Below are positions 1 through 64,000 of a stretch of DNA of 64,000 nucleotides, in pieces. Source of the stretch: Burkholderia sp. BCC0322 (GTDB lineage: Bacteria > Pseudomonadota > Gammaproteobacteria > Burkholderiales > Burkholderiaceae); contig NZ_CADFDU010000001.1 of assembly GCF_902833045.1 (NCBI RefSeq), positions 823,927 through 887,926 on the forward strand, read 5' to 3'. Position numbers and translations under genes: made by a program. Positions within the stretch are counted from its first letter, which is position 1, and every line of letters begins with the position of its first letter. Under the pieces are notes generated by a model, which saw only the letters and a list, made by a program, of their open reading frames with translations, ran no database searches and was not told the DNA's origin.

Positions 1-195
<195 letters not shown>

Positions 196-278
196 GCGCA
201 GCCTGGGCGCGCGGTTGCGGGGCCATCGACGATCGCACCAGCGCCCGGCGAGTGCGTGCGTTTGAGCGGATGCACATC

Positions 279-986
279 ATGATCGAACATCGTCCTTACC
301 TTTCGCTTGGCGCAGTCAGGCGCAACTGGCTCGATACGCGACTGCATTTCCGCTTCGGCGAATGCGGACGAGTCGGCCATGCGCCGCTTGGCGCGCTCTA
401 CGTGTGGAACGACGATGAGTTCGCGCCGCGCTCGGGCTTCAACCTGCATGCTCACCGCGACGTTGAGATCGTGACATGGGTGCGCTCGGGCGCGATCACG
501 TATGAAGACGACTCGGGCAATCGCGCGCGACTGGTCGCCGATTCCCTGCAGGTGATGAGTGCAGGCACCGCGGTCCACCATTCCGAGCGTAACGAAGAAG
601 ATGCGCCTGCGCGGCTATTCCAGATCTGGTTACATCCGCACACGCCGGGCGGCACGTCCCGTTGGGCGACGCGAATCTGTTCGCGCGGATGTCGCGAAGG
701 CCACTTCGTCACGCTGGCGAGCGGCGATGCCGACGATGTGCGCGCGGGAGCGCTGCCTGTCCACGCGGACGCGCGCGTGCGTATCGCGACGTTACGCGAA
801 GGCATGACGGTGCATCACGTGTTGCCGGCGTCACGCATGGCGTATCTGGTTGCCGATCATGGTCGGCTTGATGTCGGGGAAATCCAGCTCGCGCCACGCG
901 ACGGAGTTGCCATACGCGATGAATCGCAGCTTACGTTGGTAGCGCGAGACGACACCGATGTCCTGATAGTCGAGCTTTTACGGTAG
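279..986 (+). CDS. Pirin family protein (YhhW-like bicupin)
   Basis: A 235-residue protein with the pirin architecture of two cupin halves. The N-terminal half carries the metal-binding pattern HAHRD.EI followed by a Glu in the HSERNE segment, equivalent to the His-His-His/Glu metal site of E. coli YhhW, and the stretch 'SAGTAVHHSE.N' is diagnostic. YhhW-type pirins bind a metal and can show quercetinase activity in vitro; the cellular role is generally unknown. ATG codons at 270 and 279 and a GTG at 252 are possible starts. I prefer 279 because a GAGCGG sequence lies about 9 nt upstream and MIEHRP fits homologues. Confidence 0.85.
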   Translation: MIEHRPYLSLGAVRRNWLDTRLHFRFGECGRVGHAPLGALYVWNDDEFAPRSGFNLHAHRDVEIVTWVRSGAITYEDDSGNRARLVADSLQVMSAGTAVHHSERNEEDAPARLFQIWLHPHTPGGTSRWATRICSRGCREGHFVTLASGDADDVRAGALPVHADARVRIATLREGMTVHHVLPASRMAYLVADHGRLDVGEIQLAPRDGVAIRDESQLTLVARDDTDVLIVELLR

Positions 987-1158
987 GGAAATTATGCAGT
1001 TGCGCTCGCGCGCGACGACATTCTTCACAGGTTCCACGTTTTGCACACGCCTCGGTTTGGTAGCTTTAAATGGCTGCTTTGCGATGAGGATTCGACGTCG
1101 ATCCCGCGCGACCGGATGTCCGTGATGGGTCGGTAACGGCCCGCCCTCAAAAGGGGAG

Positions 1159-1369
1159 GCGTAGGTGTTGGCGTAGCTTTGTGCGCCGATCCTTGTCAGA
1201 TAAGCTGCAGGTACTGCTGCATCATTGGAGTGACGGGGCAGGTGTTGCGGCAGGTTGCTTGCTCATGTGACCGGGAAAAGTTGCTTTGCCCGAGTTTACC
1301 AGTGGCCCGCGCGGGATCGCTCGAAGTTCACCATCCCGGCCAGTTGTCGGCGATAGCGAGAGGAAGCTA
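1159..1369. repeat. Direct repeat copy A of a ~210 bp non-coding element
   Basis: This stretch matches 1841-2055 with high identity, including long exact blocks such as CAGGTACTGCTGCATCATTG. Neither copy has a convincing ORF. Copy A occupies most of the gap between the pirin and the small membrane-protein gene; copy B stands in the same position before the DUF596-type gene. Each repeat therefore precedes one short accessory gene, as in arrays of duplicated or recombined cassettes. The rest of 987-1407 shows nothing I recognise. Confidence 0.85.
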
Positions 1370-1407
1370 GTATCTTGCGCACGACAGTCCTTGGAGCGCG
1401 TCACTAT

Positions 1408-1728
1408 ATGGTCAAAGAACGGATCTCCTTTGTTGCCTCCGCGCTGTTCACCGTTCTCCTGCTCGGAGGGGTGTTTTTTATCACTTGCGATAAATTGCCC
1501 TTCAATTTTCGGATTCTACTCGGTTCGGGCTATGGCTTAGCGCTGGCCATATACGCAATTGCGTTTGCTTTCGCCTTAGTGGACACGACGCTCCGATACT
1601 TTTACTTGTTTGCCGACCGAGGCACCGCGCTTCAACCGCGAATGTCGCGCAGACGTGCATGGATACTTCTCGGTGCGGTTCTTATAGGGTTCTGGGCGCT
1701 CCATTGGTCCGCGTATCTGTGCCGTTGA
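1408..1728 (+). CDS. Small three-helix membrane protein, possible orphan immunity protein
   Basis: A 106-residue hydrophobic protein with about three predicted membrane spans: near residues 8-27, 35-60 and 85-105. I recognise no family. GC content and codon use are lower than in flanking core genes (AT-rich codons such as ttt, tta and ata are frequent), suggesting acquired DNA. It sits directly after repeat copy A and upstream of a DUF596-type immunity-like gene. That context, plus small size and membrane location, is compatible with immunity to a pore-forming or periplasm-acting toxin, but this is inference. The ATG at 1408 is preferred over a TTG at 1375; GGAG lies about 12 nt upstream. Confidence 0.55.
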   Translation: MVKERISFVASALFTVLLLGGVFFITCDKLPFNFRILLGSGYGLALAIYAIAFAFALVDTTLRYFYLFADRGTALQPRMSRRRAWILLGAVLIGFWALHWSAYLCR

Positions 1729-1840
1729 GAAAAGCATTAATTGCAGGTCGAATCGGAGTATTCGACCGTTCCCAAAGTCCGTACATGGGAATGGCACGCG
1801 TCTCGTCCGGGGCGGTAACGACTCATCCAGGAAAGTGCCA

Positions 1841-2055
1841 GCGTAGGTCTTGGCGTAGGATTACGCGCTGATCCTTGTCAGATAAGCCGCAGGTACTGCT
1901 GCATCATTGGAGTGACGGGTGCAGGTGCTGCGGTGGGTTGCATGCTCATGTGACCGGGAAAAGTTGCTTTGGCTGCCCGAGTTTACCAGTGGGCCGGACG
2001 GGATCGGTCAAAGTTCGCCATCAGGCCAGTTGTCGGCGATGGCGAGCGGCAGCTA
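1841..2055. repeat. Direct repeat copy B of a ~210 bp non-coding element
   Basis: Second copy of the element at 1159-1369, in the same orientation and differing by scattered substitutions and a few 1-3 base indels. It fills most of the gap between the small membrane protein and the DUF596-type gene. The divergence shows the duplication is not recent. No terminal inverted repeats or transposase are present, so it is not an intact mobile element. Nothing else is recognisable in 1729-2090. Confidence 0.85.
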
Positions 2056-2090
2056 CCGGCCACGAACGGTCATTGGACTGCTGCCCGTAG

Positions 2091-2228
2091 ATTGGCGACA
2101 ATCTGGGCCATCAAAACTATAGGTACTTCGAAATGGCTACTTCCCTCACGGCGTTGGCGTCGCGTGGTATTCGACTCGAACTGGACACCTATGGATCAGC
2201 GGACGGCGAAGCCGATGTTCAGCAATGA
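2091..2228 (+). pseudogene. Possible C-terminal remnant of a polymorphic toxin
   Basis: An open frame of 45 codons, preceded in frame by a TAG at 2088-2090, ends in a TGA that overlaps the ATG of the following gene (ATGA, 2225-2228). It reads NLGHQNYRYFEMATSLTAL and continues with a short charged tail. A stop-start overlap with an immunity-like gene is the usual junction between a contact-dependent toxin (CdiA-CT or Rhs tip) and its immunity gene. It could equally be a short leader peptide coupling translation (internal ATG at 2133). I recognise no toxin domain, so the call rests on context. Confidence 0.3.
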
Positions 2229-2626
2229 AGCAGATAGACCACCTCGAGGAGATCATTCGAGATTCATTCGGTCTTTGGATCACAGGCCTCTTTGACTCAA
2301 TTAGGCACTGGAATCCAACCTTTTCATTTGACGAATATAAGGCTGCGTTCTTTGATGTAGTCAGGCAATTGTTAGATGACGGTAAGATCATGTTCATCGC
2401 TCCAGGAGCAGACTGCTATACATCTCCTGCGAATCCACGTCCTCGATACACCATCTACGATCGAGATGCCCAGTGGCACGAGACGCCCGAAGAAATTATT
2501 CGCCAGCTCCGGGTTCAATGGCCGAGTCACGTGTGTGATGCAAACGATGCAGAGCTAGCTGTCTATTTCTACATGATCCCGGGCGTAATCTGGGTTGGCG
2601 AGGGCGGAAAACTATACGCCTCATAG
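2225..2626 (+). CDS. DUF596-family protein, probable orphan immunity protein
   Basis: A 133-residue acidic cytoplasmic protein without signal peptide or membrane segments. The pattern 'FSFDEYKAAFFDVVRQLLDDGK', the central EEIIRQLR.QWP segment and the C-terminal 'PGVIWVGEGGKLY' ending match the DUF596 family as I remember it; members occur beside contact-dependent or hemagglutinin-type toxins. The overlapping short remnant immediately upstream and the repeat before it fit an orphan toxin/immunity cassette. No full toxin, CdiB or Rhs gene is in view, so it would be an orphan protecting against kin strains. The family call is from memory and the role is inferred. Confidence 0.55.
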   Translation: MKQIDHLEEIIRDSFGLWITGLFDSIRHWNPTFSFDEYKAAFFDVVRQLLDDGKIMFIAPGADCYTSPANPRPRYTIYDRDAQWHETPEEIIRQLRVQWPSHVCDANDAELAVYFYMIPGVIWVGEGGKLYAS

Positions 2627-2846
2627 AGAGCCAATAGACGGTTGAATGACTGCTCCCAGAAAACACGAAGGTCTGTTCCGGGTCGGGTTGAGTCAGTCGC
2701 CGTTTGTCGGAGCGGCCACCGCCCGGGTTGAATCCGCAACCAAAAACGGACCGTCGACGTTGATATCCAGATGCTCGACAATCCTTGCGCTCAGCGTTCT
2801 CGTTAGATTTGAAGTCTGACGTTCATTGTGTCGTTACAGAGGAAAT

Positions 2847-3098
2847 ATGATCTTCTTCGCGTGGTCCGCGGCGGGAGTCGCCGCCTTTGAAAAACTGAGC
2901 CGCGATCATCTCGATTACCAGTTGTGGGTGAGTGGAGGCATCCTGGCCCACGATCACGTCACAAGGCTTCGCTCAACCGGCGTGCGCGTGACTGAATTCA
3001 CACATGAGGTGCGTCCCGAGCATACTGAAACGTTGGCACATGCAATCGATGTCATTCGAGAACATCACCCCGACGAACCCATTTGGGTGGAAAGCTAG
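2847..3098 (+). CDS. Small conserved-looking hypothetical protein
   Basis: An 83-residue protein beginning MIFFAWSAAGVAAFEKLS, with a central 'YQLWVSGGI' and an acidic C-terminus ending HHPDEPIWVES. It has a compact alpha/beta look with no signal peptide. The ATG at 2847 follows AGAGGAAAT and is a better start than the in-frame GTG at 2826. It may be another orphan effector-partner gene in this accessory island. I do not recognise a family and infer no function. Confidence 0.55.
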   Translation: MIFFAWSAAGVAAFEKLSRDHLDYQLWVSGGILAHDHVTRLRSTGVRVTEFTHEVRPEHTETLAHAIDVIREHHPDEPIWVES

Positions 3099-3286
3099 GC
3101 AGTAAGCAATACCGGCGCGTTTTCTCCTCCACAACGGATCACGTCGCATCGGCTTATGCCTTTTCGATTGGAAGCGACCCGGATGAGGTTTGCGCGCGGT
3201 CTTCAGGCGCAAGTCGGCCACAAGCCGTCAATCGGCTGGGCCGCTTCTAAGTCGGTGTTCGTCTGTGCTTCCTCTCAAGCGCTGCC

Positions 3287-3436
3287 TTAGCGAATCTCCA
3301 TCTCGATGAATACCAGCTCGCGGTCGGTAGCGTTCACGACGTTATTTTTCCCCTTCAACCCAGCGCAACGGGCAACGAGGTAAGTCGGGTATCCGCCGAA
3401 GACGATCTGCGGATCGCAACATCGAGAGACTGCCAT
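3287..3436 (-). CDS. Short ORF of unknown nature (49 aa), possibly a gene fragment
   Basis: This frame reads MAVSRCCDPQIVFGGYP at the start and ends NATDRELVFIEMEIR. The composition looks protein-like rather than random, and the end resembles the C-terminal strand of a small beta protein. No clear ribosome binding site precedes it. It lies in the 3099-3453 gap, which otherwise shows nothing recognisable. It may be the 3' fragment of a decayed accessory gene. Confidence 0.25.
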   Translation of the reverse strand: MAVSRCCDPQIVFGGYPTYLVARCAGLKGKNNVVNATDRELVFIEMEIR

Positions 3437-3453
3437 GTGTAGACGGCACAGCT

Positions 3454-4281
3454 CTACGCCTCGATATCCGTTTCCGCGAGCCCCTGAACTTCTCTCGGGC
3501 GAAGAATTTTCTCAACGAGCCGAGCCGACATCTGGCGGCTCAATAGTCTCTGCAAGTTCGCAAGCAGTCGATTTCGTGCCCCCACAACCCGATAGCTCAG
3601 ATTGCGATCGAGCGCCCGCAACGCATCCTGCACCACGTTCGCGACCGGCATCGGCACGCCGACGGCAGCCTCCTTTGCACCAACAACGTCGAAAAAGGCC
3701 GTTTGCGTCGCGCCAGGACATAGGGCGACGACCCGGATGCCCCGATGCCGGTTCTCGGCCCAGACGGCTTCCGAAAATGACAGGAGAAAGGCTTTCGTCG
3801 CGCCGTAGACCGCCATATACGGATCGGGCTGGAATGCCGCGGTTGACGCGACGTTGATGACCGCGCCATCGGATCGCGCTTGCATCCCCGGCAGCAGAAG
3901 ATGAGTCAGCTCGACCGCGGCGATGCAGTTCACCAGAACTTCATCGCGCTGGCGCGTCAACGGAATCGTTTCAAAGCGCCCGTAAGCTGCGAAGCCCGCA
4001 TTGTTGATCAGCACATCGACGAACATGCCTGTCGCCTTCAGATGACGATCGATCGTGTTGACGGCGTCGGCCGCGCTCAGGTCGACCGTCAGAAAATTGG
4101 CGTCGCACGCATGGTCGCGTCGCAGTTCCGCGGCCAGATCGCGCAGCTTGTCGTGAGAGCGTGCGACCAGCAGGAGTCTCGCGCCGCGTTCGGCCAGCGC
4201 ATAGGCAAACGCGCGCCCGATACCCGACGATGCACCGGTGACGAGTGCTGTTTTTCCGCCAAAATCGAAAGATTTGCTCAT
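3454..4281 (-). CDS. SDR family NAD(P)-dependent oxidoreductase
   Basis: A 275-residue classical short-chain dehydrogenase/reductase. It has the cofactor motif TGASSGIG near residue 16, the structural NNAG motif near 92, a catalytic Ser in NVASTAAF and the YGATK active-site Tyr-Lys pair. Classical SDRs reduce or oxidise carbonyl/hydroxyl groups with NAD(P)H; the substrate is not predictable. The C-terminal extension after residue 240 is hydrophilic and basic. It is divergent from a MerR regulator, with a palindrome inside its own promoter spacer, so it is the likely target of that regulator. Confidence 0.85.
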   Translation of the reverse strand: MSKSFDFGGKTALVTGASSGIGRAFAYALAERGARLLLVARSHDKLRDLAAELRRDHACDANFLTVDLSAADAVNTIDRHLKATGMFVDVLINNAGFAAYGRFETIPLTRQRDEVLVNCIAAVELTHLLLPGMQARSDGAVINVASTAAFQPDPYMAVYGATKAFLLSFSEAVWAENRHRGIRVVALCPGATQTAFFDVVGAKEAAVGVPMPVANVVQDALRALDRNLSYRVVGARNRLLANLQRLLSRQMSARLVEKILRPREVQGLAETDIEA

Positions 4282-4311
4282 GGCCTGCTGATGGAGTGGA
4301 ACGGGAGTTGC

Positions 4312-4343
4312 ACTCTAAACCGTTGACTATAGTCAACGGTCAA
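4312..4343 (-). promoter_or_regulatory. MerR-type promoter/operator for the SDR gene
   Basis: A perfect 20-bp palindrome (CCGTTGACTATAGTCAACGG, 4320-4339) lies between the divergent SDR and MerR genes. On the minus strand a -35 box TTGACC (4343-4338) and a -10 box TAGAGT (4317-4312) are separated by 20 bp, and most of the palindrome falls in that spacer. An over-long spacer holding a dyad is the hallmark of promoters activated by MerR-family proteins through DNA distortion. Confidence 0.7.
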
Positions 4344-4380
4344 GCGTAAATGACGTCCCACGACATCGATTGGAGGCAGC

Positions 4381-4755
4381 ATGCGCATCGGCGAGCTATG
4401 CAAGCGGGCGGGTGTATCACGCGACACCGTCCGTTACTACGAGCGTATGGGCCTGCTGGACAAAACAACGCAGCCTAACGCGACGAACACTTACAAGCAC
4501 TATTCGGAACTTTCGTTACAGCGGATACGGCTGATCGTCCACGCGAAGGCGTTGGGCTTCACGCTGGCGGAAATTGGCGACGTTGTCCATGTATGGGAAA
4601 GTCCGACGTTCGGCGTCGAGCAAAAGGTCATGTGCCTGCAAGCAAAGCTCGCGGAACTCGACGCAAAGAGTCTCGCGTTGATCACGCTGCGAACAGGGTT
4701 GCTGAATGCGTTGGCCAAAGTTGGCGGAGAGTGTGTCGACGATGAAATTGCGTGA
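4381..4755 (+). CDS. MerR family transcriptional regulator
   Basis: A 124-residue regulator with the N-terminal MerR winged helix-turn-helix: MRIGELCKRAGVSRDTVRYY followed by ERMGLL, and the second helical pair LQRIRLIVHAKALGF.LAEI. The C-terminal half forms the antiparallel dimerisation coil. It has single Cys residues but not the paired Cys pattern of metal-sensing MerR or CueR, so a small organic ligand is more likely. GGAGG sits just upstream of the ATG. Divergent arrangement with the SDR gene and the shared dyad indicate local regulation. Confidence 0.9.
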   Translation: MRIGELCKRAGVSRDTVRYYERMGLLDKTTQPNATNTYKHYSELSLQRIRLIVHAKALGFTLAEIGDVVHVWESPTFGVEQKVMCLQAKLAELDAKSLALITLRTGLLNALAKVGGECVDDEIA

Positions 4756-5280
4756 TGACGCGCGGCCGAGCCAGTGTCATGCTGCCTCGAACAGGAACGT
4801 CGATGGCCGCTTCGATCGCGCGCGCGAGTCCGCAGACGATCAGAGCCGGTCGCCCGTGCGCCAGCGCTCCCACATTAGCGTCTTCTGACCGTCTGTATAG
4901 TCGATCCGCCACCTCTGTTTCATTGCAACACGCCCCGCTGCCATGCAGCCTCAAGTGTGTTGCATCGACGGGTTGAATCCGCAGCAGAGCACGGACACTC
5001 AAATACCGGGTTCATGCGTTCGCGCCGCGCACGGGCTCATTTTCGAAGACAAGACGACAACCAGGCCGATGGCGTGCTTCTCGCACCCCGGCGCCATGTC
5101 GCGATCGCTCTGATTCCCCACCCACTATCTCTCGCACCATGCGATGGCCTCCGGTCGTCGCAAAGCGCCCCACCTGGATCCGCCCGTTCACGTTCCCCGA
5201 CTATTGCATTCCTCGCGCCGCTGATTAGGAAATGAATTTTTATTGGTTCTGCTTGCCCGGCCGCACTCGCATAGTGGTGC
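4756..5280. other. Intergenic region without a recognisable gene
   Basis: About 525 bp between the MerR gene and the promoter region of the rhodanese operon. A minus-strand open frame across 4682-5002 contains a protein-like stretch (ANVGALAHGRPALIVCGLAR), but it overlaps the end of the MerR gene, lacks a good start signal and matches no family I know. It may be a decayed gene fragment. I see no RNA gene or clear repeat. Confidence 0.4.
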
Positions 5281-5292
5281 TGACGGCTATAG
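5281..5292 (+). promoter_or_regulatory. Shared 12-mer upstream of the rhodanese-SAT-XRE operon
   Basis: TGACGGCTATAG occurs here, 75 bp before the rhodanese ATG, and again identically at 7072-7083, 88 bp before the shell-protein ATG. TATAGA/TATAGC at the 3' side could be a -10 box, but no good -35 box lies 16-18 bp upstream in either copy, as expected for an activator-dependent promoter. The matching positions suggest that both transcription units of the nanocompartment locus answer to the same regulator. Confidence 0.45.
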
Positions 5293-5366
5293 ACAGCACG
5301 CAAGCTGCAACGGCCGCATTCCCGGTGTTTTTTGATCATACGAATCAACGAAAACAAGGAAGTGTC

Positions 5367-5837
5367 ATGACGGTTGCATTGGAACAACGAACCGCCGCGC
5401 AGCAGGCGCTCGAAGACGCGCGCGCGGCAGCAGCAGCGGCCGGCACGCCCTATGCGGGCGGCGTCGCACCGGAAGCCGCATGGGCGCTGTTCTCCGCGGG
5501 CGACGCAGTGCTGGTGGACGTGCGCACCGCCGAGGAACGGAAATTCGTCGGCCATGTGCCGGAGTCGCTGCATGTGCCGTGGGCAACGGGCACGAGCCTG
5601 ACGCGCAACCCGCGCTTCGTGCGCGAACTGGAAGCGAAGACCGGCAAGGCGGCCGTCGTGTTGCTGCTATGCCGCAGCGGCAACCGCTCGGCGCAGGCGG
5701 CCGAGGCCGCGACGAAGGGGGGCTTTACGCAGGTGTTCAACGTGCTCGAAGGGTTCGAGGGCGACCTCGACGAACGGCAGCATCGCGGCGGCAGCAATGG
5801 CTGGCGTTTTCGCGGCCTGCCGTGGGCGCAGGACTGA
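5367..5837 (+). CDS. Rhodanese-like sulfurtransferase of the encapsulin locus
   Basis: A 156-residue single-domain rhodanese. The substrate-binding start VLVDVRTAEER and the active-site loop CRSGNR with Cys102 are intact, so it should carry a persulfide. Rhodaneses move sulfane sulfur between donors and acceptors such as thiosulfate, cyanide or protein thiols. It is first in a run followed by a serine acetyltransferase, an XRE regulator, an encapsulin shell and a cysteine desulfurase, a gene set known for family 2A nanocompartments; a role in handling sulfur released from cysteine is inferred. The ATG at 5367 has AAGGAAG 5 nt upstream and is preferred over an upstream start at 5232. Confidence 0.88.
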   Translation: MTVALEQRTAAQQALEDARAAAAAAGTPYAGGVAPEAAWALFSAGDAVLVDVRTAEERKFVGHVPESLHVPWATGTSLTRNPRFVRELEAKTGKAAVVLLLCRSGNRSAQAAEAATKGGFTQVFNVLEGFEGDLDERQHRGGSNGWRFRGLPWAQD

Positions 5838-5865
5838 TTCACGGCCGTTACAGGGAGAAAGCAGC

Positions 5866-6804
5866 ATGGCCGCATTCGACATCGACGACATCGTTCAATC
5901 GCTGCAGACCGTGCGCCGCGCGTGGCGCGAGAAGCAGCGCCGCTCGCTCGAACCGGGCGGGCGCGACCTGCCGGCGCGCGAGGCACTCGCGCAGATCATC
6001 GGCGGGCTGAAGGGCGTGCTGTTCCCGATGCGGCTCGGGCCGCCCGACCTGCGCCAGGAGAGCGAGAATTTTCACGTGGCCCACGCGCTCGATGCGGCGT
6101 TGAATGCGCTGCTCGCACAGGTGAAGCTGGAATTGCGTTACGCGGCGCGGCAGCGCAATGCCGACGTGCTGGCCGATAACGTCGATGACGTCGCGTCGAC
6201 AGCCGTGCAGGCATTTGCCGCGCGCCTGCCCGAGATTCGCCGGCTGCTCGACAGCGACGTGCTGGCCGCATTCCACGGCGATCCGGCGGCCGGCAGCGTC
6301 GACGAGGTGCTGCTGTGCTACCCGGGCATCCTCGCGATGATCCACCACCGGCTCGCACACGAGCTGTACGGGCTCGGCCTGCCGCTGCTCGCACGGATCA
6401 TCGCCGAGCAGGCGCATGCGGAGACGGGCATCGACATTCATCCGGGCGCGCGCATCGGCGCGGGCTTCTTCATCGACCACGGCACGGGCGTCGTGATCGG
6501 CGAGACGGCGATCATCGGCGAGCGCGTGCGCGTGTACCAGGCCGTCACGCTCGGCGCGAAACGCTTTCCGCGCGACGCGGCCGGCCACCTGGAGAAGGGG
6601 CTGGCGCGCCATCCGATCGTCGAGGACGACGTGGTGATCTATGCGGGCGCAACGATCCTCGGCCGCGTGACGATCGGGCGCGGCGCGGTGATCGGCGGCA
6701 ACGTGTGGCTCACGCAGGACGTGCCGGCCGGCGCGAACATCACGCAGGCCGTGCTGCGCAGCGAAGCGAACGCGGCGCCGCGCGCGGCGGCGCGGGTCGC
6801 ATAG
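5866..6804 (+). CDS. epsC: Serine O-acetyltransferase (EpsC/CysE type)
   Basis: A 312-residue enzyme with an alpha-helical N-terminal domain and a C-terminal left-handed beta-helix of hexapeptide repeats, from about residue 185 ('GIDIHPGARIGAGFFIDHG' through 'VIYAGATILGRVTIG.GAVIGGN'). The HPGA, DHGTG and VTLG segments match serine acetyltransferases, which make O-acetyl-L-serine from serine and acetyl-CoA, the committed step of cysteine synthesis. It is about 40 residues longer than E. coli CysE at the N-terminus, as in the EpsC type. It begins 28 bp after the rhodanese behind GGGAGAAAG. It plausibly supplies cysteine, the desulfurase substrate. Confidence 0.9.
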   Translation: MAAFDIDDIVQSLQTVRRAWREKQRRSLEPGGRDLPAREALAQIIGGLKGVLFPMRLGPPDLRQESENFHVAHALDAALNALLAQVKLELRYAARQRNADVLADNVDDVASTAVQAFAARLPEIRRLLDSDVLAAFHGDPAAGSVDEVLLCYPGILAMIHHRLAHELYGLGLPLLARIIAEQAHAETGIDIHPGARIGAGFFIDHGTGVVIGETAIIGERVRVYQAVTLGAKRFPRDAAGHLEKGLARHPIVEDDVVIYAGATILGRVTIGRGAVIGGNVWLTQDVPAGANITQAVLRSEANAAPRAAARVA

Positions 6805-6812
6805 GAGGCCCG

Positions 6813-7034
6813 ATGAGCGACCTCATCCATCACTTCGGCGCCAACGTGCGCAAGCTGCGCGAAGCGCGCACGTGGTCGCAGGAGCAGCTTGCCGAGCATG
6901 CGGGGCTGAACCGCTCGTATGTCGGCGAGATCGAGCGCGGCGAGGCGATCGCGTCGATCGTCACCGCCGACAAGATCGCGCGCGCGTTCGACGTGTCGAT
7001 CTCGACGCTGCTGCCGGGCGTGTACGTCGCCTGA
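6813..7034 (+). CDS. XRE family transcriptional regulator, single HTH domain
   Basis: A 73-residue protein that is essentially one Cro/C1-type helix-turn-helix: FGANVRKLREARTWSQEQLA, then a recognition helix LNRSYVGEIERG. There is no extra sensor domain. It starts 8 bp after the acetyltransferase stop behind AGGAGG, so it is co-transcribed with the rhodanese and acetyltransferase. The encapsulin shell gene follows after a 136-bp gap holding the second copy of the 12-mer found before the rhodanese; this regulator is a candidate to bind both. Its ligand, if any, is unknown. Confidence 0.88.
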   Translation: MSDLIHHFGANVRKLREARTWSQEQLAEHAGLNRSYVGEIERGEAIASIVTADKIARAFDVSISTLLPGVYVA

Positions 7035-7071
7035 GGCCCCCGTTTCGTTTCCCTTTCGGTTGCACGCGACG

Positions 7072-7083
7072 TGACGGCTATAG
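7072..7083 (+). promoter_or_regulatory. Shared 12-mer upstream of the encapsulin shell gene
   Basis: Second exact copy of TGACGGCTATAG, in the only non-coding gap inside the encapsulin locus. It indicates a second promoter or operator driving the shell and cargo genes. The first copy is at 5281-5292. The flanking bases differ between the copies, so the conserved core probably marks a functional site rather than a recent duplication. Confidence 0.45.
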
Positions 7084-7170
7084 CATGTTGAGCCGGCAGG
7101 TGCGTGCTTCCGATAATCGTCGAGCGTCATAAGCAATCCCGTTTTTCATCTAAAGAACCCGGAGCCCCAC

Positions 7171-8103
7171 ATGTCGACCGTTGCAAGCGGCACGGCCGCG
7201 CTGAGCGATCACGCCGCCCGCCAACTAGCGAACGCTACCAAGACCGTCCCCCAGCTTTCCACGATCACGCCGCGCTGGCTGACCCATCTTCTGCAATGGG
7301 TGCCGGTCGAGGCCGGCATCTATCGCCTGAACCAGGTGAAGAACCCGGAAGCCGTGCGCGCCGCGTGCACGCAGCTCGAGGACGAAAGCGTGCTGCCGCA
7401 GACCTTCGTGCCGTACGAGGAACAGCCGCGCGAGTATTTCCTGAACGCGGTGAGCACGGTGCTCGACGTGCATACGCGGATTTCCGATCTTTACAGCAGT
7501 CCTCACGACCAGATCAAGGAGCAGCTGCGCCTGACGATCGAGACGATCAAGGAACTGCAGGAAAGCCAGTTGATCAACAACCCCGACTACGGGCTGCTCG
7601 CAAACGTGACCGACGACCAGCGGATCTTCCCGCTGACGGGCGCGCCGACGCCCGACGATCTCGACGAGCTGCTGACCAAGGTGTGGAAGGAACCCGCGTT
7701 CTTCCTCACGCACCCGCTCGCGATCGCCGCGTTCGGCCGCGAGTGCACGCGGCGCGGCGTGCCGCCGCCGACGGTCAGCCTGTTCGGCTCGCAGTTCCTC
7801 ACGTGGCGCGGCATTCCGCTGATCCCGTCGGACAAGGTGCCGGTCGCGGACGGCAAGACCAAGATCCTGCTGCTGCGCGTCGGCGACAAGCGGCAGGGCG
7901 TCGTCGGCCTGTATCAGCCGGGCGTCGCGGGCGAGCAGGGCCCGGGCCTGTCGGTGCGCTTCATGGGGATCAACAACCAGGCGATCGCGTCGTACCTGAT
8001 CTCGCTGTATTGCTCGCTCGCGGTCCATTCGCCGGATGCGCTGGCTGTCCTCGATGATGTCGAAATCGCCAAGTTCCATGACTATCCCGACACCTACCGT
8101 TAA
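7171..8103 (+). CDS. srpI: Family 2A encapsulin nanocompartment shell protein (SrpI-like)
   Basis: A 310-residue HK97-fold shell protein of the family 2A encapsulin type, the size expected for SrpI homologues. Recognisable parts are the extended N-terminal arm ending TITPRWLTHLLQWVPVEAG, the E-loop/P-domain region with DLYSSPHDQIKEQLRLTIET, and the A-domain segment SLFGSQFLTWRGIPLIPSDK and onward. The protein is expected to self-assemble into an icosahedral protein cage. The next gene is the cognate cysteine desulfurase cargo, overlapping by 26 bp. The two genes share a promoter region separate from the upstream rhodanese operon. CGGAG lies about 7 nt before the ATG. No phage packaging or tail genes are nearby, which argues against a prophage capsid. 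Confidence 0.93.
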   Translation: MSTVASGTAALSDHAARQLANATKTVPQLSTITPRWLTHLLQWVPVEAGIYRLNQVKNPEAVRAACTQLEDESVLPQTFVPYEEQPREYFLNAVSTVLDVHTRISDLYSSPHDQIKEQLRLTIETIKELQESQLINNPDYGLLANVTDDQRIFPLTGAPTPDDLDELLTKVWKEPAFFLTHPLAIAAFGRECTRRGVPPPTVSLFGSQFLTWRGIPLIPSDKVPVADGKTKILLLRVGDKRQGVVGLYQPGVAGEQGPGLSVRFMGINNQAIASYLISLYCSLAVHSPDALAVLDDVEIAKFHDYPDTYR

Positions 8104-10078
8104 TCCCGGCCTGGCCGGCGGCGACGCGCACGCGCTGCCGCACGCGCCGCTGCCGGCTGGCTTGCCTGACCCGGCTACGCTTGCGCGGCTCGCATCCGAG
8201 TTCTTTGCGACACCGCCCGGGCAGGCCACCGCGCCCGGGCTGTCGGCCGGCAGCGGTGCGGTTGGCGGCGTACCGTCGGCATTGCCGGCCGCTGCACCGA
8301 TCCTCGCGTCGGTGAGCAACCCGGTGCCGGGCGGCTCGCCGCTCGCAGGGCCGGGCGGCGCGGGCACCGGCGTGCCCGGTCTCGCGCTCCCGCAAGGGAA
8401 AGTGCCCGGCGCGAACCTCGCGCCGTCCGCACCGACGCACGTGCTGTCGCTCGGCAACCGCGCACCCGCGCTCGCGCCGCATGCGGCCGCGCAGAACGGG
8501 TTGCCCGACAACTTCGTGTCGATCGCGCCGGCGCTGGAGCCGCGCGTCGGCGGCGCGGCGCTCGGCGTGCCGCAAGCGAATGCGCCGGCGCAGGAAGGCG
8601 CGGCGAAAGCATCGCCGTACTACTTCACCGATGGTTCGCTGCAGGGCTGGCAGGCGACGCCGCAGGACATCGTCGTGCCGTCGAACGGCCTCGCATCGCC
8701 GGAAGCGTTCGGGTTGCCCGGCGACGACGTGCTGCGCGAGCTGCTCGCGGTGCATCGCGACGTGCCGGTATCGCGTGCGTCGGGCGCCGACGTGCCGCGC
8801 TACTTCATCGACGATGCGCATGCACTCGAGCCGCAGGGGCAGTGGCATCAGGGCGCGCACCCGCCGTTCGACGTGAACGCGATCCGCCGCGATTTCCCGA
8901 TCCTGCAGGAGCGCGTCAACGGCAAGCCGCTCGTGTGGTTCGACAATGCGGCGACGACGCACAAGCCGCAGGCCGTGATCGACCGGCTCGCGTATTTCTA
9001 TGCGCACGAGAACTCGAACATCCACCGTGCCGCCCATGCGCTGGCCGGTCGCGCGACGGATGCCTACGAGCATGCGCGGGACACCGTGCGGCGTTTCATC
9101 GGCGCGGCGTCGCCGGATGAGATCGTGTTCGTGCGCGGCACGACCGAGGCGATCAACCTGATCGCGAAGACGTGGGGCGTGCAGCACGTCGGCGAAGGCG
9201 ACGAGATCATCGTGTCGCATCTCGAACATCACGCGAACATCGTGCCGTGGCAGCAGCTTGCTGCGCAGAAGGGGGCGAAGCTGCGCGTGATTCCGGTCGA
9301 CGATTCGGGGCAGGTGCTGCTCGACGAATACCGGAAGCTGCTCAACGACCGCACCAGGATCGTGTCCGTCACGCAGGTGTCGAACGCGCTCGGCACGGTC
9401 GTGCCGGTGAAGGAAATCGTCGAGCTCGCGCATCGTGCCGGCGCGAAGGCGCTCGTCGACGGCGCGCAGTCGATCTCGCACATGCGCGTGGACGTGCAGG
9501 CGCTCGATGCGGATTTCTTCGTGTTCTCCGGGCACAAGATCTACGGGCCGACCGGGATCGGCGTCGTGTACGGCAAGCGCGCGATCCTCGACGACATGCC
9601 GCCGTGGCAGGGTGGTGGCAACATGATCGCGGACGTGACGTTCGAACGTACGGTGTTCCAGCCGCCGCCGAACCGGTTCGAGGCCGGCACCGGCAACATC
9701 GCGGATGCGGTGGGGCTGGGCGCCGCGCTCGACTATGTGAGCCGGGTCGGCATCGAGAACATCGCGCGCTATGAGCACGACCTGCTTGCGTATGCAACGA
9801 GCGTGCTCGCGCCGGTGCCGGGCGTGCGGCTCGTCGGCACCGCGCGCGACAAGGCGAGCGTGCTGTCGTTCGTGCTGAAGGGTTATGAAACCGAGGAAGT
9901 CGGGCAGGCGCTGAACGAAGAGGGCATCGCGGTGCGCTCGGGGCATCACTGCGCGCAGCCGATCCTGCGGCGTTTCGGCCTGGAGGCAACCGTGCGGCCG
10001 TCGCTCGCGTTCTACAACACGTGCGACGAGGTCGATGCGCTGGTGAGCGTCGTGCGGCGTCTCGCGACGCGGCGCTGA
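8078..10078 (+). CDS. Family 2A encapsulin cargo: SufS-type cysteine desulfurase with long N-terminal targeting region
   Basis: A 666-residue two-part protein. Residues 1 to about 250 are low-complexity, rich in Ala, Pro and Gly and probably disordered, with short conserved-looking islands: LARLASEFF near 33, LGNRAPALAPHAA near 124 and SPYYFTDGSLQGW near 180. The rest is a SufS-like PLP-dependent cysteine desulfurase with the PLP Schiff-base lysine K487 (SGHKIYGPTG) and persulfide-forming C625 (RSGHHCAQP). It converts cysteine to alanine plus enzyme persulfide. The N-terminal region in this family docks the enzyme inside the shell. The ATG at 8078 (MTIPTPTVNPG) overlaps the shell gene by 26 bp; ATGs at 8036 and 8054 are possible but less likely. 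Confidence 0.92.
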   Translation: MTIPTPTVNPGLAGGDAHALPHAPLPAGLPDPATLARLASEFFATPPGQATAPGLSAGSGAVGGVPSALPAAAPILASVSNPVPGGSPLAGPGGAGTGVPGLALPQGKVPGANLAPSAPTHVLSLGNRAPALAPHAAAQNGLPDNFVSIAPALEPRVGGAALGVPQANAPAQEGAAKASPYYFTDGSLQGWQATPQDIVVPSNGLASPEAFGLPGDDVLRELLAVHRDVPVSRASGADVPRYFIDDAHALEPQGQWHQGAHPPFDVNAIRRDFPILQERVNGKPLVWFDNAATTHKPQAVIDRLAYFYAHENSNIHRAAHALAGRATDAYEHARDTVRRFIGAASPDEIVFVRGTTEAINLIAKTWGVQHVGEGDEIIVSHLEHHANIVPWQQLAAQKGAKLRVIPVDDSGQVLLDEYRKLLNDRTRIVSVTQVSNALGTVVPVKEIVELAHRAGAKALVDGAQSISHMRVDVQALDADFFVFSGHKIYGPTGIGVVYGKRAILDDMPPWQGGGNMIADVTFERTVFQPPPNRFEAGTGNIADAVGLGAALDYVSRVGIENIARYEHDLLAYATSVLAPVPGVRLVGTARDKASVLSFVLKGYETEEVGQALNEEGIAVRSGHHCAQPILRRFGLEATVRPSLAFYNTCDEVDALVSVVRRLATRR

Positions 10079-10085
10079 CGCCATT

Positions 10086-10119
10086 CGCTTGCGGCGGCCC
10101 ATGCGGGTCGCCGCAAGCG
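10086..10119. terminator. Hairpin between convergent desulfurase and ArgB-like genes
   Basis: A perfect 11-bp stem (CGCTTGCGGCG / CGCCGCAAGCG) closes a 12-nt loop, 8 bp after the desulfurase stop and 18 bp before the end of the opposing gene. There is no clear U-tract on either strand, so it may be a Rho-assisted or bidirectional terminator, or a transcript-stabilising structure. Confidence 0.5.
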
Positions 10120-10136
10120 TTCGATCGCTATCCCCT

Positions 10137-11030
10137 TCAGAACCGCACGACCTGCTTCTGCTCGACGCTGAAGCCGTCGCGCAGCACGCTCGCCGAATCC
10201 GCGAAGTAGCGGCGGGTTTCCGACAGCAGGTCGGTGTTGCCGCGGCGGCAGAACACGACCCCCGAGCCTTCTTCGGTGAGCAGTTCGTCGATCAGCGATT
10301 CGGGTTGCCCGATATCGGCGAGATGGACGTTCTGCACGCCGTGTGCGAGTGCATCGAGCGCTTCGCGCACGCAGGACGCGGCAGTAGCGGCCGGGTGCTC
10401 GGCAAGCCAGTGCTCGAGTTCCGTGATGCCGTAAAGCCCGGCGAGCTCGCCGAGTTCGCGCAGCAGCGTGCTTTCAACCATCATCACCAGCGTGACGGCG
10501 CCCGTGCGCTGCGCGAAGAGGCTGCCGAGCCGTTCGGCGCGCAGCAGGCGATCGTGGCCTGCGTCGTCCGGGGCGACCGGCATCACGACGGGCACCAGAC
10601 CGTTCTCGAGAAACGCGTTCAGCGCGGTGCCGTCGAAACGTGCGACCGTGCTCGTGCCGGTGCGGTCGGCATCCACGCTCGCCACCAGCAGGCCGCCATC
10701 GTGGCCGTCGATGCCGATCGCCTTGGCGCCGTGACTGCCGATCAGGCGCACCAGCTCATGATTGACGCCTGCCATCGCCGCGTGAACGGCGTGGATCGGT
10801 TGCGTACCGGACGCGGCGGGCACACTCTGGACGACGATCGGACGAACGCCGGTGAGCGCGAGTAGCGCGACATCCTGCGCGAACGCCTGACGGGCGCGCG
10901 CATCGCTCGCGGCGCCGCCCTCGACGATGACGACGGTCTGCCCGTGCAGGGCCTGCATGAACGGCAGCGAGCGGGCCAGGCCGGCCACGCGACGCGACGT
11001 AGGGGTGGGGCTTTCAGGGTCTGGGAACAT
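10137..11030 (-). CDS. Acetylglutamate-kinase-fold protein with degenerate catalytic motifs
   Basis: A 297-residue protein that aligns along its length with amino acid kinases of the ArgB type: 'FAQDVALLALTGVRPIVV', a nucleotide-domain 'GIDGHDGGLL', 'NGLVPVV.PVAPD'. The key residues are not there. The first glycine motif reads VVIVEGG where ArgB has a catalytic Lys two residues before the Gly pair (Val36 here). HGGGP is replaced by QSVPAASG, and the GGM..K loop near the C-terminus by AATAASC. Phosphoryl transfer is therefore doubtful; a regulatory or binding role is more likely. It follows the PtsN-like gene on the same strand. A GTG at 11069 is an alternative start. Confidence 0.75.
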   Translation of the reverse strand: MFPDPESPTPTSRRVAGLARSLPFMQALHGQTVVIVEGGAASDARARQAFAQDVALLALTGVRPIVVQSVPAASGTQPIHAVHAAMAGVNHELVRLIGSHGAKAIGIDGHDGGLLVASVDADRTGTSTVARFDGTALNAFLENGLVPVVMPVAPDDAGHDRLLRAERLGSLFAQRTGAVTLVMMVESTLLRELGELAGLYGITELEHWLAEHPAATAASCVREALDALAHGVQNVHLADIGQPESLIDELLTEEGSGVVFCRRGNTDLLSETRRYFADSASVLRDGFSVEQKQVVRF

Positions 11031-11078
11031 GGGAATCCGAATGGATGAAGGGAATGCCTGTCGCCGCACGGTGCGGCA

Positions 11079-11600
11079 TCAATGCATGCGTTGCATCAGC
11101 TCGTGAATCTCGTGCGGCGTCTGCGCGTCGCGCGATGCCTGCCGGAACGGGCGCTCGCTGAAACACCGCGCCGCGTCGGCGAGCAGTTCGAGATGCGCAC
11201 GGTCGTCTGCTTTCGGGAGGACGAGCACGATGAATTCGCGCACGGGCTTGCGGTCCGGTGCGTTGAAGGTGAACGGATACCGCGTGCGAACGAATAGCGC
11301 GACGGCCGAGCGAAGCCCGTCGACACGCGCATGCGGAATCGCGACGCCCTGGCCGAGGCCGGTCGAGCCGAGCTGTTCGCGCTTGACCAGTTCGGTCCTG
11401 ATCCGTTCGGCGGATATGCCACTGCTGCGCTCGATATGGCGCGCGACGAGGTCGAACAACTGGATCGCGCTTTCGACCGGCACGTCGAGCAGGATGTGGT
11501 CGGGCGGGCAGGCGTCGGCCAGCCGGGTCGTGTCCGGTGCGCCGCCGCGTCGGCGGGGAAGGTCGGGGTGGCCGCCAGCGGCGGCCTGCTGCGTTTGCAT
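11079..11600 (-). CDS. PTS EIIA-like protein (PtsN/fructose-mannitol type)
   Basis: A 173-residue EIIA domain of the PtsN class with a ~30-residue unstructured N-terminal extension. The phosphorylation site is present: LGSTGLGQGVAIPHARVDGL with His90 as phospho-acceptor. The C-terminal REFIVLVLPKADDRAHLELL segment also matches the family. No EIIB or EIIC permease is adjacent, so it is probably regulatory, like PtsN of the nitrogen PTS, rather than for sugar uptake. The ATG at 11600 has GGAGAG 7 nt upstream and is preferred over an upstream start at 11642. The degenerate ArgB-like gene follows after about 48 bp. Confidence 0.85.
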   Translation of the reverse strand: MQTQQAAAGGHPDLPRRRGGAPDTTRLADACPPDHILLDVPVESAIQLFDLVARHIERSSGISAERIRTELVKREQLGSTGLGQGVAIPHARVDGLRSAVALFVRTRYPFTFNAPDRKPVREFIVLVLPKADDRAHLELLADAARCFSERPFRQASRDAQTPHEIHELMQRMH

Positions 11601-11701
11601 GCGGATCTCTCCGTGTCGGGATGACAGGGAAATCCTAGACAAAACCGCGTAAAGAGGGTGTCAGATACGCTGGGGGGCGGCATTAAAATGGTGTATCGAT
11701 T

Positions 11702-11722
11702 GCGTCGCGGCTCGCGCGACGC
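11702..11722. terminator. Hairpin downstream of the small membrane protein gene
   Basis: GCGTCGCG and CGCGACGC form a perfect 8-bp stem with a 5-nt loop, 18 bp past the stop of the minus-strand small membrane protein. It lacks a U-tract; it may end that transcript before the PtsN-like gene. Confidence 0.4.
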
Positions 11723-11739
11723 GCCCGATACGCACGCCT

Positions 11740-11958
11740 TCAGGTGCCCGACAGCACGAACGGCAGCGTCGTCAGCAAAAAGACCGAAATGCCGACGACC
11801 GGCGCGCCGAACGCGATCGCCGCGAACGCCACCGCGGCGCTGGTCAGCACGAGCGTTCTCGACACCCGCCGGTGCCGGTCGTGTGCAGCCGCCCTGTCAT
11901 CGCGGATTGCATCGGTCCGCTCGCCGATCACGTGTTTCCAGAACGTCAGGCCAAGCAT
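11740..11958 (-). CDS. Small inner-membrane protein
   Basis: A 72-residue protein: about 35 hydrophilic, charged N-terminal residues (MLGLTFWKHVIGERTDAIRD and on), then a hydrophobic C-terminal half with one or two spans (TLVLTSAAVAFAAIAFGAPV and VGISVFLLTTLPFVL). The ATG at 11958 has AGGAG 7 nt upstream. The family is unknown to me. It lies in the same direction as the downstream PtsN-like and ArgB-like genes, but a hairpin separates them. Confidence 0.65.
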   Translation of the reverse strand: MLGLTFWKHVIGERTDAIRDDRAAAHDRHRRVSRTLVLTSAAVAFAAIAFGAPVVGISVFLLTTLPFVLSGT

Positions 11959-12019
11959 GATTGTTGCTCCTGTATGAAAGATGGCCGGAACGGGGCGCGC
12001 GATGCGCCCCGCATGCGTA

Positions 12020-12391
12020 TCAGCAGCGCTTGAGCTTGAGCACGCGCGAGATCTGCCCGGGCGTGAAGCTGCTGTTGCGCACGTAAGGCGCGCAGTCGAG
12101 CGGCGCGGTGAGCGATTCGCTGACGACGTACTGGCCGACGAAGCGATACGCGTCTGTCGCCATGCGGATGAACACCGGAATCGCATCGCGTTGCGCGGCG
12201 AGCGTCCTGCCCGCCGCTCGCGCCGACGCGCTGCCGTCGCAGAGGATCACGTCGGGCGCGTGCGGGTTGAGGTCCGTGCGCAGGCAGGCGGCCACGACCT
12301 TGCCGTTCTTCGTCGGCAGGAATGCCTGCTTGCTGCCGCCACAGGCGGTGTGGATGAATTCGCGGGTGTACTGCTTGTCGATCTCGAACAT
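12020..12391 (-). CDS. Conserved hypothetical protein, 123 aa
   Basis: A soluble basic protein beginning MFEIDKQYTREFIHTACGGS, with a central 'ILCDGSASARAAGRTLAAQ' and 'YRFVGQYVVSESLTAP', ending VLKLKRC. The YRFVGQY segment and size recall PUA/SRA-like beta barrels that read modified nucleic acids, but this is only a resemblance. CGGAG upstream supports the ATG at 12391 over one at 12445. I assign no function. Confidence 0.6.
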   Translation of the reverse strand: MFEIDKQYTREFIHTACGGSKQAFLPTKNGKVVAACLRTDLNPHAPDVILCDGSASARAAGRTLAAQRDAIPVFIRMATDAYRFVGQYVVSESLTAPLDCAPYVRNSSFTPGQISRVLKLKRC

Positions 12392-12960
12392 GATCGGGCT
12401 CCGGTATCGGAAACTTCCGTTGATTAAATCAGGTATGCAAATCAATGAAACTGGATCGACAGGTCGGATGCGGGCATGCCGATCGATCGTTGCCGCGGCG
12501 GCGGATCGATGGCGCGTCGTGACGGGAATGTCCGCGCGAACACGCTTGCATCGCGCGATGCGCGGCTAGCGCATCGACGTCGTGTTCAAGCGTGCACGGG
12601 AATGACTACGGCGCGCACCGTCCGCCTGCTGGCAGGACGGTGGCTCGGGAAAAGAGAGACGCAGGCGTCCTGCCTGTCAGGCAGAAAAGCAACTCGGAGG
12701 GCGAGGACTTCGAATGCGCATGTGCGTGCTCGGTGAGGGATGGGCTGCGAACACATTCTAGTGAACGCATGCGCGGGCGCAAGTAAAAAGGTCGTAAAGG
12801 TTTCGGGGGCCATGCGGGATCGCGCCGTGTGCGACGTGCGCTGCCGGAGGTTCGCGATGCCCTGGCCGGGCTGGCGATGCGCATCAAGAGGACGCCGGCG
12901 AGTGGAAGCAAGGTGGTGAGGGTGGTCGACGCGGGATGGACGTAACGGCAGACCGGGTTT
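12392..12960. other. Intergenic region upstream of the groEL terminator, no gene recognised
   Basis: About 570 bp. Open frames on both strands here have the Arg-rich composition of GC-driven spurious frames and no good start signals. One near-palindrome, CTGCCTGTCAGGCAG at 12670-12684, could form a small hairpin. Part of the region presumably holds the promoter of the 123-residue gene at 12020-12391; I cannot place it with confidence. Confidence 0.4.
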
Positions 12961-12994
12961 AAAAAAAACGCGTGACGACTTTCATCGCCACGCG
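12961..12994 (-). terminator. Rho-independent terminator of the groES-groEL operon
   Basis: Read on the minus strand, an 11-bp stem (CGCGTGGCGAT / GTCGTCACGCG, with two G-U pairs) closes a GAAA loop and is followed by eight U residues. On the plus strand the same two pairs become A-C mismatches, so the element is directional for groEL. It lies 58 bp past the groEL stop. Confidence 0.85.
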
Positions 12995-13051
12995 CCGCGG
13001 GAGTCCATGAGCGCGCGCGCATGCCGGCGAACCGGCACACGCGCCGCACCG

Positions 13052-14704
<1,653 letters not shown>

Positions 14705-14995
14705 TTAGTGATTGACGACCGCGACGATGTCTTCCTCGCGCAGCACGAGAAACTCGGTGCCGTCCAGCTTGACGGCCTGACCCGCGTACTTGCCGAAGAG
14801 CACGCGCTCGCCGACCTGCAGGTCGGGCACGATGCGCTGGCCGTCAGCATCCTTGCGGCCGGGGCCGACGGCGATCACTTCACCCTGATCGGGCTTTTCC
14901 GCGGCGCTGTCGGGGATCACGATGCCCGACGCGGTGGTGGTTTCCTGGTCGAGTCGCTTCACGATCACGCGGTCGTGCAAGGGGCGTAGGCTCAT
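14705..14995 (-). CDS. groES: Co-chaperonin GroES
   Basis: A 96-residue GroES beginning [18 protein letters not shown], with the mobile loop around [20 protein letters not shown] and the IVAVV C-terminus. It forms the heptameric lid of the GroEL chamber. The ATG at 14995 is preferred to one at 15034, because the latter would lie inside the operator region and adds residues not found in GroES. First gene of the groES-groEL operon. Confidence 0.95.
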
Positions 14996-15027
14996 TTTTT
15001 CGTCCTGTGCTGATCTGTCGAAATTGG

Positions 15028-15054
15028 CTGGCACTCTTTAAAAGAGAGTGCTGA
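15028..15054. promoter_or_regulatory. CIRCE-like operator (HrcA site)
   Basis: CTGGCACTC - 9 bp - GAGTGCTGA. The inner arms GCACTC and GAGTGC and the 9-bp spacer match the CIRCE consensus (TTAGCACTC-N9-GAGTGCTAA); the outer bases deviate at three positions. It lies 33 bp before the groES start, immediately downstream of a likely -10 box, where HrcA binding would repress transcription in the absence of heat stress. Confidence 0.8.
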
Positions 15055-15056
15055 CG

Positions 15057-15086
15057 AGTATAAAAATGCGCGGCGGCCCGATCCAA
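15057..15086 (-). promoter_or_regulatory. Sigma-70-type promoter of groES-groEL
   Basis: On the minus strand TTGGAT (15086-15081) and TATACT (15062-15057) are 18 bp apart, a good match to a housekeeping promoter. The CIRCE-like dyad begins 2 bp beyond the -10 box, so initiation would fall inside the operator. No convincing heat-shock sigma-32 boxes are visible. Confidence 0.6.
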
Positions 15087-15178
15087 TAACGGATTCGGAA
15101 ATGCATTCGCGCCGTCGTGCAAAGCGCGTCGCTCCCGCTATTGCGACACGGCCCGCTGTGCGGCGGGCGTGCAGACCG

Positions 15179-15375
15179 GGCGGATCGTTCGGCGGCACAT
15201 ACAGCTTCAGCAACGACATGGGCTTCGCGAACAACCGGCAGTGGAGCGTCGGCGCGCAGTACGAGCAGGGCGGGTTGCTCGTCGGCGCGGTCTTGCCGAA
15301 TGCAGACAACCCGGGTGCGACGTCGGGTTCGGGATTGGTCGGCGCCGATGCGAATGTCGCTTCGGCGCGGCTGCT
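15179..15375 (+). pseudogene. Porin gene remnant
   Basis: One frame reads GGSFGGTYSFSNDMGFANNR, then RQWSVGAQYEQGGLLVGAV and PNADNPGATSGSGLVGADAN. This is the sequence style of the Gram-negative trimeric porins (OmpC/Omp38 type) common in Burkholderia: alternating Gly/aromatic strands and a short loop. There is no signal peptide, start or following strand series, and the frame soon becomes Arg-rich, so only about 65 codons of a ~370-codon gene survive. The remaining DNA in 15087-15484 shows nothing else. Confidence 0.6.
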
Positions 15376-15484
15376 CGGTCGTCGACTTCGAAGCAGTCGA
15401 TGGTTCACGCGGGGAGCCGTCACACGTTCTGACTGGCGAAGATGGAAAAGGCGGCGGGCCGAACCGCCCGTCGCCTCGATGCGC

Positions 15485-16504
15485 TTACTGCGCGACGCGA
15501 ATCACGACCTTGCCGAAGTGTTGCCCCGACTGCAGGTACGCATAGGCCTGCGGCGCTTCGTCGAAGCCGAACACGCGATCGACCACCGGCTTGATCTGCT
15601 TCGCGTCGACGAGCCGCACGACGTCATCGAGCATCGCGCGGCTGCCGACCATGATCCCGTGCAGTTGCCGGATCCCGCCGATCAGCGACAGCAGCCCGAG
15701 TTCGGGGCCGGCGAAACTGCTGAGGCCCCCGATCACCGACACGATGCCGCCCATCTTCGTCGCGGCGACCGAGCGCGGCAGCGTATCCTTGCCGCCGACT
15801 TCGACGACCAGATCCGCGCCCGCACCGCCGGTGAGCCGCAGGACTTCGTCCTGCCATTCGGGCGTCGCACGATAGTTGATGGTTGCGTGGGCACCGAGTG
15901 CGCGCGCGCGTTCGAGCTTCGCATCGCTCGACGACGTGACGATCGTGCGCAGCCCCGCCGCATGCGCGAGCTGCAGCGCGACGATCGACACACCGCCCGT
16001 GCCGAGCAGCACGACGGTCGCGCCGGGCCTCAAGCCGCCGTCGGCGAACAGCGCGTTCCACGCCGTGATGCCCGCGCACGACAGCGTCGCCGCCTCGTCG
16101 TAGTTCAGATGGGCGGGAATCGCGACCAGCGCGGCTTCGTCGGACACGAAGTGTTCGGCCAGCACGCCGTCGAATTGCGCGCCGGGCGAACCGGAGACTT
16201 TCCGCGGTGTGGGTGGCCCGTCGGTCCAGTGCGGGAAGTACGTGTTGATCACGCGATCGCCGGGCTTGAAGCGCGTGACGTCGCGGCCGGTTTCGATGAC
16301 TTCGCCGGCGCCGTCGGCAACCGGAATCAGCGCGTCCGTGCCGATGCCGAGATAGTCGCCGCGCGCGAACATCAGGTCGCGGTAGTTCAGTCCGGCGGAG
16401 TGGATCTTCACGACGACGTCGGTCGGCCCGACCGCGCGGCGTGTCGCGTCGATGCGCCGAAGCCCGGCCACGCCGTCGCCCGGTTTCACTTGCCATGCGT
16501 GCAT
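15485..16504 (-). CDS. Zinc-independent MDR family alcohol/quinone oxidoreductase
   Basis: A 339-residue medium-chain dehydrogenase/reductase. It has the N-terminal GroES-like domain (SAGLNYRDLMFARGDY, VADGAGEVIETG) and a Rossmann cofactor motif VVLLGTGGVSIVALQLA near residue 170. The four structural Cys and the catalytic zinc ligands of classical alcohol dehydrogenases are absent, placing it with quinone-oxidoreductase-like NADPH enzymes. The ATG at 16504 has AAGGAG 6 nt upstream. It is divergent from a LysR regulator 134 bp away, its likely controller. Confidence 0.88.
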   Translation of the reverse strand: MHAWQVKPGDGVAGLRRIDATRRAVGPTDVVVKIHSAGLNYRDLMFARGDYLGIGTDALIPVADGAGEVIETGRDVTRFKPGDRVINTYFPHWTDGPPTPRKVSGSPGAQFDGVLAEHFVSDEAALVAIPAHLNYDEAATLSCAGITAWNALFADGGLRPGATVVLLGTGGVSIVALQLAHAAGLRTIVTSSSDAKLERARALGAHATINYRATPEWQDEVLRLTGGAGADLVVEVGGKDTLPRSVAATKMGGIVSVIGGLSSFAGPELGLLSLIGGIRQLHGIMVGSRAMLDDVVRLVDAKQIKPVVDRVFGFDEAPQAYAYLQSGQHFGKVVIRVAQ

Positions 16505-16638
16505 GTCGACTCCTTTTCGATATGTCGAGATAGAGCGGACTATCATAGTGTTGCGCACAGGGACGCATTGGCGAGAATTCGGCCGATGCGTGTCGCCCGT
16601 GCGGCAACAATCATGTGACCCAATCGGAGCGGAATGGC

Positions 16639-17550
16639 ATGGACGAGCGGCTGAGAGGCGTGGCCGAATTTGTCGACGTGGTGGAGTCGGGCAGCTTCGC
16701 GGCGGCCGCGCTGCGGCTCGGCGTCACGCGCTCGGCCGTCGCGAAGGTCGTCGCGCGGCTCGAGCGCCGTCTCGGCACCCGGCTCCTGCAGCGCACGACA
16801 CGCCAGCTCGGCCTGACGGACGAAGGGCTCGTCTATTACGAGCAGTGCCGGCGGCTGCTGGCCGAACTCGGCGAGACGGAGGCCGCGCTCGACGCGGGGC
16901 AGCGCGAGCCGGCGGGGCGGTTGCGCGTCAGCGTGCCCGTGCTGTTCGGGCGGCAATGCGTGGCGCCCGTCATGCGGCGCCTCGTGGAGCGCCATCCACG
17001 GCTCGAAATCGACGTATCGTTCAGCGATCGCGTGGCCGATCTGGTCAACGACGGCTTCGACATCGCGGTGCGTATCGGCGAACTGGCCGATACGAGCGCG
17101 CTCGTCGGCCGGAAGCTCGGCGTGCAGCGCATGGGCATCTGCGCGTCGCCTGCCTATCTCGAACGTCATGGCCGTCCGGCGGGGCCCGGCGAACTCGCGT
17201 CGCACGTCGGCATCGCGTATTCGCGCGGCGGGCAACCAACGCCGTGGCGGGTCGTCGGTGCGGACGGCGCGGTGCACGACCATCGCCCGGCCGGGCGCCT
17301 GCGCCTCGACGACCTGCAGGCAATCGCGGATGCGGCCGCCGCCGGCGCGGGCCTCGCGTGGCTGCCGTGCTGGCTGATGGCGCCTTACCTGCGCGACGGC
17401 CGCCTCGCGCTCGTGATGGACAGCAACAGCGTGTCGGGCACCGACGTGTTCGCGGTGCGGCCGGCCTCGCGCCAGGTGCCGTCGAAGGTGCGGGTCGTCA
17501 TCGATGCGCTCGTCGACGAGATACCGCGCGTGCTGGCGTCCGATGATTGA
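16639..17550 (+). CDS. LysR family transcriptional regulator
   Basis: A 303-residue LysR-type regulator. The N-terminal winged HTH reads FVDVVESGSFAAAALRLGVT then SAVAKVVARLERRLGTRLLQ, followed by the linker helix and a periplasmic-binding-fold effector domain starting AGRLRVSVPVLFGR. The ATG at 16639 with GGAGCGG upstream is preferred over a GTG at 16615. Divergent from the MDR oxidoreductase gene. Confidence 0.9.
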   Translation: MDERLRGVAEFVDVVESGSFAAAALRLGVTRSAVAKVVARLERRLGTRLLQRTTRQLGLTDEGLVYYEQCRRLLAELGETEAALDAGQREPAGRLRVSVPVLFGRQCVAPVMRRLVERHPRLEIDVSFSDRVADLVNDGFDIAVRIGELADTSALVGRKLGVQRMGICASPAYLERHGRPAGPGELASHVGIAYSRGGQPTPWRVVGADGAVHDHRPAGRLRLDDLQAIADAAAAGAGLAWLPCWLMAPYLRDGRLALVMDSNSVSGTDVFAVRPASRQVPSKVRVVIDALVDEIPRVLASDD

Positions 17551-17730
17551 GGGTGGCGCGACGTTCCCGCGAAGCATGATCGGCCGACGCGGCGCATGAT
17601 CGTCGCACGCCGAGGATCCCGGCGGCCCGTCGTGGGAAACGCGCTTCGGCACCGGCGTGCATCCTGTCATCGCGAACCTCGTGCGGTACGCGGTCGGCCT
17701 TGCGCTCACCGCGCCGCTCGCCGCACGAGT

Positions 17731-18051
17731 TCAATTCGACGCCCGATGCGGATTGCAGTCCACTGAATACTCGGCGTGCTCGCCATTGACGTGCAGCACC
17801 AGCGTCGCGTTGCAGATGTCGTCCGAGCCGACGCTCAGCCTCAGCGTCGCGAGCGGCCGGTCCTCGCCGCCGGCGAGCCGCGACTCGCCGGAGCGCGTCA
17901 GCGTGGCCGATCCTGCTCCGCCGGTCCTGACGATGCGCAGGCTGTACGACACGTCGACCGGTGCGGCCGCCCGCACGTGCGGCACGATGTTCACGCCGCC
18001 GGCGCTGGCGGCGATGTCGAAATAGGCGTTGAGATCGTGAATGCCAACCAT
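17731..18051 (-). CDS. csgH: CsgH/CsgC-like curli assembly chaperone
   Basis: A 106-residue protein whose sequence (VDVSYSLRIVRTGGAGSATL, a 'LATLRLSVGSDDICNATL' strand pair and two C-terminal-half Cys residues) fits the small Ig-like CsgH/CsgC chaperones that hold curlin soluble in the periplasm. There is no obvious N-terminal signal peptide in this frame (MVGIHDLNAYFDIAASAGGV), which is odd for a periplasmic protein and leaves export unexplained. It is the last gene of the curli cluster, 71 bp after the csgA stop and behind an intrinsic terminator. CGACAGGGG lies before the ATG. Confidence 0.7.
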   Translation of the reverse strand: MVGIHDLNAYFDIAASAGGVNIVPHVRAAAPVDVSYSLRIVRTGGAGSATLTRSGESRLAGGEDRPLATLRLSVGSDDICNATLVLHVNGEHAEYSVDCNPHRASN

Positions 18052-18070
18052 GATCGTCCCCTGTCGAATG

Positions 18071-18105
18071 AAAAAAAGGCCGAACGGGCAACCGTCCGGC
18101 CTTTT
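18071..18105 (-). terminator. Intrinsic terminator between csgA and csgH
   Basis: On the minus strand GGCCGGACGG and CCGTTCGGCC pair as a 10-bp stem (one G-U) with a TTGC loop, followed by seven U residues. It lies just after csgA, so csgH would be transcribed only by read-through. That would make curlin mRNA far more abundant than the chaperone mRNA. Confidence 0.85.
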
Positions 18106-18122
18106 CGTTACACCGGCGGCGC

Positions 18123-19499
18123 TCAGTGCTGCTTGATCGATGCGGTGTTGTTGAAGCCGTTCTGGCTGATGCTCGCGTAGTTCGCGTTGCCTTGCTGTAC
18201 CAGCGTGGCGTTGTTGTTGTAGCCGATCTGCGTCACGTAGCCCTGGTTACCCGTGCCCGACACCTGCGATGCGTTGATGAGGTTGAAACCACCGACCTGC
18301 GAGAGGCTCAGCACGTCATCCGCGCCCGTCTGCGACGCATTGGCGTAGTTGCCGATGTCACCCGACTGGTTCACCGTCGCCGTCGAGCCCGATGCTGCCA
18401 GCTGCGTCACATACGCCTGGTTGTCCGCCGAACCCTGCGTGATCGATGCCGTCGAACCGGCCGAGCTGCTTTGCGTGATCGACGCCGTGTTGAACGCGGC
18501 CGTTTGCGTGATGGACGCGCCGTTGCCGAAGCCATACTGCTGCGTGATCGTCGCGTTGTTCGACGGGGCCGACTGGTTGATCGTCGCGTTGTCGCCGAAC
18601 TCGAACCACTGATTGACCGTTGCGTTGTTGCCGTCCGTGGTCTGCGTGATCGACGTCGTGTTGCCGGCCGCCGCGAGCTGGTTCACCGTTGCGTTGTTGC
18701 CGTTCACGCCGCCCGATTGCGAAATCGTCGTCACGTTGCCGCCGCCGAACGACGAGTTCACGTTGGCGGTTTCGGTGCCGCTCTGCGTCGTCGTGACCTG
18801 GTCGCCCCCTTCGGCGAACTGCGTCACGTTGGCGTTGGTCGTGCCGCCCGTTTGCGTGATCGACGTCACGTTCGCGCCGCCCCAGGTCGTCTGGACGTTC
18901 GCGGTGCCGTTGTTGCCGGTCTGCGTGATGCCGACGGTGTTGAAGACGGAGTCCGTCTGCGCCACGGTCGCGTTGTTGCCGATCGCCGACTGGCTCGGCG
19001 TGCCCTGGTTGATCGTGACGGTGTTCCAGCCGCCGCCCTGTTGCGAGATCGACGCGCTGTCGATGTAGCTGTACTGGTTGATCGTGTTGGTGTCGTATTG
19101 CGGGCCGCCCGTGTAGGCCGACGTCGTCTGCGTGATGTTCGCCGAGAAATCGCCGCCGCCGGACTGCGTCACGTAGTTCTTCTCGTTCGACGTGCCCGTC
19201 TGCGACACGTTCACGCTCGAATACGGCTGCGCCCACCAGGAGTTCTGCTGGATCACGGTCGTGTCGCCGCTGCCGCCCTGGGTCGTCACGTTGGCGACGA
19301 ACCCGTAGCGGGGATCGTTGCCGGCTGCCGACTGGCTGATCGATACCGAATCACCGCTCGTCGCCGTCTGTTCGACGGTCGCCGAGTTGAAGTTGCCGGA
19401 TTGCCCGATGTTCACGTTGTTCCCCGACGAATCGGCCTGTGCGGCAGCCGATGCGAGCATCAGCACTGCGATTGCGATTGCAGACTTGGTCACCTTCAT
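18123..19499 (-). CDS. csgA: Major curlin subunit CsgA-like, extra-long repeat amyloid
   Basis: A 458-residue secreted protein, about three times E. coli CsgA. Residues 1-22 are a signal peptide (MKVTKSAIAIAVLMLASAAAQA). The rest is an unbroken series of curlin strands ending in xxQ with Asn/Gly/Ser turns (SITQ, TVNQ, YVTQ, NASQ and so on). I count about 36 strand half-units, or about 18 two-strand repeats against five in E. coli. Such repeats stack into a beta-solenoid amyloid on the cell surface. The ATG at 19499 follows AGGAGCAAGAA. It lies after csgB and before a terminator. Confidence 0.9.
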   Translation of the reverse strand: MKVTKSAIAIAVLMLASAAAQADSSGNNVNIGQSGNFNSATVEQTATSGDSVSISQSAAGNDPRYGFVANVTTQGGSGDTTVIQQNSWWAQPYSSVNVSQTGTSNEKNYVTQSGGGDFSANITQTTSAYTGGPQYDTNTINQYSYIDSASISQQGGGWNTVTINQGTPSQSAIGNNATVAQTDSVFNTVGITQTGNNGTANVQTTWGGANVTSITQTGGTTNANVTQFAEGGDQVTTTQSGTETANVNSSFGGGNVTTISQSGGVNGNNATVNQLAAAGNTTSITQTTDGNNATVNQWFEFGDNATINQSAPSNNATITQQYGFGNGASITQTAAFNTASITQSSSAGSTASITQGSADNQAYVTQLAASGSTATVNQSGDIGNYANASQTGADDVLSLSQVGGFNLINASQVSGTGNQGYVTQIGYNNNATLVQQGNANYASISQNGFNNTASIKQH

Positions 19500-19617
19500 T
19501 TCTTGCTCCTGATTCGAAAGAAAATTCGCCGGAAAAGTGGGTCTTTTGCCGGCACCCCCGCCAATTGAGCGCGCTCTCACGCCCCACACCTCACACCACT
19601 TGCAAACTGCGTAGCCG

Positions 19618-20160
19618 TTACCGCGTCAGCACCGTTGCGCGCGCACCGTTGCCGGTCTGGATCACCTGGATGCCGGTGTTCGATCCGCCCTGCACGATGT
19701 TCACCGCGTTGTTGCTGCCGTTCTGCGTGACGCGCGCCGACAGCGACGTGCCGACCTGCGTCGCATCGACCGAATTGCCGGCACCGTTTTGTTGCACCCG
19801 CAACGTGTTGCCGTTACCGCGCTGCGTCGCATTCAATGCGTTGCCGAAGCCGGCCTGCGACGCTGCGATCCAGTTCTGCGCGCCGGTCTGCCGCGCGACG
19901 ATCGAATTGCCGTCGCCGGCCTGCCAGACCAGCGCACCGTTGTGGCCCGCCTGGTCCAGCGACGCGGTATTGCCGACGCCGCTTTGCTGGACCGCGACGA
20001 TGTTGCCGCTGTAGTCGAACGCCGGTTCGGGCGGGCCGAGATCGCTGAGCGGCACCGGTGCCGCCGACGCGGCCTGCATGGCCGCGGCCGTCCACACGGT
20101 CGCGAGCACCCGCCGCGTCACGCGGGCGCGGCCGTTCCGATCACGCTGTCGATTCATCAT
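19618..20160 (-). CDS. csgB: Minor curlin / nucleator CsgB-like
   Basis: A 180-residue curlin-repeat protein with a signal peptide ending near AASA (residue 33). About eleven strand half-units follow (AVQQ, SLDQ, LVWQ, NATQ, RVQQ, DATQ, RVTQ, NIVQ, QVIQ). It is shorter than the neighbouring CsgA and ends in a basic tail ARATVLTR, resembling the basic C-terminal repeat of CsgB that anchors and nucleates fibres on the outer membrane. It precedes csgA by 118 bp on the same strand. Assignment to CsgB rather than a second CsgA rests on position, length and the basic end. Confidence 0.82.
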   Translation of the reverse strand: MMNRQRDRNGRARVTRRVLATVWTAAAMQAASAAPVPLSDLGPPEPAFDYSGNIVAVQQSGVGNTASLDQAGHNGALVWQAGDGNSIVARQTGAQNWIAASQAGFGNALNATQRGNGNTLRVQQNGAGNSVDATQVGTSLSARVTQNGSNNAVNIVQGGSNTGIQVIQTGNGARATVLTR

Positions 20161-20189
20161 GTTTTCTCCGCTGGCCGGCCTGATGCCGG

Positions 20190-21128
20190 TTAATGAGTGG
20201 ACGCAACCGGGCGATCGATCTTCTGCGGGTCGTACGCGGTGTTTGCGTCCTCCATGTCCTGCGCGTATTGCCGGTCTTCCTGCAGATAGCGCTGCATCGT
20301 CGGGTCGTACCAGTCCTGGTCGTTCTTCAGCGCCCAGGTCTGGTTCGCGACGCCCTGGACGATCAGGTGCGTGAGCGCCGATTCGATCGCTTCGTTGACG
20401 CAGATCTGCGCGGGTTCGTTACGCGTCAGCCCGACTTCGGCCTGCAGCAGGTCCTTGAAGCCGACGAAGCGATAGACGCCCGTGTCGACCTGGTAGGAAT
20501 AGACGGTCTTGGTCGTCGACACGCTGTTGAGCACCTGGCCCGTGCGGATGTCGATCGCGCGCAGGTTGACGGTGACCTGGTCGACCCGGTATTGCGTCGA
20601 CCCGCTGATCCCGAGGTAGGCGACGCCGGCCCCGCCGGTCCGCACGTTCGTGTCGTAGCCGACGATGCCGCCCTCGAGCACGATGTTCGCGGGCAAGAGC
20701 GGCGCCATCGCATCGTTCTGCGCCTTCTTCGCATCCGCGCCGTCGGTGGCGCGCATGATCTTGCGTTCGGTCAGCAGATCCTGCAGGTTCTCGCGTTCCA
20801 CCGGCGTGAACCAGCCGGAGTCGCGCATCGCCTTGACGAGGAACGACGCGCCGCCCTGCGTGACCTGCGACGAAAAGGAACTGTCCGGCGATGCCTTGTA
20901 CTGCCCCGTCAGATCGCGGAAGCCGTAGACGGCCGCGACGATCCTGCCCTTCGGCGGCGGAAGGTGCGTGAGGTCGCGCGTGGTGCGTGTCGGCGGCGTC
21001 AGCGTCGCGTTGCTCAATGCCGGCATCGGCCGCGTGACGCAGCCGACCAGCGACAGCAGCAATACCGCGCCCACGGCGATTCGCGTCATCCCCGGGTTCA
21101 AGCGTGTGCGGTCAGCATTTTTTTTCAT
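20190..21128 (-). CDS. csgG: Curli secretion channel CsgG (outer-membrane lipoprotein)
   Basis: A 312-residue CsgG. The signal sequence ends with lipobox LVGC (Cys30 from this start; an ATG at 21089 would put it at Cys17). Family features are DLTHLPPPKGRIVAAVYGF, SGWFTPVERENLQDLLTERK and the transmembrane-hairpin region VEGG/GYDTNVRTGGAGVAYL. It forms the nonameric curlin export pore. In the constriction loop E. coli has Tyr and Asn-Phe; here the aligned loop KASPDSSF keeps Phe but has Ser at the other two positions. The C-terminus has about 35 extra acidic residues beyond E. coli CsgG. Confidence 0.92.
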   Translation of the reverse strand: MKKNADRTRLNPGMTRIAVGAVLLLSLVGCVTRPMPALSNATLTPPTRTTRDLTHLPPPKGRIVAAVYGFRDLTGQYKASPDSSFSSQVTQGGASFLVKAMRDSGWFTPVERENLQDLLTERKIMRATDGADAKKAQNDAMAPLLPANIVLEGGIVGYDTNVRTGGAGVAYLGISGSTQYRVDQVTVNLRAIDIRTGQVLNSVSTTKTVYSYQVDTGVYRFVGFKDLLQAEVGLTRNEPAQICVNEAIESALTHLIVQGVANQTWALKNDQDWYDPTMQRYLQEDRQYAQDMEDANTAYDPQKIDRPVASTH

Positions 21129-21153
21129 GATTCGCTCAGTCGGTTTTTTCGAT

Positions 21154-21591
21154 TTATTGGCCGTTGCTGACGATGAACGTCGAGGTCGCACCCGTCGTCT
21201 TGTCGGTGGTCGTCACTTGCAGGTTGCCGTTGCCGGCCGCACTCACGACGATCGTGAAATTACCCGTGCTGATCGTCCCCGGCTTGAGTTCGCCGTTGGT
21301 GCCGACGATCGAGTTCGTCACCGAGCCCGCGACGCGCGACAGGATCGCCTGCTGCAGCTGCGCATTGAACTGGTCGAGCGACGACGTGGACGTCGACGAC
21401 GAATAGGCCGACAGCGACGGATCCGTGTGCTTGTTCTGCGCGTTGGCCTCGTTGAGCAGATTGGGGCCGTTTGCCGGGTTGCCGCCGAAGTTCGGGTTGT
21501 TGGGCTGATATACCAGCGTCGACGACCACGAATAGGGCGACACCGCGGTCATCGCGACCAGGGCGATCAAGCTCAATCTGATTCGATTCAT
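21154..21591 (-). CDS. csgF: Curli assembly factor CsgF
   Basis: A 145-residue protein with a signal peptide (MNRIRLSLIALVAMTAVSP..WS) and the diagnostic mature N-terminus TLVYQPNNPNFGGNP..G..LLN, which in E. coli inserts into the CsgG pore and forms a second constriction. The middle is Ser-rich; the C-terminal part ends TTDKTTGATSTFIVSNGQ. CsgF couples exported CsgA to surface nucleation by CsgB. It lies between csgE and csgG with short gaps of about 25-30 bp, in one operon. Confidence 0.92.
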   Translation of the reverse strand: MNRIRLSLIALVAMTAVSPYSWSSTLVYQPNNPNFGGNPANGPNLLNEANAQNKHTDPSLSAYSSSTSTSSLDQFNAQLQQAILSRVAGSVTNSIVGTNGELKPGTISTGNFTIVVSAAGNGNLQVTTTDKTTGATSTFIVSNGQ

Positions 21592-21621
21592 TTTCCCTAA
21601 CCCCTGTTTTTGATTAATCGA

Positions 21622-22227
21622 CTAAATCTCGTCTTTGGCCAGATCCGAATCGGGAAACAGCAAATTCGACAGATCGTCCTGAATGACGGTTTGGAAGGAA
21701 ATGCTGGCGGCGCTTTCGGCCACGGCCCGGACATTTGCCCGTGCGATCGGCAGGAAGGTCTGGAATACGCGCTTTTGCTGGAATTCGACCCAGATCAGGC
21801 TGCCGTAACGCCCGGACGGGCGTTCGTGAATCGCGACCATGTAGCGCTCGCTCAGCGGGATTTCCGACCACGTCTGCGAGAAGTAGGTGTAGAAATCGCG
21901 GCCGGCGAGCGTCACGGCATCGGTCGTGACCGTGCCGCCGAGCTGGTCTTCCGGAAGGGCGCTGCGGGCGGCGGCCTGGGCACGGGCCGTCGCGGCGCCG
22001 GCGGCCGGCTTCGCCGCGGCCGGGCCCGCGCCGGGCGCGGGTCTCGGTGCTTCAAGGACGCGTTCGGCGTTCAGCAGCGTCGAGGGCGGCGCAATCGGAT
22101 GTCCGCCGTTCGCCGCGGCGGAAGGCGGCGCGTCGACGGTGTCTTGTGCCGGTGCGCGCGCCGTCGCGAACAGCGACAGGCACGTCACGGCCCCCCAGGC
22201 CCATCGCCTGCTTGCACTCGATACCAT
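21622..22227 (-). CDS. csgE: Curli secretion specificity factor CsgE
   Basis: A 201-residue exported protein, longer than E. coli CsgE (129) because of an Ala/Pro-rich insert of about 65 residues after the signal peptide. The conserved core begins near residue 95 (GGTVTTDAVTLAGRDFYTYF) and includes IHERPSGRYGSLIWVEF and VFQTFLPI, matching CsgE, and the ending SDLAKDEI matches too. CsgE forms a periplasmic cap on CsgG and selects curlins. First gene of the csgEFG-BA-H operon. Confidence 0.9.
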   Translation of the reverse strand: MVSSASRRWAWGAVTCLSLFATARAPAQDTVDAPPSAAANGGHPIAPPSTLLNAERVLEAPRPAPGAGPAAAKPAAGAATARAQAAARSALPEDQLGGTVTTDAVTLAGRDFYTYFSQTWSEIPLSERYMVAIHERPSGRYGSLIWVEFQQKRVFQTFLPIARANVRAVAESAASISFQTVIQDDLSNLLFPDSDLAKDEI

Positions 22228-22686
22228 TTCCCCGACCCCGGAATCATTTGTACGAAATAGGGCGCCGCCCGATTTTCGGGTTATTCGTTCCTGGTCGAAC
22301 GCGGCACATGGTGGGGGGAGTCAGCAAGACGCGTGCCTGCCGTTGTTTTAAACGGCATACTTTTTTAAGTCGTTATTCGTCTAATTTTTGGGTTGCATAT
22401 TTTTGTCGCGTAAAACGTTTGCGAGTTCGATATTCATTAACAAACTTTCTTTTATAAACGGAGCATTACAATTAAATCAGGCGATATTTGATGAAAATCG
22501 TGATTTGGAAATTGCCGGCGACGCTGACGCGGAGAAAACGTAACGTGCTGCTACGGGTTCGCGCGTAACGACACGGCGTAACGTCCCGTGACACACGTAG
22601 AATCGTCCGATGAAAGCGCAGGTTCGGGCTTCCGCCGCGGAAACCTCCCTCCACGCTATTCATGTGAACGGACTTCGGGAGCACTC
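22228..22686. other. AT-rich regulatory region between csgE and a divergent SDR gene
   Basis: About 460 bp, distinctly AT-rich between 22330 and 22500 in an otherwise GC-rich window. This is expected for a heavily regulated promoter, such as that of a curli operon, and for H-NS-type binding. No csgD-like activator gene is present. I cannot assign -35/-10 boxes with confidence; an ORF spanning the right end (from 22588) is only an upstream extension of the SDR frame. Confidence 0.5.
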
Positions 22687-23406
22687 ATGTCATCTCGCAC
22701 GTATCTCGTCACCGGCGCATCGCGCGGCATCGGTCTTGCGGTCAGCGCCTTGCTCGCACGGCGAGGCCATCGCGTCATCGGTCTCGCGCGTCACACGCAG
22801 GACATCGACTTCCCCGGCGAATTGCGCGCGTGCGATCTCGCCGACATCGAACAGACGGCGGCCACCCTTGCACGCGTCAGCGAGCAGCACGACGTCGACG
22901 GCATCGTGAACAACGCCGGCATCGTGTTGCCGCAACCGCTTGGACGGATTGATTTCCAGTCGCTGCAGACCGTGTTCGATCTCAACGTGCGGGCCGCGAT
23001 CCAGGTTACGCAGCACTTTGCGGATGCGATGAAGGCGCGTGGCCACGGGCGCATCGTCAACATCTGCAGCCGTGCGATTTTCGGCAGCCTCGATCGCACC
23101 GCGTATTCCGCCGCGAAGAGCGCGCTCGTCGGCTGCACGCGCACGTGGGCGCTGGAACTGGCCGAACATGGCGTGACCGTCAACGCGGTTGCGCCGGGGC
23201 CGATCGAGACGGAACTGTTCCGGCAGACGCGGCCCGTCGGCAGCGAAGCCGAACACAAGGTGCTCGCGACGATCCCCGCGCGCCGGCTCGGCACGGCCGA
23301 CGATGTGGCCGCGGCGATCGCGTTCTTCCTGTCGGACGAAGCCGCTTTCGTCACGGGGCAGGTGCTGGCCGTGGATGGCGGCGGCAGTCTCGGCGGGCGG
23401 AGTTGA
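22687..23406 (+). CDS. SDR family oxidoreductase
   Basis: A 239-residue classical SDR: TGASRGIG near residue 10, NNAG near 77, catalytic Ser in NICSRAIFG and YSAAK Tyr-Lys pair near 140. The C-terminal 'SFVTGQVLAVDGGGS'-type ending resembles FabG-like 3-oxoacyl-ACP reductases and sugar/alcohol dehydrogenases. The ATG at 22687 follows CGGGAG; an upstream in-frame ATG at 22588 adds residues unlike the family. It stands alone, divergent from curli and convergent with the next gene. Substrate unknown. Confidence 0.88.
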   Translation: MSSRTYLVTGASRGIGLAVSALLARRGHRVIGLARHTQDIDFPGELRACDLADIEQTAATLARVSEQHDVDGIVNNAGIVLPQPLGRIDFQSLQTVFDLNVRAAIQVTQHFADAMKARGHGRIVNICSRAIFGSLDRTAYSAAKSALVGCTRTWALELAEHGVTVNAVAPGPIETELFRQTRPVGSEAEHKVLATIPARRLGTADDVAAAIAFFLSDEAAFVTGQVLAVDGGGSLGGRS

Positions 23407-23434
23407 CGCACGGCAGGCGGTGAAAGGGCGGCGC

Positions 23435-25147
23435 TCAGATGCCGAGTCCTTTCACGCGGATCGTTTTCTCGTCGATCGTGTACTCGCTGGTAGCGCGTTC
23501 CGACATCCAGTCGCCGTTGCTCATTGGCCGATACGCGGGATGTTCGTCAAGCAACCGACGGATCACGGTCATCGGATGGTCGATTCGCAGCGGTGTCGGC
23601 AGTCGGATCAACCGGTGCCCGCCGCTGGTCGAGCCGACCTGGCACTCGGCATCCTTGAGCAGGTTCCGGAATGTCGCCCAGTCATAGAGCGAGATACCGT
23701 CGTCGGTGCTCTGGAAGTCGAATTGCGCGATGTTGTGTAGCAGAACGAAGCTCGAATTCTCAGGCGTTGCGTCGTCGATGCCGCGTGCGGCCAGCGTCTT
23801 GGCGAGCTGCCCGGATTCGAGGAGGCGTTTGGCCTCCCGCAACTGGTTAAGGCCTTTGCCGAAATCCTTCTGTACGGTCGCGACCACCGCTTCGAAAAAC
23901 GCCTTCTCGCCGAGCAGCGCGTGCTTGATCTGGACGAAATAGTAGTGTCGTTGCCGGGTGTCGTGGATGATGAATTCGACATCGGCTTCATTCGTCGCGC
24001 CGCCCAGCACTTTGGTCCGGTCGAAGCCGTCGTAGGTCCGGAAGTGCGGCCGATAGTCCTCTCCGTCGTCGATGCGCTGCCTGATGATCGTCTTTTCGAA
24101 GAAAATCCCGCCGGCATGAAGCCGTAGCAGATCGCGCTCGCCGAATTCCTCCTCCAGCGCACGGTAGTAGGCGCGCAGGCCTTTCGATACGGCATCGATA
24201 CGGATGTCGAGCACGTCGCCGCTGCAGGTCACGAACCGGTCGGTCGCGAGCGCCAGTGCCTGGCGTCGCAGGAGGTTTGCTACCGCGTCCGGTTCGAGCC
24301 CGTGCCGTGACAGCTCCGCGTGCGTCATCCTGAGCGGCTTGCCTCTGACGGTGGCCACGGCGATGACCGCGACCAGCGCGACCGCGTCGTGTAGATGCCG
24401 GATGCTGGTCAGCGCGAGTCCCTCCGGTGTCAGCCGCTGCCACGCGATCGACAGGTCGCGGTCCAGGATGTGTTCGATCAGGGGGGCCAAGTCCGTCGCC
24501 GTGACGGCACCCGTATTCGCGATCATCTTGATGATTGCCAGCGTACTCATGTGGCTGTTGCGATCGAGCGTGCGGGCAAACCAGGTCGCCCGCAGCGCAT
24601 CGCGCGCAGCGTCGTCGAATACGGTGATGTCGAAACGGTCTGCGTGATAGTTGACTTTCGCGATGCCGCTCAGGCACAGCGCGAGTGCTTCATTCAGCAT
24701 CAGCACGCGAAGCGCGGCAGCGACCGAGGGATCGCCTATGGCGTTTTCCGATCCCGTTTGTTTCAGATCGCACATGTCGTACAAGCGCTCGAGCTGGCAT
24801 TGAACGCTGACATGGCTGAGATATTGCGACGCGCTGATATTGAAAACCGGTGGCGGTGTGCTGCCGTCGAATTCCATCCGGCACAAGGCGGTCAGGTCGG
24901 TATCGGCCGGAATGACAGGCGACAGCGAGCTTTCGAGAAGCGGCACGATCCCGGGCAATGCGTGTTGCGCCGACAGGCATGCGCGATCGTAGAAATTGCC
25001 AAGCGCAATCAGGCTCTTGTAGTCGTCGCGATGCATCAAATGCTGACGCAGCGGCCCGTGGATACTTTTTCCGGCAGAGAAATCGAAAGGTTTCTTCAGA
25101 AGACTGTGTATCGGCGCAAGCAGCTTGGCATCAGTTCGAAAGAACAT
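23435..25147 (-). CDS. Large protein with a PD-(D/E)XK nuclease-like core, unknown function
   Basis: About 570 residues. The N-terminal 350 residues are mostly helical with no motif I know. Near residue 389 the segment DVEFIIHDTRQRHYYFVQIK has the layout of a restriction-endonuclease-like fold: D389, then Q406-x-K408 at the end of the next strand, preceded by an acidic GATNEA turn. An FFEKTIIRQ-type helix lies ahead of the core, where such nucleases often place an active-site acid. Base composition is lower in GC than its neighbours. The start is uncertain: the frame is open to 25357, but the extension is not protein-like. Possibly a standalone defence or DNA-processing enzyme. Confidence 0.6.
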   Translation of the reverse strand: MFFRTDAKLLAPIHSLLKKPFDFSAGKSIHGPLRQHLMHRDDYKSLIALGNFYDRACLSAQHALPGIVPLLESSLSPVIPADTDLTALCRMEFDGSTPPPVFNISASQYLSHVSVQCQLERLYDMCDLKQTGSENAIGDPSVAAALRVLMLNEALALCLSGIAKVNYHADRFDITVFDDAARDALRATWFARTLDRNSHMSTLAIIKMIANTGAVTATDLAPLIEHILDRDLSIAWQRLTPEGLALTSIRHLHDAVALVAVIAVATVRGKPLRMTHAELSRHGLEPDAVANLLRRQALALATDRFVTCSGDVLDIRIDAVSKGLRAYYRALEEEFGERDLLRLHAGGIFFEKTIIRQRIDDGEDYRPHFRTYDGFDRTKVLGGATNEADVEFIIHDTRQRHYYFVQIKHALLGEKAFFEAVVATVQKDFGKGLNQLREAKRLLESGQLAKTLAARGIDDATPENSSFVLLHNIAQFDFQSTDDGISLYDWATFRNLLKDAECQVGSTSGGHRLIRLPTPLRIDHPMTVIRRLLDEHPAYRPMSNGDWMSERATSEYTIDEKTIRVKGLGI

Positions 25148-25431
25148 GTTTTTATCGGCCCGTTGGTCGATTCGACGATCGACTGGATTTATATGCGTGG
25201 CGGGAAAGCAAATGACGCATTGTGTGTTGATGGCGGGGCGGGAAGCAATCGCTATTTCGAGCAATTGATCGTCGCTTTCGAAAACCGCTTGCGGCGTCCG
25301 GTTTCGGTGCCCGCCGTGTTGCCGTTCGCGCGGCATATTCCGCCACCCCGTTAGCATGTGACGAATCGGACTTTGGGCGCCGCGCGCGCGACGCTAAGAT
25401 CGCCGCTCCCGTAGATCGAGCGTTCACAACA

Positions 25432-27390
25432 ATGAAAAAGTCCGCGTCGCCGTTGCATGCATTTCGTTTCCGTGTCGTCTGCGCCGCGATTGCCGGCGCG
25501 GTGTCGCTCGCATCGTGTGGCGGCGTCGACAGCGAGACGCCGTCGCCACAGACGAACACCACGCCGCCGCTGGCCGCGAAACGCCCGAACATCCTGTACA
25601 TCATGGCCGACGATCTCGGCTATTCCGACATCCATGCATTCGGCGGCGAGATCAACACGCCGAACCTCGACGCGCTCGTCGCGTCGGGCCGCATCCTGTC
25701 GAACCATCACACGGGCACCGTCTGCGCGATCACGCGCGCGATGCTGGTGTCCGGCACCGACCACCATCTCGTCGGCGAAGGCACGATGGGCGTGCCGACC
25801 GATGAACGGCGCGGGCTGCCCGGCTACGAGGGCTACCTGAACGACCGGGCATTGTCGTTCGCACAACTATTGAAGGATGCCGGCTACCACACCTACATCG
25901 CGGGCAAGTGGCACATCGGCTCGGGGATCGTCGGCAGCGCGACGGGCAGCGGACAGACGCCCGACCAGTGGGGCTTCGAGCGCAGCTACGTGCTGCTCGG
26001 CGGCGCGGCGACGAACCACTTCGCGCACGAGCCGGCCGGCTCGTCGAACTACACGGAAGACGGCCGCTACGTGCAGCCTGGCCAGCCCGGGCAGCCGGGC
26101 GGCGCGGGCGGCAGTCCGGCCGTGTTCTATTCGACCGATTTCTATACGCAGAAGCTGATCTCGTACATCGATTCGAACCGGCGCGACGGCAAGCCGTTCT
26201 TCGCGTACGCGGCCTACACATCGCCGCACTGGCCGCTGCAGGTGCCCGATCCGTGGCTGCACAAGTATGCAGGCGTGTATGACGCCGGCTACGACGCGAT
26301 CCGCAACGCGCGGATCGCGCGGCAGAAGGCGCTCGGCCTGATCCCCGCCGATTTCAAGCCGTTCGACGGCTTGCCTGAAACGACGGCCGCGTCGCCCGCG
26401 ACCGCGAACAACGGCACGCCTGCCGCGAAATACATCAGCGCGGTGCATTCGGCCGCGGACGGCTACAGCGACTACGGCCCCGGCAAGGTCGACAAGCTGT
26501 GGTCGAGCCTGTCGCCGGCCGAGCGCCGCGCGCAGGCGCGCTACATGGAGATCTATGCGGGGATGGTCGAGAACCTCGACTACAACATCGGCCTCCTGAT
26601 CCAGCACCTGAAGGACATCGGCGAATACGACAACACGTTCATCATGTTCCAGTCGGACAACGGCGCGGAAGGCTGGCCGATCGACTCGGGCGCGGACCCG
26701 ACGGCGACCGATACCGCGAACGGGCAGGCGCCGCTCTACGCGACGCTCGGCACCGACAACGGCAAGCAGAACGCGCAGCGCCTGCAATACGGGCTGCGCT
26801 GGGCCGAGGTGAGTGCGTCGCCGTTCCGGCTCACGAAGGGGTATTCGGCCGAAGGCGGTGTGTCGACGCCGACGATCGTGCGCCTGCCGGGCCAGACGCA
26901 GCAGTTGCCGACGCTGCGAGCATTCACGCACGTGACCGACAACACGGCGACGTTCCTCGCGGTCGCGGGCGTCACGCCGCCGTCGCAGCCGGCGCCGCCG
27001 CTCGTCAACACGCTGACGGGCGTCGATCAGAACAAGGGCAAGGTGATCTACAACAACCGCTACGTGTATCCGGTCACCGGCCAGTCGCTGCTGCCGGTGC
27101 TGACGGGCACGGCGACGGGCGAGGTGCATACCGCGCCGTTCGGCGACGAAGCGTACGGCCGTGCGTACCTGCGCAGCGCCGACGGCCGCTGGAAGGCGTT
27201 GTGGACCGAGCCGCCGCTCGGGCCGCCCGACGGTCACTGGCAGCTGTACGACCTCGCGTCGGATCGCGGCGAGACGACCGACGTGTCCGCGCAGAACCCG
27301 TCGGTGATCGGCACGCTCGTCGACCAGTGGAAGACCTACATGAGCAACGTCGGCGGGGTCGAACCGCTGCGTCCGCGCGGCTACTACTGA
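25432..27390 (+). CDS. Arylsulfatase-type sulfatase, exported lipoprotein
   Basis: A 652-residue sulfatase. The N-terminus is a lipoprotein signal (lipobox LASC at about residue 29) followed by a Pro/Thr linker. The alkaline-phosphatase-superfamily fold starts RPNILYIMADDLGYSDIHAF with the metal-binding Asp pair. The formylglycine motif is TGTVCAITRAMLVSG with Cys98, where the usual CxPxR has Ile instead of Pro. GKWHIG, FFAYAAYTSPHWPLQVPDP and QSDNGAEG supply the other active-site residues. It should release sulfate from organic sulfate esters outside the cytoplasm. A formylglycine-generating enzyme follows after 14 bp. Confidence 0.9.
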   Translation: MKKSASPLHAFRFRVVCAAIAGAVSLASCGGVDSETPSPQTNTTPPLAAKRPNILYIMADDLGYSDIHAFGGEINTPNLDALVASGRILSNHHTGTVCAITRAMLVSGTDHHLVGEGTMGVPTDERRGLPGYEGYLNDRALSFAQLLKDAGYHTYIAGKWHIGSGIVGSATGSGQTPDQWGFERSYVLLGGAATNHFAHEPAGSSNYTEDGRYVQPGQPGQPGGAGGSPAVFYSTDFYTQKLISYIDSNRRDGKPFFAYAAYTSPHWPLQVPDPWLHKYAGVYDAGYDAIRNARIARQKALGLIPADFKPFDGLPETTAASPATANNGTPAAKYISAVHSAADGYSDYGPGKVDKLWSSLSPAERRAQARYMEIYAGMVENLDYNIGLLIQHLKDIGEYDNTFIMFQSDNGAEGWPIDSGADPTATDTANGQAPLYATLGTDNGKQNAQRLQYGLRWAEVSASPFRLTKGYSAEGGVSTPTIVRLPGQTQQLPTLRAFTHVTDNTATFLAVAGVTPPSQPAPPLVNTLTGVDQNKGKVIYNNRYVYPVTGQSLLPVLTGTATGEVHTAPFGDEAYGRAYLRSADGRWKALWTEPPLGPPDGHWQLYDLASDRGETTDVSAQNPSVIGTLVDQWKTYMSNVGGVEPLRPRGYY

Positions 27391-27404
27391 ACCGGGGCGA
27401 CACG

Positions 27405-28454
27405 ATGCGGTTCCGATTCTGGACGATCGGCGCGGCGCTTGCCGCCACGCTGTTCGCCGCCGCGTTCGCGGCCGGCTATGCCAACCCCGTCGCACCGGCG
27501 GGTGACGCATTCGACGACGCGAATCGCGGCCGCGCGCTCGCCCCGCTCGGCTCGGAGCGCCAATGCGCGCGCTATTCGGGGTTGCCGGCCGGGTGGCGTG
27601 ACGACCCGAAGGCGGGGATGGTGCACCTGCACGGCGGCGCGTTCGTGTTCGGCAGCACGCGCGGCTACGCGGACGAGCGCCCGGTCGGCGACGGTCGCAC
27701 GCGTGTCGGTGGATTCTGGATCGACCAGACCGACGTGACGATCGCGCAGTTCGCCGCGTTCGTGCAGGCGACCGGTTACGTGACCGAGGCCGAACAGCAG
27801 GATGGGGCGGCCGTGTTTCATGTGCCGACGCGCGACGAGATGAACGCGCGTGACCTGGCGTGGTGGTCATGGGTGAAGGGCGCATCGTGGCGTCATCCGC
27901 GCGGGCCGGGCAGCGGCGTCGACGGGCTCGGCAACCTGCCCGTCACGCTCGTCACGCAGCGCGATGCGCTCGCGTATGCGCGCTGGCTCGGCCGCGACCT
28001 GCCGACCGAGGCCGAATGGGAATACGCGGGCAAGGCCGGCCGCGACGACGCATCGCTCGACGCGGCGCCGCGCGATGCGCAGGGCAAGCCGGCCGCGAAC
28101 TACTGGCAGGGTGTGTTCCCGGTGCTTGACACGGCCGAGGACGGCCATGCGGGGCTCGCGCCCGTCGGCTGCTACGCGGCGAACGGGTTCCGGCTCTACG
28201 ACATGATCGGCAACGCATGGGAATGGACCAAGGACGCATACACGGGCCCGCACCAGTCGCACACGAACGGCGACACGGCGGCCGTCGCGCCGCCGACGCG
28301 CCGGCACGATACGCCGATGGTCATCAAGGGCGGCTCGTTCCTGTGTTCGCGCGACTACTGCGTGCGTTATCGCGCGTCGTCGCGCGAACAGCAGGAAGCC
28401 GATCTCGGCGCGTCGCATATCGGGTTTCGCACGATACTGAGGGATGCATCATGA
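27405..28454 (+). CDS. Formylglycine-generating enzyme family protein (sulfatase-maturing)
   Basis: A 349-residue SUMF1/FGE-type protein with an N-terminal signal sequence (RFWTIGAALAATLFAAAFAA). The FGE fold is clear: HLHGGAFVFGS near the start, TDVTIAQFAAFVQATGY, RDLPTEAEWEYAGKAGR and MIGNAWEWTKDAY. The copper-binding cysteines of aerobic FGE are kept as C314 and C319 in SFLCSRDYCVRYRASSRE, with the same 5-residue spacing as in human SUMF1. It should oxidise the sulfatase Cys98 to formylglycine. It lies directly downstream of the sulfatase, and both appear exported. Confidence 0.9.
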   Translation: MRFRFWTIGAALAATLFAAAFAAGYANPVAPAGDAFDDANRGRALAPLGSERQCARYSGLPAGWRDDPKAGMVHLHGGAFVFGSTRGYADERPVGDGRTRVGGFWIDQTDVTIAQFAAFVQATGYVTEAEQQDGAAVFHVPTRDEMNARDLAWWSWVKGASWRHPRGPGSGVDGLGNLPVTLVTQRDALAYARWLGRDLPTEAEWEYAGKAGRDDASLDAAPRDAQGKPAANYWQGVFPVLDTAEDGHAGLAPVGCYAANGFRLYDMIGNAWEWTKDAYTGPHQSHTNGDTAAVAPPTRRHDTPMVIKGGSFLCSRDYCVRYRASSREQQEADLGASHIGFRTILRDAS

Positions 28455-29260
28455 AGCGCGTCATGGTTTGCGCGGGCGCGTGGCTGATGGCTGCGTGCGC
28501 GGTCGTTCACTCGGGTTTGACCGTTGCCGCCGAATCGGCTGCGCCGGCCGTACGCGTCGGCGTGACACGCGGTGTGCATGCGCAGATCCTGGATGAAGTG
28601 AAGCGGGTCGCCGCGTCGCGAGGATTCGGCATTGACGTCGTCGAATTCGACGATGCATCGCGCATCGACGCCGCGCTGGCCGATGGCCGGATCGACGCGG
28701 CCAGCTTCGAGGATGCGCAACAGCTTGCCGCGACGCGCGCGCAGAAGCGCTATGCGCTGACCGAAATCGCGCCGACCGTCACGCTGCCGATGGCGCTCTA
28801 TTCGCGCAGGCTGAAGAACCTGAACGAACTGCGGCCCGGTGCGACGGTCGCGATACCCGCCGATCCGCGCGGGATGGCGCGCGCGCTCGTGCTGCTGCAG
28901 AACGACACGCTGGTGACGCTGCGCGAGCGGGCCGGCCTGCACGCGACGCTGCGCGACGTGACCGGCAACCGGCTCGGGCTGAAGCTCGTCGCACTGCGGC
29001 GCGATCGCCTTTACGCGGCGCTCGACACGGCGGCGTTCGTCGCGATCGACAGCGACGACGCCGCGCGCGCCGGGCTGCAACCCGCGCGTGACAGCATCAG
29101 CCTCGAGGATGCGCGCTCGCCGTATGCGAACGTGCTGACGGTGCGCGAGGCTGATCGCACGAAGCCGTGGGTCACGCAACTCGTCGCCGCGTATCACTCG
29201 GACGACGTCGCGCGCTTCATTCTCACGCGCTACCAGGATTCGGTACGGCGGCCGTGGTAG
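28451..29260 (+). CDS. NlpA/MetQ-type periplasmic substrate-binding protein
   Basis: A 269-residue protein with a signal peptide (CAGAWLMAACAVVHSGLTVA). The mature part follows the NlpA/MetQ binding fold: VRVGVTRGVHAQILDEVKRV, ..NLNELRPGATVAIPADP.G.ARALVLLQ.., and the C-terminal NVLTVREADRTKPWVTQLVAAYHSDDVA. Members bind D/L-methionine or related compounds for an ABC importer. No ATPase or permease gene is next to it. Its ATG overlaps the FGE stop (ATGA), so it belongs to the sulfatase operon; a role in sulfur-compound capture is inferred. Confidence 0.82.
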   Translation: MKRVMVCAGAWLMAACAVVHSGLTVAAESAAPAVRVGVTRGVHAQILDEVKRVAASRGFGIDVVEFDDASRIDAALADGRIDAASFEDAQQLAATRAQKRYALTEIAPTVTLPMALYSRRLKNLNELRPGATVAIPADPRGMARALVLLQNDTLVTLRERAGLHATLRDVTGNRLGLKLVALRRDRLYAALDTAAFVAIDSDDAARAGLQPARDSISLEDARSPYANVLTVREADRTKPWVTQLVAAYHSDDVARFILTRYQDSVRRPW

Positions 29261-30240
29261 ATACCTATCTGCTCGCATGCAACGCATGCGGACGCTGCTG
29301 CAACAGCGCACCGGCGCTGTCGTTGCGCGAACTGTTCCGGCATCGGCATCGCTTCGTCGGTGCGCTGGCGATCCGTCGCGTGCCGAAGCGGCGAATCGGC
29401 GAGCGCTGGCGTGCCGGCGGCCGCGAGCACGCGCTCGATGCGGACGACGTCGCGGCTTCCGATGCGCTGGCGGCGCGGTTGTTTCATCGCACGGGCAGCG
29501 GGGGAGCCGAATGGATCGCACTGACGCTGCAGGGCTACGACTATCCGTCGCTTGGCCGTTGCGCGGCGCTGGCCGACGACGGACGCTGCAGCGTGCATGC
29601 GGACAAGCCGTCGATCTGCCGCGCGGTGCCGCTCGATCCGTTGCTGCCGGACCGGTTGCAGCCCCGCGTGCTGGCCGCGCGGCGCGACGATGCGGCGTGG
29701 CTCGGCGCGAACTGCATCGTCGAAACGGCGCGCACGCAATCGTCCGTTGAATCTTCATTTCCGATTCCGCTGGTGACGGCCGGAGAGGTCGCGGATCGTG
29801 CGGCGCTCGACGCGTATCGCGAAGCGCTCGTGTTCGAGCGCGCGGTGTGGCGAGATGCGGTGTTCGCATCGTTGACCGCTGGCGGGCAGGACGTGCGGCA
29901 TGCGCTGTCGCGGCTTGCGCCAGGCGGCTACCTGACCGTGTCGATCGCGCCGGTCTTGTTGGCCGTTGCATCGGTGTCCGCGCATTGCCACGCGCTGTGC
30001 ATGGCGTTCATCGATGCGCAACTCGCGTTGATCGGTACGAACATTGACGCAGCACTTGCGCGCCGGCTGGCCGACGACCGTCCCGCGACGCGTGAGTTGC
30101 GTGGCTTCGCACAGGCGCTCGAACGCGCACGACAGGCGCTGGCCGCGCTGCCGTCGCCCGCGACCGACATGCGTGAAGACGCACCGCGCATCGATGCGTG
30201 GCTCGCCGGCCGCCCCGACTTCGATACGCTCGCCGCGTGA
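29254..30240 (+). CDS. YkgJ-type cysteine-cluster protein
   Basis: A 328-residue cytoplasmic protein of the YkgJ/FliB-like family. A CxxCGRCC cluster at residues 9-15 (CNACGRCCNSAPA) pairs with CSVHADKPSICRAVPLDP near 112, together a predicted zinc or iron-sulfur site. The C-terminal half is helical. The family is poorly characterised; some members are linked to flagellin lysine methylation, which cannot be inferred here. The GTG at 29254 overlaps the previous stop; an in-frame ATG at 29167 would lie inside the binding-protein gene and gives an Arg-rich lead. Confidence 0.8.
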   Translation: MVDTYLLACNACGRCCNSAPALSLRELFRHRHRFVGALAIRRVPKRRIGERWRAGGREHALDADDVAASDALAARLFHRTGSGGAEWIALTLQGYDYPSLGRCAALADDGRCSVHADKPSICRAVPLDPLLPDRLQPRVLAARRDDAAWLGANCIVETARTQSSVESSFPIPLVTAGEVADRAALDAYREALVFERAVWRDAVFASLTAGGQDVRHALSRLAPGGYLTVSIAPVLLAVASVSAHCHALCMAFIDAQLALIGTNIDAALARRLADDRPATRELRGFAQALERARQALAALPSPATDMREDAPRIDAWLAGRPDFDTLAA

Positions 30241-30305
30241 CGGTCTCGGCATGTTGCATTTGTCTTACAATCGGCGCTCTTTCAATCGCTTTCGATGGAG
30301 CGGGC

Positions 30306-30632
30306 ATGTACGCGTCGACTTTCATTTTCCGTGCCGGGCAATACGACGACGAATTCCACCGGCTCGACCGGCAGATCGCCGACATGGCGCGCGCGACGCC
30401 CGGCTATCTCGGCGAGGAGACATGGGAGAACGCCGAATCGGGACTGATCCAGAACGTCTACTACTGGGAGTCGGAGGCCGCGCTGCAGCAGCTGATGCAG
30501 CACCCGGCGCATCTCGAGGCAAAGACGAAGCAGGCGCGCTGGCTGGACGGCTATCGCGTCGTGATTTCGAAAGTGTTGCGCGAGTATGGCGACGGCAAGC
30601 TCACGCAGCCGCATGCGGGGCAACCCGCCTGA
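30306..30632 (+). CDS. Antibiotic biosynthesis monooxygenase (ABM) domain protein
   Basis: A 108-residue dimeric ferredoxin-like ABM domain. It opens MYASTFIFRAGQYDDEFHRL and has the typical PGYLGEETWEN and YYWESEAALQQLMQHPAHLE segments in which the Trp/His face lines the active cleft. Related proteins include small monooxygenases and haem-degrading enzymes, but many have no known reaction. GGAGCGGGC precedes the ATG at 30306. It stands 65 bp after the cysteine-cluster gene. Confidence 0.82.
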   Translation: MYASTFIFRAGQYDDEFHRLDRQIADMARATPGYLGEETWENAESGLIQNVYYWESEAALQQLMQHPAHLEAKTKQARWLDGYRVVISKVLREYGDGKLTQPHAGQPA

Positions 30633-30829
30633 ACGGCTGTCTGATTCATTTCTTTCGCATTACGGATCAATAACGAGGCGCCGCGCTCGGCAGCCCGGGT
30701 TGGCGCGCGGGTTTCCCCGCGCTCGTGTGCAATCAATTCTTCATCAAGCATGGCTAAGGTGGCGGGGCTTCACGTCGTCAGTCTGTCCACCAACAACATC
30801 CTCACTCGATGTCGTACGGAGCCTTGTCC

Positions 30830-32530
30830 ATGCCGAATTTCGCCTTGTCCGCGAAGCGCCGCCGCGCGCTGCGCGATCGTACCGTTCCCGTCTTCGTACT
30901 GACGCTGATTGCCGCGAGCATCGGCGCGCACGCTGCCCCGCATGACAACGACGGCGACAGCCGTTTTACGCCGGGCTTCGTGCCGGGCTTCCTGGTCCTC
31001 AGCCGCAGCGTGTACGACAACGTGTCGAGCAACGTCCAGCCCGGCGCGATCCTGCCGCCGAACTGCGCGAAGACCACCGGCGGTTGCGGCACGGCATCCG
31101 GCGCGCCGAATGACGGCACCTATCCGTACGTGTGGAACAACGACCGCTACGACGGCAGCTTCGGCATCACTTCGCGCATCTTCCTCGACCAGATCACGCC
31201 GGCCGGCGGTGTCGTCGGCACGCTCGAAGTGCCGAACAGTCTGCAAAAAGGCTTCGCGCGCGACCAGATGGTGACGAGCTTCAGCTCGAAGTCGGAACTC
31301 GGCCTGCACCTGTCCCTCGACGGCAACTATCTGACGTTCATGGGCTACGTCGCACCGGTCAATGCGATCGACGTGTCGAACTCGAACACGCCGCTCGCGG
31401 TCGATACGACGAACCCGGACGGGCAGACCTTCTATCGCGCGATCGCGCGCATCGATCGCCACGGGCATTTCCGTTTCACTGAGACGAATGCGTACAGCGG
31501 CAACAACGGCCGCGCGGCGATCCTGAACAATCGCGACGGCCGTGAGCTCTACTACACGTCGGGCAACGCCGGCAACGGCTCGAATCCGCAGCCGGACAAC
31601 GTGATCCTCGGCGCGGGCGCCCAGCTCATCGACGGCGCGAAGCGTCACGAAGCGCAGCAGGATCCGGGCGTGCCGACGCCGCTCGCGAGCTTCTCGGTCA
31701 CGGCACTCGGCGCGAAGGCCGACAAGATCGGCAAGGACGACAACTTCCGCGGCATCACGGTGCACGACAACGTCGTGTACTACACGAAGGGCAGCGGCGG
31801 CAACGGCGTGAACACCGTGTACTTCGTCGATACGACTGGCACCGCGTGCCCGTCGGGCGTCGGCGTGCCGTCGCCGAAGGCCGCGCTGCCGACGGCGCCG
31901 CTCGCCTACAACGCGGCCACGCTGCAGACGGCTGGCCTGCCGAACAACATGTGCGTGCTGGCCGGCTTCCCGGCCACGCCGAACAAGACCGCGACGACGC
32001 TCTCCTATCCGTTCGGGATCTGGTTCGCCGACGCGAACACGCTCTATGTCGCGGACGAAGGCGACGGCTATACGGGCGGCGCGGACCTGTATACGCATGC
32101 CGCTGCGCAGACGACCGCCGGCTTGCAGAAGTGGGTCTACGACGCAGGTGCGAAGCAGTGGAAGCTCGCATACACGCTGCAGAACGGGTTGAACCTCGGT
32201 CAGCCGTATTCGGTCGCAGGCTATCCGACGGGCAACAATTCGGCGACGGGCCTGCCGTGGGCACCGGCGACGGCTGGCCTGCGCAACCTGACGGGCCGCG
32301 TCGAACGCGACGGCACGGTGACGATCTGGGCGATTACGTCGACGGTCAGCGGCAACGGCGATATCGGTGCGGATCCGAACCGGCTGGTTGCCGTGCGTGA
32401 CGTGCTGAAGAACACCAGCGCGACGACGGCCGCGCACGAGCAGTTCGCGGTGCTGAGGACGGCGAAGTTTGCGGAAGTGCTGCGGGGGATCGAGTTCGCG
32501 CCGGGGACGGATGCCGGGCGGTGGCACTGA
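30830..32530 (+). CDS. Large secreted protein, probable beta-propeller, function unknown
   Basis: A 566-residue protein with a signal peptide (TVPVFVLTLIAASIGAHA, cleavage near AHA). The mature part is rich in Asn, Gly and Asp and shows repeated strand-turn units such as YPYVWNNDRYDGSFGITSRI, FRGITVHDNVVYYTKGSGG and YPFGIWFADANTLYVADEGD, in the style of NHL/SMP-30-like propellers. Four to six Cys may form disulfides. I know no named family for it. The ATG at 30830 (GGAGC upstream) is preferred over one at 30809. It is flanked by unrelated genes and appears monocistronic. Confidence 0.7.
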   Translation: MPNFALSAKRRRALRDRTVPVFVLTLIAASIGAHAAPHDNDGDSRFTPGFVPGFLVLSRSVYDNVSSNVQPGAILPPNCAKTTGGCGTASGAPNDGTYPYVWNNDRYDGSFGITSRIFLDQITPAGGVVGTLEVPNSLQKGFARDQMVTSFSSKSELGLHLSLDGNYLTFMGYVAPVNAIDVSNSNTPLAVDTTNPDGQTFYRAIARIDRHGHFRFTETNAYSGNNGRAAILNNRDGRELYYTSGNAGNGSNPQPDNVILGAGAQLIDGAKRHEAQQDPGVPTPLASFSVTALGAKADKIGKDDNFRGITVHDNVVYYTKGSGGNGVNTVYFVDTTGTACPSGVGVPSPKAALPTAPLAYNAATLQTAGLPNNMCVLAGFPATPNKTATTLSYPFGIWFADANTLYVADEGDGYTGGADLYTHAAAQTTAGLQKWVYDAGAKQWKLAYTLQNGLNLGQPYSVAGYPTGNNSATGLPWAPATAGLRNLTGRVERDGTVTIWAITSTVSGNGDIGADPNRLVAVRDVLKNTSATTAAHEQFAVLRTAKFAEVLRGIEFAPGTDAGRWH

Positions 32531-32623
32531 AGCAGGTGAGCGCCCGGCGGGCTGAGGCCGGGTGATACGGGCACGGCTGCGGGTTTGCGTGGCCGTGCCC
32601 TTTGGCTTTGTCGCGGTGCGGGT

Positions 32624-33466
32624 TCAGTCGGTGCGTTGTGCTACGTCGTCTTTCGGCTCCGCCCGCGCCGCGCGCTGCCAGATCGGGAACATCGCGTTCT
32701 GGACCGACGTCTGCGCGTCGATGACCTTGCGGTGGTCGATGCCAGGCAGGTCGAGCAGCCGGTCGACGGCCGCTTTCGCGCCTTCGGCGTCCTGCGGGAA
32801 CCCGCACGCGAACTGCTTGTTCGTATCGAACAGGATCCACCACACATCCGATTCGTACGGCCCCTGGTCGGTGGTTTCGATCGCGACCGCGCCGAGGTCG
32901 GACAGCGCGATTCCGTGCGTTGCGCCTTTCGGGTCGGTCGCCTCGATGCGCGTATCGGTCGCGGTCACGGCCCAGCGGCCCGGCGGGATCGGCGAAACGG
33001 GCGGTGACGGTGCGGTGCCGGGTTGCGCCGCGTCGCTGGAATCGGCTGGCGCGACGGCTTCCTTCTTCATGCGCCCGCCGATCCAAGGCAATGCGGCGCC
33101 GCCAACCATTGCCGCAATCCACAGGTAGTACCCGATGCCGAATGCGTGGATGGGCTTGAAGTCCGGGCCGGTCGGTATCGTGTGCCATCCGAGTGCGAAG
33201 ACCACGACCACGGCGAGCAGCGCGGACACGATGCGGTTCGGCTTGATCAGCGCAACGACCAGCAGCGGATTGCCGAGCCAGGCGAATTGCAGGTCGAGGA
33301 TCGCGAGCGGGCCGATCGCGAGCACCATGTAACCGCGCAGCCAGTTTATTGCGCCAGCCGCATTCGGCGGTTCGGCGGCGACCGGCAGCAGCAGCGACAC
33401 GACGTACAGCGCGACGATGACGGCGCGCGCGAGGTTCAGGCGAGCGGAAGCGGGGCGAGTCTGCAT
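32624..33466 (-). CDS. Membrane protein with C-terminal soluble domain, unknown function
   Basis: A 280-residue inner-membrane protein. Residues 15-135 hold four or five hydrophobic spans (VIVALYVVSLLLPVAA, YMVLAIGPLAILDLQFAWL, IVSALLAVVVVFALGWH, GIGYYLWIAAMVGGAALPWI). A Pro/Ser linker is followed by a cytoplasmic domain of about 110 residues with TDTRIEATDPKG and YESDVWWILFDTNKQFACGF. AGGAAGG precedes the ATG at 33466. No family recognised. Confidence 0.75.
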   Translation of the reverse strand: MQTRPASARLNLARAVIVALYVVSLLLPVAAEPPNAAGAINWLRGYMVLAIGPLAILDLQFAWLGNPLLVVALIKPNRIVSALLAVVVVFALGWHTIPTGPDFKPIHAFGIGYYLWIAAMVGGAALPWIGGRMKKEAVAPADSSDAAQPGTAPSPPVSPIPPGRWAVTATDTRIEATDPKGATHGIALSDLGAVAIETTDQGPYESDVWWILFDTNKQFACGFPQDAEGAKAAVDRLLDLPGIDHRKVIDAQTSVQNAMFPIWQRAARAEPKDDVAQRTD

Positions 33467-33633
33467 GTTGCCTTCCTGTTGTGCAGGGCGTGCGAAGCGG
33501 TCAATGCCGGACGGCCGTGCCGGCATTCGCGATACATGGCGCGCACGCGTCGCTGGCGATTGTGGGTGATTCGGGCGGCGATGTCGAATCCGTGCCGGCT
33601 GCCCGGCCTCGCCATCCGCAGGCCCGCACCGCA

Positions 33634-34566
33634 TCAAAGCGCTTCGACCAGCAACCGCTTGCTCTTCTCGCAGTACTCGTGACAGGCGGCCCGCGCCGCA
33701 ATCGATGCGCCATGCACGAATCTCGGCGCGTCCGCCCGCCGCGACATCGACACGACGATCGACGGCGGCGACGGCTGCAGCGGCAGCTCCACGACTTCAC
33801 CGCTTTCGATCAACGCGTCGACGAACAGCACCGGAATCGCCGCGACGCCGAACCCGTCGCGCACGAGCTGCACGATCACCGAGATCGACGGCGACCCGGT
33901 GATGCGCGTGTCCGACAGCGGCACGCCGTGCGCGTGCGCGAGCGTGCGGACGATATCCTCGAGCGCCCGGTGGGGCGCCGTGCCGCGCCCGTAAGTGAGG
34001 ATCGGCTGGCGCAGCACCTGCCGCGCGAGCCCCGTGCGCGTGTTCGGCAGCAGCCCCGCGCGCGCGATCCAGCGCACCGGATAGTTCGCGAGCGCATCGC
34101 ACACGACCGACGCCTCGTCGCTGCCTTCCACACGGATGATCAGGTCGAGCTCACCCGCCATCAGCCGGCGCTGCAGTACGACGCTGACGTCGACGGTCAG
34201 GTCGATCTCGAGTTGCGGATAGTCGGCCGCCAGCCGCCGCATGTAGTGCGGCAGCCAGCTGTGCACGACGGTCTCGATCACGCCGAGCCGCAGCTTGCCG
34301 CGCAGCGCGCGCTCGCCGGAGGCGGCGGCCAGCAGCTCCTGGGTCGCCTCGACCACGGCTTTCGCATAGCCGAGCAGGTATTCGCCGTTCGGCGTGAGCC
34401 GGAATTCGCGGCTGTCGCGGTCGACGAGCACCGTCTGCAGTTCGTCCTCGAGCGCCTTCAGGCGCTGCGAGATCGCGGCCGGCGTCGCGTGCAGCGCGGC
34501 GGCCGTCGTGCGGAAGTTGCGCAGCTTCGCGAGCGTGACGAAGGTTTCGAGAAAACGCGTGTTCAT
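33634..34566 (-). CDS. LysR family transcriptional regulator
   Basis: A 310-residue LysR-type regulator: HTH in FVTLAKLRNFRTTAAALHAT, PAAISQRLKALEDELQTVLV, then the effector-binding domain from LRGKLRLGVIETVVHSWLPH. It is divergent from the DUF1445/MFS/oxoprolinase genes with a 206-bp AT-leaning gap between (34567-34772), which should hold its operator. It is the probable regulator of that catabolic unit. The ATG at 34566 is chosen over one at 34638 by alignment with the family N-terminus. Confidence 0.9.
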   Translation of the reverse strand: MNTRFLETFVTLAKLRNFRTTAAALHATPAAISQRLKALEDELQTVLVDRDSREFRLTPNGEYLLGYAKAVVEATQELLAAASGERALRGKLRLGVIETVVHSWLPHYMRRLAADYPQLEIDLTVDVSVVLQRRLMAGELDLIIRVEGSDEASVVCDALANYPVRWIARAGLLPNTRTGLARQVLRQPILTYGRGTAPHRALEDIVRTLAHAHGVPLSDTRITGSPSISVIVQLVRDGFGVAAIPVLFVDALIESGEVVELPLQPSPPSIVVSMSRRADAPRFVHGASIAARAACHEYCEKSKRLLVEAL

Positions 34567-34772
34567 GGCGGTCGGGCGATGGGGCGGATGCGCACTTTGC
34601 CGGTGAAGAAAAGTGAACGGAGCCTGGGAAAACCCCAAGATCCGTTAAGAAATTCTATACACGAAGCGCAGAAAAACTCGTTGGCGTCAAAATTTTTTCT
34701 TTTCTATTCTTCGCCGTATCCGATGACACGGCACCGTCATCCCGACGACATACCGATCTGCGACAGACCCTC

Positions 34773-35546
34773 ATGACCCCTTCCGAATTCCGCCAGTCCG
34801 TGCGCCACGGCGCGTTCCGCGGCCCGACCGCCGGCCATTGCGGCCCGTACGCGCAAGCGAACCTCGCGATCCTGCCCGAGGCGGTCGCGCACGATTTCCT
34901 GCGCTTCTGCCAGGCGAACCCGAAAGCCTGCCCGCTGCTGGGCGTCGGCGAACCGGGTGCGTTCCGGGTCGACGCGCTCGGCGAGGATCTCGACATCCGC
35001 ACCGACGTGCCGAGCTACAACGTCTACCGCGACGGCCGCCTGACCGAACGTGTCGAGTCGCTGGAAGCACTGTGGCGCGACGATTTCGTCGTATTCGCGA
35101 TCGGATGCTCGTTTTCGTTCGAGGACATGCTGGCCCGCGAAGGGATTGGCCTGCGCCATGTGGAGGAGGGGCGTAACGTGCCGATGTACCGCACGTCGAT
35201 TCCGAACCGCCGCGCGGGGATCTTCGGCGGCCAGCTCGTCGTGTCGATGCGGCCGATGCGCGGCGCCGACGCGATCCGCGCGGTGCAGATCACGAGCCGG
35301 TTTCCTGGCGTGCACGGCGCGCCGATCCATCTCGGCGATCCGCGCGAACTGGGCATTGCCGATCTGAACGCCCCCGAATTCGGCGACGCGGTGACGATCC
35401 GCGACGGCGAGCTGCCGGTGTTCTGGGCCTGCGGCGTGACGCCGCAAACCGCGCTGATGGACGCGAAGCTGCCGATCGCGATCGCGCATACGCCCGGCCA
35501 CATGCTGATGACCGACATCACGAACGCATCGCTGGCCGTATTCTGA
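34773..35546 (+). CDS. DUF1445 family putative hydro-lyase (D-glutamate cyclase-like)
   Basis: A 257-residue DUF1445 protein: [20 protein letters not shown] near the start, [24 protein letters not shown] and [10 protein letters not shown], and near the end [15 protein letters not shown] and [10 protein letters not shown]. These motifs are characteristic of the family. The related mammalian DGLUCY protein dehydrates D-glutamate to 5-oxo-D-proline. In this window a fused 5-oxoprolinase lies two genes downstream, so a D-glutamate or related lactam pathway is a reasonable inference. It starts behind a weak RBS, and the MFS gene follows after 78 bp. Confidence 0.85.
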
Positions 35547-35624
35547 GCCGGGGCGACGGCCACCCGCACGACACACCGCACGCACGATCGCCATTTGACG
35601 GCGCACAACGACAGGAGCATCACC

Positions 35625-36923
35625 ATGGAAAGCAAGACCCTCGCGGCCCCCGCCGCCGAGCCCGCGCCCCTCGAGCGTAGCGGCCTGTTCTCGTGGTACG
35701 GGGATGCGCAGCCGCGCGAGCGCCGCGCGTTCTGGAGCTGCAAGGTCGGCTACATGCTCGACGGGATGGACACGCAGATGCTGTCGTTCGTGATCCCGAC
35801 ACTCGTCGCGACCTGGGGCATTTCGCTCGCAGACGCGGGCTTCATCGGCACGATCACGCTGCTCGCATCGGCAGCCGGCGGCTGGATCGCCGGCATTCTG
35901 TCCGACCGGATTGGCCGCGTGCGCACGCTGCAGCTCACCGTTCTGTGGTTCGCGGTGTTCACCGCGCTGTGCGGGCTCGCGCAGAACTATCACCAGCTGC
36001 TCGCCGCGCGCGCGCTGATGGGCTTCGGCTTCGGCGGCGAATGGACGGCCGGCGCGGTGCTGATCGGCGAAGTGATCCGCGCGCGCGACCGCGGCAAGGC
36101 GGTCGGTCTCGTGCAGTCGGGCTGGGCGATCGGCTGGGGGCTGTGCGCGCTGCTGTATGCGCTGCTGTTCTCGGTGCTGCCGGCCGAGCAGGCGTGGCGC
36201 GCGCTGTTCCTCGTCGGCCTCGCGCCCGCGCTGCTGGTCGTGGCGATCCGCCGCTACGTGAAGGAGCCGGACGTCTACGAGAAGGAAAAGGCCGCGCAGG
36301 CGCAAGTAGCCGATGCGCCGCGCCTCACCGAGATCTTCGCGCCGAAGCTGATCACGACGACGCTGCGCGCGGCGCTGCTGACGACCGGCGCGCAGGGCGG
36401 CTACTACGCGATCACGACGTGGCTGCCGACCTTCCTGAAGACCGAGCGGCACCTCACGGTGATGGGCACCGGCGGCTATCTCGCGATGATCATCTTCGGC
36501 TCGTGGGTCGGCTACCTGACGAGCGCGTACCTGACCGACCGGCTGGGCCGCAAGCCGAACTTCATCCTGTTCGCGGTCGGCTCGATGGTGATCGCGTTCG
36601 CATACACGTCGCTGAACCTGACCAACGCGTCGATGCTGTGGCTCGGCTTTCCGCTCGGCTTCTTCGCGTCGGGCATCTTCTCGGGGATGGGCGCGTTCCT
36701 CACCGAGCTGTTCCCGACCCGCGTGCGCGGCTCCGGCCAGGGCTTCTGCTACAACGTGGGCCGCGCGATCGGCGCACTGTTCCCGTTCCTGATCGGTGCG
36801 CTGTCCAAGCAATACGGGCTCGGCACGAGCATCGGCATCTTCGCGGTCGCCGCGTACGGCGTGGTGATCGTCGCCGCGCTGACGCTGCCCGAGACACGCG
36901 GCCGCGAACTCGACGCCGCTTGA
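35625..36923 (+). CDS. MFS transporter, organic acid/sugar-acid type
   Basis: A 432-residue major facilitator protein with twelve predicted helices. The loop 2-3 signature GILSDRIGRVRTL and its C-terminal counterpart YLTDRLGRKPNF are present, and helix 1 carries GYMLDGMDTQMLSFVIP, an Asp-containing pattern of the aromatic/organic acid:H+ symporter subfamily. It should import an anionic substrate; position between DUF1445 and oxoprolinase genes suggests D-glutamate, 5-oxoproline or a hydantoin. AGGAG precedes the ATG. Confidence 0.88.
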   Translation: MESKTLAAPAAEPAPLERSGLFSWYGDAQPRERRAFWSCKVGYMLDGMDTQMLSFVIPTLVATWGISLADAGFIGTITLLASAAGGWIAGILSDRIGRVRTLQLTVLWFAVFTALCGLAQNYHQLLAARALMGFGFGGEWTAGAVLIGEVIRARDRGKAVGLVQSGWAIGWGLCALLYALLFSVLPAEQAWRALFLVGLAPALLVVAIRRYVKEPDVYEKEKAAQAQVADAPRLTEIFAPKLITTTLRAALLTTGAQGGYYAITTWLPTFLKTERHLTVMGTGGYLAMIIFGSWVGYLTSAYLTDRLGRKPNFILFAVGSMVIAFAYTSLNLTNASMLWLGFPLGFFASGIFSGMGAFLTELFPTRVRGSGQGFCYNVGRAIGALFPFLIGALSKQYGLGTSIGIFAVAAYGVVIVAALTLPETRGRELDAA

Positions 36924-37043
36924 GCGGCGGGCCGGCCGGCCCTTCGTTTTTCTCCCCCTTTGACCGACCCGGTGACGCGGCGCGCGACGCGCGCCGTGCG
37001 GCGGCGCTCGTCCCTCGACTCAACGACGCATCGACCCGACATC

Positions 37044-40000
37044 ATGACTGACCGACACCTTTCCCCCGTTCCCTCCGACGCCGCACGCTGGCAATTCTGG
37101 ATCGATCGCGGCGGCACGTTCACCGACATCGTCGCGCGCCGGCCCGACGGCACGCTCGTCACGCACAAGCTGCTGTCGGAGAACCCCGAGCAATACCGCG
37201 ACGCGGCGGTGGCCGGGATCCGCCAGTTGCTCGGCCTCGCGCCCGGCGAGCCGATCACGCCCGAGCGCGTCGAGATGGTGAAGATGGGCACGACGGTCGC
37301 GACCAACGCGCTGCTCGAGCGCAAGGGCGAACGCACCGTGCTCGCGACGACGCGCGGCTTTCGCGACGTGCTGCGCATCGCGTACCAGAACCGGCCGCGC
37401 CTGTTCGATCTCGACATCGTGCTGCCCGATGCGCTGTACGAGCGCGTCGTCGAGATCGACGAGCGCATCGGCGCGCATGGCGACGTCGTCGTGCCGCTCG
37501 ATGTTCAGGGTGCCGAAACGTCGCTGCGCCGCGTGTTCGACTCCGGCGTGCGCGCGCTCGCGATCGTGCTGATCCACGGCTATCGCTACACCGCGCACGA
37601 ACGCGCGCTGGCGGATCTGGCGCGCCGCATCGGATTCACGCAGGTATCGGTGTCGCACGAGGTGTCGCCGCTGATGAAGATGGTGTCGCGCGGCGATACG
37701 ACCGTCGTCGACGCGTACCTGTCGCCGATCCTGCGCCGCTATGTCGAGCAGGTCGCGCACGAGATGCCGGGCGTGAACCTGCAGTTCATGCAGAGCAGCG
37801 GCGGGCTGACGCGCGCCGACGCGTTCCAGGGCAAGGACGCGATCCTGTCGGGCCCGGCCGGCGGCATCGTCGGGATGGTGCGCGCCGCGCAGGCGGCCGG
37901 CTTCGAGCGCGTGATCGGCTTCGACATGGGCGGCACGTCGACCGACGTGTCGCACTACCACGGCGAGTTCGAGCGCGTGTTCGAGACGCAGGTGGCCGGC
38001 GTGCGGATGCGCGCGCCGATGATGAGCATCTATACGGTTGCCGCGGGCGGCGGCTCGGTGCTCGGCTTCGACGGCGCGCGGCTGCGCGTCGGGCCGGAAT
38101 CGGCCGGCGCGAACCCGGGGCCGGCCGCGTACCGGCGCGGCGGCCCGCTGACGGTGACCGACTGCAACGTGATGCTCGGCAAGATCCAGCCCGATCATTT
38201 CCCGCGCGTGTTCGGCCCGCATGCGGACGAACCGCTCGACCGCGACGGCGTGGTCGCGAAGTTCGCGGCGCTTGCCGACGAGATCCACGCGGCCACCGGG
38301 CGGCGCGAGACGCCCGAGGCGCTCGCCGAAGGTTTCCTGGAAATCGCGATCGGCAGCATGGCGAACGCGATCAAGAAGATTTCCGTGCAGCGCGGCCACG
38401 ACGTGTCGCGCTACGTGCTGACGACGTTCGGCGGCGCGGGCGGCCAGCACGCGTGCGGCGTGGCCGACGCGCTCGGGATGACGCAGGTGTTCGCGCATCC
38501 GCTCGCGGGCGTGCTGTCCGCGTACGGGATGGGCCTCGCCGACCAGACCGCGATGCGCGAGCGCGCGGTCGAGGCCGTGTTGTCCGACGCGTCGCTGCCG
38601 GCGCTGAACGCGGCGCTCGACCGGCTGGCCGACGAAGCCGTCGGCGCGCTGCTCGAACAGGGCGTGCCGCCGGAGCGGATCGCGACCGAGCGGCGCGTAC
38701 ACCTGCGCTACCAGGGCACCGATTCGGCGCTCGACGTGCCGGCCGGCAGCGTCGCCGCGATGCAGCAGGCGTTCGAGGCCGCATACCGGCAGCGCTACGC
38801 GTTCCTGATGCCCGGCACGCCGCTCGTCGCCGAGCTCGCGTCGGTCGAGGCGATCGGCCGCTCCGACGCGCCGGTGGAGATCGCGCCGCTCGCGCCGCGC
38901 AACGAGGGCAACGGCGATGATGCCGCGCTACGCGCCCATTCCGCGGTGCGCTTCCATTCCGGCGGGCAATGGCACGACGCGGCGCTCTACGTGCGCGACA
39001 CGCTGCTGGCCGGCGACGCGATCGACGGCCCGGCGATCGTCGCGGAGAAGAACGGCACGACCGTCGTCGAGCCTGGCTGGCGCGCGCGGATGACCGCGCA
39101 GGGCAACCTCGTGCTGACGCGCACGACGCCGCTGCCGACGCGCCGCTCGCTCGGCACCGACGCCGATCCGGTGCGGCTCGAGATCTTCAACAACCTGTTC
39201 ATGTCGATCGCCGAGCAGATGGGGCTGCGGCTGCAGAACACCGCGTACTCGGTGAACATCAAGGAGCGGCTCGACTTCTCGTGCGCGATCTTCGACGGCG
39301 ACGGCAACCTGATCGCGAACGCGCCGCACATGCCGGTGCACCTCGGCTCGATGGGCGAGAGCATCCGCACGGTGATCGAGCGCAACCGCGGCCGCATGCG
39401 CGACGGCGACGTGTTCATGCTGAACGACCCGTATCACGGCGGCACGCACCTGCCGGACGTGACCGTCATCACGCCGGTGTTCGCCGACGGCTCGGACGCG
39501 CCGCTGTTCTACGTCGGCTCGCGCGGCCACCACGCGGACATCGGCGGCACGACGCCGGGCTCGATGCCGCCCGATTCGACGCATATCGACGAGGAGGGCG
39601 TGCTGATCGACAACTGGCAACTGGTGTCGGCCGGCACGCTGCGCGATGCGGAAACCCGCGCGCTGCTCGCGTCGGGCCGTTACCCGGCGCGCAACGTCGA
39701 GCAGAACATGGCCGACCTGCGCGCGCAGGTCGCCGCGAACCAGAAAGGCGTCGACGAACTGCGCCGGATGGTCGCGCAGTTCGGCCGCGACGTCGTGCTC
39801 GCGTTCATGGGGCACGTGCAGGACAACGCGGAGGAAGCCGTGCGGCGCGTGATCGGCGCGTTGCAGGACGGCGCGTACCGCTATCTGCTCGACAACGGCG
39901 CGGAGATTCGCGTCGCGATCCGCGTCGACCGGGCGGCGCGGCGCGCGGAGATCGATTTCACGGGCACGTCCGCGCAGCTCGACAACAACTTCAACGCGCC

Positions 40001-40694
40001 GAAGGCCGTGTGCATGGCCGCCGTGCTGTACGTGTTCCGCACGCTGGTCGGCGACGAGATCCCGCTGAACGCCGGCTGCCTGAAGCCGCTCACGGTGATC
40101 GTGCCGGCGCGCTCGATGCTGAACCCGGAGTATCCGGCGGCGGTCGTGTCGGGCAACGTCGAGACGTCGTCGGCGATCACCAACGCGCTGTACGGCGCGC
40201 TCGGCTGCGTCGCGTCGAGCCAGGGGACGATGAACAACTTCACATTCGGCAACGATCGCTACCAGTACTACGAGACGATCGCGGGCGGCAGCGGCGCGGG
40301 CGACGGCTTCGCGGGCGTCGGCGCGGTGCAGACGCACATGACGAACTCGCGGCTGACCGATCCGGAGGTGCTCGAATGGCGCTACCCGGTGCGGCTCGAC
40401 TCGCACCGGATCCGCGCCGGCTCGGGCGGCGGCGGGCGCTGGCGCGGCGGCGACGGCGCGGTGCGGCGGATCCGCTTCCTCGAGCCGATGACCGCGTCGA
40501 TCCTGTCGAACAACCGGATCCACGCACCGTTCGGCGCGGCGGGCGGCGAGGCCGGCGCGCTCGGCCGCAACACGATCGAGCGCGCGGACGGCACGGTCGA
40601 GACGCTCAGCCATATCGGCCGCGCGGAGATGGCGCCGGGCGACGTGTTCGTCGTCGAAACGCCGGGCGGCGGCGGATACGGCACGGCGGGCTGA
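37044..40694 (+). CDS. 5-oxoprolinase / hydantoinase A-B fusion protein
   Basis: A 1216-residue fusion. The N-terminal HyuA half opens [18 protein letters not shown], a phosphate-binding loop of the actin-like ATPase fold, with [19 protein letters not shown] and [12 protein letters not shown] further on. The HyuB half starts near residue 710 ([19 protein letters not shown]) and includes [28 protein letters not shown] and the end GGGGYGTAG. Length and order match ATP-dependent 5-oxoprolinases (5-oxo-L-proline to glutamate); N-methylhydantoinases have the same halves, usually as two genes. The ATG at 37044 has no clear RBS; the frame is open upstream to 36960. Confidence 0.88.
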
Positions 40695-41258
40695 GCCGCG
40701 CGACCGGCGCCGGCGACCGGCGCCGATGCTCGAACGGCATTGCAACGGACTGTGGAATAAAGTTGTGTATTAGCGCACGAAAGGAATCAAAATCGACGAA
40801 AAGTCGGGTCGCCGCAACGCGATCCGACCCTGTCGCAGATGGCTTGTCACAGCGCTGTCCATGACGGCTGGAATCAGCCGCAAACGCCCGCCCGGCGGGG
40901 CGCTCAGCCCGATTCGCCGAACCCGTCCCGCACCGTCGCAAACGCGATTGAGCAGGCCGCCAATCATGAAAAATCCGGCTTGCCAATCGAGTCCCAATTC
41001 CTTGACACTCTGCTCTAAATGTGAGTGCCAATCCTGATCGTCATTTGATAAGATGGCTCTCATCATTCGTTTGGCAGCACCTGCGCGCATCACGCGCGAA
41101 CGCCGGGTCGCATTAGCTGGAAACAAGTACGGGACGAGGCCCATCTTCACGGCAATCACGGTTGCCCTGCCGGGAACGCGCGACGCGCGCCCCGGAAGGG
41201 CGGCCGGCCGGGTCGCCTCCGTCTACACTGTGCGTTTTTTCTGGATCGGGGCGTCTCC
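40695..41258. other. Intergenic region upstream of rpfR
   Basis: About 560 bp. Right after the oxoprolinase stop, CGGCGCC and GGCGCCG could form a hairpin (40706-40726) as a terminator. A minus-strand frame from about 41063 to 40770 has a plausible middle (LDWQAGFFMIGGLLNRVCDG) but a random-looking remainder; I do not call it a gene. Local AT content rises around 41000-41060, where the rpfR promoter probably lies; TTGACA at 41011-41016 lacks a clear partner. Confidence 0.4.
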
Positions 41259-43262
41259 ATGGATGACGAAAACGATAGCGCGGTGCTCGAGGCGCACGTA
41301 GGTACGCGCAGCCCCTGCTGGCGTCTCGGCAGCGACAGCAATGCCCTCGAACTGGCGGCCGTCCGCGGCCTGACCAACGTCGCCGTCGCGCTGACGGGCG
41401 AACAGGCCGCGCGCATTCGCGCGCTGACCGGCGTCACGTCGCACCTCGTGCTCGACATCACGCTGTTCGGCGAACCGGTGAGCCTTCATCTCGTCGGGCG
41501 GAAAGTCGACACGACCGACTGGGCCGGCACGGCCTCCGCCTATTCCGATACCGAATCCGTCGCGGGCGATCTCGCGCACGGGCTCGCGTTCGCCGAGCAG
41601 GTCGTGTCCGAAGTGAATTCGCTCGTCGTGATTCTCGATCGCAACGGGATGGTGCAGCGCTTCAACCGCCTGTGCGAGGAAGTGACGGGCAAGCGCGAGG
41701 TCGACGTGATCGGCCGCAGCGCGTTCGAACTGTTCATGAGCCCCGAGCAGGGCGCGCAGTCGCGCAGCAACATCACGGGCTTTTTCGCGAGCAACCACTC
41801 GTTCGCGGTCGAGCGCTACATCAACACGGTCAACGGGCCGCGCCTGTTCCAGTTCCGCAACAAGTTCGTGCAGAGCGGCAGCGGCGTCGAGGAGCAGTTC
41901 CTGATCTGCTCGGGCATCGACATCACCGAGGAGCGCAACGCGCAGCATCGGCTCATCGAACTCGCGAACACCGACGTGCTCACCGGGCTGCCGAACCGCC
42001 ACGCGATCAGCGAGCGCATCCACGCGGCGATTGCGGCCGAGACCGCCGCATCGCGCGGGCAGGTCGGCATCCTGTTCCTCGATCTCGACAACTTCAAGCG
42101 CGTCAACGATCACTACGGGCACATCACCGGCGACCGGCTGCTGCAGGACGTGTCGGCGATCATCAGCGGCTGCCTGCCGTCCGGCGCGACGCTCGCGCGG
42201 CTCGGCGGCGACGAATTCCTCGTGCTGTTCGAGCACGGCACGCGGCCGCTGCTCGAAGCGACCGCGCAGATCATTCTCGAACGGCTGCGCACGCCCATTC
42301 ATCTCGGGCTGATGGAGGTCTACACGAGCTGCTCGATCGGCATCGCGATGCATCCGCAGCACGGCGATTCGCTCGAGACGCTGATCCGCAGCGCGGATAC
42401 CGCGATGTACGTCGCGAAGGAAGAGGGCAAGCATACGTACCGCGTGTTCTCGCTGGAGATGAACCAGAAGGTCGCGAAGTACATGTGGCTCGACACGAAC
42501 CTGCGCAAGGCGCTCGAGGAAGAGCAGTTCGTGCTGCACTACCAGCCGGTCGTCGATATCGCGACCGGCGACGTGCACGGCGTCGAGGCACTGATCCGCT
42601 GGCAGTCGCCCGACCGCGGGCTCGTCGCGCCGATCGAGTTCATCCGCTTCGCGGAGGAGTCGGGCCTGATCGCGCCGCTCGGGCGCTGGGTGATGCGTAC
42701 CGCGGCCGCGCAGGCTGCCGCGTGGAAGGCGAAGGGGCTCGACATCCGGATCGCGGTGAACGTGTCCGCGCGGCAGTTGCAGGACATGAACATCGTGAAC
42801 CAGATGGCGTCGATCCTCGACGCCGCGGGGCTGAAGCCCGGCCTGCTCGACATCGAGCTGACCGAGAGCTGTTTCATCGAGGACGAGGATGCGGCCAACG
42901 GGCTGATGCGGCAGTTCCGCCAGCTCGGCGCGCAGATCCATCTCGACGATTTCGGCACCGGCTATTCGTCGCTGTCGCAGTTGTCGCGCCTGCCGCTCGA
43001 CGCGATCAAGCTCGACCGCAGCTTCATCACGGGCATTGACCGCAATCCGCGCTCGCAGGCGTTGGTGCGCTCGGTCGTGTCGCTCGCGAAGGCGCTGAAT
43101 TTCGCGGTGGTCGCCGAAGGCGTCGAAACGCATGCGGAAGCCGAATTCCTCAAGCAGCTCGACGTCGATCATGCGCAGGGCTACTACTACGCCCGCCCGA
43201 TGCCGGCACAGGCGTTCGAGGCGTGGCTCGCGGAGACGAGAAAGCTCAGGCTGATCGCCTGA
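41259..43262 (+). CDS. rpfR: RpfR: BDSF receptor with PAS, GGDEF and EAL domains
   Basis: A 667-residue signalling protein. Residues 1 to about 100 form an N-terminal domain before the PAS domain (about 105-220, EVNSLVVILDRNGMVQRFN) that binds the fatty-acid signal BDSF. The GGDEF motif is intact at 316-320 (LGGDEFL) and the EAL motif at 443-445 (GVEALIRW); DDFGTGYSSL and the K/E ligands of active phosphodiesterases are present. Both activities look possible; in the family BDSF binding stimulates c-di-GMP hydrolysis. The N-terminal domain in RpfR contacts the synthase RpfF, whose gene ends 48 bp away on the opposite strand. No transmembrane segments, so cytoplasmic. Confidence 0.93.
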   Translation: MDDENDSAVLEAHVGTRSPCWRLGSDSNALELAAVRGLTNVAVALTGEQAARIRALTGVTSHLVLDITLFGEPVSLHLVGRKVDTTDWAGTASAYSDTESVAGDLAHGLAFAEQVVSEVNSLVVILDRNGMVQRFNRLCEEVTGKREVDVIGRSAFELFMSPEQGAQSRSNITGFFASNHSFAVERYINTVNGPRLFQFRNKFVQSGSGVEEQFLICSGIDITEERNAQHRLIELANTDVLTGLPNRHAISERIHAAIAAETAASRGQVGILFLDLDNFKRVNDHYGHITGDRLLQDVSAIISGCLPSGATLARLGGDEFLVLFEHGTRPLLEATAQIILERLRTPIHLGLMEVYTSCSIGIAMHPQHGDSLETLIRSADTAMYVAKEEGKHTYRVFSLEMNQKVAKYMWLDTNLRKALEEEQFVLHYQPVVDIATGDVHGVEALIRWQSPDRGLVAPIEFIRFAEESGLIAPLGRWVMRTAAAQAAAWKAKGLDIRIAVNVSARQLQDMNIVNQMASILDAAGLKPGLLDIELTESCFIEDEDAANGLMRQFRQLGAQIHLDDFGTGYSSLSQLSRLPLDAIKLDRSFITGIDRNPRSQALVRSVVSLAKALNFAVVAEGVETHAEAEFLKQLDVDHAQGYYYARPMPAQAFEAWLAETRKLRLIA

Positions 43263-43278
43263 GCTTCGTTCACGAACA

Positions 43279-43303
43279 GGCGCCGCCGGCAAGCGGCGGC
43301 GCC
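43279..43303. terminator. Bidirectional hairpin between rpfR and rpfF
   Basis: GGCGCCGCCG and CGGCGGCGCC form a perfect 10-bp stem with a GCAAG loop in the 48-bp gap between the two convergent genes. There is no strong U-tract on either side, but position and stability fit a shared transcription end. Confidence 0.6.
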
Positions 43304-43310
43304 CGTCGCA

Positions 43311-44174
43311 TTACACCGTGCGCAGCTTCGACACGCGCCGGTTCTGCAGCATCACGAGGCGTTCCATGTACGCGAGATCCTTCGGCTCGATCGTGAACGC
43401 CGCATGCACCCACGCTTCCGTGATGTCCATCAGCTCGGAGCGCGTCAGCTGGAACACCCGCTCGCGCGCGCGCAGCATCGCGCGCACGCCGTTCAGCTTC
43501 GGCTTCGTCACGTCGATGAAGGTGCGCGTCGCGAGGTACGCGTCACCCGCGTCGAACGTCTGGTCGACCAGGCCGCGATCCTCGTACCACTCGGCAGCGT
43601 GCGCTTCGCCGGTCGCGATCAGTTGCTCCGCAATGCCCCGATCGGCCTTGCGCGCGACGAGCGAATAGCCGCCCATGCCCGGGAACAGGTTGAACGCGAT
43701 CTCGGGAAACCCGAGCTTCACGCCCTTCTGCGCGAGCACGTAGTGATGCGCGAGCGCGGCCTCGAACCCGCCGCCGAGCGCGCTGCCCTCGACCATCGCG
43801 ATCGAGATCGCCCCGGTGCCGAAGCCCGTGTAGATCTCGTACACGCCGTCGATGCACGAGCGCGCATAGGCCATCAACAGGTCGCGCTTGCCGCTGCGGA
43901 TCGCGTCGACGAAAAAGCTCAGGTCGCCGCCGACGTTGAACAGCTCGGGGACGAGCGAGCCCGTCACCCAGAAGTCGAACGGCAGGCCCGAGTCGCGTGC
44001 GACGCGCGCGAGATGGATGATGTCGGTAACGAGTTGCTGGTTGAAGCACGGCCGCGGCTCCGATCGCAGCATCATCCACATGACATTACGTCCCTCTTCA
44101 TAAAAGGCGGTCAGTTGCGTGAGTTCGCCAGCTTCGTAAAACGGGCGGCACGCGGGATGGGATTGGAGTTGCAT
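43311..44174 (-). CDS. rpfF: RpfF: BDSF synthase (crotonase-fold enoyl-CoA hydratase/thioesterase)
   Basis: A 287-residue crotonase-family protein closely matching RpfF of the B. cepacia complex as I know it: MWMMLRSEPRPCFNQQLVTD, the oxyanion-hole region VTGSLVPELFNVGGDLSFF, and SMVEGSALGGGFEAALAHHY/PEIAFNLFPGMGG carrying the paired catalytic glutamates. It makes cis-2-dodecenoic acid (BDSF) from acyl-ACP by dehydration and thioester cleavage. The ATG at 44174 has GAGGAC 8 nt upstream. Convergent with rpfR, its receptor partner. Confidence 0.93.
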   Translation of the reverse strand: MQLQSHPACRPFYEAGELTQLTAFYEEGRNVMWMMLRSEPRPCFNQQLVTDIIHLARVARDSGLPFDFWVTGSLVPELFNVGGDLSFFVDAIRSGKRDLLMAYARSCIDGVYEIYTGFGTGAISIAMVEGSALGGGFEAALAHHYVLAQKGVKLGFPEIAFNLFPGMGGYSLVARKADRGIAEQLIATGEAHAAEWYEDRGLVDQTFDAGDAYLATRTFIDVTKPKLNGVRAMLRARERVFQLTRSELMDITEAWVHAAFTIEPKDLAYMERLVMLQNRRVSKLRTV

Positions 44175-44659
44175 GGTATGTCCTCGTGAGATGTGGTTCT
44201 TGAAGACCATCGCGCCCGGTGCCGTGCAGGAGGCGAGTGTCCTGACGGGCGCCGGGCGCGAGGCATCGCCATTGTTGCGCGCGCACATTCGGCGTATCTG
44301 TGGAGTGGGTCACCCGAAAGCCGCGCGGGCCCATGCAGGGCGGCGGTCCCGGACGAGCGGTCGGGGAGCGTGGGGGGACCGGCCGGGCCGGTATCGCGGC
44401 GTTCCGGACGTGACGACGGAACGCGGGCATGCCGGATGTCGGCAAACCTGCGAACGGCGCGGCAATGCCGCGTGCGATGCGCGCAGTCGTAACCGCGAAT
44501 TGGCAATGCGGGGAACGCGTCGCGACCGCTCGGCGTGCAGGGTATGCATCGGGCCCGACGGGTATCCGGCGAATTTTTTGCCGCGTTAGAATCGCGCGCC
44601 CGTTCATCTCTGCACGCGTCGTTCCGCGCGCAGGGGCGCGGCTCTCCTCCCCGGCGCTC

Positions 44660-45188
44660 GTGCGTGCGGGCGAAGCGTGGGTGCCGTTGTCCGGCGAAGG
44701 CGGGCACGTGTCGTTCGCGCCGTCGGACGAGCGCGAGGACCGGGTACTTGCCCATGCGCGCAAGCGCTGGCCGCACGGGTCGTTCGAGCGGCTCGCGGCC
44801 GGGCCGGGGATCGCGGCGATTCATGAGGCGCTGGCCGCGCGCGACGGCCGTGCGATCGTCGAGACCGATCCGGCCGTCATCGTCGAGCGCATGCTCGCGG
44901 GCGATGCGGATTGCGGCGTGACGCTCGATTGCTTCTGCGCAATGCTCGGCACGTTCGCGGGCAACCTGGCGCTGACGCTCGGCGCGACCGGCGGCATCCA
45001 TATCGGCGGCGGGGGGGCCGCGCCTCGGCGCCCGTTTCGATGCATCGCCGTTTCGCGCACGCTTCGAGGCGAAAGGCCGCTTCGCGGGCTATCTCGCGCG
45101 TATTCCGACGTTCGTGATCACCGCGCCCTATCCGGCGTTCGCCGGCGTATCGCGGCTGCTGGCGCGCGTGCTCGGCGAGGCCGATTGA
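44660..45188 (+). pseudogene. Truncated, frameshifted glucokinase (glk) relic
   Basis: The first part reads EAWVPLSGEGGHVSFAPSDE, VLAHARKRWPHGSFERLAAG, and [20 protein letters not shown] with GGIHIGGG, the C-terminal half of bacterial Glk. After a run of seven G at 45011-45017 the homologous sequence continues in another frame: [20 protein letters not shown], then [20 protein letters not shown], to TGA at 45186-45188. Removing one G would restore the reading. The N-terminal half with the ATP-binding and DxGGTN motifs is missing, so even a corrected frame would not encode a full kinase. There is no start signal. The DNA from 44175 to 44659 shows nothing recognisable besides the rpfF promoter region. 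Confidence 0.8.
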
Positions 45189-45374
45189 AGACACATGCGC
45201 TCGATGCGGCGGCAGCGGGCCGCAATGTCATCGTTCAGTCGTCATCGTGTCGGCATCCTGAAAGAAAATCTTCCGGATTCGGCGTTTGCCTATGGAATGT
45301 GCGGACTGGAAGTTGATCGGCAGCTCATTTATCGTTGATGGAGAGGCTTCGGCGTAGCGCGATCGGGAGGCGTC

Positions 45375-47345
45375 GTGACAAGACTTGAGAAGGTCTGGCA
45401 ATTGCTCGTCGGAAAGCCGCTCGACCCGCTCGATCCGCGCACGCGGCATGCGATCGCCGTGACGCCGCTGCTGGCCTGGGTCGGGCTCGGCGCCGACGGG
45501 CTGTCGTCGTCGTGCTACGGCCCGGAAGAAGCGTTCCTCGCGCTGGCGCACCACACGCCGCTCGCCCTGTTCCTCGCGCTCGCGACGTCGGCCACCGTAT
45601 TCATCATCGCGCTCGGCTACAACCAGGTGATCGAGCTGTTCCCGACGGGCGGCGGCGGGTATCGCGTCGCGACGTCGCTGCTCGGGTCGAAGCCGGGGCT
45701 CGTATCGGGGGCGGCGCTGCTGGTCGACTACGTACTGACCGTCGCGACGTCGCTCGCGAGCGGCGTCGACGCATTCTTCAGCCTGCTGCCGGTGAGCGCG
45801 CAGGCGTTCAAGCTCACGACCGAGATCGTGCTGATCCTGCTGATGACGGGGCTCAACTTCCGCGGGATGCGCGAATCGATCATGGTGCTGCTGCCGATCT
45901 TCGTCGGCTTCGTGATCCTGCACTTCGCGCTGATCGTCTATGGCATCGCCGTGCACGGCGGCAACCTCGCGATGATCGTGCCCGATGCCGTGCACGAGGC
46001 GCACGGGATGTCGCAGTCGCTCGGCGTATTCGTGATGCTCGCGCTGCTGATGCGCGCGTTCTCGCTCGGCGGCGGCACCTATACGGGCCTCGAGGCCGTG
46101 TCGAACAACGTGAACATGCTCGCCGATCCGCGCGTGCCGAATGGCAAGGTGACGATGTGGTACATGTCGACCTCGCTCGCGTTCACGGCCGGCGGCATCA
46201 TCCTGCTGTACATGCTGTGGCACGCGCGGCCGGTCGAAGGCCAGACGCTCAACGCGGTCGTGTTCGGCAGCGTGATCGACCATCTCGGGCTCGGCTCGGC
46301 ATTCGCGCGCCACGCATTGCTCGCGGCCGTGCTCGCGTTCGAGGCCGGGCTGCTGATGGTCGGCGCGCAGACGGGCTTCCTCGACGGCCCGGCCGTGCTG
46401 TCGAACATGGCGTCGGATTCGTGGGTGCCGCGCCATTTCCGCGACCTGTCGGGGCGCCTCGTGCGGCAGAACGGGATCATCGTCGTCGGGCTGTCGAGCC
46501 TGCTGATCCTGTTGTGGACGCACGGCAGCGTCGACGTGCTCGTCGTGCTGTACAGCATCAACGTGTTCCTCACGTTCAGCCTGTCGCTGCTCGGGCTGTG
46601 CACTTACTGGTGGCGCCATCGCAGCGAGCAGGGCTGGTTCAAGCACTTCTTCCTGTCGGCGCTCGGGCTGAGCGTGACGGCGACCGTGCTCGTCATCACG
46701 CTGATCGAGAAGTTCACGGCGGGTGGCTGGCTCACGGTGCTCGTGACGAGCGCGGTGATCGCGCTGTGCTTCATGATCAACCGCCACTACGCATACACGC
46801 GCGCGCAGCTCGCGAAGGAAGATGCGCTGTTCTCCGGCAAACCGCCCGAAGTCGACGAGGCTACCGCGCCGGGCAAGCCCGATCCGTCGCAACCGACGGC
46901 CGTGCTGCTGGTCGGCAAGCATCGCGGCGCGAGCATGCACGCGCTGCTGTGGGTCAACCGGCTGTTTCCCGGGCATTTCCGCAACGTGATCTTCCTCGCG
47001 GTCGGCGAGGTCGATGCGAAGGCGTACGACGGGCACGAGCATCTCGAACGGCTGCGTCATTCGATCACCGAAGCGCTCGACTACTATGTCGCGCACTGCC
47101 GCCGCAACGGCATCGCGGCCGACTACCGGATCGCGTTCGGCACGAATCCCCTGGTCGAATTCATGAACCTCGCGTCGTCGACGCTCGACGAGTACCCGAA
47201 CGCCGTGTGCTTCGCGAGCAAGCTGATCTTCCGGCGCGTGAATTTCCTCACGGCCTGGCTGCACAACCAGACGCCCGTCGAGCTGCAGGCGCGCCTGCAC
47301 GTCGAGGGCAAGCAGATGGTGCTGTTGCCGATGAACGTCGGGTAA
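45375..47345 (+). CDS. APC superfamily permease with C-terminal cytoplasmic domain
   Basis: A 656-residue protein with about twelve membrane spans in the first 490 residues. Helix 1 has the broken-helix pattern of amino acid-polyamine-organocation carriers (WVGLGADGLSSSCYGPEEAF), and FPTGGGGYRVATSLLGSKPG is typical of the KimA/KUP-like branch. The last 160 residues form a soluble domain (TAVLLVGKHRGASMHALLWV, FLAVGEVDAKAYDG) similar in layout to the universal-stress-like tail of such carriers. The substrate may be an amino acid or K+. The start is GTG behind GGGAGG. Confidence 0.83.
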   Translation: MTRLEKVWQLLVGKPLDPLDPRTRHAIAVTPLLAWVGLGADGLSSSCYGPEEAFLALAHHTPLALFLALATSATVFIIALGYNQVIELFPTGGGGYRVATSLLGSKPGLVSGAALLVDYVLTVATSLASGVDAFFSLLPVSAQAFKLTTEIVLILLMTGLNFRGMRESIMVLLPIFVGFVILHFALIVYGIAVHGGNLAMIVPDAVHEAHGMSQSLGVFVMLALLMRAFSLGGGTYTGLEAVSNNVNMLADPRVPNGKVTMWYMSTSLAFTAGGIILLYMLWHARPVEGQTLNAVVFGSVIDHLGLGSAFARHALLAAVLAFEAGLLMVGAQTGFLDGPAVLSNMASDSWVPRHFRDLSGRLVRQNGIIVVGLSSLLILLWTHGSVDVLVVLYSINVFLTFSLSLLGLCTYWWRHRSEQGWFKHFFLSALGLSVTATVLVITLIEKFTAGGWLTVLVTSAVIALCFMINRHYAYTRAQLAKEDALFSGKPPEVDEATAPGKPDPSQPTAVLLVGKHRGASMHALLWVNRLFPGHFRNVIFLAVGEVDAKAYDGHEHLERLRHSITEALDYYVAHCRRNGIAADYRIAFGTNPLVEFMNLASSTLDEYPNAVCFASKLIFRRVNFLTAWLHNQTPVELQARLHVEGKQMVLLPMNVG

Positions 47346-47414
47346 CGGTGCGGCGCGTACGCGCTCGCATGAGCGTGGCGCGGCAAGCGTGTGGGCGACT
47401 GCCGGGAGCAGCCG

Positions 47415-47573
47415 TCAGGGCTGATGATGCCGATGCGGGCGGTGAGGCCGCCGCAGCGGCGGGTGATGGAATTTGGCCCTCAGTCGGTCGCGCCCCGGGC
47501 GCTTGATGAAGAACAGCACGGCGAGCGCGACAAACGCCAGCAGCACGACGACTTCCACGATCCCGTTTTCCAT
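47415..47573 (-). CDS. Small single-span membrane protein (52 aa)
   Basis: One N-terminal membrane helix (IVEVVVLLAFVALAVLFFI) is followed by a strongly basic, His/Pro/Arg-rich tail (FHHPPLRRPHRPHRHHQP) that could bind metal or acidic lipids. The ATG at 47573 has GGGAG 8 nt upstream. Short, without recognised family, but the hydrophobic helix and RBS support it being real. It lies in the 448-bp gap between the permease and the DUF3857 gene. Confidence 0.55.
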   Translation of the reverse strand: MENGIVEVVVLLAFVALAVLFFIKRPGRDRLRAKFHHPPLRRPHRPHRHHQP

Positions 47574-47793
47574 GGTGTCTCCCGGTCGCGGGCGGACGAT
47601 CCTTCTGCGGTGTTCGGCGTTCGAGCGAATGCCGGCGGCCGCATGCGACGACGCTTTCATGTCTCATTGTAGGTCGGCGTGCGCCGGCTTGACGCGTGCG
47701 TATGCGTCGCCCACACTGGTCGACACGAGGGTCGCGCGGTTGACTCTGTCCGTTGCACGACCGCGCTTTCCGTGAACCGCGACGAGGTGCGAT

Positions 47794-49713
47794 GTGGTGC
47801 GCTTTTCTGTCGGCCTGGCCGGCCGGATGCTGGCGTGCGCTGCCGCGTTCGGCGCGTTGAACGCCGTCGGCGCGCCGCCGGGCACGGGCCCGGCGGTGGG
47901 TGGGGCGAACGACGTCGCCGACGAAGCGCCCGTCACGGTCGTCAGCGACGTCCACGAATTCGTGATCCAGCACGACGGCTCGCTCGACGAGCACGACGAT
48001 TCGACGCTGCGCGCGAACGACGCGAACGGTATCGATGCAATCGCGCAGCGCTACGTGTGGTTCGACAAGAATCTCGAGAAGGTGGACCTGCTCGCGGCCG
48101 AGACGATCGACCGCGACGGTGTCGCGCATCCGGTCGGTGCGGACGGCATCCGTGACGTGCAGGAACCGCGCTCGGCCGGCGCGCCGACATTCCAGGACGG
48201 GCTGCTGCGCACCGTCGTGTTTCCCGGCGTCGAATCCGGGTCGAGCACGCGCGTGGCGTTCCGCAAGACCCGCACGAAGCCGGTCAACCGCGGCTACTTT
48301 GGCTATACCGTGGCGCCGTCGCGCGAGCCGGTCGACAGCCAGCGGCTGATCTTCGACATGCCCGCCGACATGCCGCTGTATGCGGATGCGCGCGGCTACG
48401 TCGCGCTGCCGCCGGTCACCGCGAACGGCCGCACGCGCTACGAATTCGACTACCGGCACGGCCCGTACGACCGCATCGAGAACGGCGCGGTCGGCTACGC
48501 GACCTACGGCGACCGCCTCGTCGTGTCGACATTGCCCGACTACGCGGCGTTCGCCGCGCGCTACCGCAACGCGGCCGTCGATCCGGGCGCGGACGATCCG
48601 GTCGTGGCGCAGCTGGCGCGCACGCTCACCGCGGGTGTCGCCGATCCGCGCGACAAGGCGCGCATCCTGTACGACTGGGTGCAGGCGAACATCCGTTACG
48701 TCGGGTTGTTTCTCGGCGAAACGGCTGCCGCGCCGCATCACGTGACGGACATCCTGCGCAACCGCTACGGCGACTGCAAGGATCATGTCGCGCTGTTCGG
48801 CGCGCTGCTCGCGGCGGTCGGCATTCGCAGCGAACCGGTGCTGCTCAATCTCGGATCCGTCTACACGCTGCCGTCGGTGCCCGGCTACGGCGGCGGTGCG
48901 ATCAATCACGCGATCACGTGGCTGCCCGATCTCGCGCGCTATGCGGACACGACGACGGCCGGCATCGCATTCGGCTATCTGCCGCCGATCGTGATGGATC
49001 GTCCCGCGCTGCGGGTCGACACGGGCGTGCTGTCGCGCACCCCGGCCACGCAGCCGCGCGGCCGTATCGCGCGGGTCGGGATCGATGCGGCCGGGCCGGA
49101 CGCCACGCATTTTCACGCGTACGTCGAGGACGACGGCTGGACGGCCGAACTCGAACGCAACGTGTTTCGCCGCGCGACGCACGAGCGCATCGAGCAGCTC
49201 GCGACCGAGCGTCTCCGGCAAAGCGGCTTGCGCGGCCGCGCGCAACTGTCGACCAGCGACCGGCGCGTCACCGACGGGCCGTTCGACGTGACGATGTCGG
49301 GCACGCTCGATCATTTCGTGTGGCCTGACGGCACGACCGCGTTGCCCGCGCTGTCGAGCCTGACGGGCGGCATCGCGACGCAGGTCGAGAGCTGGCTCGC
49401 CGAGCCCGTGCGCACGCAGCCGTGGGGCTGCGTTGGCGGTACGTTCGACGAGACCGGCCAGATTGCGCTGCCGGCCGGCGTCGCGGTGACCGACCTGCCG
49501 GCCGATACGACCGTGCACGACCGCTTCGTCGACTTCACGTCGCATTACGTATTCGACGCGGCCGCGCGCGTCGTGCAGGTCACGCGGCGGATGACGGCGA
49601 ATTTTGGCCGTCAGGTGTGTACGGCGGACGAATTCACGGCGCTGCGCGCGTCGCTCGAACGCATCGAACGCGACACGCAGGCGCAGATCGTCGTGCGGGC
49701 GAAGGGGCGTTGA
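47794..49713 (+). CDS. DUF3857 / transglutaminase-like exported protein
   Basis: A 639-residue protein with a signal peptide (MLACAAAFGALNAVGA). An N-terminal DUF3857 beta domain (about 45-230: QRYVWFDKNLEKVDLLAAET, RVAFRKTRTKPVNRGYFGYT) is followed by a transglutaminase-like domain with catalytic Cys in RNRYGDCKDHVALFGALLAA and a His in GGAINHAITWLPDL. A C-terminal beta domain completes the usual layout. Such proteins act in the periplasm, probably as cysteine proteases or amide-cleaving enzymes; the substrate is unknown. The start is GTG at 47794 after GACGAGG. Confidence 0.85.
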   Translation: MVRFSVGLAGRMLACAAAFGALNAVGAPPGTGPAVGGANDVADEAPVTVVSDVHEFVIQHDGSLDEHDDSTLRANDANGIDAIAQRYVWFDKNLEKVDLLAAETIDRDGVAHPVGADGIRDVQEPRSAGAPTFQDGLLRTVVFPGVESGSSTRVAFRKTRTKPVNRGYFGYTVAPSREPVDSQRLIFDMPADMPLYADARGYVALPPVTANGRTRYEFDYRHGPYDRIENGAVGYATYGDRLVVSTLPDYAAFAARYRNAAVDPGADDPVVAQLARTLTAGVADPRDKARILYDWVQANIRYVGLFLGETAAAPHHVTDILRNRYGDCKDHVALFGALLAAVGIRSEPVLLNLGSVYTLPSVPGYGGGAINHAITWLPDLARYADTTTAGIAFGYLPPIVMDRPALRVDTGVLSRTPATQPRGRIARVGIDAAGPDATHFHAYVEDDGWTAELERNVFRRATHERIEQLATERLRQSGLRGRAQLSTSDRRVTDGPFDVTMSGTLDHFVWPDGTTALPALSSLTGGIATQVESWLAEPVRTQPWGCVGGTFDETGQIALPAGVAVTDLPADTTVHDRFVDFTSHYVFDAAARVVQVTRRMTANFGRQVCTADEFTALRASLERIERDTQAQIVVRAKGR

Positions 49714-49762
49714 ACGGGCAGTGGGCGCGTCGCCGCCATCGGCCAACGCACAGGAGGACATC

Positions 49763-49930
49763 ATGACGGAACGGGACTACGAGATCGCCGATCTCTCGAA
49801 GGATTTGCTGGGCCGGATCGTGCAGGGCACCGTCGCGAACGGCGCGCCTGTGGATGCAGAGCAGTGCGCTGCGCTCGCCGTGCAATGCGCGACGGCGCTG
49901 GTCGACAAGCTCGACGCGCGCAGCGGCTGA
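49763..49930 (+). CDS. Small hypothetical protein (55 aa)
   Basis: A short acidic helical protein, MTERDYEIADLSKDLLGRIV onward, with two Cys (EQCAALAVQCATALVDKL) in a predicted C-terminal helix. A strong AGGAGG lies 6 nt before the ATG, 49 bp after the DUF3857 gene, so it is probably co-transcribed. No family recognised. Confidence 0.65.
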   Translation: MTERDYEIADLSKDLLGRIVQGTVANGAPVDAEQCAALAVQCATALVDKLDARSG

Positions 49931-50051
49931 AAGCGGAAGGACGTCACGCGCGGCGGCGACTTGAGCACCGCCGGCGAATGTGCGACTTCGGAACGAAGCA
50001 ACGCGTAGCGGCCCCGGTCAGCGTCGCACGTCAAGCGTCAGGCATCACGCA

Positions 50052-51101
50052 TTACGCTTCGACACGCACCTCGCCGTCCGCGCGCACGGCGCCCGGCGGC
50101 TTGCCCACCACGCGCTTGAACGCGCGGCTGAACGCGGCGAGCGAACCGTAGCCGAGCCGGTACGCGACGGCCTCGATCGTTTCGTGGTCGCGCGTGATCC
50201 ATTGCGCGGCGAGCCGCATCCGCAGCTCGGTCAGGTAGCGCACCGGCGTCATCCCGGTGGCCGCGAGAAAGCGTTCGGCGAACACCGAGCGCGACACGCC
50301 GGCTTCGGTCGCGAGTTCCGCCACGCTCCAGTTGCGGCCCGGGTCGCGGTGCAGCGCGACGATCGCGCGGCCGAGCTTCGGCTCGCGCAGCGCCTGCACC
50401 CAGCCGGTCGCATCACCGCATCCGCACTCGACCCAGCCGCGCACGATGAAGGCCGCGACCACATCCGCGAGCCGCGCGAGGATGCCCGCGAAGCCCGCCC
50501 GCGCCGAGCACGCCTCGCGCTCCATCGCATCGAGCATCGGGCGGATTTCCGGGTAGCGCGCAAGCAGCGTGCCGACGTGCATGAACTCGGGCATCGTGCC
50601 GACGAGCGGCTGCATGCCGCCGAGGTCGAGCTCCATGCACGCGCTGAAGATCAGCGCATCGCCGGCGCCCGGCTCGGTCGTCGCGCAACGGGCGGGCGAC
50701 ACGCCGGCCGGCGCCACCGACGCCACCGTATCGCAGATCTTCGCGACCTCGAAACCGTTGATCTCGCGGCACGGCGCATCGGGATCGGACACCAGCGCGT
50801 GCATGCCGCCACGCGGCAGCAGGATCGCGTCGCCGGCCTCGAGCCGCATCGTGTCGCCCGACGCGTCGCGCAGCAGCACGGGCCCGCGCCCGACGAAATG
50901 GAACTGCGCGCGGCCCGTCACATGGCCGAAGTTCAGCCCGAACGGCCGCGCGACCTGGATGCGACGGTACTGGACGCCGCTCAGGCGCATCCCCAGCAGC
51001 AGCTCGCTGACGAGGTCGTGCACGTCGGGGATGGGCGGAAGCAGGGGCTCGGACATATCGAGATTCGGACGATCGATCAACAAGAGCGGATTGTATGTCA
51101 T
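50052..51101 (-). CDS. AraC family transcriptional regulator (cupin-type sensor)
   Basis: A 349-residue AraC-type regulator with an N-terminal cupin-like ligand domain (GRAQFHFVGRGPVLLRDASG, LEAGDAILLPRGGMHALV) and a C-terminal pair of helix-turn-helix motifs (NWSVAELATEAGVSRSVFAE and ETIEAVAYRLGYGSLAAFSR, then AFKRVVG.PP). A Cys-rich WVECGCGD segment sits before the DNA-binding part. It is divergent from an MFS efflux-type transporter across a 70-bp gap and probably controls it. Confidence 0.9.
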   Translation of the reverse strand: MTYNPLLLIDRPNLDMSEPLLPPIPDVHDLVSELLLGMRLSGVQYRRIQVARPFGLNFGHVTGRAQFHFVGRGPVLLRDASGDTMRLEAGDAILLPRGGMHALVSDPDAPCREINGFEVAKICDTVASVAPAGVSPARCATTEPGAGDALIFSACMELDLGGMQPLVGTMPEFMHVGTLLARYPEIRPMLDAMEREACSARAGFAGILARLADVVAAFIVRGWVECGCGDATGWVQALREPKLGRAIVALHRDPGRNWSVAELATEAGVSRSVFAERFLAATGMTPVRYLTELRMRLAAQWITRDHETIEAVAYRLGYGSLAAFSRAFKRVVGKPPGAVRADGEVRVEA

Positions 51102-51171
51102 AGACCGTCCTGACGTGGTTCCTTACGATACGCTCTCATCAGTACTTTCCCTAGCCAACACGGAACCACGC

Positions 51172-52374
51172 ATGAATCCCGGAATCTCCACGGCCGCCTC
51201 GACGGCGGCCCCCCGCGAACCGGCCTGGGGCGCGGTATTCGCGATGACGCTCGGCGTCTTCGGGCTCGTCACGGCCGAATTCCTGCCCGCGAGCCTGCTG
51301 ACGCCGATGGCCGACAGCCTCGGCGTGACCGAAGGCGTGGCCGGGCAGGCCGTCACCGCCACCGCGACGGTCGCGCTGGTCACCAGCCTGCTGATCTCGG
51401 CGCTGACGCGCACGATCGACCGGCGGCGCGTGCTGCTCGCGTTCTCGGTGCTGCTCGTCGCATCGAACCTGGCGGTTGCGTTCGCACCCAACCTGACGAC
51501 GCTGCTGATCGGCCGCGTCGTGCTCGGCATCGCGCTCGGCGGCTTCTGGACGATGGCGACGGCCACCGCGATGCGGCTCGTGCCGACGGCGATGGTGCCG
51601 CGTGCGCTGTCGATCATCTTCAGCGGCGTGGCGGTCGCGACGATCGCGTCCGCGCCGATGGGCAGCTACTTCGGTCACCTGATCGGCTGGCGCAACGTGT
51701 TCCTGATCGCGGCCGTGCTCGGCGGCGTTGCGTTCGTGTCGCAGGTCATCACGCTGCCGTCGATGCCGCCGAGCGGCACGACACGGCTGCGCACGCTGAT
51801 CGACGTGCTGCGCCGGCCGACCGTCGGCCTCGGGATGTTCGCGACGATCCTCGTGTTCACCGGGCATTTCGCGTTCTTCACGTACCTGCGGCCGTTCCTC
51901 GAACAGGTTGCGGGCGTCGGCGTGAACGGGCTGTCGGCGATCCTGCTCGGCTACGGCATTGCCAACTTCGTCGGCACGTCGCTCGCCGGCCGTGTGCTCG
52001 AACACCGGTTGCGGCCGATGCTGATCGGGATGCCCGCGCTGATGGTCGTGCTCGGCGTCGCGCTCGTCGCGCTCGGCCGCGCGCCGATGATCGACGCGGT
52101 GCTCGTCGCGTTGTGGGGGATGGCGTTCGGCGGCGTACCCGTCGCCTGGTCGACGTGGGTCACGCGCACCGTGCCCGACGAAGCCGAGAGTGCGGGCGGG
52201 CTGATCGTCGCGGCGATCCAGCTGGCGATCGCCACGGGCGCGGCAGCCGGCGGCGTCGTATTCGACGCGAACGGTGCGGCCGGCGTGTTCGTTGCCGCAG
52301 CCGTCGTGCTGGCCGTCGCGGTTGCGACGATCGTGACCGGCGTACCGAAGCGGGTCGGCGTGGCGGTGTCCTGA
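51172..52374 (+). CDS. MFS transporter, drug/arabinose efflux type
   Basis: A 400-residue twelve-helix MFS carrier of the AraJ/NepI-like drug:H+ antiporter-1 group. Helix 1 reads VFAMTLGVFGLVTAEFLPAS; the motif A region is LISALTRTIDRRRVLLAFSV and motif C-like TIASAPMGSYFGHLIGWRNV follows. Export of a small metabolite or drug is likely. The ATG at 51172 (MNPGIS) is chosen because upstream codons overlap the divergent regulator. Confidence 0.86.
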   Translation: MNPGISTAASTAAPREPAWGAVFAMTLGVFGLVTAEFLPASLLTPMADSLGVTEGVAGQAVTATATVALVTSLLISALTRTIDRRRVLLAFSVLLVASNLAVAFAPNLTTLLIGRVVLGIALGGFWTMATATAMRLVPTAMVPRALSIIFSGVAVATIASAPMGSYFGHLIGWRNVFLIAAVLGGVAFVSQVITLPSMPPSGTTRLRTLIDVLRRPTVGLGMFATILVFTGHFAFFTYLRPFLEQVAGVGVNGLSAILLGYGIANFVGTSLAGRVLEHRLRPMLIGMPALMVVLGVALVALGRAPMIDAVLVALWGMAFGGVPVAWSTWVTRTVPDEAESAGGLIVAAIQLAIATGAAAGGVVFDANGAAGVFVAAAVVLAVAVATIVTGVPKRVGVAVS

Positions 52375-52423
52375 CCGGCCGCCGGGCCCGTGCTTCGCGC
52401 GCGGGCCCGGCGGCGCTCGTCCG

Positions 52424-53302
52424 TCAGGCGGCGCCGGCGTCCGCGATGCGGTCGAGTTCCGCGAGCGCGTCTTCCGGCAGATCGAGGTCGGCCGCCGCGA
52501 GATTCTCGCGCAGATGCGCGACCGACGACGTGCCGGGAATCAGCAGCAGGTTCGGCGCGCGGTGCAGCAGCCACGCCAGCGCGACTTGCATTGGCGTCGC
52601 GCCGACGCGCGTCGCCACGCCGGACAGCGTCGACGACTGCAGCGGCGAGAAGCCGCCGAGCGGAAAGTACGGCACGTAGGCGATGCCGTCCCGGGCGACC
52701 GCGTCGATCAGCGCATCGTCGTCGCGATGCGCGATGTTGTAGTGGTTCTGCACGCAGACGATGTCGCAGATCCGGCGCCCCTCCGCGACCTGCGCGGCCG
52801 TGACGTTGCTCAGGCCGACGTGGCGGACGAGCCCGCGCCGCTGCAGTTCGGCGAGTGCGCTCAGCGGCGCTTCGATCGATCCTTCGGCCGGCCCGTGCGG
52901 GTCGAACATGATGCGCAGGTTGACGACCTCGAGCACATCGAGCCCGAGGTTGCGCAGGTTGTCGTGCACGGCCCGTTCGAGTGCGTCGGGCGCGAACGCG
53001 GGCAGCCACGATGCGTCGTCGCCGCGCCGCGCGCCGATCTTGGTGACGATCACGAGATCGTCGCGATACGGATGCAATGCATCGCGGATCAGCCGGTTGG
53101 TGACGTGCGGGCCGTAGAAATCGCTGGTGTCGATATGGTCGACGCCGCACGCGACGGCTTCGCGCAATACGCGCAATGCCGCGTCGCGGTCCTTCGGCGG
53201 GCCGAACACGCCGGGCCCCGCGAGCTGCATCGCGCCGTAGCCGATCCGTTTGACGTGGCGATTGCCGAGCCGGAAGGCGGCGGTGTGTCGAATGTCGGAC
53301 AT
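52424..53302 (-). CDS. Aldo/keto reductase
   Basis: A 292-residue (beta/alpha)8 aldo-keto reductase. Catalytic Asp and Tyr are in HIDTSDFYGPHVTN and Lys in IVTKIGARRG. The usual His position sits in EVVNLRIM, reading Arg, as in a subgroup of oxidoreductases of this family. The NADPH-binding end IPGTSSVAHLRENLAAADL is intact. It reduces an unknown aldehyde or ketone. AGGAG precedes the ATG at 53302. Divergent from a LysR gene 96 bp away. Confidence 0.9.
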   Translation of the reverse strand: MSDIRHTAAFRLGNRHVKRIGYGAMQLAGPGVFGPPKDRDAALRVLREAVACGVDHIDTSDFYGPHVTNRLIRDALHPYRDDLVIVTKIGARRGDDASWLPAFAPDALERAVHDNLRNLGLDVLEVVNLRIMFDPHGPAEGSIEAPLSALAELQRRGLVRHVGLSNVTAAQVAEGRRICDIVCVQNHYNIAHRDDDALIDAVARDGIAYVPYFPLGGFSPLQSSTLSGVATRVGATPMQVALAWLLHRAPNLLLIPGTSSVAHLRENLAAADLDLPEDALAELDRIADAGAA

Positions 53303-53398
53303 GACGGTGCTCCTGTTGATGAATGCGACCAGCATAGGCATTGGCCGCCTGCGCGATAAGCCGGCATAATCCGCACGGGTTGTACGAAAAGGCGAACA

Positions 53399-54298
53399 AT
53401 GCAAGCCGATCTGGGTGATCTGAATGCGTTCTTGGCCGTGGCGCGCGCCAGCGGATTCCGTGACGCCGCGCGCGTGACGGGCCTCAGCGCGTCGGGGCTG
53501 AGCGAGGCCGTGCGCCGGCTGGAAGCGCAGCTTGGCGTGCGGCTGCTGCATCGCACGACGCGCAGTGTCGTGCCGACCGAAGCCGGTGAGCGCCTGCTCG
53601 CGCGTCTTGGCCCCGCGTTGACCGAAGTGGCGGCGGCGCTCGACGGTATCGGCGAATTCCGGGACAGACCGGCCGGCACGCTGAAGCTCAACGTGCCGGT
53701 CAGCGCGGCGCGGCTCGTGCTGCCGGCAATCGTGCCGCGCTTTCTCGATGCGTATCCGGACATCCGGCTGGAAGTGATCGCCGACGAAAATTTCGTCGAC
53801 GTACTGGCGGCCGGATGCGACGCGGGCATCCGTTACGACGAACGGCTCGAGCAGGACATGATCGCGGTGCCGATCGGCCCGCGCATCCAGCGGTTCGCGA
53901 CCGCGGCCGCCCCCGGCTATCTCGACCGTCATGGCCGGCTGCGGCATCCGCGCGAACTGCTCGCGCATCGTTGCCTGCGGGGGCGGTTCGCGAGCGGCGC
54001 AATGCCGCCGTGGGAGTTCGAGCGCGACGGCGAGGTCGTGCGGATCCAGCCGGCCGCCGGGCCGCTGCTGGTGCAGATCGGCGGCGCGACCGACCTGGTC
54101 GTCGACGCGGCGATCGCCGGCACGGGCATCGTGCATCTCTTCGAGGACTGGTTGCGACCGCATTTCGACAGCGGGGCGCTCGAACGCGTGCTCGAACCGT
54201 GGTGGCGGCCGTTTTCGGGCCCCTTCCTCTATTACCCCGGGCGCCGTCTCGTGCCGCCCGCACTGCGCGCGTTCATCGATTTCATCAAGGCATCCTGA
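53399..54298 (+). CDS. LysR family transcriptional regulator
   Basis: A 299-residue LysR-type regulator of the DmlR/AaeR-like clade: HTH FLAVARASGFRDAARVTGLS, SEAVRRLEAQLGVRLLHRTT, then effector domain PAGTLKLNVPVSAARLVLPA. It is divergent from the aldo/keto reductase gene and probably controls it. It starts at the ATG at 53399; AAAAGGCG lies just upstream. Confidence 0.9.
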   Translation: MQADLGDLNAFLAVARASGFRDAARVTGLSASGLSEAVRRLEAQLGVRLLHRTTRSVVPTEAGERLLARLGPALTEVAAALDGIGEFRDRPAGTLKLNVPVSAARLVLPAIVPRFLDAYPDIRLEVIADENFVDVLAAGCDAGIRYDERLEQDMIAVPIGPRIQRFATAAAPGYLDRHGRLRHPRELLAHRCLRGRFASGAMPPWEFERDGEVVRIQPAAGPLLVQIGGATDLVVDAAIAGTGIVHLFEDWLRPHFDSGALERVLEPWWRPFSGPFLYYPGRRLVPPALRAFIDFIKAS

Positions 54299-54339
54299 GC
54301 GTTGCTTGCCTGCGGGCGGGCGACGTGGCGGCCCGCCGC

Positions 54340-55185
54340 TCAGCGCACCGGTGCGTGCGTGTCGAGCAACTGCCGGTGGCGCGCCTCCGTCGCGTCGTCG
54401 GCGGGGAACATGCACTCCATGCGCAGCTCTTGCGCGGCGGCGCTTTGCGGCGTCCCCACCGTCGTGACCAGCGAGAAGTAACGCAGCACGACGCCTTCGT
54501 GCACGAAGCCGATCGGGATCACCGGCAGCGACGGTGCGGCGGCCGGCGCCGGCGGCGTGTTCCAGTCGTGCGGGGCATCGGGGCTGGCGAGCAGGTCGTC
54601 GAGCAGTCGCCGCGTGTCGTCGTCGATCACGCGCCCCACCGATTCGCGATGCACGCGCTGCAGCAGGCTGCGCGACACCGTCTCCCAGTCGGCCACGAAC
54701 GGCCGCATGCCGTGCGGATCGAACATCAGGCGCAGCAGGTTGCGAGGGCCGCCGCGCGCGGCCATCTCGATGAAGCAGCCGAAAAAGCGGGGTGCCGCGT
54801 CGTTGGTCATCAGCACGTTCCAGTGGCGGTCCATCACGATCGCCGGAAACGGATCGTGCTGGCGCACGACCCGTTCGAGCGCGCGGATCACGCCGTTCAT
54901 CTCCTGCGCGTCCCACGGCGCTTCCGAATACACCGGTGCATAGCCGGCCGCGAGCAGCAGTGCGTTGCGCTCGCGCAGCGGCACGTCCAGTGCCTGCGCG
55001 AGCGTCAGCAGCGTGTCGCGGCCCGGCACGCTGCGCCCGCTTTCGATGAAGCTGATCTGGCGCTGCGAGATGCCCGCGTCGAGCGACAGATCGAGCTGGC
55101 TCACGCCGCGCACGTCGCGCCAGTAACGCAGCAACTGGCCCAGTTCGCGCGGCGGCGCGTGCGGTTCGCGGCGGCTGGCGTTCAT
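54340..55185 (-). CDS. XRE regulator with MmyB-like ligand domain
   Basis: A 281-residue regulator with an N-terminal Cro/C1 HTH (LGQLLRYWRDVRGVSQLDLS, ISQRQISFIESGRSVPGRDT) and a C-terminal MmyB-like PAS-fold domain (AIVMDRHWNVLMTNDAAPRF, NLLRLMFDPHGMRPFVADWE) that in related proteins binds a fatty acid. It follows the CMD-family gene by 48 bp on the same strand and may regulate it or a distant redox target. Confidence 0.88.
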   Translation of the reverse strand: MNASRREPHAPPRELGQLLRYWRDVRGVSQLDLSLDAGISQRQISFIESGRSVPGRDTLLTLAQALDVPLRERNALLLAAGYAPVYSEAPWDAQEMNGVIRALERVVRQHDPFPAIVMDRHWNVLMTNDAAPRFFGCFIEMAARGGPRNLLRLMFDPHGMRPFVADWETVSRSLLQRVHRESVGRVIDDDTRRLLDDLLASPDAPHDWNTPPAPAAAPSLPVIPIGFVHEGVVLRYFSLVTTVGTPQSAAAQELRMECMFPADDATEARHRQLLDTHAPVR

Positions 55186-55233
55186 CGTGCCTCCCAGGGC
55201 GTTCCGTAAGCGACGCGCTCGACTATATCGGAC

Positions 55234-55791
55234 TCACGCGGCGTTCGCATGCCACGCGAACGCGTCGAACGGCGCTTCGATCATGGGCCGCGTCACGCTG
55301 CCGACGTAGTTCGTGATAGTCGATGCGGCGACCACCGCGATCACTTCCAGCAACTGTTCGTCGCTGAAGCTCGCGTCGAGGAACGCCTGCCGGTCGGCAT
55401 CGGCCAGGCGGCCGCGGGTGTCGATCAGCTTGCGCGCCGTGGCCGACAGCGCGGCCAGTTTCGCGTCGCCCGGCAGAGCGCCGCGGCGGATCGCGTCGAC
55501 GTCGGCACGGGTCACCCCCTGTTTCAGCGCAAGCGCGGTATGGAAGGCGACCGGCCATTCGCTCGCGTTCGTGACCGCGTTGGTGAGCAGGAGCGTCTGG
55601 ATCTGCGGCTCGGTGAGGCTGCTGGCGTGCACGCGCTCGAACAGGCCGATGAAGCCGTTGATCAGCACCGGCGACGCGGCCATGGCCGCCGCGATGTTCG
55701 GGACGATGCCGAAGGTTTGCTGGAGCTGCCGGAGGACGGGCTTGGATGCGGCCGGCGCCGAGTCGATGGTGTGAAGCGGATAGGCGGACAT
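55234..55791 (-). CDS. Carboxymuconolactone decarboxylase family protein lacking the CxxC pair
   Basis: A 185-residue AhpD/CMD-fold protein: VPNIAAAMAASPVLINGFIG at the front and FSDEQLLEVIAVVAASTITN at the end. The active-site region where AhpD-like peroxidases have CxxC(x)3H reads NASEWPVAFHTALALKQG, so both cysteines are gone while the His stays. It is therefore not a typical alkylhydroperoxidase. The ATG at 55791 (MSAYPLHTIDS) fits the family; an upstream frame to 55869 is not protein-like. Likely in an operon with the MmyB-type regulator downstream. Confidence 0.85.
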   Translation of the reverse strand: MSAYPLHTIDSAPAASKPVLRQLQQTFGIVPNIAAAMAASPVLINGFIGLFERVHASSLTEPQIQTLLLTNAVTNASEWPVAFHTALALKQGVTRADVDAIRRGALPGDAKLAALSATARKLIDTRGRLADADRQAFLDASFSDEQLLEVIAVVAASTITNYVGSVTRPMIEAPFDAFAWHANAA

Positions 55792-55923
55792 GATGACTCC
55801 GGGGTGGTGAGCGCCGCCGGAATGGCGGCGCGACACCCGAAGCGTAGGAGCGGCCGCGTCGCGCGCCAATTACATCGGATGTAATCATTCGATGCGCGCG
55901 AAGCCGTCCACTCCCCGAAGCGG

Positions 55924-56685
55924 CTAGCCGCCTTGCCTGACCATCTCCGCCAGCGTCTTCATCGCCTGCAGGTACGGATACGGCCCGTGGCTGATGCGGG
56001 CCACGCCGTATTCCGCGAATTCGGCGAGCGTCGGCGTCTCCGCGATGCGCATCACGTTCACCGGTAGCGGCGAGGCGGCCGTCAGCGCGCGGATGAGCGC
56101 CGGCGAGCGCAGCCCCGGTACGAACAGGCCATCGGCGCCGGCCGCGGCATACGCGCGTGCGCGGGCCAGCGTGGCGTCGAGCAGGCGTTCGTCGTGCGTG
56201 TCGGCCGGCGCCTTGAAGAACACGTCGGTACGCGCATTGATGAAGTAGTCGGCGCCTGCACGATCGGCCGCCTGCCGTGCAGCCGCGAGACGCGCTACCG
56301 CTTCTTCGACGTTACGCAATTCGCCCGTCGCCGGGAAGCTGTCTTCGAGATTGCAGCCGATCGCGCCGGCTTGGATGCTGAGCGCGATCGTCTCGGCCAC
56401 ATCTTCCGGCCGCTCGCCGTACCCGCTTTCGAGATCGACGGTGACGGGCAGGTCGGTCGCGCGCGTGATCCGCTCCAGCACTTCCATCATCAGTGCGCGT
56501 GGCATCTGCTCGCCGTCGACGAAACCGTTGGCCGCCGCAACCGACCAGCTGCCGGTTGCCAGCGAGACGGCACCCGCGTCGGCCGCCGTGCGCGCGCTGC
56601 CGGCGTCCCACACGTTGAACAGCGCCAGCGGCTGGCCTGCGCGGTGAAGCGAACGGAAATACGCGCCCTTCTCATTGCTGCTCAT
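55924..56685 (-). CDS. Isocitrate lyase / PEP mutase family enzyme
   Basis: A 253-residue protein of the PEP-mutase/isocitrate-lyase superfamily. It starts FRSLHRAGQPLALFNVWDAG; the metal-binding region is PVTVDLESGYGERPEDVAET, followed by GAIGCNLEDSFP and FINARTDVFF. The catalytic-loop Cys of true isocitrate lyases (KKCGH) is absent, so it belongs with the 'PEP phosphonomutase-like' subgroup cleaving or forming C-C or C-P bonds in 2-hydroxy/oxo acids. Its ATG overlaps the upstream gene's stop by 4 bp; AAGGAG precedes it. Confidence 0.87.
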   Translation of the reverse strand: MSSNEKGAYFRSLHRAGQPLALFNVWDAGSARTAADAGAVSLATGSWSVAAANGFVDGEQMPRALMMEVLERITRATDLPVTVDLESGYGERPEDVAETIALSIQAGAIGCNLEDSFPATGELRNVEEAVARLAAARQAADRAGADYFINARTDVFFKAPADTHDERLLDATLARARAYAAAGADGLFVPGLRSPALIRALTAASPLPVNVMRIAETPTLAEFAEYGVARISHGPYPYLQAMKTLAEMVRQGG

Positions 56686-57728
56686 GCTTGTGTCTCCTTG
56701 TGGAAAACGGGGTCGGTCGTCGTGCCGAACGATACTGCCACCGTATCGAGCGCCGCGAGAAAATCGCGCGCGTCGAACAGCTCGCCGAGACTGCGCACGC
56801 CGCCCGACACCGCGGTGTTGCCCGCGATCAGGCGCACGGCTGCCTCGACGATGATCGGTGCGCTCACCGCGTAGATGTCCTGCCCGGACGCCGTCGCGCG
56901 GTGCGTCGTGCCGCCCTGCACGACGATCGCGTCCATCGCGAACCGCTGCGCCGAGCGTCCCAGCGCGTCGGTCGGCTCGGGCGGCGGCGTGGCGGCATCG
57001 CGCACGTCGCGCAGCGCAGGGGTCGCGAGCCACGATTCGATCGTGTCGATACGCAGGTGACGCGATAGTGTCATCACTTCGGAAAACGGCAGCAATGTCA
57101 CGTCGACGCGGCCGATCGGCGGCGGGAACGGCCATGCGCGTTCGAGTGCGGTCGACGGCACCGGCGTCGGCTTGCCGTCCTTCAGCACGAGTCGCACCGC
57201 GCGATTGCGTCCGCCCGTCACGCGCGTGCCGCGCGTCGGGTGCCAGCGGTCGAGCCCGGTCGCGATATCGACGCGCTCGATCGGCTGGTGCTGGTCCACG
57301 ACGGCCGTGACGAGCAGGTCAGCCAGGCCGCCGTAGAACGCCGCGGCCGGCACGATGGTCACGCCGGCGGCGCGCGCCCGCGCGTCGCCGTGTTCGGCCA
57401 GCGCCAGCACCGACGGCTGCTCGGCCGTCAGGTCGAGATAGGGGAGGCCGGCCCGCAGCGCGGCATCGGCCAGCGGCAGCGCGGTATCGAGGTACGGGCC
57501 CGCGCAGTTGATCACCGCATCCGTGCCGTGCAACGCGGCGTCGAGCGCGGCCGGATCGTCGATCGCCGCGACGCGCGCGAGCGTCGCATCGCCGCCGTCT
57601 TCCGCGAGCCGCGCGGCATCGCGCCCGACGCGAATCGCGCGCAGGCCGCGCCGCGCCAGCTCGGCGACGACAAACCGCCCGGTGTGACCCGTGGCGCCAT
57701 AGACTGCAACCGTCGTTCGATCGTCCAT
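56682..57728 (-). CDS. Saccharopine dehydrogenase-like NAD(P)-binding protein
   Basis: A 348-residue protein opening with the Rossmann motif VAVYGATGHTGRFVVAELAR and having DAVINCAGPYLDTALPLADA and GLPYLDLTAEQP, the saccharopine-dehydrogenase/trans-acting enoyl-reductase layout. It reduces or oxidises an unknown substrate. It is the first gene of a two-gene operon (4-bp overlap with the PEP-mutase-like gene) and is divergent from a TetR regulator with an extensive inverted repeat between them. Confidence 0.86.
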   Translation of the reverse strand: MDDRTTVAVYGATGHTGRFVVAELARRGLRAIRVGRDAARLAEDGGDATLARVAAIDDPAALDAALHGTDAVINCAGPYLDTALPLADAALRAGLPYLDLTAEQPSVLALAEHGDARARAAGVTIVPAAAFYGGLADLLVTAVVDQHQPIERVDIATGLDRWHPTRGTRVTGGRNRAVRLVLKDGKPTPVPSTALERAWPFPPPIGRVDVTLLPFSEVMTLSRHLRIDTIESWLATPALRDVRDAATPPPEPTDALGRSAQRFAMDAIVVQGGTTHRATASGQDIYAVSAPIIVEAAVRLIAGNTAVSGGVRSLGELFDARDFLAALDTVAVSFGTTTDPVFHKETQA

Positions 57729-57738
57729 GATCCGTTCC

Positions 57739-57776
57739 GATACAGAACGGTCTGTTTTATAGTACAGACCTGTATC
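57739..57776. promoter_or_regulatory. TetR-type operator between divergent genes
   Basis: A nested dyad: inner arms GGTCTGT (57749-57755) and ACAGACC (57764-57770) with an 8-bp spacer, and outer arms beginning GATACAG on the left and ending TGTATC on the right. It lies 10 bp from the start of the saccharopine-dehydrogenase-like gene and 70 bp before the tetR ATG. A TTTATAGT-like -10 sequence falls in the centre, so bound repressor would block transcription. Confidence 0.75.
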
Positions 57777-57846
57777 GTCGTCAAGCCGGCGGTGCTATGA
57801 TCGGATCACTGTTGCGGGAGTGGGCGGCCAGCCAGGCCGGGTCGGG

Positions 57847-58440
57847 ATGAAAAAGGACACAGGCACACCAGGGAACGCGCCCGATACGCGCGAACGCATT
57901 CTGCGAACGGCCAGCGAGCTGTTCTACCGGGAGGGTACGCGCGCGGTCGGCGTGGACCTGATCGTCGCGCAGGCAGGCGTGGCGAAGACGAGCCTCTATC
58001 GTCACTTCGCGACGAAGGACGACCTGATCGAAGCGTTCCTGCTGCGCGAGGACGCCGATTTCTGGGCGCATTGGGATGCGGTGGCCGCGCGGTACCGGCG
58101 CACCCCGCGCGAGGAACTGGATGCGCAACTGCAATGGATCGGCGAACGCATTGCGCGCCCCGGCTATCGTGGCTGTCCGCAGATCAACATTGCCGCCGAA
58201 TACGCGGACGGCAACCATCCGGCCCGCAAGGTGGCCGTCGCGCACAAGCAGGAACTGCGGCGCCGGCTGACCGAGCTGGCCGGGGCGATCGGCGTCGACG
58301 AACCGGAAACTTTCGCATTGCGGCTCGCAACCGTCATCGACGGTGCGCTGAGCAGCGGGCAGGCGCTGCATGCGCACGGGCCCGTGGCCTTCCTGCAGGC
58401 ATTTGCGCAACTGCTGTTGCCGAAGCGGGGCCGGAAATAA
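57847..58440 (+). CDS. TetR family transcriptional regulator
   Basis: A 197-residue TetR-type repressor. The N-terminal HTH is RERILRTASELFYREGTRAV, LIVAQAGVAKTSLYRHFATK, DDLIEAF; the helical ligand domain follows (YRGCPQINIAAEYADGNHPA, characteristic of a clade controlling redox or aromatic-compound genes). Divergent from the saccharopine-dehydrogenase-like operon; the dyad between is its likely target. The ATG at 57847 (MKKDTGTPG) is preferred over one at 57820. Confidence 0.9.
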   Translation: MKKDTGTPGNAPDTRERILRTASELFYREGTRAVGVDLIVAQAGVAKTSLYRHFATKDDLIEAFLLREDADFWAHWDAVAARYRRTPREELDAQLQWIGERIARPGYRGCPQINIAAEYADGNHPARKVAVAHKQELRRRLTELAGAIGVDEPETFALRLATVIDGALSSGQALHAHGPVAFLQAFAQLLLPKRGRK

Positions 58441-58471
58441 GCGCTGCCGCCGCAGCGAACCGCGCGCCGGT

Positions 58472-58936
58472 TCAGTCGCGCGCCGGGTCGACCGCCAGCG
58501 CGCGCAACTGGCCGCGCAACTGATCGACTTCCCCCGGTGCGAACGGCCGTTCGATCTCGGCATGCGTCTGTTGCCAAAGCGGAAACGCTTCGGCCAGCAG
58601 GTGTTGGCCGGCCGGCGTCAGTTCGAGCAGGCGGCTGCGCCCGTCGTCCGGATCCTGGAGGATCGTGACCAGGCCGCGCCGCTCGAGCGGCTTGAGCGCG
58701 GCCGTGAGCGTGGTGCGGTCCATCGCGAGCAGCGACGCGACCGATTTCATCGGTGCCGGCTGCGGCCGGTTCAGCGACATCAGCAGCGAAAACTGGCCGT
58801 TGGTGAGATCCAGCGGGCGCAGCGCATCGTCGAAGATCCGCGCAAGATTGCGCGCCGCGCGCTGCATGTGCAGGCACAGGCAGCAATCGCGCACCATCAG
58901 CGTCGTTTCGAAAGGGAGCTTTTCTTTTCGTGCCAT
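58472..58936 (-). CDS. MarR family transcriptional regulator, Cys-rich N-terminus
   Basis: A 154-residue MarR protein: winged helix in LTNGQFSLLMSLNRPQPAPM, SVASLLAMDRTTLTAALKPL, ERRGLVTILQDPDDGRSRLL. The N-terminal segment MVRDCCLCLHMQRAARNLAR has three Cys, which could make it a redox-sensing member, but this is untested. It is divergent from the YciI-like and GST genes with a 12-bp palindrome between. Oxidant or electrophile control of the GST would fit. Confidence 0.9.
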   Translation of the reverse strand: MARKEKLPFETTLMVRDCCLCLHMQRAARNLARIFDDALRPLDLTNGQFSLLMSLNRPQPAPMKSVASLLAMDRTTLTAALKPLERRGLVTILQDPDDGRSRLLELTPAGQHLLAEAFPLWQQTHAEIERPFAPGEVDQLRGQLRALAVDPARD

Positions 58937-58947
58937 GTTGCAATTGT

Positions 58948-58959
58948 GTTGATATCAAC
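58948..58959. promoter_or_regulatory. Palindromic candidate MarR operator
   Basis: GTTGATATCAAC is a perfect 12-bp palindrome in the 81-bp gap between the divergent marR and YciI-like genes, 11 bp upstream of the marR start codon. Half-sites of TTGATA type are common for MarR proteins (TTGATATCAA). Confidence 0.65.
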
Positions 58960-59017
58960 CTATCTTGTCAAGGTCGAGGCGCGGCAGCCCGTCGCGTCCG
59001 CCACCGGAGGAGGCAGC

Positions 59018-59386
59018 ATGAGTGCTCAACAGCAGTTGTATCTCGCGGTGTTTCTCGGAGGCAAGGAGAGTCCCGCCATGAAGGCCTGGATGGCGCTGCC
59101 GGAAGAGGCGCGGCGCACGCGCGAGCGTGACGGCATCGCCGCATGGCACGCATGGGTCGACCGGCATCGCGACGCGATCGTCGAGATGGGCGGGCCGCTC
59201 GGCAAGACGAAGACCATCGATGCGACCGGCGTCAAGGACACGGCGAACGCGATGAGCGGCTTTACCGTCGTGCGGGCGGCCTCGCACGACGCGGCGGCCG
59301 CGCTGTTCGAAGGCCATCCGCATTTCACGCTGTTCCCGGGCGTGGCGATCGACGTGATGCCGGTGCTGGCGATTCCCGGCGCGTGA
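59018..59386 (+). CDS. YciI-like / DGPF-type small protein
   Basis: A 122-residue protein of the YCII-related ferredoxin-like fold: LYLAVFLGGKESPAMKAWMA, IVEMGGPLGKTKTIDATGVK, SGFTVVRAASHDAAAALFEG, ending HPHFTLFPGVAIDVMPV, where the HPHF..PG.A.DVMPV tail is typical. Function unknown; YciI proteins may be small hydrolases or dehalogenase-like enzymes. GGAGGAGG precedes the ATG. Next to GST and divergent from marR. Confidence 0.8.
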   Translation: MSAQQQLYLAVFLGGKESPAMKAWMALPEEARRTRERDGIAAWHAWVDRHRDAIVEMGGPLGKTKTIDATGVKDTANAMSGFTVVRAASHDAAAALFEGHPHFTLFPGVAIDVMPVLAIPGA

Positions 59387-59474
59387 ACGACGCGCGAGGC
59401 CACGCGTCGCGTATCGGCGATGCGCGGTGGCCGGCCTGCGGACGTTTTCCCGACATTCTGGATGGAGACTGGCG

Positions 59475-60092
59475 ATGAAGCTTTACGGATTTGCCGGCAC
59501 CCGCTCGCAACGCGCGCTGTGGGGGCTGAAGGAGCTGGATGCCGATTTCGAGTTCATCTCGGTGAACCTGCTTCAGGGCGAGCACAAGCGGCCTGAGTTC
59601 CTGCGCCTCAATCCGGCCGGCAAGGTGCCCGTGCTGGTGGACGGCGATCTCGTGATTCCCGAATCGGCCGCGATCGTGCTGTATCTCGCGGACAAGTACC
59701 CGGAGAAGGCGCTGCTGCCGGCCGATCCGGCGCGGCGGGCCGAGGCTTACCGGTGGGTCATGTTCGCGGTGACGGAGCTCGAGCAGCCGCTGTGGCGGAT
59801 CACGCGGCACGCGTTCATCTATCCGCCGGAGAAGCGCTCGCCGGCCGACATCGAACTGGCGCGGGAGGATTTCAAGACGATGGCCGCGATTCTCGACAAG
59901 CATCTCGAAGGGCGCGAGTTCATCGTCGGCGATACGTTGACGGTAGCCGATTGCGTGACCGCTTACCTGATCGACTGGGCGGGCGAGTGCAACCTGATCG
60001 AATCGTTTCCGAATTTGCGGGCGTATCTCGAACGGCTGTATGCGCGGCCGAAAGCGCCGCAGCGGATCGCGGACGCGCGCAAGGCGGCGTGA
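59475..60092 (+). CDS. Glutathione S-transferase
   Basis: A 205-residue GST. Thioredoxin-like N-terminal domain MKLYGFAGTRSQRALWGLKE with Ser/Thr in the active-site turn, the cis-Pro GKVPVLVDGDLVIPESAAIV (PESxAI glutathione-binding motif), and a helical C-terminal domain with GDTLTVADCVTAYLIDW. It conjugates glutathione to electrophiles or reduces peroxides. It lies 88 bp after the YciI-like gene and may be controlled by the divergent MarR. Confidence 0.92.
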   Translation: MKLYGFAGTRSQRALWGLKELDADFEFISVNLLQGEHKRPEFLRLNPAGKVPVLVDGDLVIPESAAIVLYLADKYPEKALLPADPARRAEAYRWVMFAVTELEQPLWRITRHAFIYPPEKRSPADIELAREDFKTMAAILDKHLEGREFIVGDTLTVADCVTAYLIDWAGECNLIESFPNLRAYLERLYARPKAPQRIADARKAA

Positions 60093-60184
60093 CGCGCGGT
60101 GGTCGGTCGTGCGCTGCATCGGCACGGCCGACCGCTAGGTTTGTGCAGTCGGTGAGCGGCGGTTTCGCCGCGTTCACGGGGTGA

Positions 60185-60212
60185 CGCGTGCGTCGCTAAC
60201 GCGGCGCACGCG
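60185..60212. terminator. Hairpin between convergent GST and HAD genes
   Basis: CGCGTGCG and CGCACGCG form an 8-bp perfect stem around a 12-nt loop, 6 bp before the end of the opposing HAD gene. No U-tract. A weak candidate for a bidirectional transcription end. Confidence 0.35.
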
Positions 60213-60217
60213 GGTGC

Positions 60218-60940
60218 TCACGAAACGTCGTCAGGCCCACCAAGCGCGTGACACAGCATCGACAGGTCGCTGAACGTGAGGTGCGGCGTCGCGGCCTGCT
60301 GTTTGACGCGCTCCGCTTCCGGATGCGTATCGCGAACCACCCATGCCGCCTGAAGCCCCGCATTCAATGCGCCGACGATATCGAGGTGGTAATCGTCGCC
60401 GACATGCAGCAGTTCCGCCGGACGCACGTCGAGCGTTTCCGCCGCCGCATGAAATATCCCGGGCTCCGGCTTCGCGACGCCGAACGCCTGCGCGCTGAGC
60501 GTCGCACGGAAGAATTCGCCGCCGCCGGTCAGCCGGAGATCCGCGTTGCCGTTGGTCACCGCGATCAACGGAAACCGCGCGCTCAACCACGCGAGCGCCG
60601 GCAACGCATCCTCATAGAATTCGACCCGGTTGCGCGCGGCATAGAAGGCTGCGTACGCACGGTCGGTGAGCGCGACATCTTCGTTCGCCCGCTCCAGCGC
60701 CAGCCGGATCGAACCGATTCTCATCGCGCGGAAGTCGCCGGCGAGATCGGGGCACAATCGTTCGTATTCCTCACGCAAGTCGCTTAGCGCCTGCTGCGTG
60801 GGCAGCACGCTTTCGGTACCGGGCGCGTGCTCGATCAACCACGTGCGAAGCGCCCGCTCGGCCCGTACGACGGACGGCCCGAACGGCCACAGGGTGTCGT
60901 CCAGGTCGAACGAGAGGGCAGAAACTTGGGTGAGACGCAT
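60218..60940 (-). CDS. HAD family hydrolase
   Basis: A 240-residue haloacid-dehalogenase-type phosphatase: motif I ALSFDLDDTLWPFGP (nucleophile Asp), motif II LIAVTNGN, motif III Lys in GVAKPEPGIFHAAAE, motif IV LHVGDDYHLDIVGALNAG. The helical cap inserted after motif I is of the C1 type. Substrate unknown; sequence style is close to YjjG/GS1-like nucleotidase members. It follows the ornithine-cyclodeaminase-like gene by 19 bp and is probably co-transcribed. Confidence 0.9.
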   Translation of the reverse strand: MRLTQVSALSFDLDDTLWPFGPSVVRAERALRTWLIEHAPGTESVLPTQQALSDLREEYERLCPDLAGDFRAMRIGSIRLALERANEDVALTDRAYAAFYAARNRVEFYEDALPALAWLSARFPLIAVTNGNADLRLTGGGEFFRATLSAQAFGVAKPEPGIFHAAAETLDVRPAELLHVGDDYHLDIVGALNAGLQAAWVVRDTHPEAERVKQQAATPHLTFSDLSMLCHALGGPDDVS

Positions 60941-60959
60941 GGCGGTTGAAAAAGGTCGT

Positions 60960-61931
60960 TTACCAGGGCCACGGAATGGAGCGTCCGGTGCCGTTTTCGA
61001 GGGCCTGTCGATACAGGAAGCGTGCGACGGTCAGGTCCTGAAGCGCAAGCCCAGTCATGTCGAAGACGGTGATCTCGTGCGGCGCACGGCTAACCGTCGC
61101 GGTTCCGGCGAGGATGTCACCGATTTCAGTGCCTGGCAAATCCGGCGCCCACTGGCACTCGCCAATGCTGCGCGCCTGGTCCTGATCGTCCACGAAAATG
61201 CGGGCGCGTTCCAGCACGCCTGCCGGAAGCTCACGCTTGCCGGCGGTATCGGCGCCCACGCAGGTCAGGTGGGTGCCTGGCTGAACCGCGTCCGCATCGA
61301 ACAGCGGGCCGCCGCCGGGCGTTGCCGTGATGACCACGTCGCTGTCGGCCACCGCGTCGTGCCGGTCGCGAGCCACGCCGATCGTGCATCGTTCCCGGAA
61401 GGTCGATTCGAATACGGGATCGGGCTCGCCGCTGACGTTCACGTACCGCACCGTGCACCGTTGCGGCAGCAGCGCGAGTGCGTAGTCGAGCTGCACGCGC
61501 GCCTGCACGCCGGTGCCGAACACGCAGATTCGCGTGCTGTCGCGCCGTGCGAGCAACTGCAGCCCGAGGCCGCCGGCGGCACCGGTTCGCGCGGTGGTGA
61601 TCGCATTGCCGTCCATGATGCACAGCGGGCGGCCGGTGGCCGGGTCGAACAGCGCGACGGTCGCCTGATGCGGTTCGCCGCCGAGCACCCGGTTGCCGGG
61701 CCAGAATCCGGCCGCCTTGAAGCCGAGCAGATCCTGATTCGCGACATCTCCCGACTTGATGCCGAACACGCCGCCGGTGTGCAGTTTCTCGCGGACCACC
61801 GGGAACACGCGCCCGGCTCGTTGACTGTGGAGCACGAAGGCTTCGCGAACCGCCGCCGTCACTTGCGCGGCCTGGAGGGCGGGTTCGACCGTATCGCGGT
61901 CGAGGAGCAGGAGTCGGGCGTCTGTCGGCAT
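60960..61931 (-). CDS. Ornithine cyclodeaminase / mu-crystallin family protein
   Basis: A 323-residue NAD(P)-dependent family member. It includes GGVFGIKSGDVANQDLLGFK, ATGRPLCIMDGNAITTARTG, the Rossmann motif RICVFGTGVQARVQLDYALA, and ADSDVVITATPGGGPLF with THLTCVGADTAGKRELP. Relatives act as ornithine cyclodeaminase, ketimine reductase, alanine dehydrogenase or iminosuccinate reductase. The upstream DSD1-type aldolase/dehydratase gene suggests amino-acid work, possibly on 3-hydroxyaspartate-derived imines; that is inference. Confidence 0.87.
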   Translation of the reverse strand: MPTDARLLLLDRDTVEPALQAAQVTAAVREAFVLHSQRAGRVFPVVREKLHTGGVFGIKSGDVANQDLLGFKAAGFWPGNRVLGGEPHQATVALFDPATGRPLCIMDGNAITTARTGAAGGLGLQLLARRDSTRICVFGTGVQARVQLDYALALLPQRCTVRYVNVSGEPDPVFESTFRERCTIGVARDRHDAVADSDVVITATPGGGPLFDADAVQPGTHLTCVGADTAGKRELPAGVLERARIFVDDQDQARSIGECQWAPDLPGTEIGDILAGTATVSRAPHEITVFDMTGLALQDLTVARFLYRQALENGTGRSIPWPW

Positions 61932-62040
61932 GTTCAGGCGAGCGCTTTCGGCGCAAGGTGAATCTGGGTTATATAAATTTTGTCCAGATTTGGATAAATA
62001 TTCAATGATTCGACGTGGCTACGTGGGCGCACGGTTTCGC

Positions 62041-63171
62041 TCACCACCCGTAGAAGCGCGGCCACGTTTGCGCGTCGCCGTCGTCGCCGAGCGCCTGATA
62101 CTCGGGATGTTGCGCACCGGTGGCACACGCGTGATTCGGCAGAATGCGCAGGCGGGTGCCGATCGGGAACCGTTGCGCGATGTCGGCGTCGGGTGAGCCC
62201 ACGCACGACACGATCCCGTGCTCCTGGTTCGCGGCGCTCATCACGTAGTCGCCGAGCACGTCGCCGTGTTCGGTGCAGACCTGCCCGTAGCCGAAGTCGC
62301 GCGCCTGACGCTGCGTGCCGCGGTCGCGGCTCATCGCCATCCAGCCCGCGTCGACGATTGCCCAGCCTTTCTCTTCCTGGTGCCCGATGACGGTGGTCAG
62401 CACCGATAGTGCGATGTCGGACAGACCGCACACGCCGATGTTGTGCATCACGAGATCGAACATCACGTACACGCCGGCGCGCACCTCGGTCACGCCGTCG
62501 AGGTGTTCCGCCGCGAGGGCAGTGGGTGTCGAACCGATGCTCACGACCGGGCAGGGCAGCCCGGCGGCCCGGAGGCGTTCCGCTGCCCGCACGGTGCGGC
62601 TGCGTTCCTGCTCGGCGATTGCCGCCAGCGCTTCGGGCGTGTCGTATTCGTAGCTGGAGCCCGCATGCGCGAGCACCCCGCCGAGCACCATCCCGCCGTC
62701 GACCAGCGCGCGGCCCACGTCGATCAGCAGGTCGGCGTCGCGCGGAATCCCCGAGCGGTGGCCGTCGACGTCGATCTCGATCCATACGTCGAAGCGCTCG
62801 CCTTGCGCGCGCCCGAATTCGGCGATCGCGTGCGCGGCCGCCAGGCTGTCGGCGACCAGCTTCAGGTCGCAACCCTGCCGGCGCAGCGCGAGCGCCTGGC
62901 CCAGCTTCGCGGGCACCATGCCGACTGCGTAGACGATGTCGCGGATACCGTGCGCGAAAAACTGTTCGGCTTCCTTGAGCGTCGACACCGTGATGCCCTG
63001 CGCGCCGGCCGCGAGCTGCGCATCGACGACGTGCGCGCATTTGGTGGTCTTGACGTGTGGCCGGAACCTGACGCCGAGCGCGTCCAGATGCGCCTGCATG
63101 CGGCCGATGTTGCGACGCATGCGGCCGACGTCGACCAGGGCGGCCGGGGTGTTGAGGGTTTGAAGATCCAC
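62041..63171 (-). CDS. DSD1 family PLP-dependent enzyme (D-threonine aldolase / D-serine dehydratase-like)
   Basis: A 376-residue fold-III PLP enzyme. The N-terminal alanine-racemase-like barrel carries the PLP lysine K41 in RFRPHVKTTKCAHVVDAQLA, and the C-terminal domain has the metal-binding His/Cys pair in LRILPNHACAT. These are hallmarks of D-threonine aldolase, 3-hydroxy-D-aspartate aldolase and eukaryotic-type D-serine dehydratase. It is followed by the ornithine-cyclodeaminase-like gene 109 bp downstream and preceded by a LysR gene, together a probable D-/hydroxy-amino-acid catabolic unit. Confidence 0.88.
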   Translation of the reverse strand: MDLQTLNTPAALVDVGRMRRNIGRMQAHLDALGVRFRPHVKTTKCAHVVDAQLAAGAQGITVSTLKEAEQFFAHGIRDIVYAVGMVPAKLGQALALRRQGCDLKLVADSLAAAHAIAEFGRAQGERFDVWIEIDVDGHRSGIPRDADLLIDVGRALVDGGMVLGGVLAHAGSSYEYDTPEALAAIAEQERSRTVRAAERLRAAGLPCPVVSIGSTPTALAAEHLDGVTEVRAGVYVMFDLVMHNIGVCGLSDIALSVLTTVIGHQEEKGWAIVDAGWMAMSRDRGTQRQARDFGYGQVCTEHGDVLGDYVMSAANQEHGIVSCVGSPDADIAQRFPIGTRLRILPNHACATGAQHPEYQALGDDGDAQTWPRFYGW

Positions 63172-63299
63172 GATGCGTTGCCTCTGAGGGTTGCCGATGC
63201 GAACACTGTAGAGGCGTCGACGGGCGCCGTGTTTAACGCACGGCTAATCCGGCATTAAATGCGGTTTAATCGACCGGATCGCGCGGGCCGGGGCGCGGC

Positions 63300-64000
63300 T
63301 CATGCGTCGCCGCGCCATGGCGGGGGGCTCAGGAACCGCGTCGCGGCTTCGAGAAACACCCGTTGCCGCGCGGAACGGCCGGTGCGCGATGGCAGCAGCG
63401 CCGTCACCGGCGCGGGCGGCAGCCGCCAGTCGGGCAGTAACCGCACGAGCTTGCCGTTCGCCAGCAGCGGCGCGACGTCCCACTCGGAGCGTTCGAGGAT
63501 CCCGAGCCCGGCGAGCGCCCATTCCGTGATGACGGTGCCGTCGTTGGACGACAGCGCGCCGCTGACGCGGATCACGGTGGACCGTCGCGGCTCGTCCCTG
63601 GCGTTGCCGCCTGGCGAGAAGCGCCATCGCGGGATGTCCTCGTCGTTCTCGCGCAGGCACAGGCAGTCGTAGCGGGCCAGGTCGGACGGATGGTTCAGTT
63701 GCTTGATGCGACGTGCATAGGCCGGGCTCGCGCACAGAAAGCGCTCGTTGGGTGCGAGCGGATATCCGATCCACGACGACGACTTGAGGCTGCCGACATG
63801 GACGACCACGTCGGCGCCCGACGCACTGGTCAACGGGCTCTCCGACAGGTGGAGCGATATTTCCAGCTTCGGGTGCGCGCGTTGCACGTCGCGCACGATC
63901 CGCGCGACGTACTTTCTGCCGAAGCCGAGCGGGGCGACGACGCGCAGTGTGCCCCGGACGTCGCCGTGGTCGCCCGCAATGCTGACCGGCAGCGCCTCCA
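63300..64000 (-). CDS. LysR family regulator, partial (N-terminus beyond window)
   Basis: The visible 230 residues are the effector-binding domain of a LysR-type regulator: GTLRVVAPLGFGRKYVARIV, then PKLEISLHLSESPL, LCASPAYARRIKQLNHPSDL and EWALAGLGILERSEWDVAPL. The DNA-binding N-terminus lies past position 64000. It is on the same strand as, and 128 bp upstream of, the DSD1-type enzyme gene, so it may regulate that operon. Confidence 0.88.
   Translation of the reverse strand, partial: EALPVSIAGDHGDVRGTLRVVAPLGFGRKYVARIVRDVQRAHPKLEISLHLSESPLTSASGADVVVHVGSLKSSSWIGYPLAPNERFLCASPAYARRIKQLNHPSDLARYDCLCLRENDEDIPRWRFSPGGNARDEPRRSTVIRVSGALSSNDGTVITEWALAGLGILERSEWDVAPLLANGKLVRLLPDWRLPPAPVTALLPSRTGRSARQRVFLEAATRFLSPPPWRGDA

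Follow-up and report, generated by a model that had tools for sequence, protein, structure and literature searches.

A family 2A encapsulin locus in Burkholderia with a one-domain XRE regulator and a shared candidate operator at its two promoters

From its sequence, the window, a stretch of 64,000 nucleotides of Burkholderia DNA, is confirmed to carry the locus of a family 2A encapsulin and its cysteine desulfurase cargo in complete form. The genes of this locus would be expressed as two units, rhodanese-acetyltransferase-xre and shell-cargo, and a CTATAG-centred box is present at the promoter of each. This arrangement points to control of both units by the XRE regulator through both boxes, a reading to which we assign a probability of about 0.8. 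The span given in the initial annotation starts with the rhodanese-side box (5281) and ends with a hairpin that follows the cargo gene (10086–10119).

Gene content of the locus

Five contiguous genes, all on the + strand, lie at positions 5367–10078:

5367..5837, + strand: rhodanese, 156 aa (PF00581, E 2e-14; Cys102 within CRSGNR)
5866..6804, + strand: serine O-acetyltransferase of the EpsC type, 312 aa (NF041874, 158.5 bits, cut-off 150)
6813..7034, + strand: xre, one-domain XRE (HTH_3) regulator, 73 aa (PF01381, E 1.7e-16; model pLDDT 91.8)
7171..8103, + strand: family 2A encapsulin shell, 310 aa (NF041162, PF19307; relatives 8t6r, 6x8m)
8078..10078, + strand: cysteine desulfurase cargo, 666 aa (NF041166; SufS family TIGR01979; start codon within the shell gene)

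The shell scored 524 bits against NF041162 (cut-off 380), with PF19307 as its sole Pfam domain and no cNMP-binding domain, and the cargo 960 bits against NF041166 (cut-off 800). With both above the NCBIfam cut-offs in a contiguous set of five genes, the complete family 2A locus claimed in the initial annotation was borne out. The cargo translation contains LARLASEFFA and KASPYYFTDG, matching the published LARLANEFFS and AASPYYFLDG. Among solved structures, the shell sequence matched 8t6r (E 6e-169) and SrpI, 6x8m (E 1.1e-145, residues 9–305), and it is from these close relatives that an HK97 fold is predicted for it; an AlphaFold2 model, built from a shallow alignment of 26 rows, had a mean pLDDT of 33. 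Of 95 matches to the rhodanese, 94 had either CRSGNR or CRSGKR as the loop. Against TIGR01172 (cysE), the acetyltransferase scored 168.8 bits, under the cut-off of 210.65.

Gene order was compared across relatives, as had been proposed, and the genes do travel together: all five were found in 72 of 80 named Burkholderiales loci. Taken singly, xre and the acetyltransferase were each present in 76 of these loci, the rhodanese and the cargo each in 77. The expected co-occurrence of cargo and shell held, the three loci without cargo being all at contig ends.

The shell is predicted to build a cage, into which the desulfurase would be loaded via its N-terminal region (cage chemistry has been published for relatives). 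The desulfurase would take sulfur off cysteine, and this sulfur would then be stored or handed on. We infer that it plausibly passes to the co-encoded rhodanese; what was tested here is the identity of shell and cargo. The locus had also been proposed to make cysteine. An acetyltransferase is indeed present, but it yields O-acetylserine only, and no cysteine synthase was found among the genes scanned within or next to the locus.

Promoters and the proposed control by XRE

The regulatory features of the locus are the following:

5228..5249, + strand: A+T-rich block that precedes the rhodanese promoter and is likely to be the site of an activator (conserved within Burkholderia, with variant forms in Paraburkholderia and relatives)
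5270..5275, + strand: putative -10-like CATAGT of the rhodanese-acetyltransferase-xre unit (from its spacing to the box)
5281..5298, + strand: rhodanese-side box TGACGGCTATAGACAGCA, spanning roughly +1 to +18 and proposed as an XRE operator (shuffle control; genome-wide scan)
7072..7089, + strand: shell-side box TGACGGCTATAGCATGTT, proposed XRE operator against the -35 (xre co-occurrence; box-first search)
7088..7117, + strand: shell promoter TTGAGC-18-GATAAT (sigma70-like scan)
7129..7147, + strand: conserved leader block ATAAGCAATCCCGTTTTTC (conservation)
10086..10119, + strand: hairpin downstream of the cargo gene that may serve as a terminator (fold of 10076–10135, -34.6 kcal/mol)

Of the two promoters claimed in the initial annotation, that of the shell was recovered as the sole sigma70-like site in a scan of 5000–10250, in which shuffled sequences gave 0.6 on average. 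The upstream one has no consensus -35, was missed by the scan, and rests on conservation: in 58 of 88 loci a CATAGT-like -10 precedes the box by 5–7 bases, and the remaining 30 have no match. The block at 5228–5249 gave a single match per genome, at three mismatches or fewer, in four genomes out of four. As for a CysB/SsuR site, the region upstream of the rhodanese gene resembled two sbp promoters, but only weakly. No riboswitch was detected in the leaders, there being no Rfam match in 5150–10250 at E up to 1. The hairpin lacks a T run and is missing from the terminator scan list. Transcript data for the locus in Burkholderia were not found in the literature covered, and the locus is unnamed in the available portion of one transcriptome study (PMC7970998).

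XRE consists of one DNA-binding HTH domain and nothing more. As a ligand domain is missing, its own abundance would be the signal, in the manner of restriction-modification controller (C) proteins. The most likely target of XRE is the CTATAG-centred box, to which it would bind at each of the two promoters. In the xre unit the box extends over roughly +1 to +18, so XRE bound there should act as a brake on that unit; box position and co-occurrence suggest autoregulation via its own promoter region. The box of the shell promoter has its centre near -43 and adjoins the -35, so that bound XRE would either recruit RNA polymerase or block it, recruitment being slightly favoured. Both the binding of XRE to the boxes and the direction of regulation are inferred here. 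For the full version of the main reading, in which XRE in addition activates the shell unit, we consider the chances to be even.

Alternatively, XRE could repress both units, sitting on the start of its own and blocking the shell -35, so that the cage would be made only when XRE drops or is inactivated. There is a precedent in C.Kpn2I, which occludes a -35 and thereby inhibits a promoter (PMC6237814, as far as its accessible text goes). The box is in contact with the -35 TTGANN in 88 of 88 scored loci, and the shell core promoter TTGAGC-18-GATAAT looks usable unaided. However, with its centre near -43 the box borders on the -35, a position also used by activators with this HTH fold, such as lambda CI, and among the 88 loci the shell -10 is a weak xACACT in 16 and unrecognised in 10. 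Double repression is a real possibility, though one that we lean against.

Returning to activation of the shell unit, a more specific proposal, for which we would give a little less than an even chance, is that a circuit of the restriction-modification type was taken over for organelle timing. XRE would brake its own unit and, at a threshold, turn on shell and cargo. Operator and -35 would share bases, as would, in some lineages, the last xre codons and the stop codon. A point against control of both units by XRE is that the shell-side box has no clear right arm, because those bases double as the -35.

Distribution of the boxes

The rhodanese-side box exceeded the 99% shuffle control in 79 of 88 upstream regions and was unrecovered in nine of the 88 loci; in L153, none was found on reading. 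Every one of the 88 shell loci that have xre close by carries the shell-side box, versus 1 of the 18 that do not; the pattern was composed after inspection of the loci, and related loci are not independent, with only about four changes of xre state on the tree. In the one exception (L097), a rhodanese-acetyltransferase-xre unit with its rhodanese-side box lies on another contig. Where xre was lost (L125 and the second copies L101 and L103), the box was absent as well, and where xre and shell are 0.6–1.5 kb apart (L158–L160), it remains at the shell promoter. Paraburkholderia xenovorans LB400 has two copies of the locus with xre (L083 and L091). The same pattern had no match in 2.52 Mb of surrounding sequence, on both strands.

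Among 61 genomes of one genus, the 49 with the shell are also the 49 with xre, and xre is absent from the other 12, which agrees with the dedicated xre gene of the initial annotation. In 61 same-genus genomes, the box pattern gave 52 matches in 28 genomes, all at the locus, versus 4 for the reversed control. An exact match was absent in two of 30 shell-bearing genomes (G015 and G035), and the G015 locus has a variant box. When the 16-base box alone served as query against 399 genomes, ten matches were obtained (control: 0), every one of them at a shell locus with xre, and four of these were new loci. This stricter 16-mer superseded a looser family-wide pattern, which matched at the locus in 10 of 13 shell-bearing genomes, and whose matches outside the locus were no better than the reversed control.

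The boxes might instead be bound by another regulator, with xre a passenger gene. In its favour, the conserved blocks at 5228–5249 and 7129–7147 make it probable that the locus is also acted on by further factors. Covariation linking the box to the XRE recognition helix was not detected, both being too conserved. Yet the box tracks xre in presence and in loss, and confinement of all genus-scan matches to the locus fits poorly with a global regulator, which makes this explanation improbable.

The last xre codons contain the box in 17 of 77 loci, and there the Ile codon is ATA in 17 of 17 cases, versus 7 of 918 Ile codons; so rare a codon indicates a constraint at the DNA level. The Ala-Ile-Ala-Cys end of XRE, conserved in some lineages, was rejected as a thiol sensor or loading tag, because in other lineages the same DNA is not part of the gene, and because of the rare ATA codon. 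That the boxes are core promoter or inherited sequence only, without a regulator, is very improbable: the shell-side box does merge into the -35, and much upstream sequence is common to close relatives, but an identical 12-mer stands at two promoters at differing positions, the box is kept down to a rare codon within xre, and it recurs, between flanks that differ, in several families within the order.

Comparison with known systems and significance

The core of the system, its partners and the idea of a sulfur hand-over have been described before, for Burkholderia as well. The available text on SrpI from Synechococcus elongatus (PMC8049743; 6x8m, 6x8t) describes a system alike in shell family, SufS-type cargo, extended N-terminal region and both loading motifs, to which the Burkholderia locus adds the rhodanese, the acetyltransferase, the one-domain XRE gene and two boxes. 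Family 2A operons of Proteobacteria with shell, desulfurase, acetyltransferase and rhodanese, and the notion of the rhodanese as acceptor, appear in the main text of PMC8346489, which names desulfurase encapsulins for Burkholderia cepacia and B. pseudomallei. That main text, to which the comparison was confined, has 'XRE' 0 times, and no operator is described in the passages compared. No published regulator of the locus, nor its regulation, was found in the literature covered, main texts with few subscription papers among them.

By analogy, XRE most likely works like a C protein, braking the unit that encodes it and switching the cage. The solved structures nearest to its model were C.BclI and C.AhdI (40–45% identity over 62 columns). 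C proteins (C.AhdI, 1y7y; C.BclI, 2b5a; C.Kpn2I) resemble it in size, in their single HTH domain, in a gene located within the unit that it would control, and in sites at two promoters; C.Kpn2I, in the text seen of PMC6237814, also has a site inside its own gene. In contrast, the C-box core given in the accessible part of PMC5282649 is AGTC/GACT, whereas the box here is centred on CTATAG, and C proteins control restriction-modification genes, whereas XRE would control the cage together with its partners in sulfur handling. Among the genes scanned at the locus, none was a restriction or methylase gene. Since its neighbours are encapsulin and sulfur genes, XRE is not filed as a C protein, although it would be C-protein-like in its working.

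The initial annotation had singled out XRE and the two promoters as the part worth study, and this judgement is strengthened by the common box, absent from that annotation, which links the two. Family 2A knockouts in Synechococcus had no growth defect, according to the text available of PMC8049743. A dedicated regulator with two defined sites would give a handle on the purpose of family 2A desulfurase cages. The circuit would define the member genes and predict the timing of their expression, and would tie the rhodanese and the acetyltransferase to the cage by regulation as well as by neighbourhood. Removal of one small gene, xre, would then allow the cage to be turned up or down.

Gene content of the locus

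The features at and around the locus, in window coordinates, are:
3454-4755, SDR oxidoreductase (minus strand) and MerR-type regulator (plus strand), divergent, adjoining the locus
5281-5298, rhodanese-side box, putative XRE operator
5367-5837, plus strand, rhodanese, first of the five genes
5866-6804, plus strand, EpsC-type serine acetyltransferase
6813-7034, plus strand, XRE, a one-domain HTH protein
7072-7089, shell-side box, putative XRE operator
7171-8103, plus strand, shell, family 2A encapsulin model
8078-10078, plus strand, cysteine desulfurase (cargo), family 2A cargo model
10137-11069, minus strand, amino-acid-kinase-like protein resembling acetylglutamate kinase, below NCBIfam cut-offs

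The initial annotation had proposed a complete family 2A encapsulin locus, and this holds: the five genes lie on the plus strand, the shell scores 524 bits with its family model (cut-off 380) and the cargo 960 (cut-off 800). The nearest solved shells are 8t6r and SrpI 6x8m. The residues expected for catalysis are present, namely rhodanese Cys102 and desulfurase Lys487 and Cys625. The rhodanese loop reads CRSGNR or CRSGKR in 94 of 95 matches, and both SGHK and RxGHHCAQP are present in 96 of 100 cargo matches. The cargo of the window contains LARLASEFFA and KASPYYFTDG; PMC8049743 gives the motifs as LARLANEFFS and AASPYYFLDG. The cargo gene overlaps the last 26 bases of the shell gene (8078-8103), which suggests translational coupling; this offset is the commonest one (53 of 97 listed, start codons picked by script). 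Among named full-length loci, Burkholderia lata R-18110 has the nearest (95.7% over 4842 bases), and the window agrees with a placement in the B. cepacia complex.

That the five genes travel together was borne out by the complete set in 72 of 80 named Burkholderiales loci, which were the top 80 among 588 relatives, with flanks examined up to 6 kb. Individually, xre was present in 76, rhodanese in 77, acetyltransferase in 76 and cargo in 77; the three loci lacking the cargo are at contig ends. The MerR-type regulator was matched in one of the 80 (L063) and is therefore not a conserved partner. Among 101 relatives surveyed for shell and xre, 61 were of the same genus; 49 of these carried the shell, the identical 49 carried xre, and the other 12 had neither. 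Five further shell-bearing genomes of the order, among the 101, gave no xre match at E 1e-12, nor was xre found near the shell (tblastn, E 1e-5) in the distant family 2A loci L132-L136, L138, L141-L145 and L150-L152. Mapped onto a tree of 106 shells, the distribution of xre requires four changes, such as a single gain and three losses.

Boxes upstream of the two units

An identical 12-mer, TGACGGCTATAG, lies upstream of the rhodanese (5281) and of the shell (7072), with no third copy anywhere in the 64 kb window. The pattern TGACGGCTATAGNMNG was run over 61 genomes, of which 37 belong to the genus and 30 of those carry the shell. It gave 52 matches in 28 genomes, every one at the locus (two in 24 genomes, one in 4), versus 4 for the reversed control. 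Only two of the 30 shell-bearing genomes, G015 and G035, had no match, and the locus of G015 (L158) carries the variant TGATGGCTATAG at both box positions.

For the shell side, the pattern [TG]ATAG[CT][ACT][TG]GTTGA was sought at distances of up to 260 bases from the start of the shell gene, in 109 sequences from which two duplicates and the shell-less L181 were removed. Composed after nearly all scored loci had been inspected, it was present in 88 of 88 loci with xre at most 3.5 kb away, versus 1 of 18 without (Fisher test, 9e-19, kinship of loci ignored), and had zero matches in the sequence around the loci, 2.52 Mb with the two strands added. A weight matrix for the rhodanese-side box, trained on the very sites it then scored, placed 79 of 88 upstream regions above the 99% shuffle control; L094 and L096 have the best examples, near-perfect palindromes reading GCCGTCTATAGACGGC.

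A further search used the box alone. In 399 genomes of the order, GKCTATAGCMTGTTGA had 10 matches (reversed control, 0), all directly ahead of a family 2A shell that has xre behind it. Six of these loci had been seen previously and four were new, one with a shell merely 74% identical to that of the window.

In 17 of 77 xre-bearing loci, counting the window with 76 named ones, the 3' end of xre contains the shell-side box, and the TGA stop of the gene falls inside the -35 TTGA. These 17 ends read Ala-Ile-Ala-Cys-stop, with Ser for the first Ala in one and Gly for Cys in two. The Ile codon is ATA in 17 of 17, against 7 of 918 Ile codons in matched stretches of other genes (15 of the 17 loci; 18 loci were named for this background, of which three lacked stored matches, and the list omitted L114 and L115). 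This points to a constraint on DNA rather than on peptide. In Burkholderiaceae the xre stop comes earlier and the box is intergenic, with CTATAG mostly 91-95 bases before the shell.

Two further blocks are conserved. A loose pattern finds the leader block ahead of the shell, ATAAGCAATCCCGTTTTTC (7129-7147), in 48 of the 88 loci that carry xre. As L101 and L103, copies without xre, have this block too, it does not seem to depend on XRE. The other block, GGAAATGAATTTTTATTGGTTC (5228-5249), precedes the rhodanese promoter; with up to 3 mismatches allowed it occurs once per genome in 4 of 4 genomes, and it weakly resembles two sbp promoters.

Split, duplicated and spaced loci

In Caballeronia glebae the locus is split over two contigs. 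L097, the one box-bearing case among the 18 shell loci without nearby xre, has shell and cargo, and its 6 kb flanks contain neither xre nor the rhodanese and acetyltransferase genes. The single xre match of this genome at E 1e-10 lies on a different contig (L181), where rhodanese, acetyltransferase and xre form a unit that has the rhodanese-side box; the 12 kb read there contain no shell. That the shell promoter has retained its box despite this separation is in keeping with regulation in trans.

L101 and L103 have neither xre nor box, and their genomes carry xre-bearing copies elsewhere (L084 and L182); L084 and L101 are the two copies of P. polaris. Paraburkholderia xenovorans LB400 has two xre-bearing copies, L083 and L091. 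In L158-L160, 0.6-1.5 kb separate xre from the shell, and the box remains with the shell. The gap of about 1.46 kb in L160 contains, on the opposite strand, an open frame of 460 codons whose product resembles a membrane protein by eye.

Promoter geometry and the proposed circuit

TTGAGC-18-GATAAT (7088-7117) is the sole sigma70-like promoter in 5000-10250, where shuffles give 0.6 such sites. TTGANN followed by ATAAT after 17-18 bases occurs in 62 of 88 loci, xACACT in 16 and neither in 10. Taking the start 7 bases past the -10, the shell-side box would be centred at about -43. In 58 of 88 loci the rhodanese-side box is preceded, at a distance of 5-7 bases, by CATAGT or a close variant, so that this box would span about +1 to +18; the other 30, many of them Comamonadaceae or Oxalobacteraceae, had no match to this element.

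The structure model of XRE is a confident one (pLDDT 91.8) and is nearest to C.BclI and C.AhdI, controllers of restriction-modification systems. Controllers of this type can act either as repressors or as activators (PMC5282649), and PMC6237814 describes C.Kpn2I as inhibiting a promoter, likely via the -35, and as stalling polymerase from a site inside the gene that encodes it. By analogy, XRE would brake its own unit, rhodanese-acetyltransferase-xre, and would control the shell promoter. Repression of the latter is a close rival; activation is slightly favoured because of the -43 box centre and the weak -10 elements of some lineages. Lambda CI offers a comparison for activation from a centre near -43. 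Sulfur status may act on the rhodanese promoter via the conserved block, a putative binding site, at 5228-5249. The analysis shows the genes, the families they belong to, their co-occurrence, and how the boxes are conserved and placed; from these we infer XRE binding, the direction and timing of its control, and the sulfur hand-over.

As far as available, PMC8346489 reports family 2A desulfurase cages with acetyltransferase and rhodanese as enriched partners, such cages in Burkholderia, and the idea of rhodanese as sulfur acceptor. The available portions of PMC8049743 describe induction of a desulfurase cage by sulfur starvation, its cargo loading and a knockout free of growth defect. The literature searched, of incomplete coverage, yielded no published description of the xre gene or boxes, and the circuit is to that extent undescribed. 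A later study reportedly deals with sulfur storage in an Acinetobacter cage. The encapsulin cage itself is ordinary for the genus, and the XRE-box circuit, a putative regulator with its operators, is conserved and specific.
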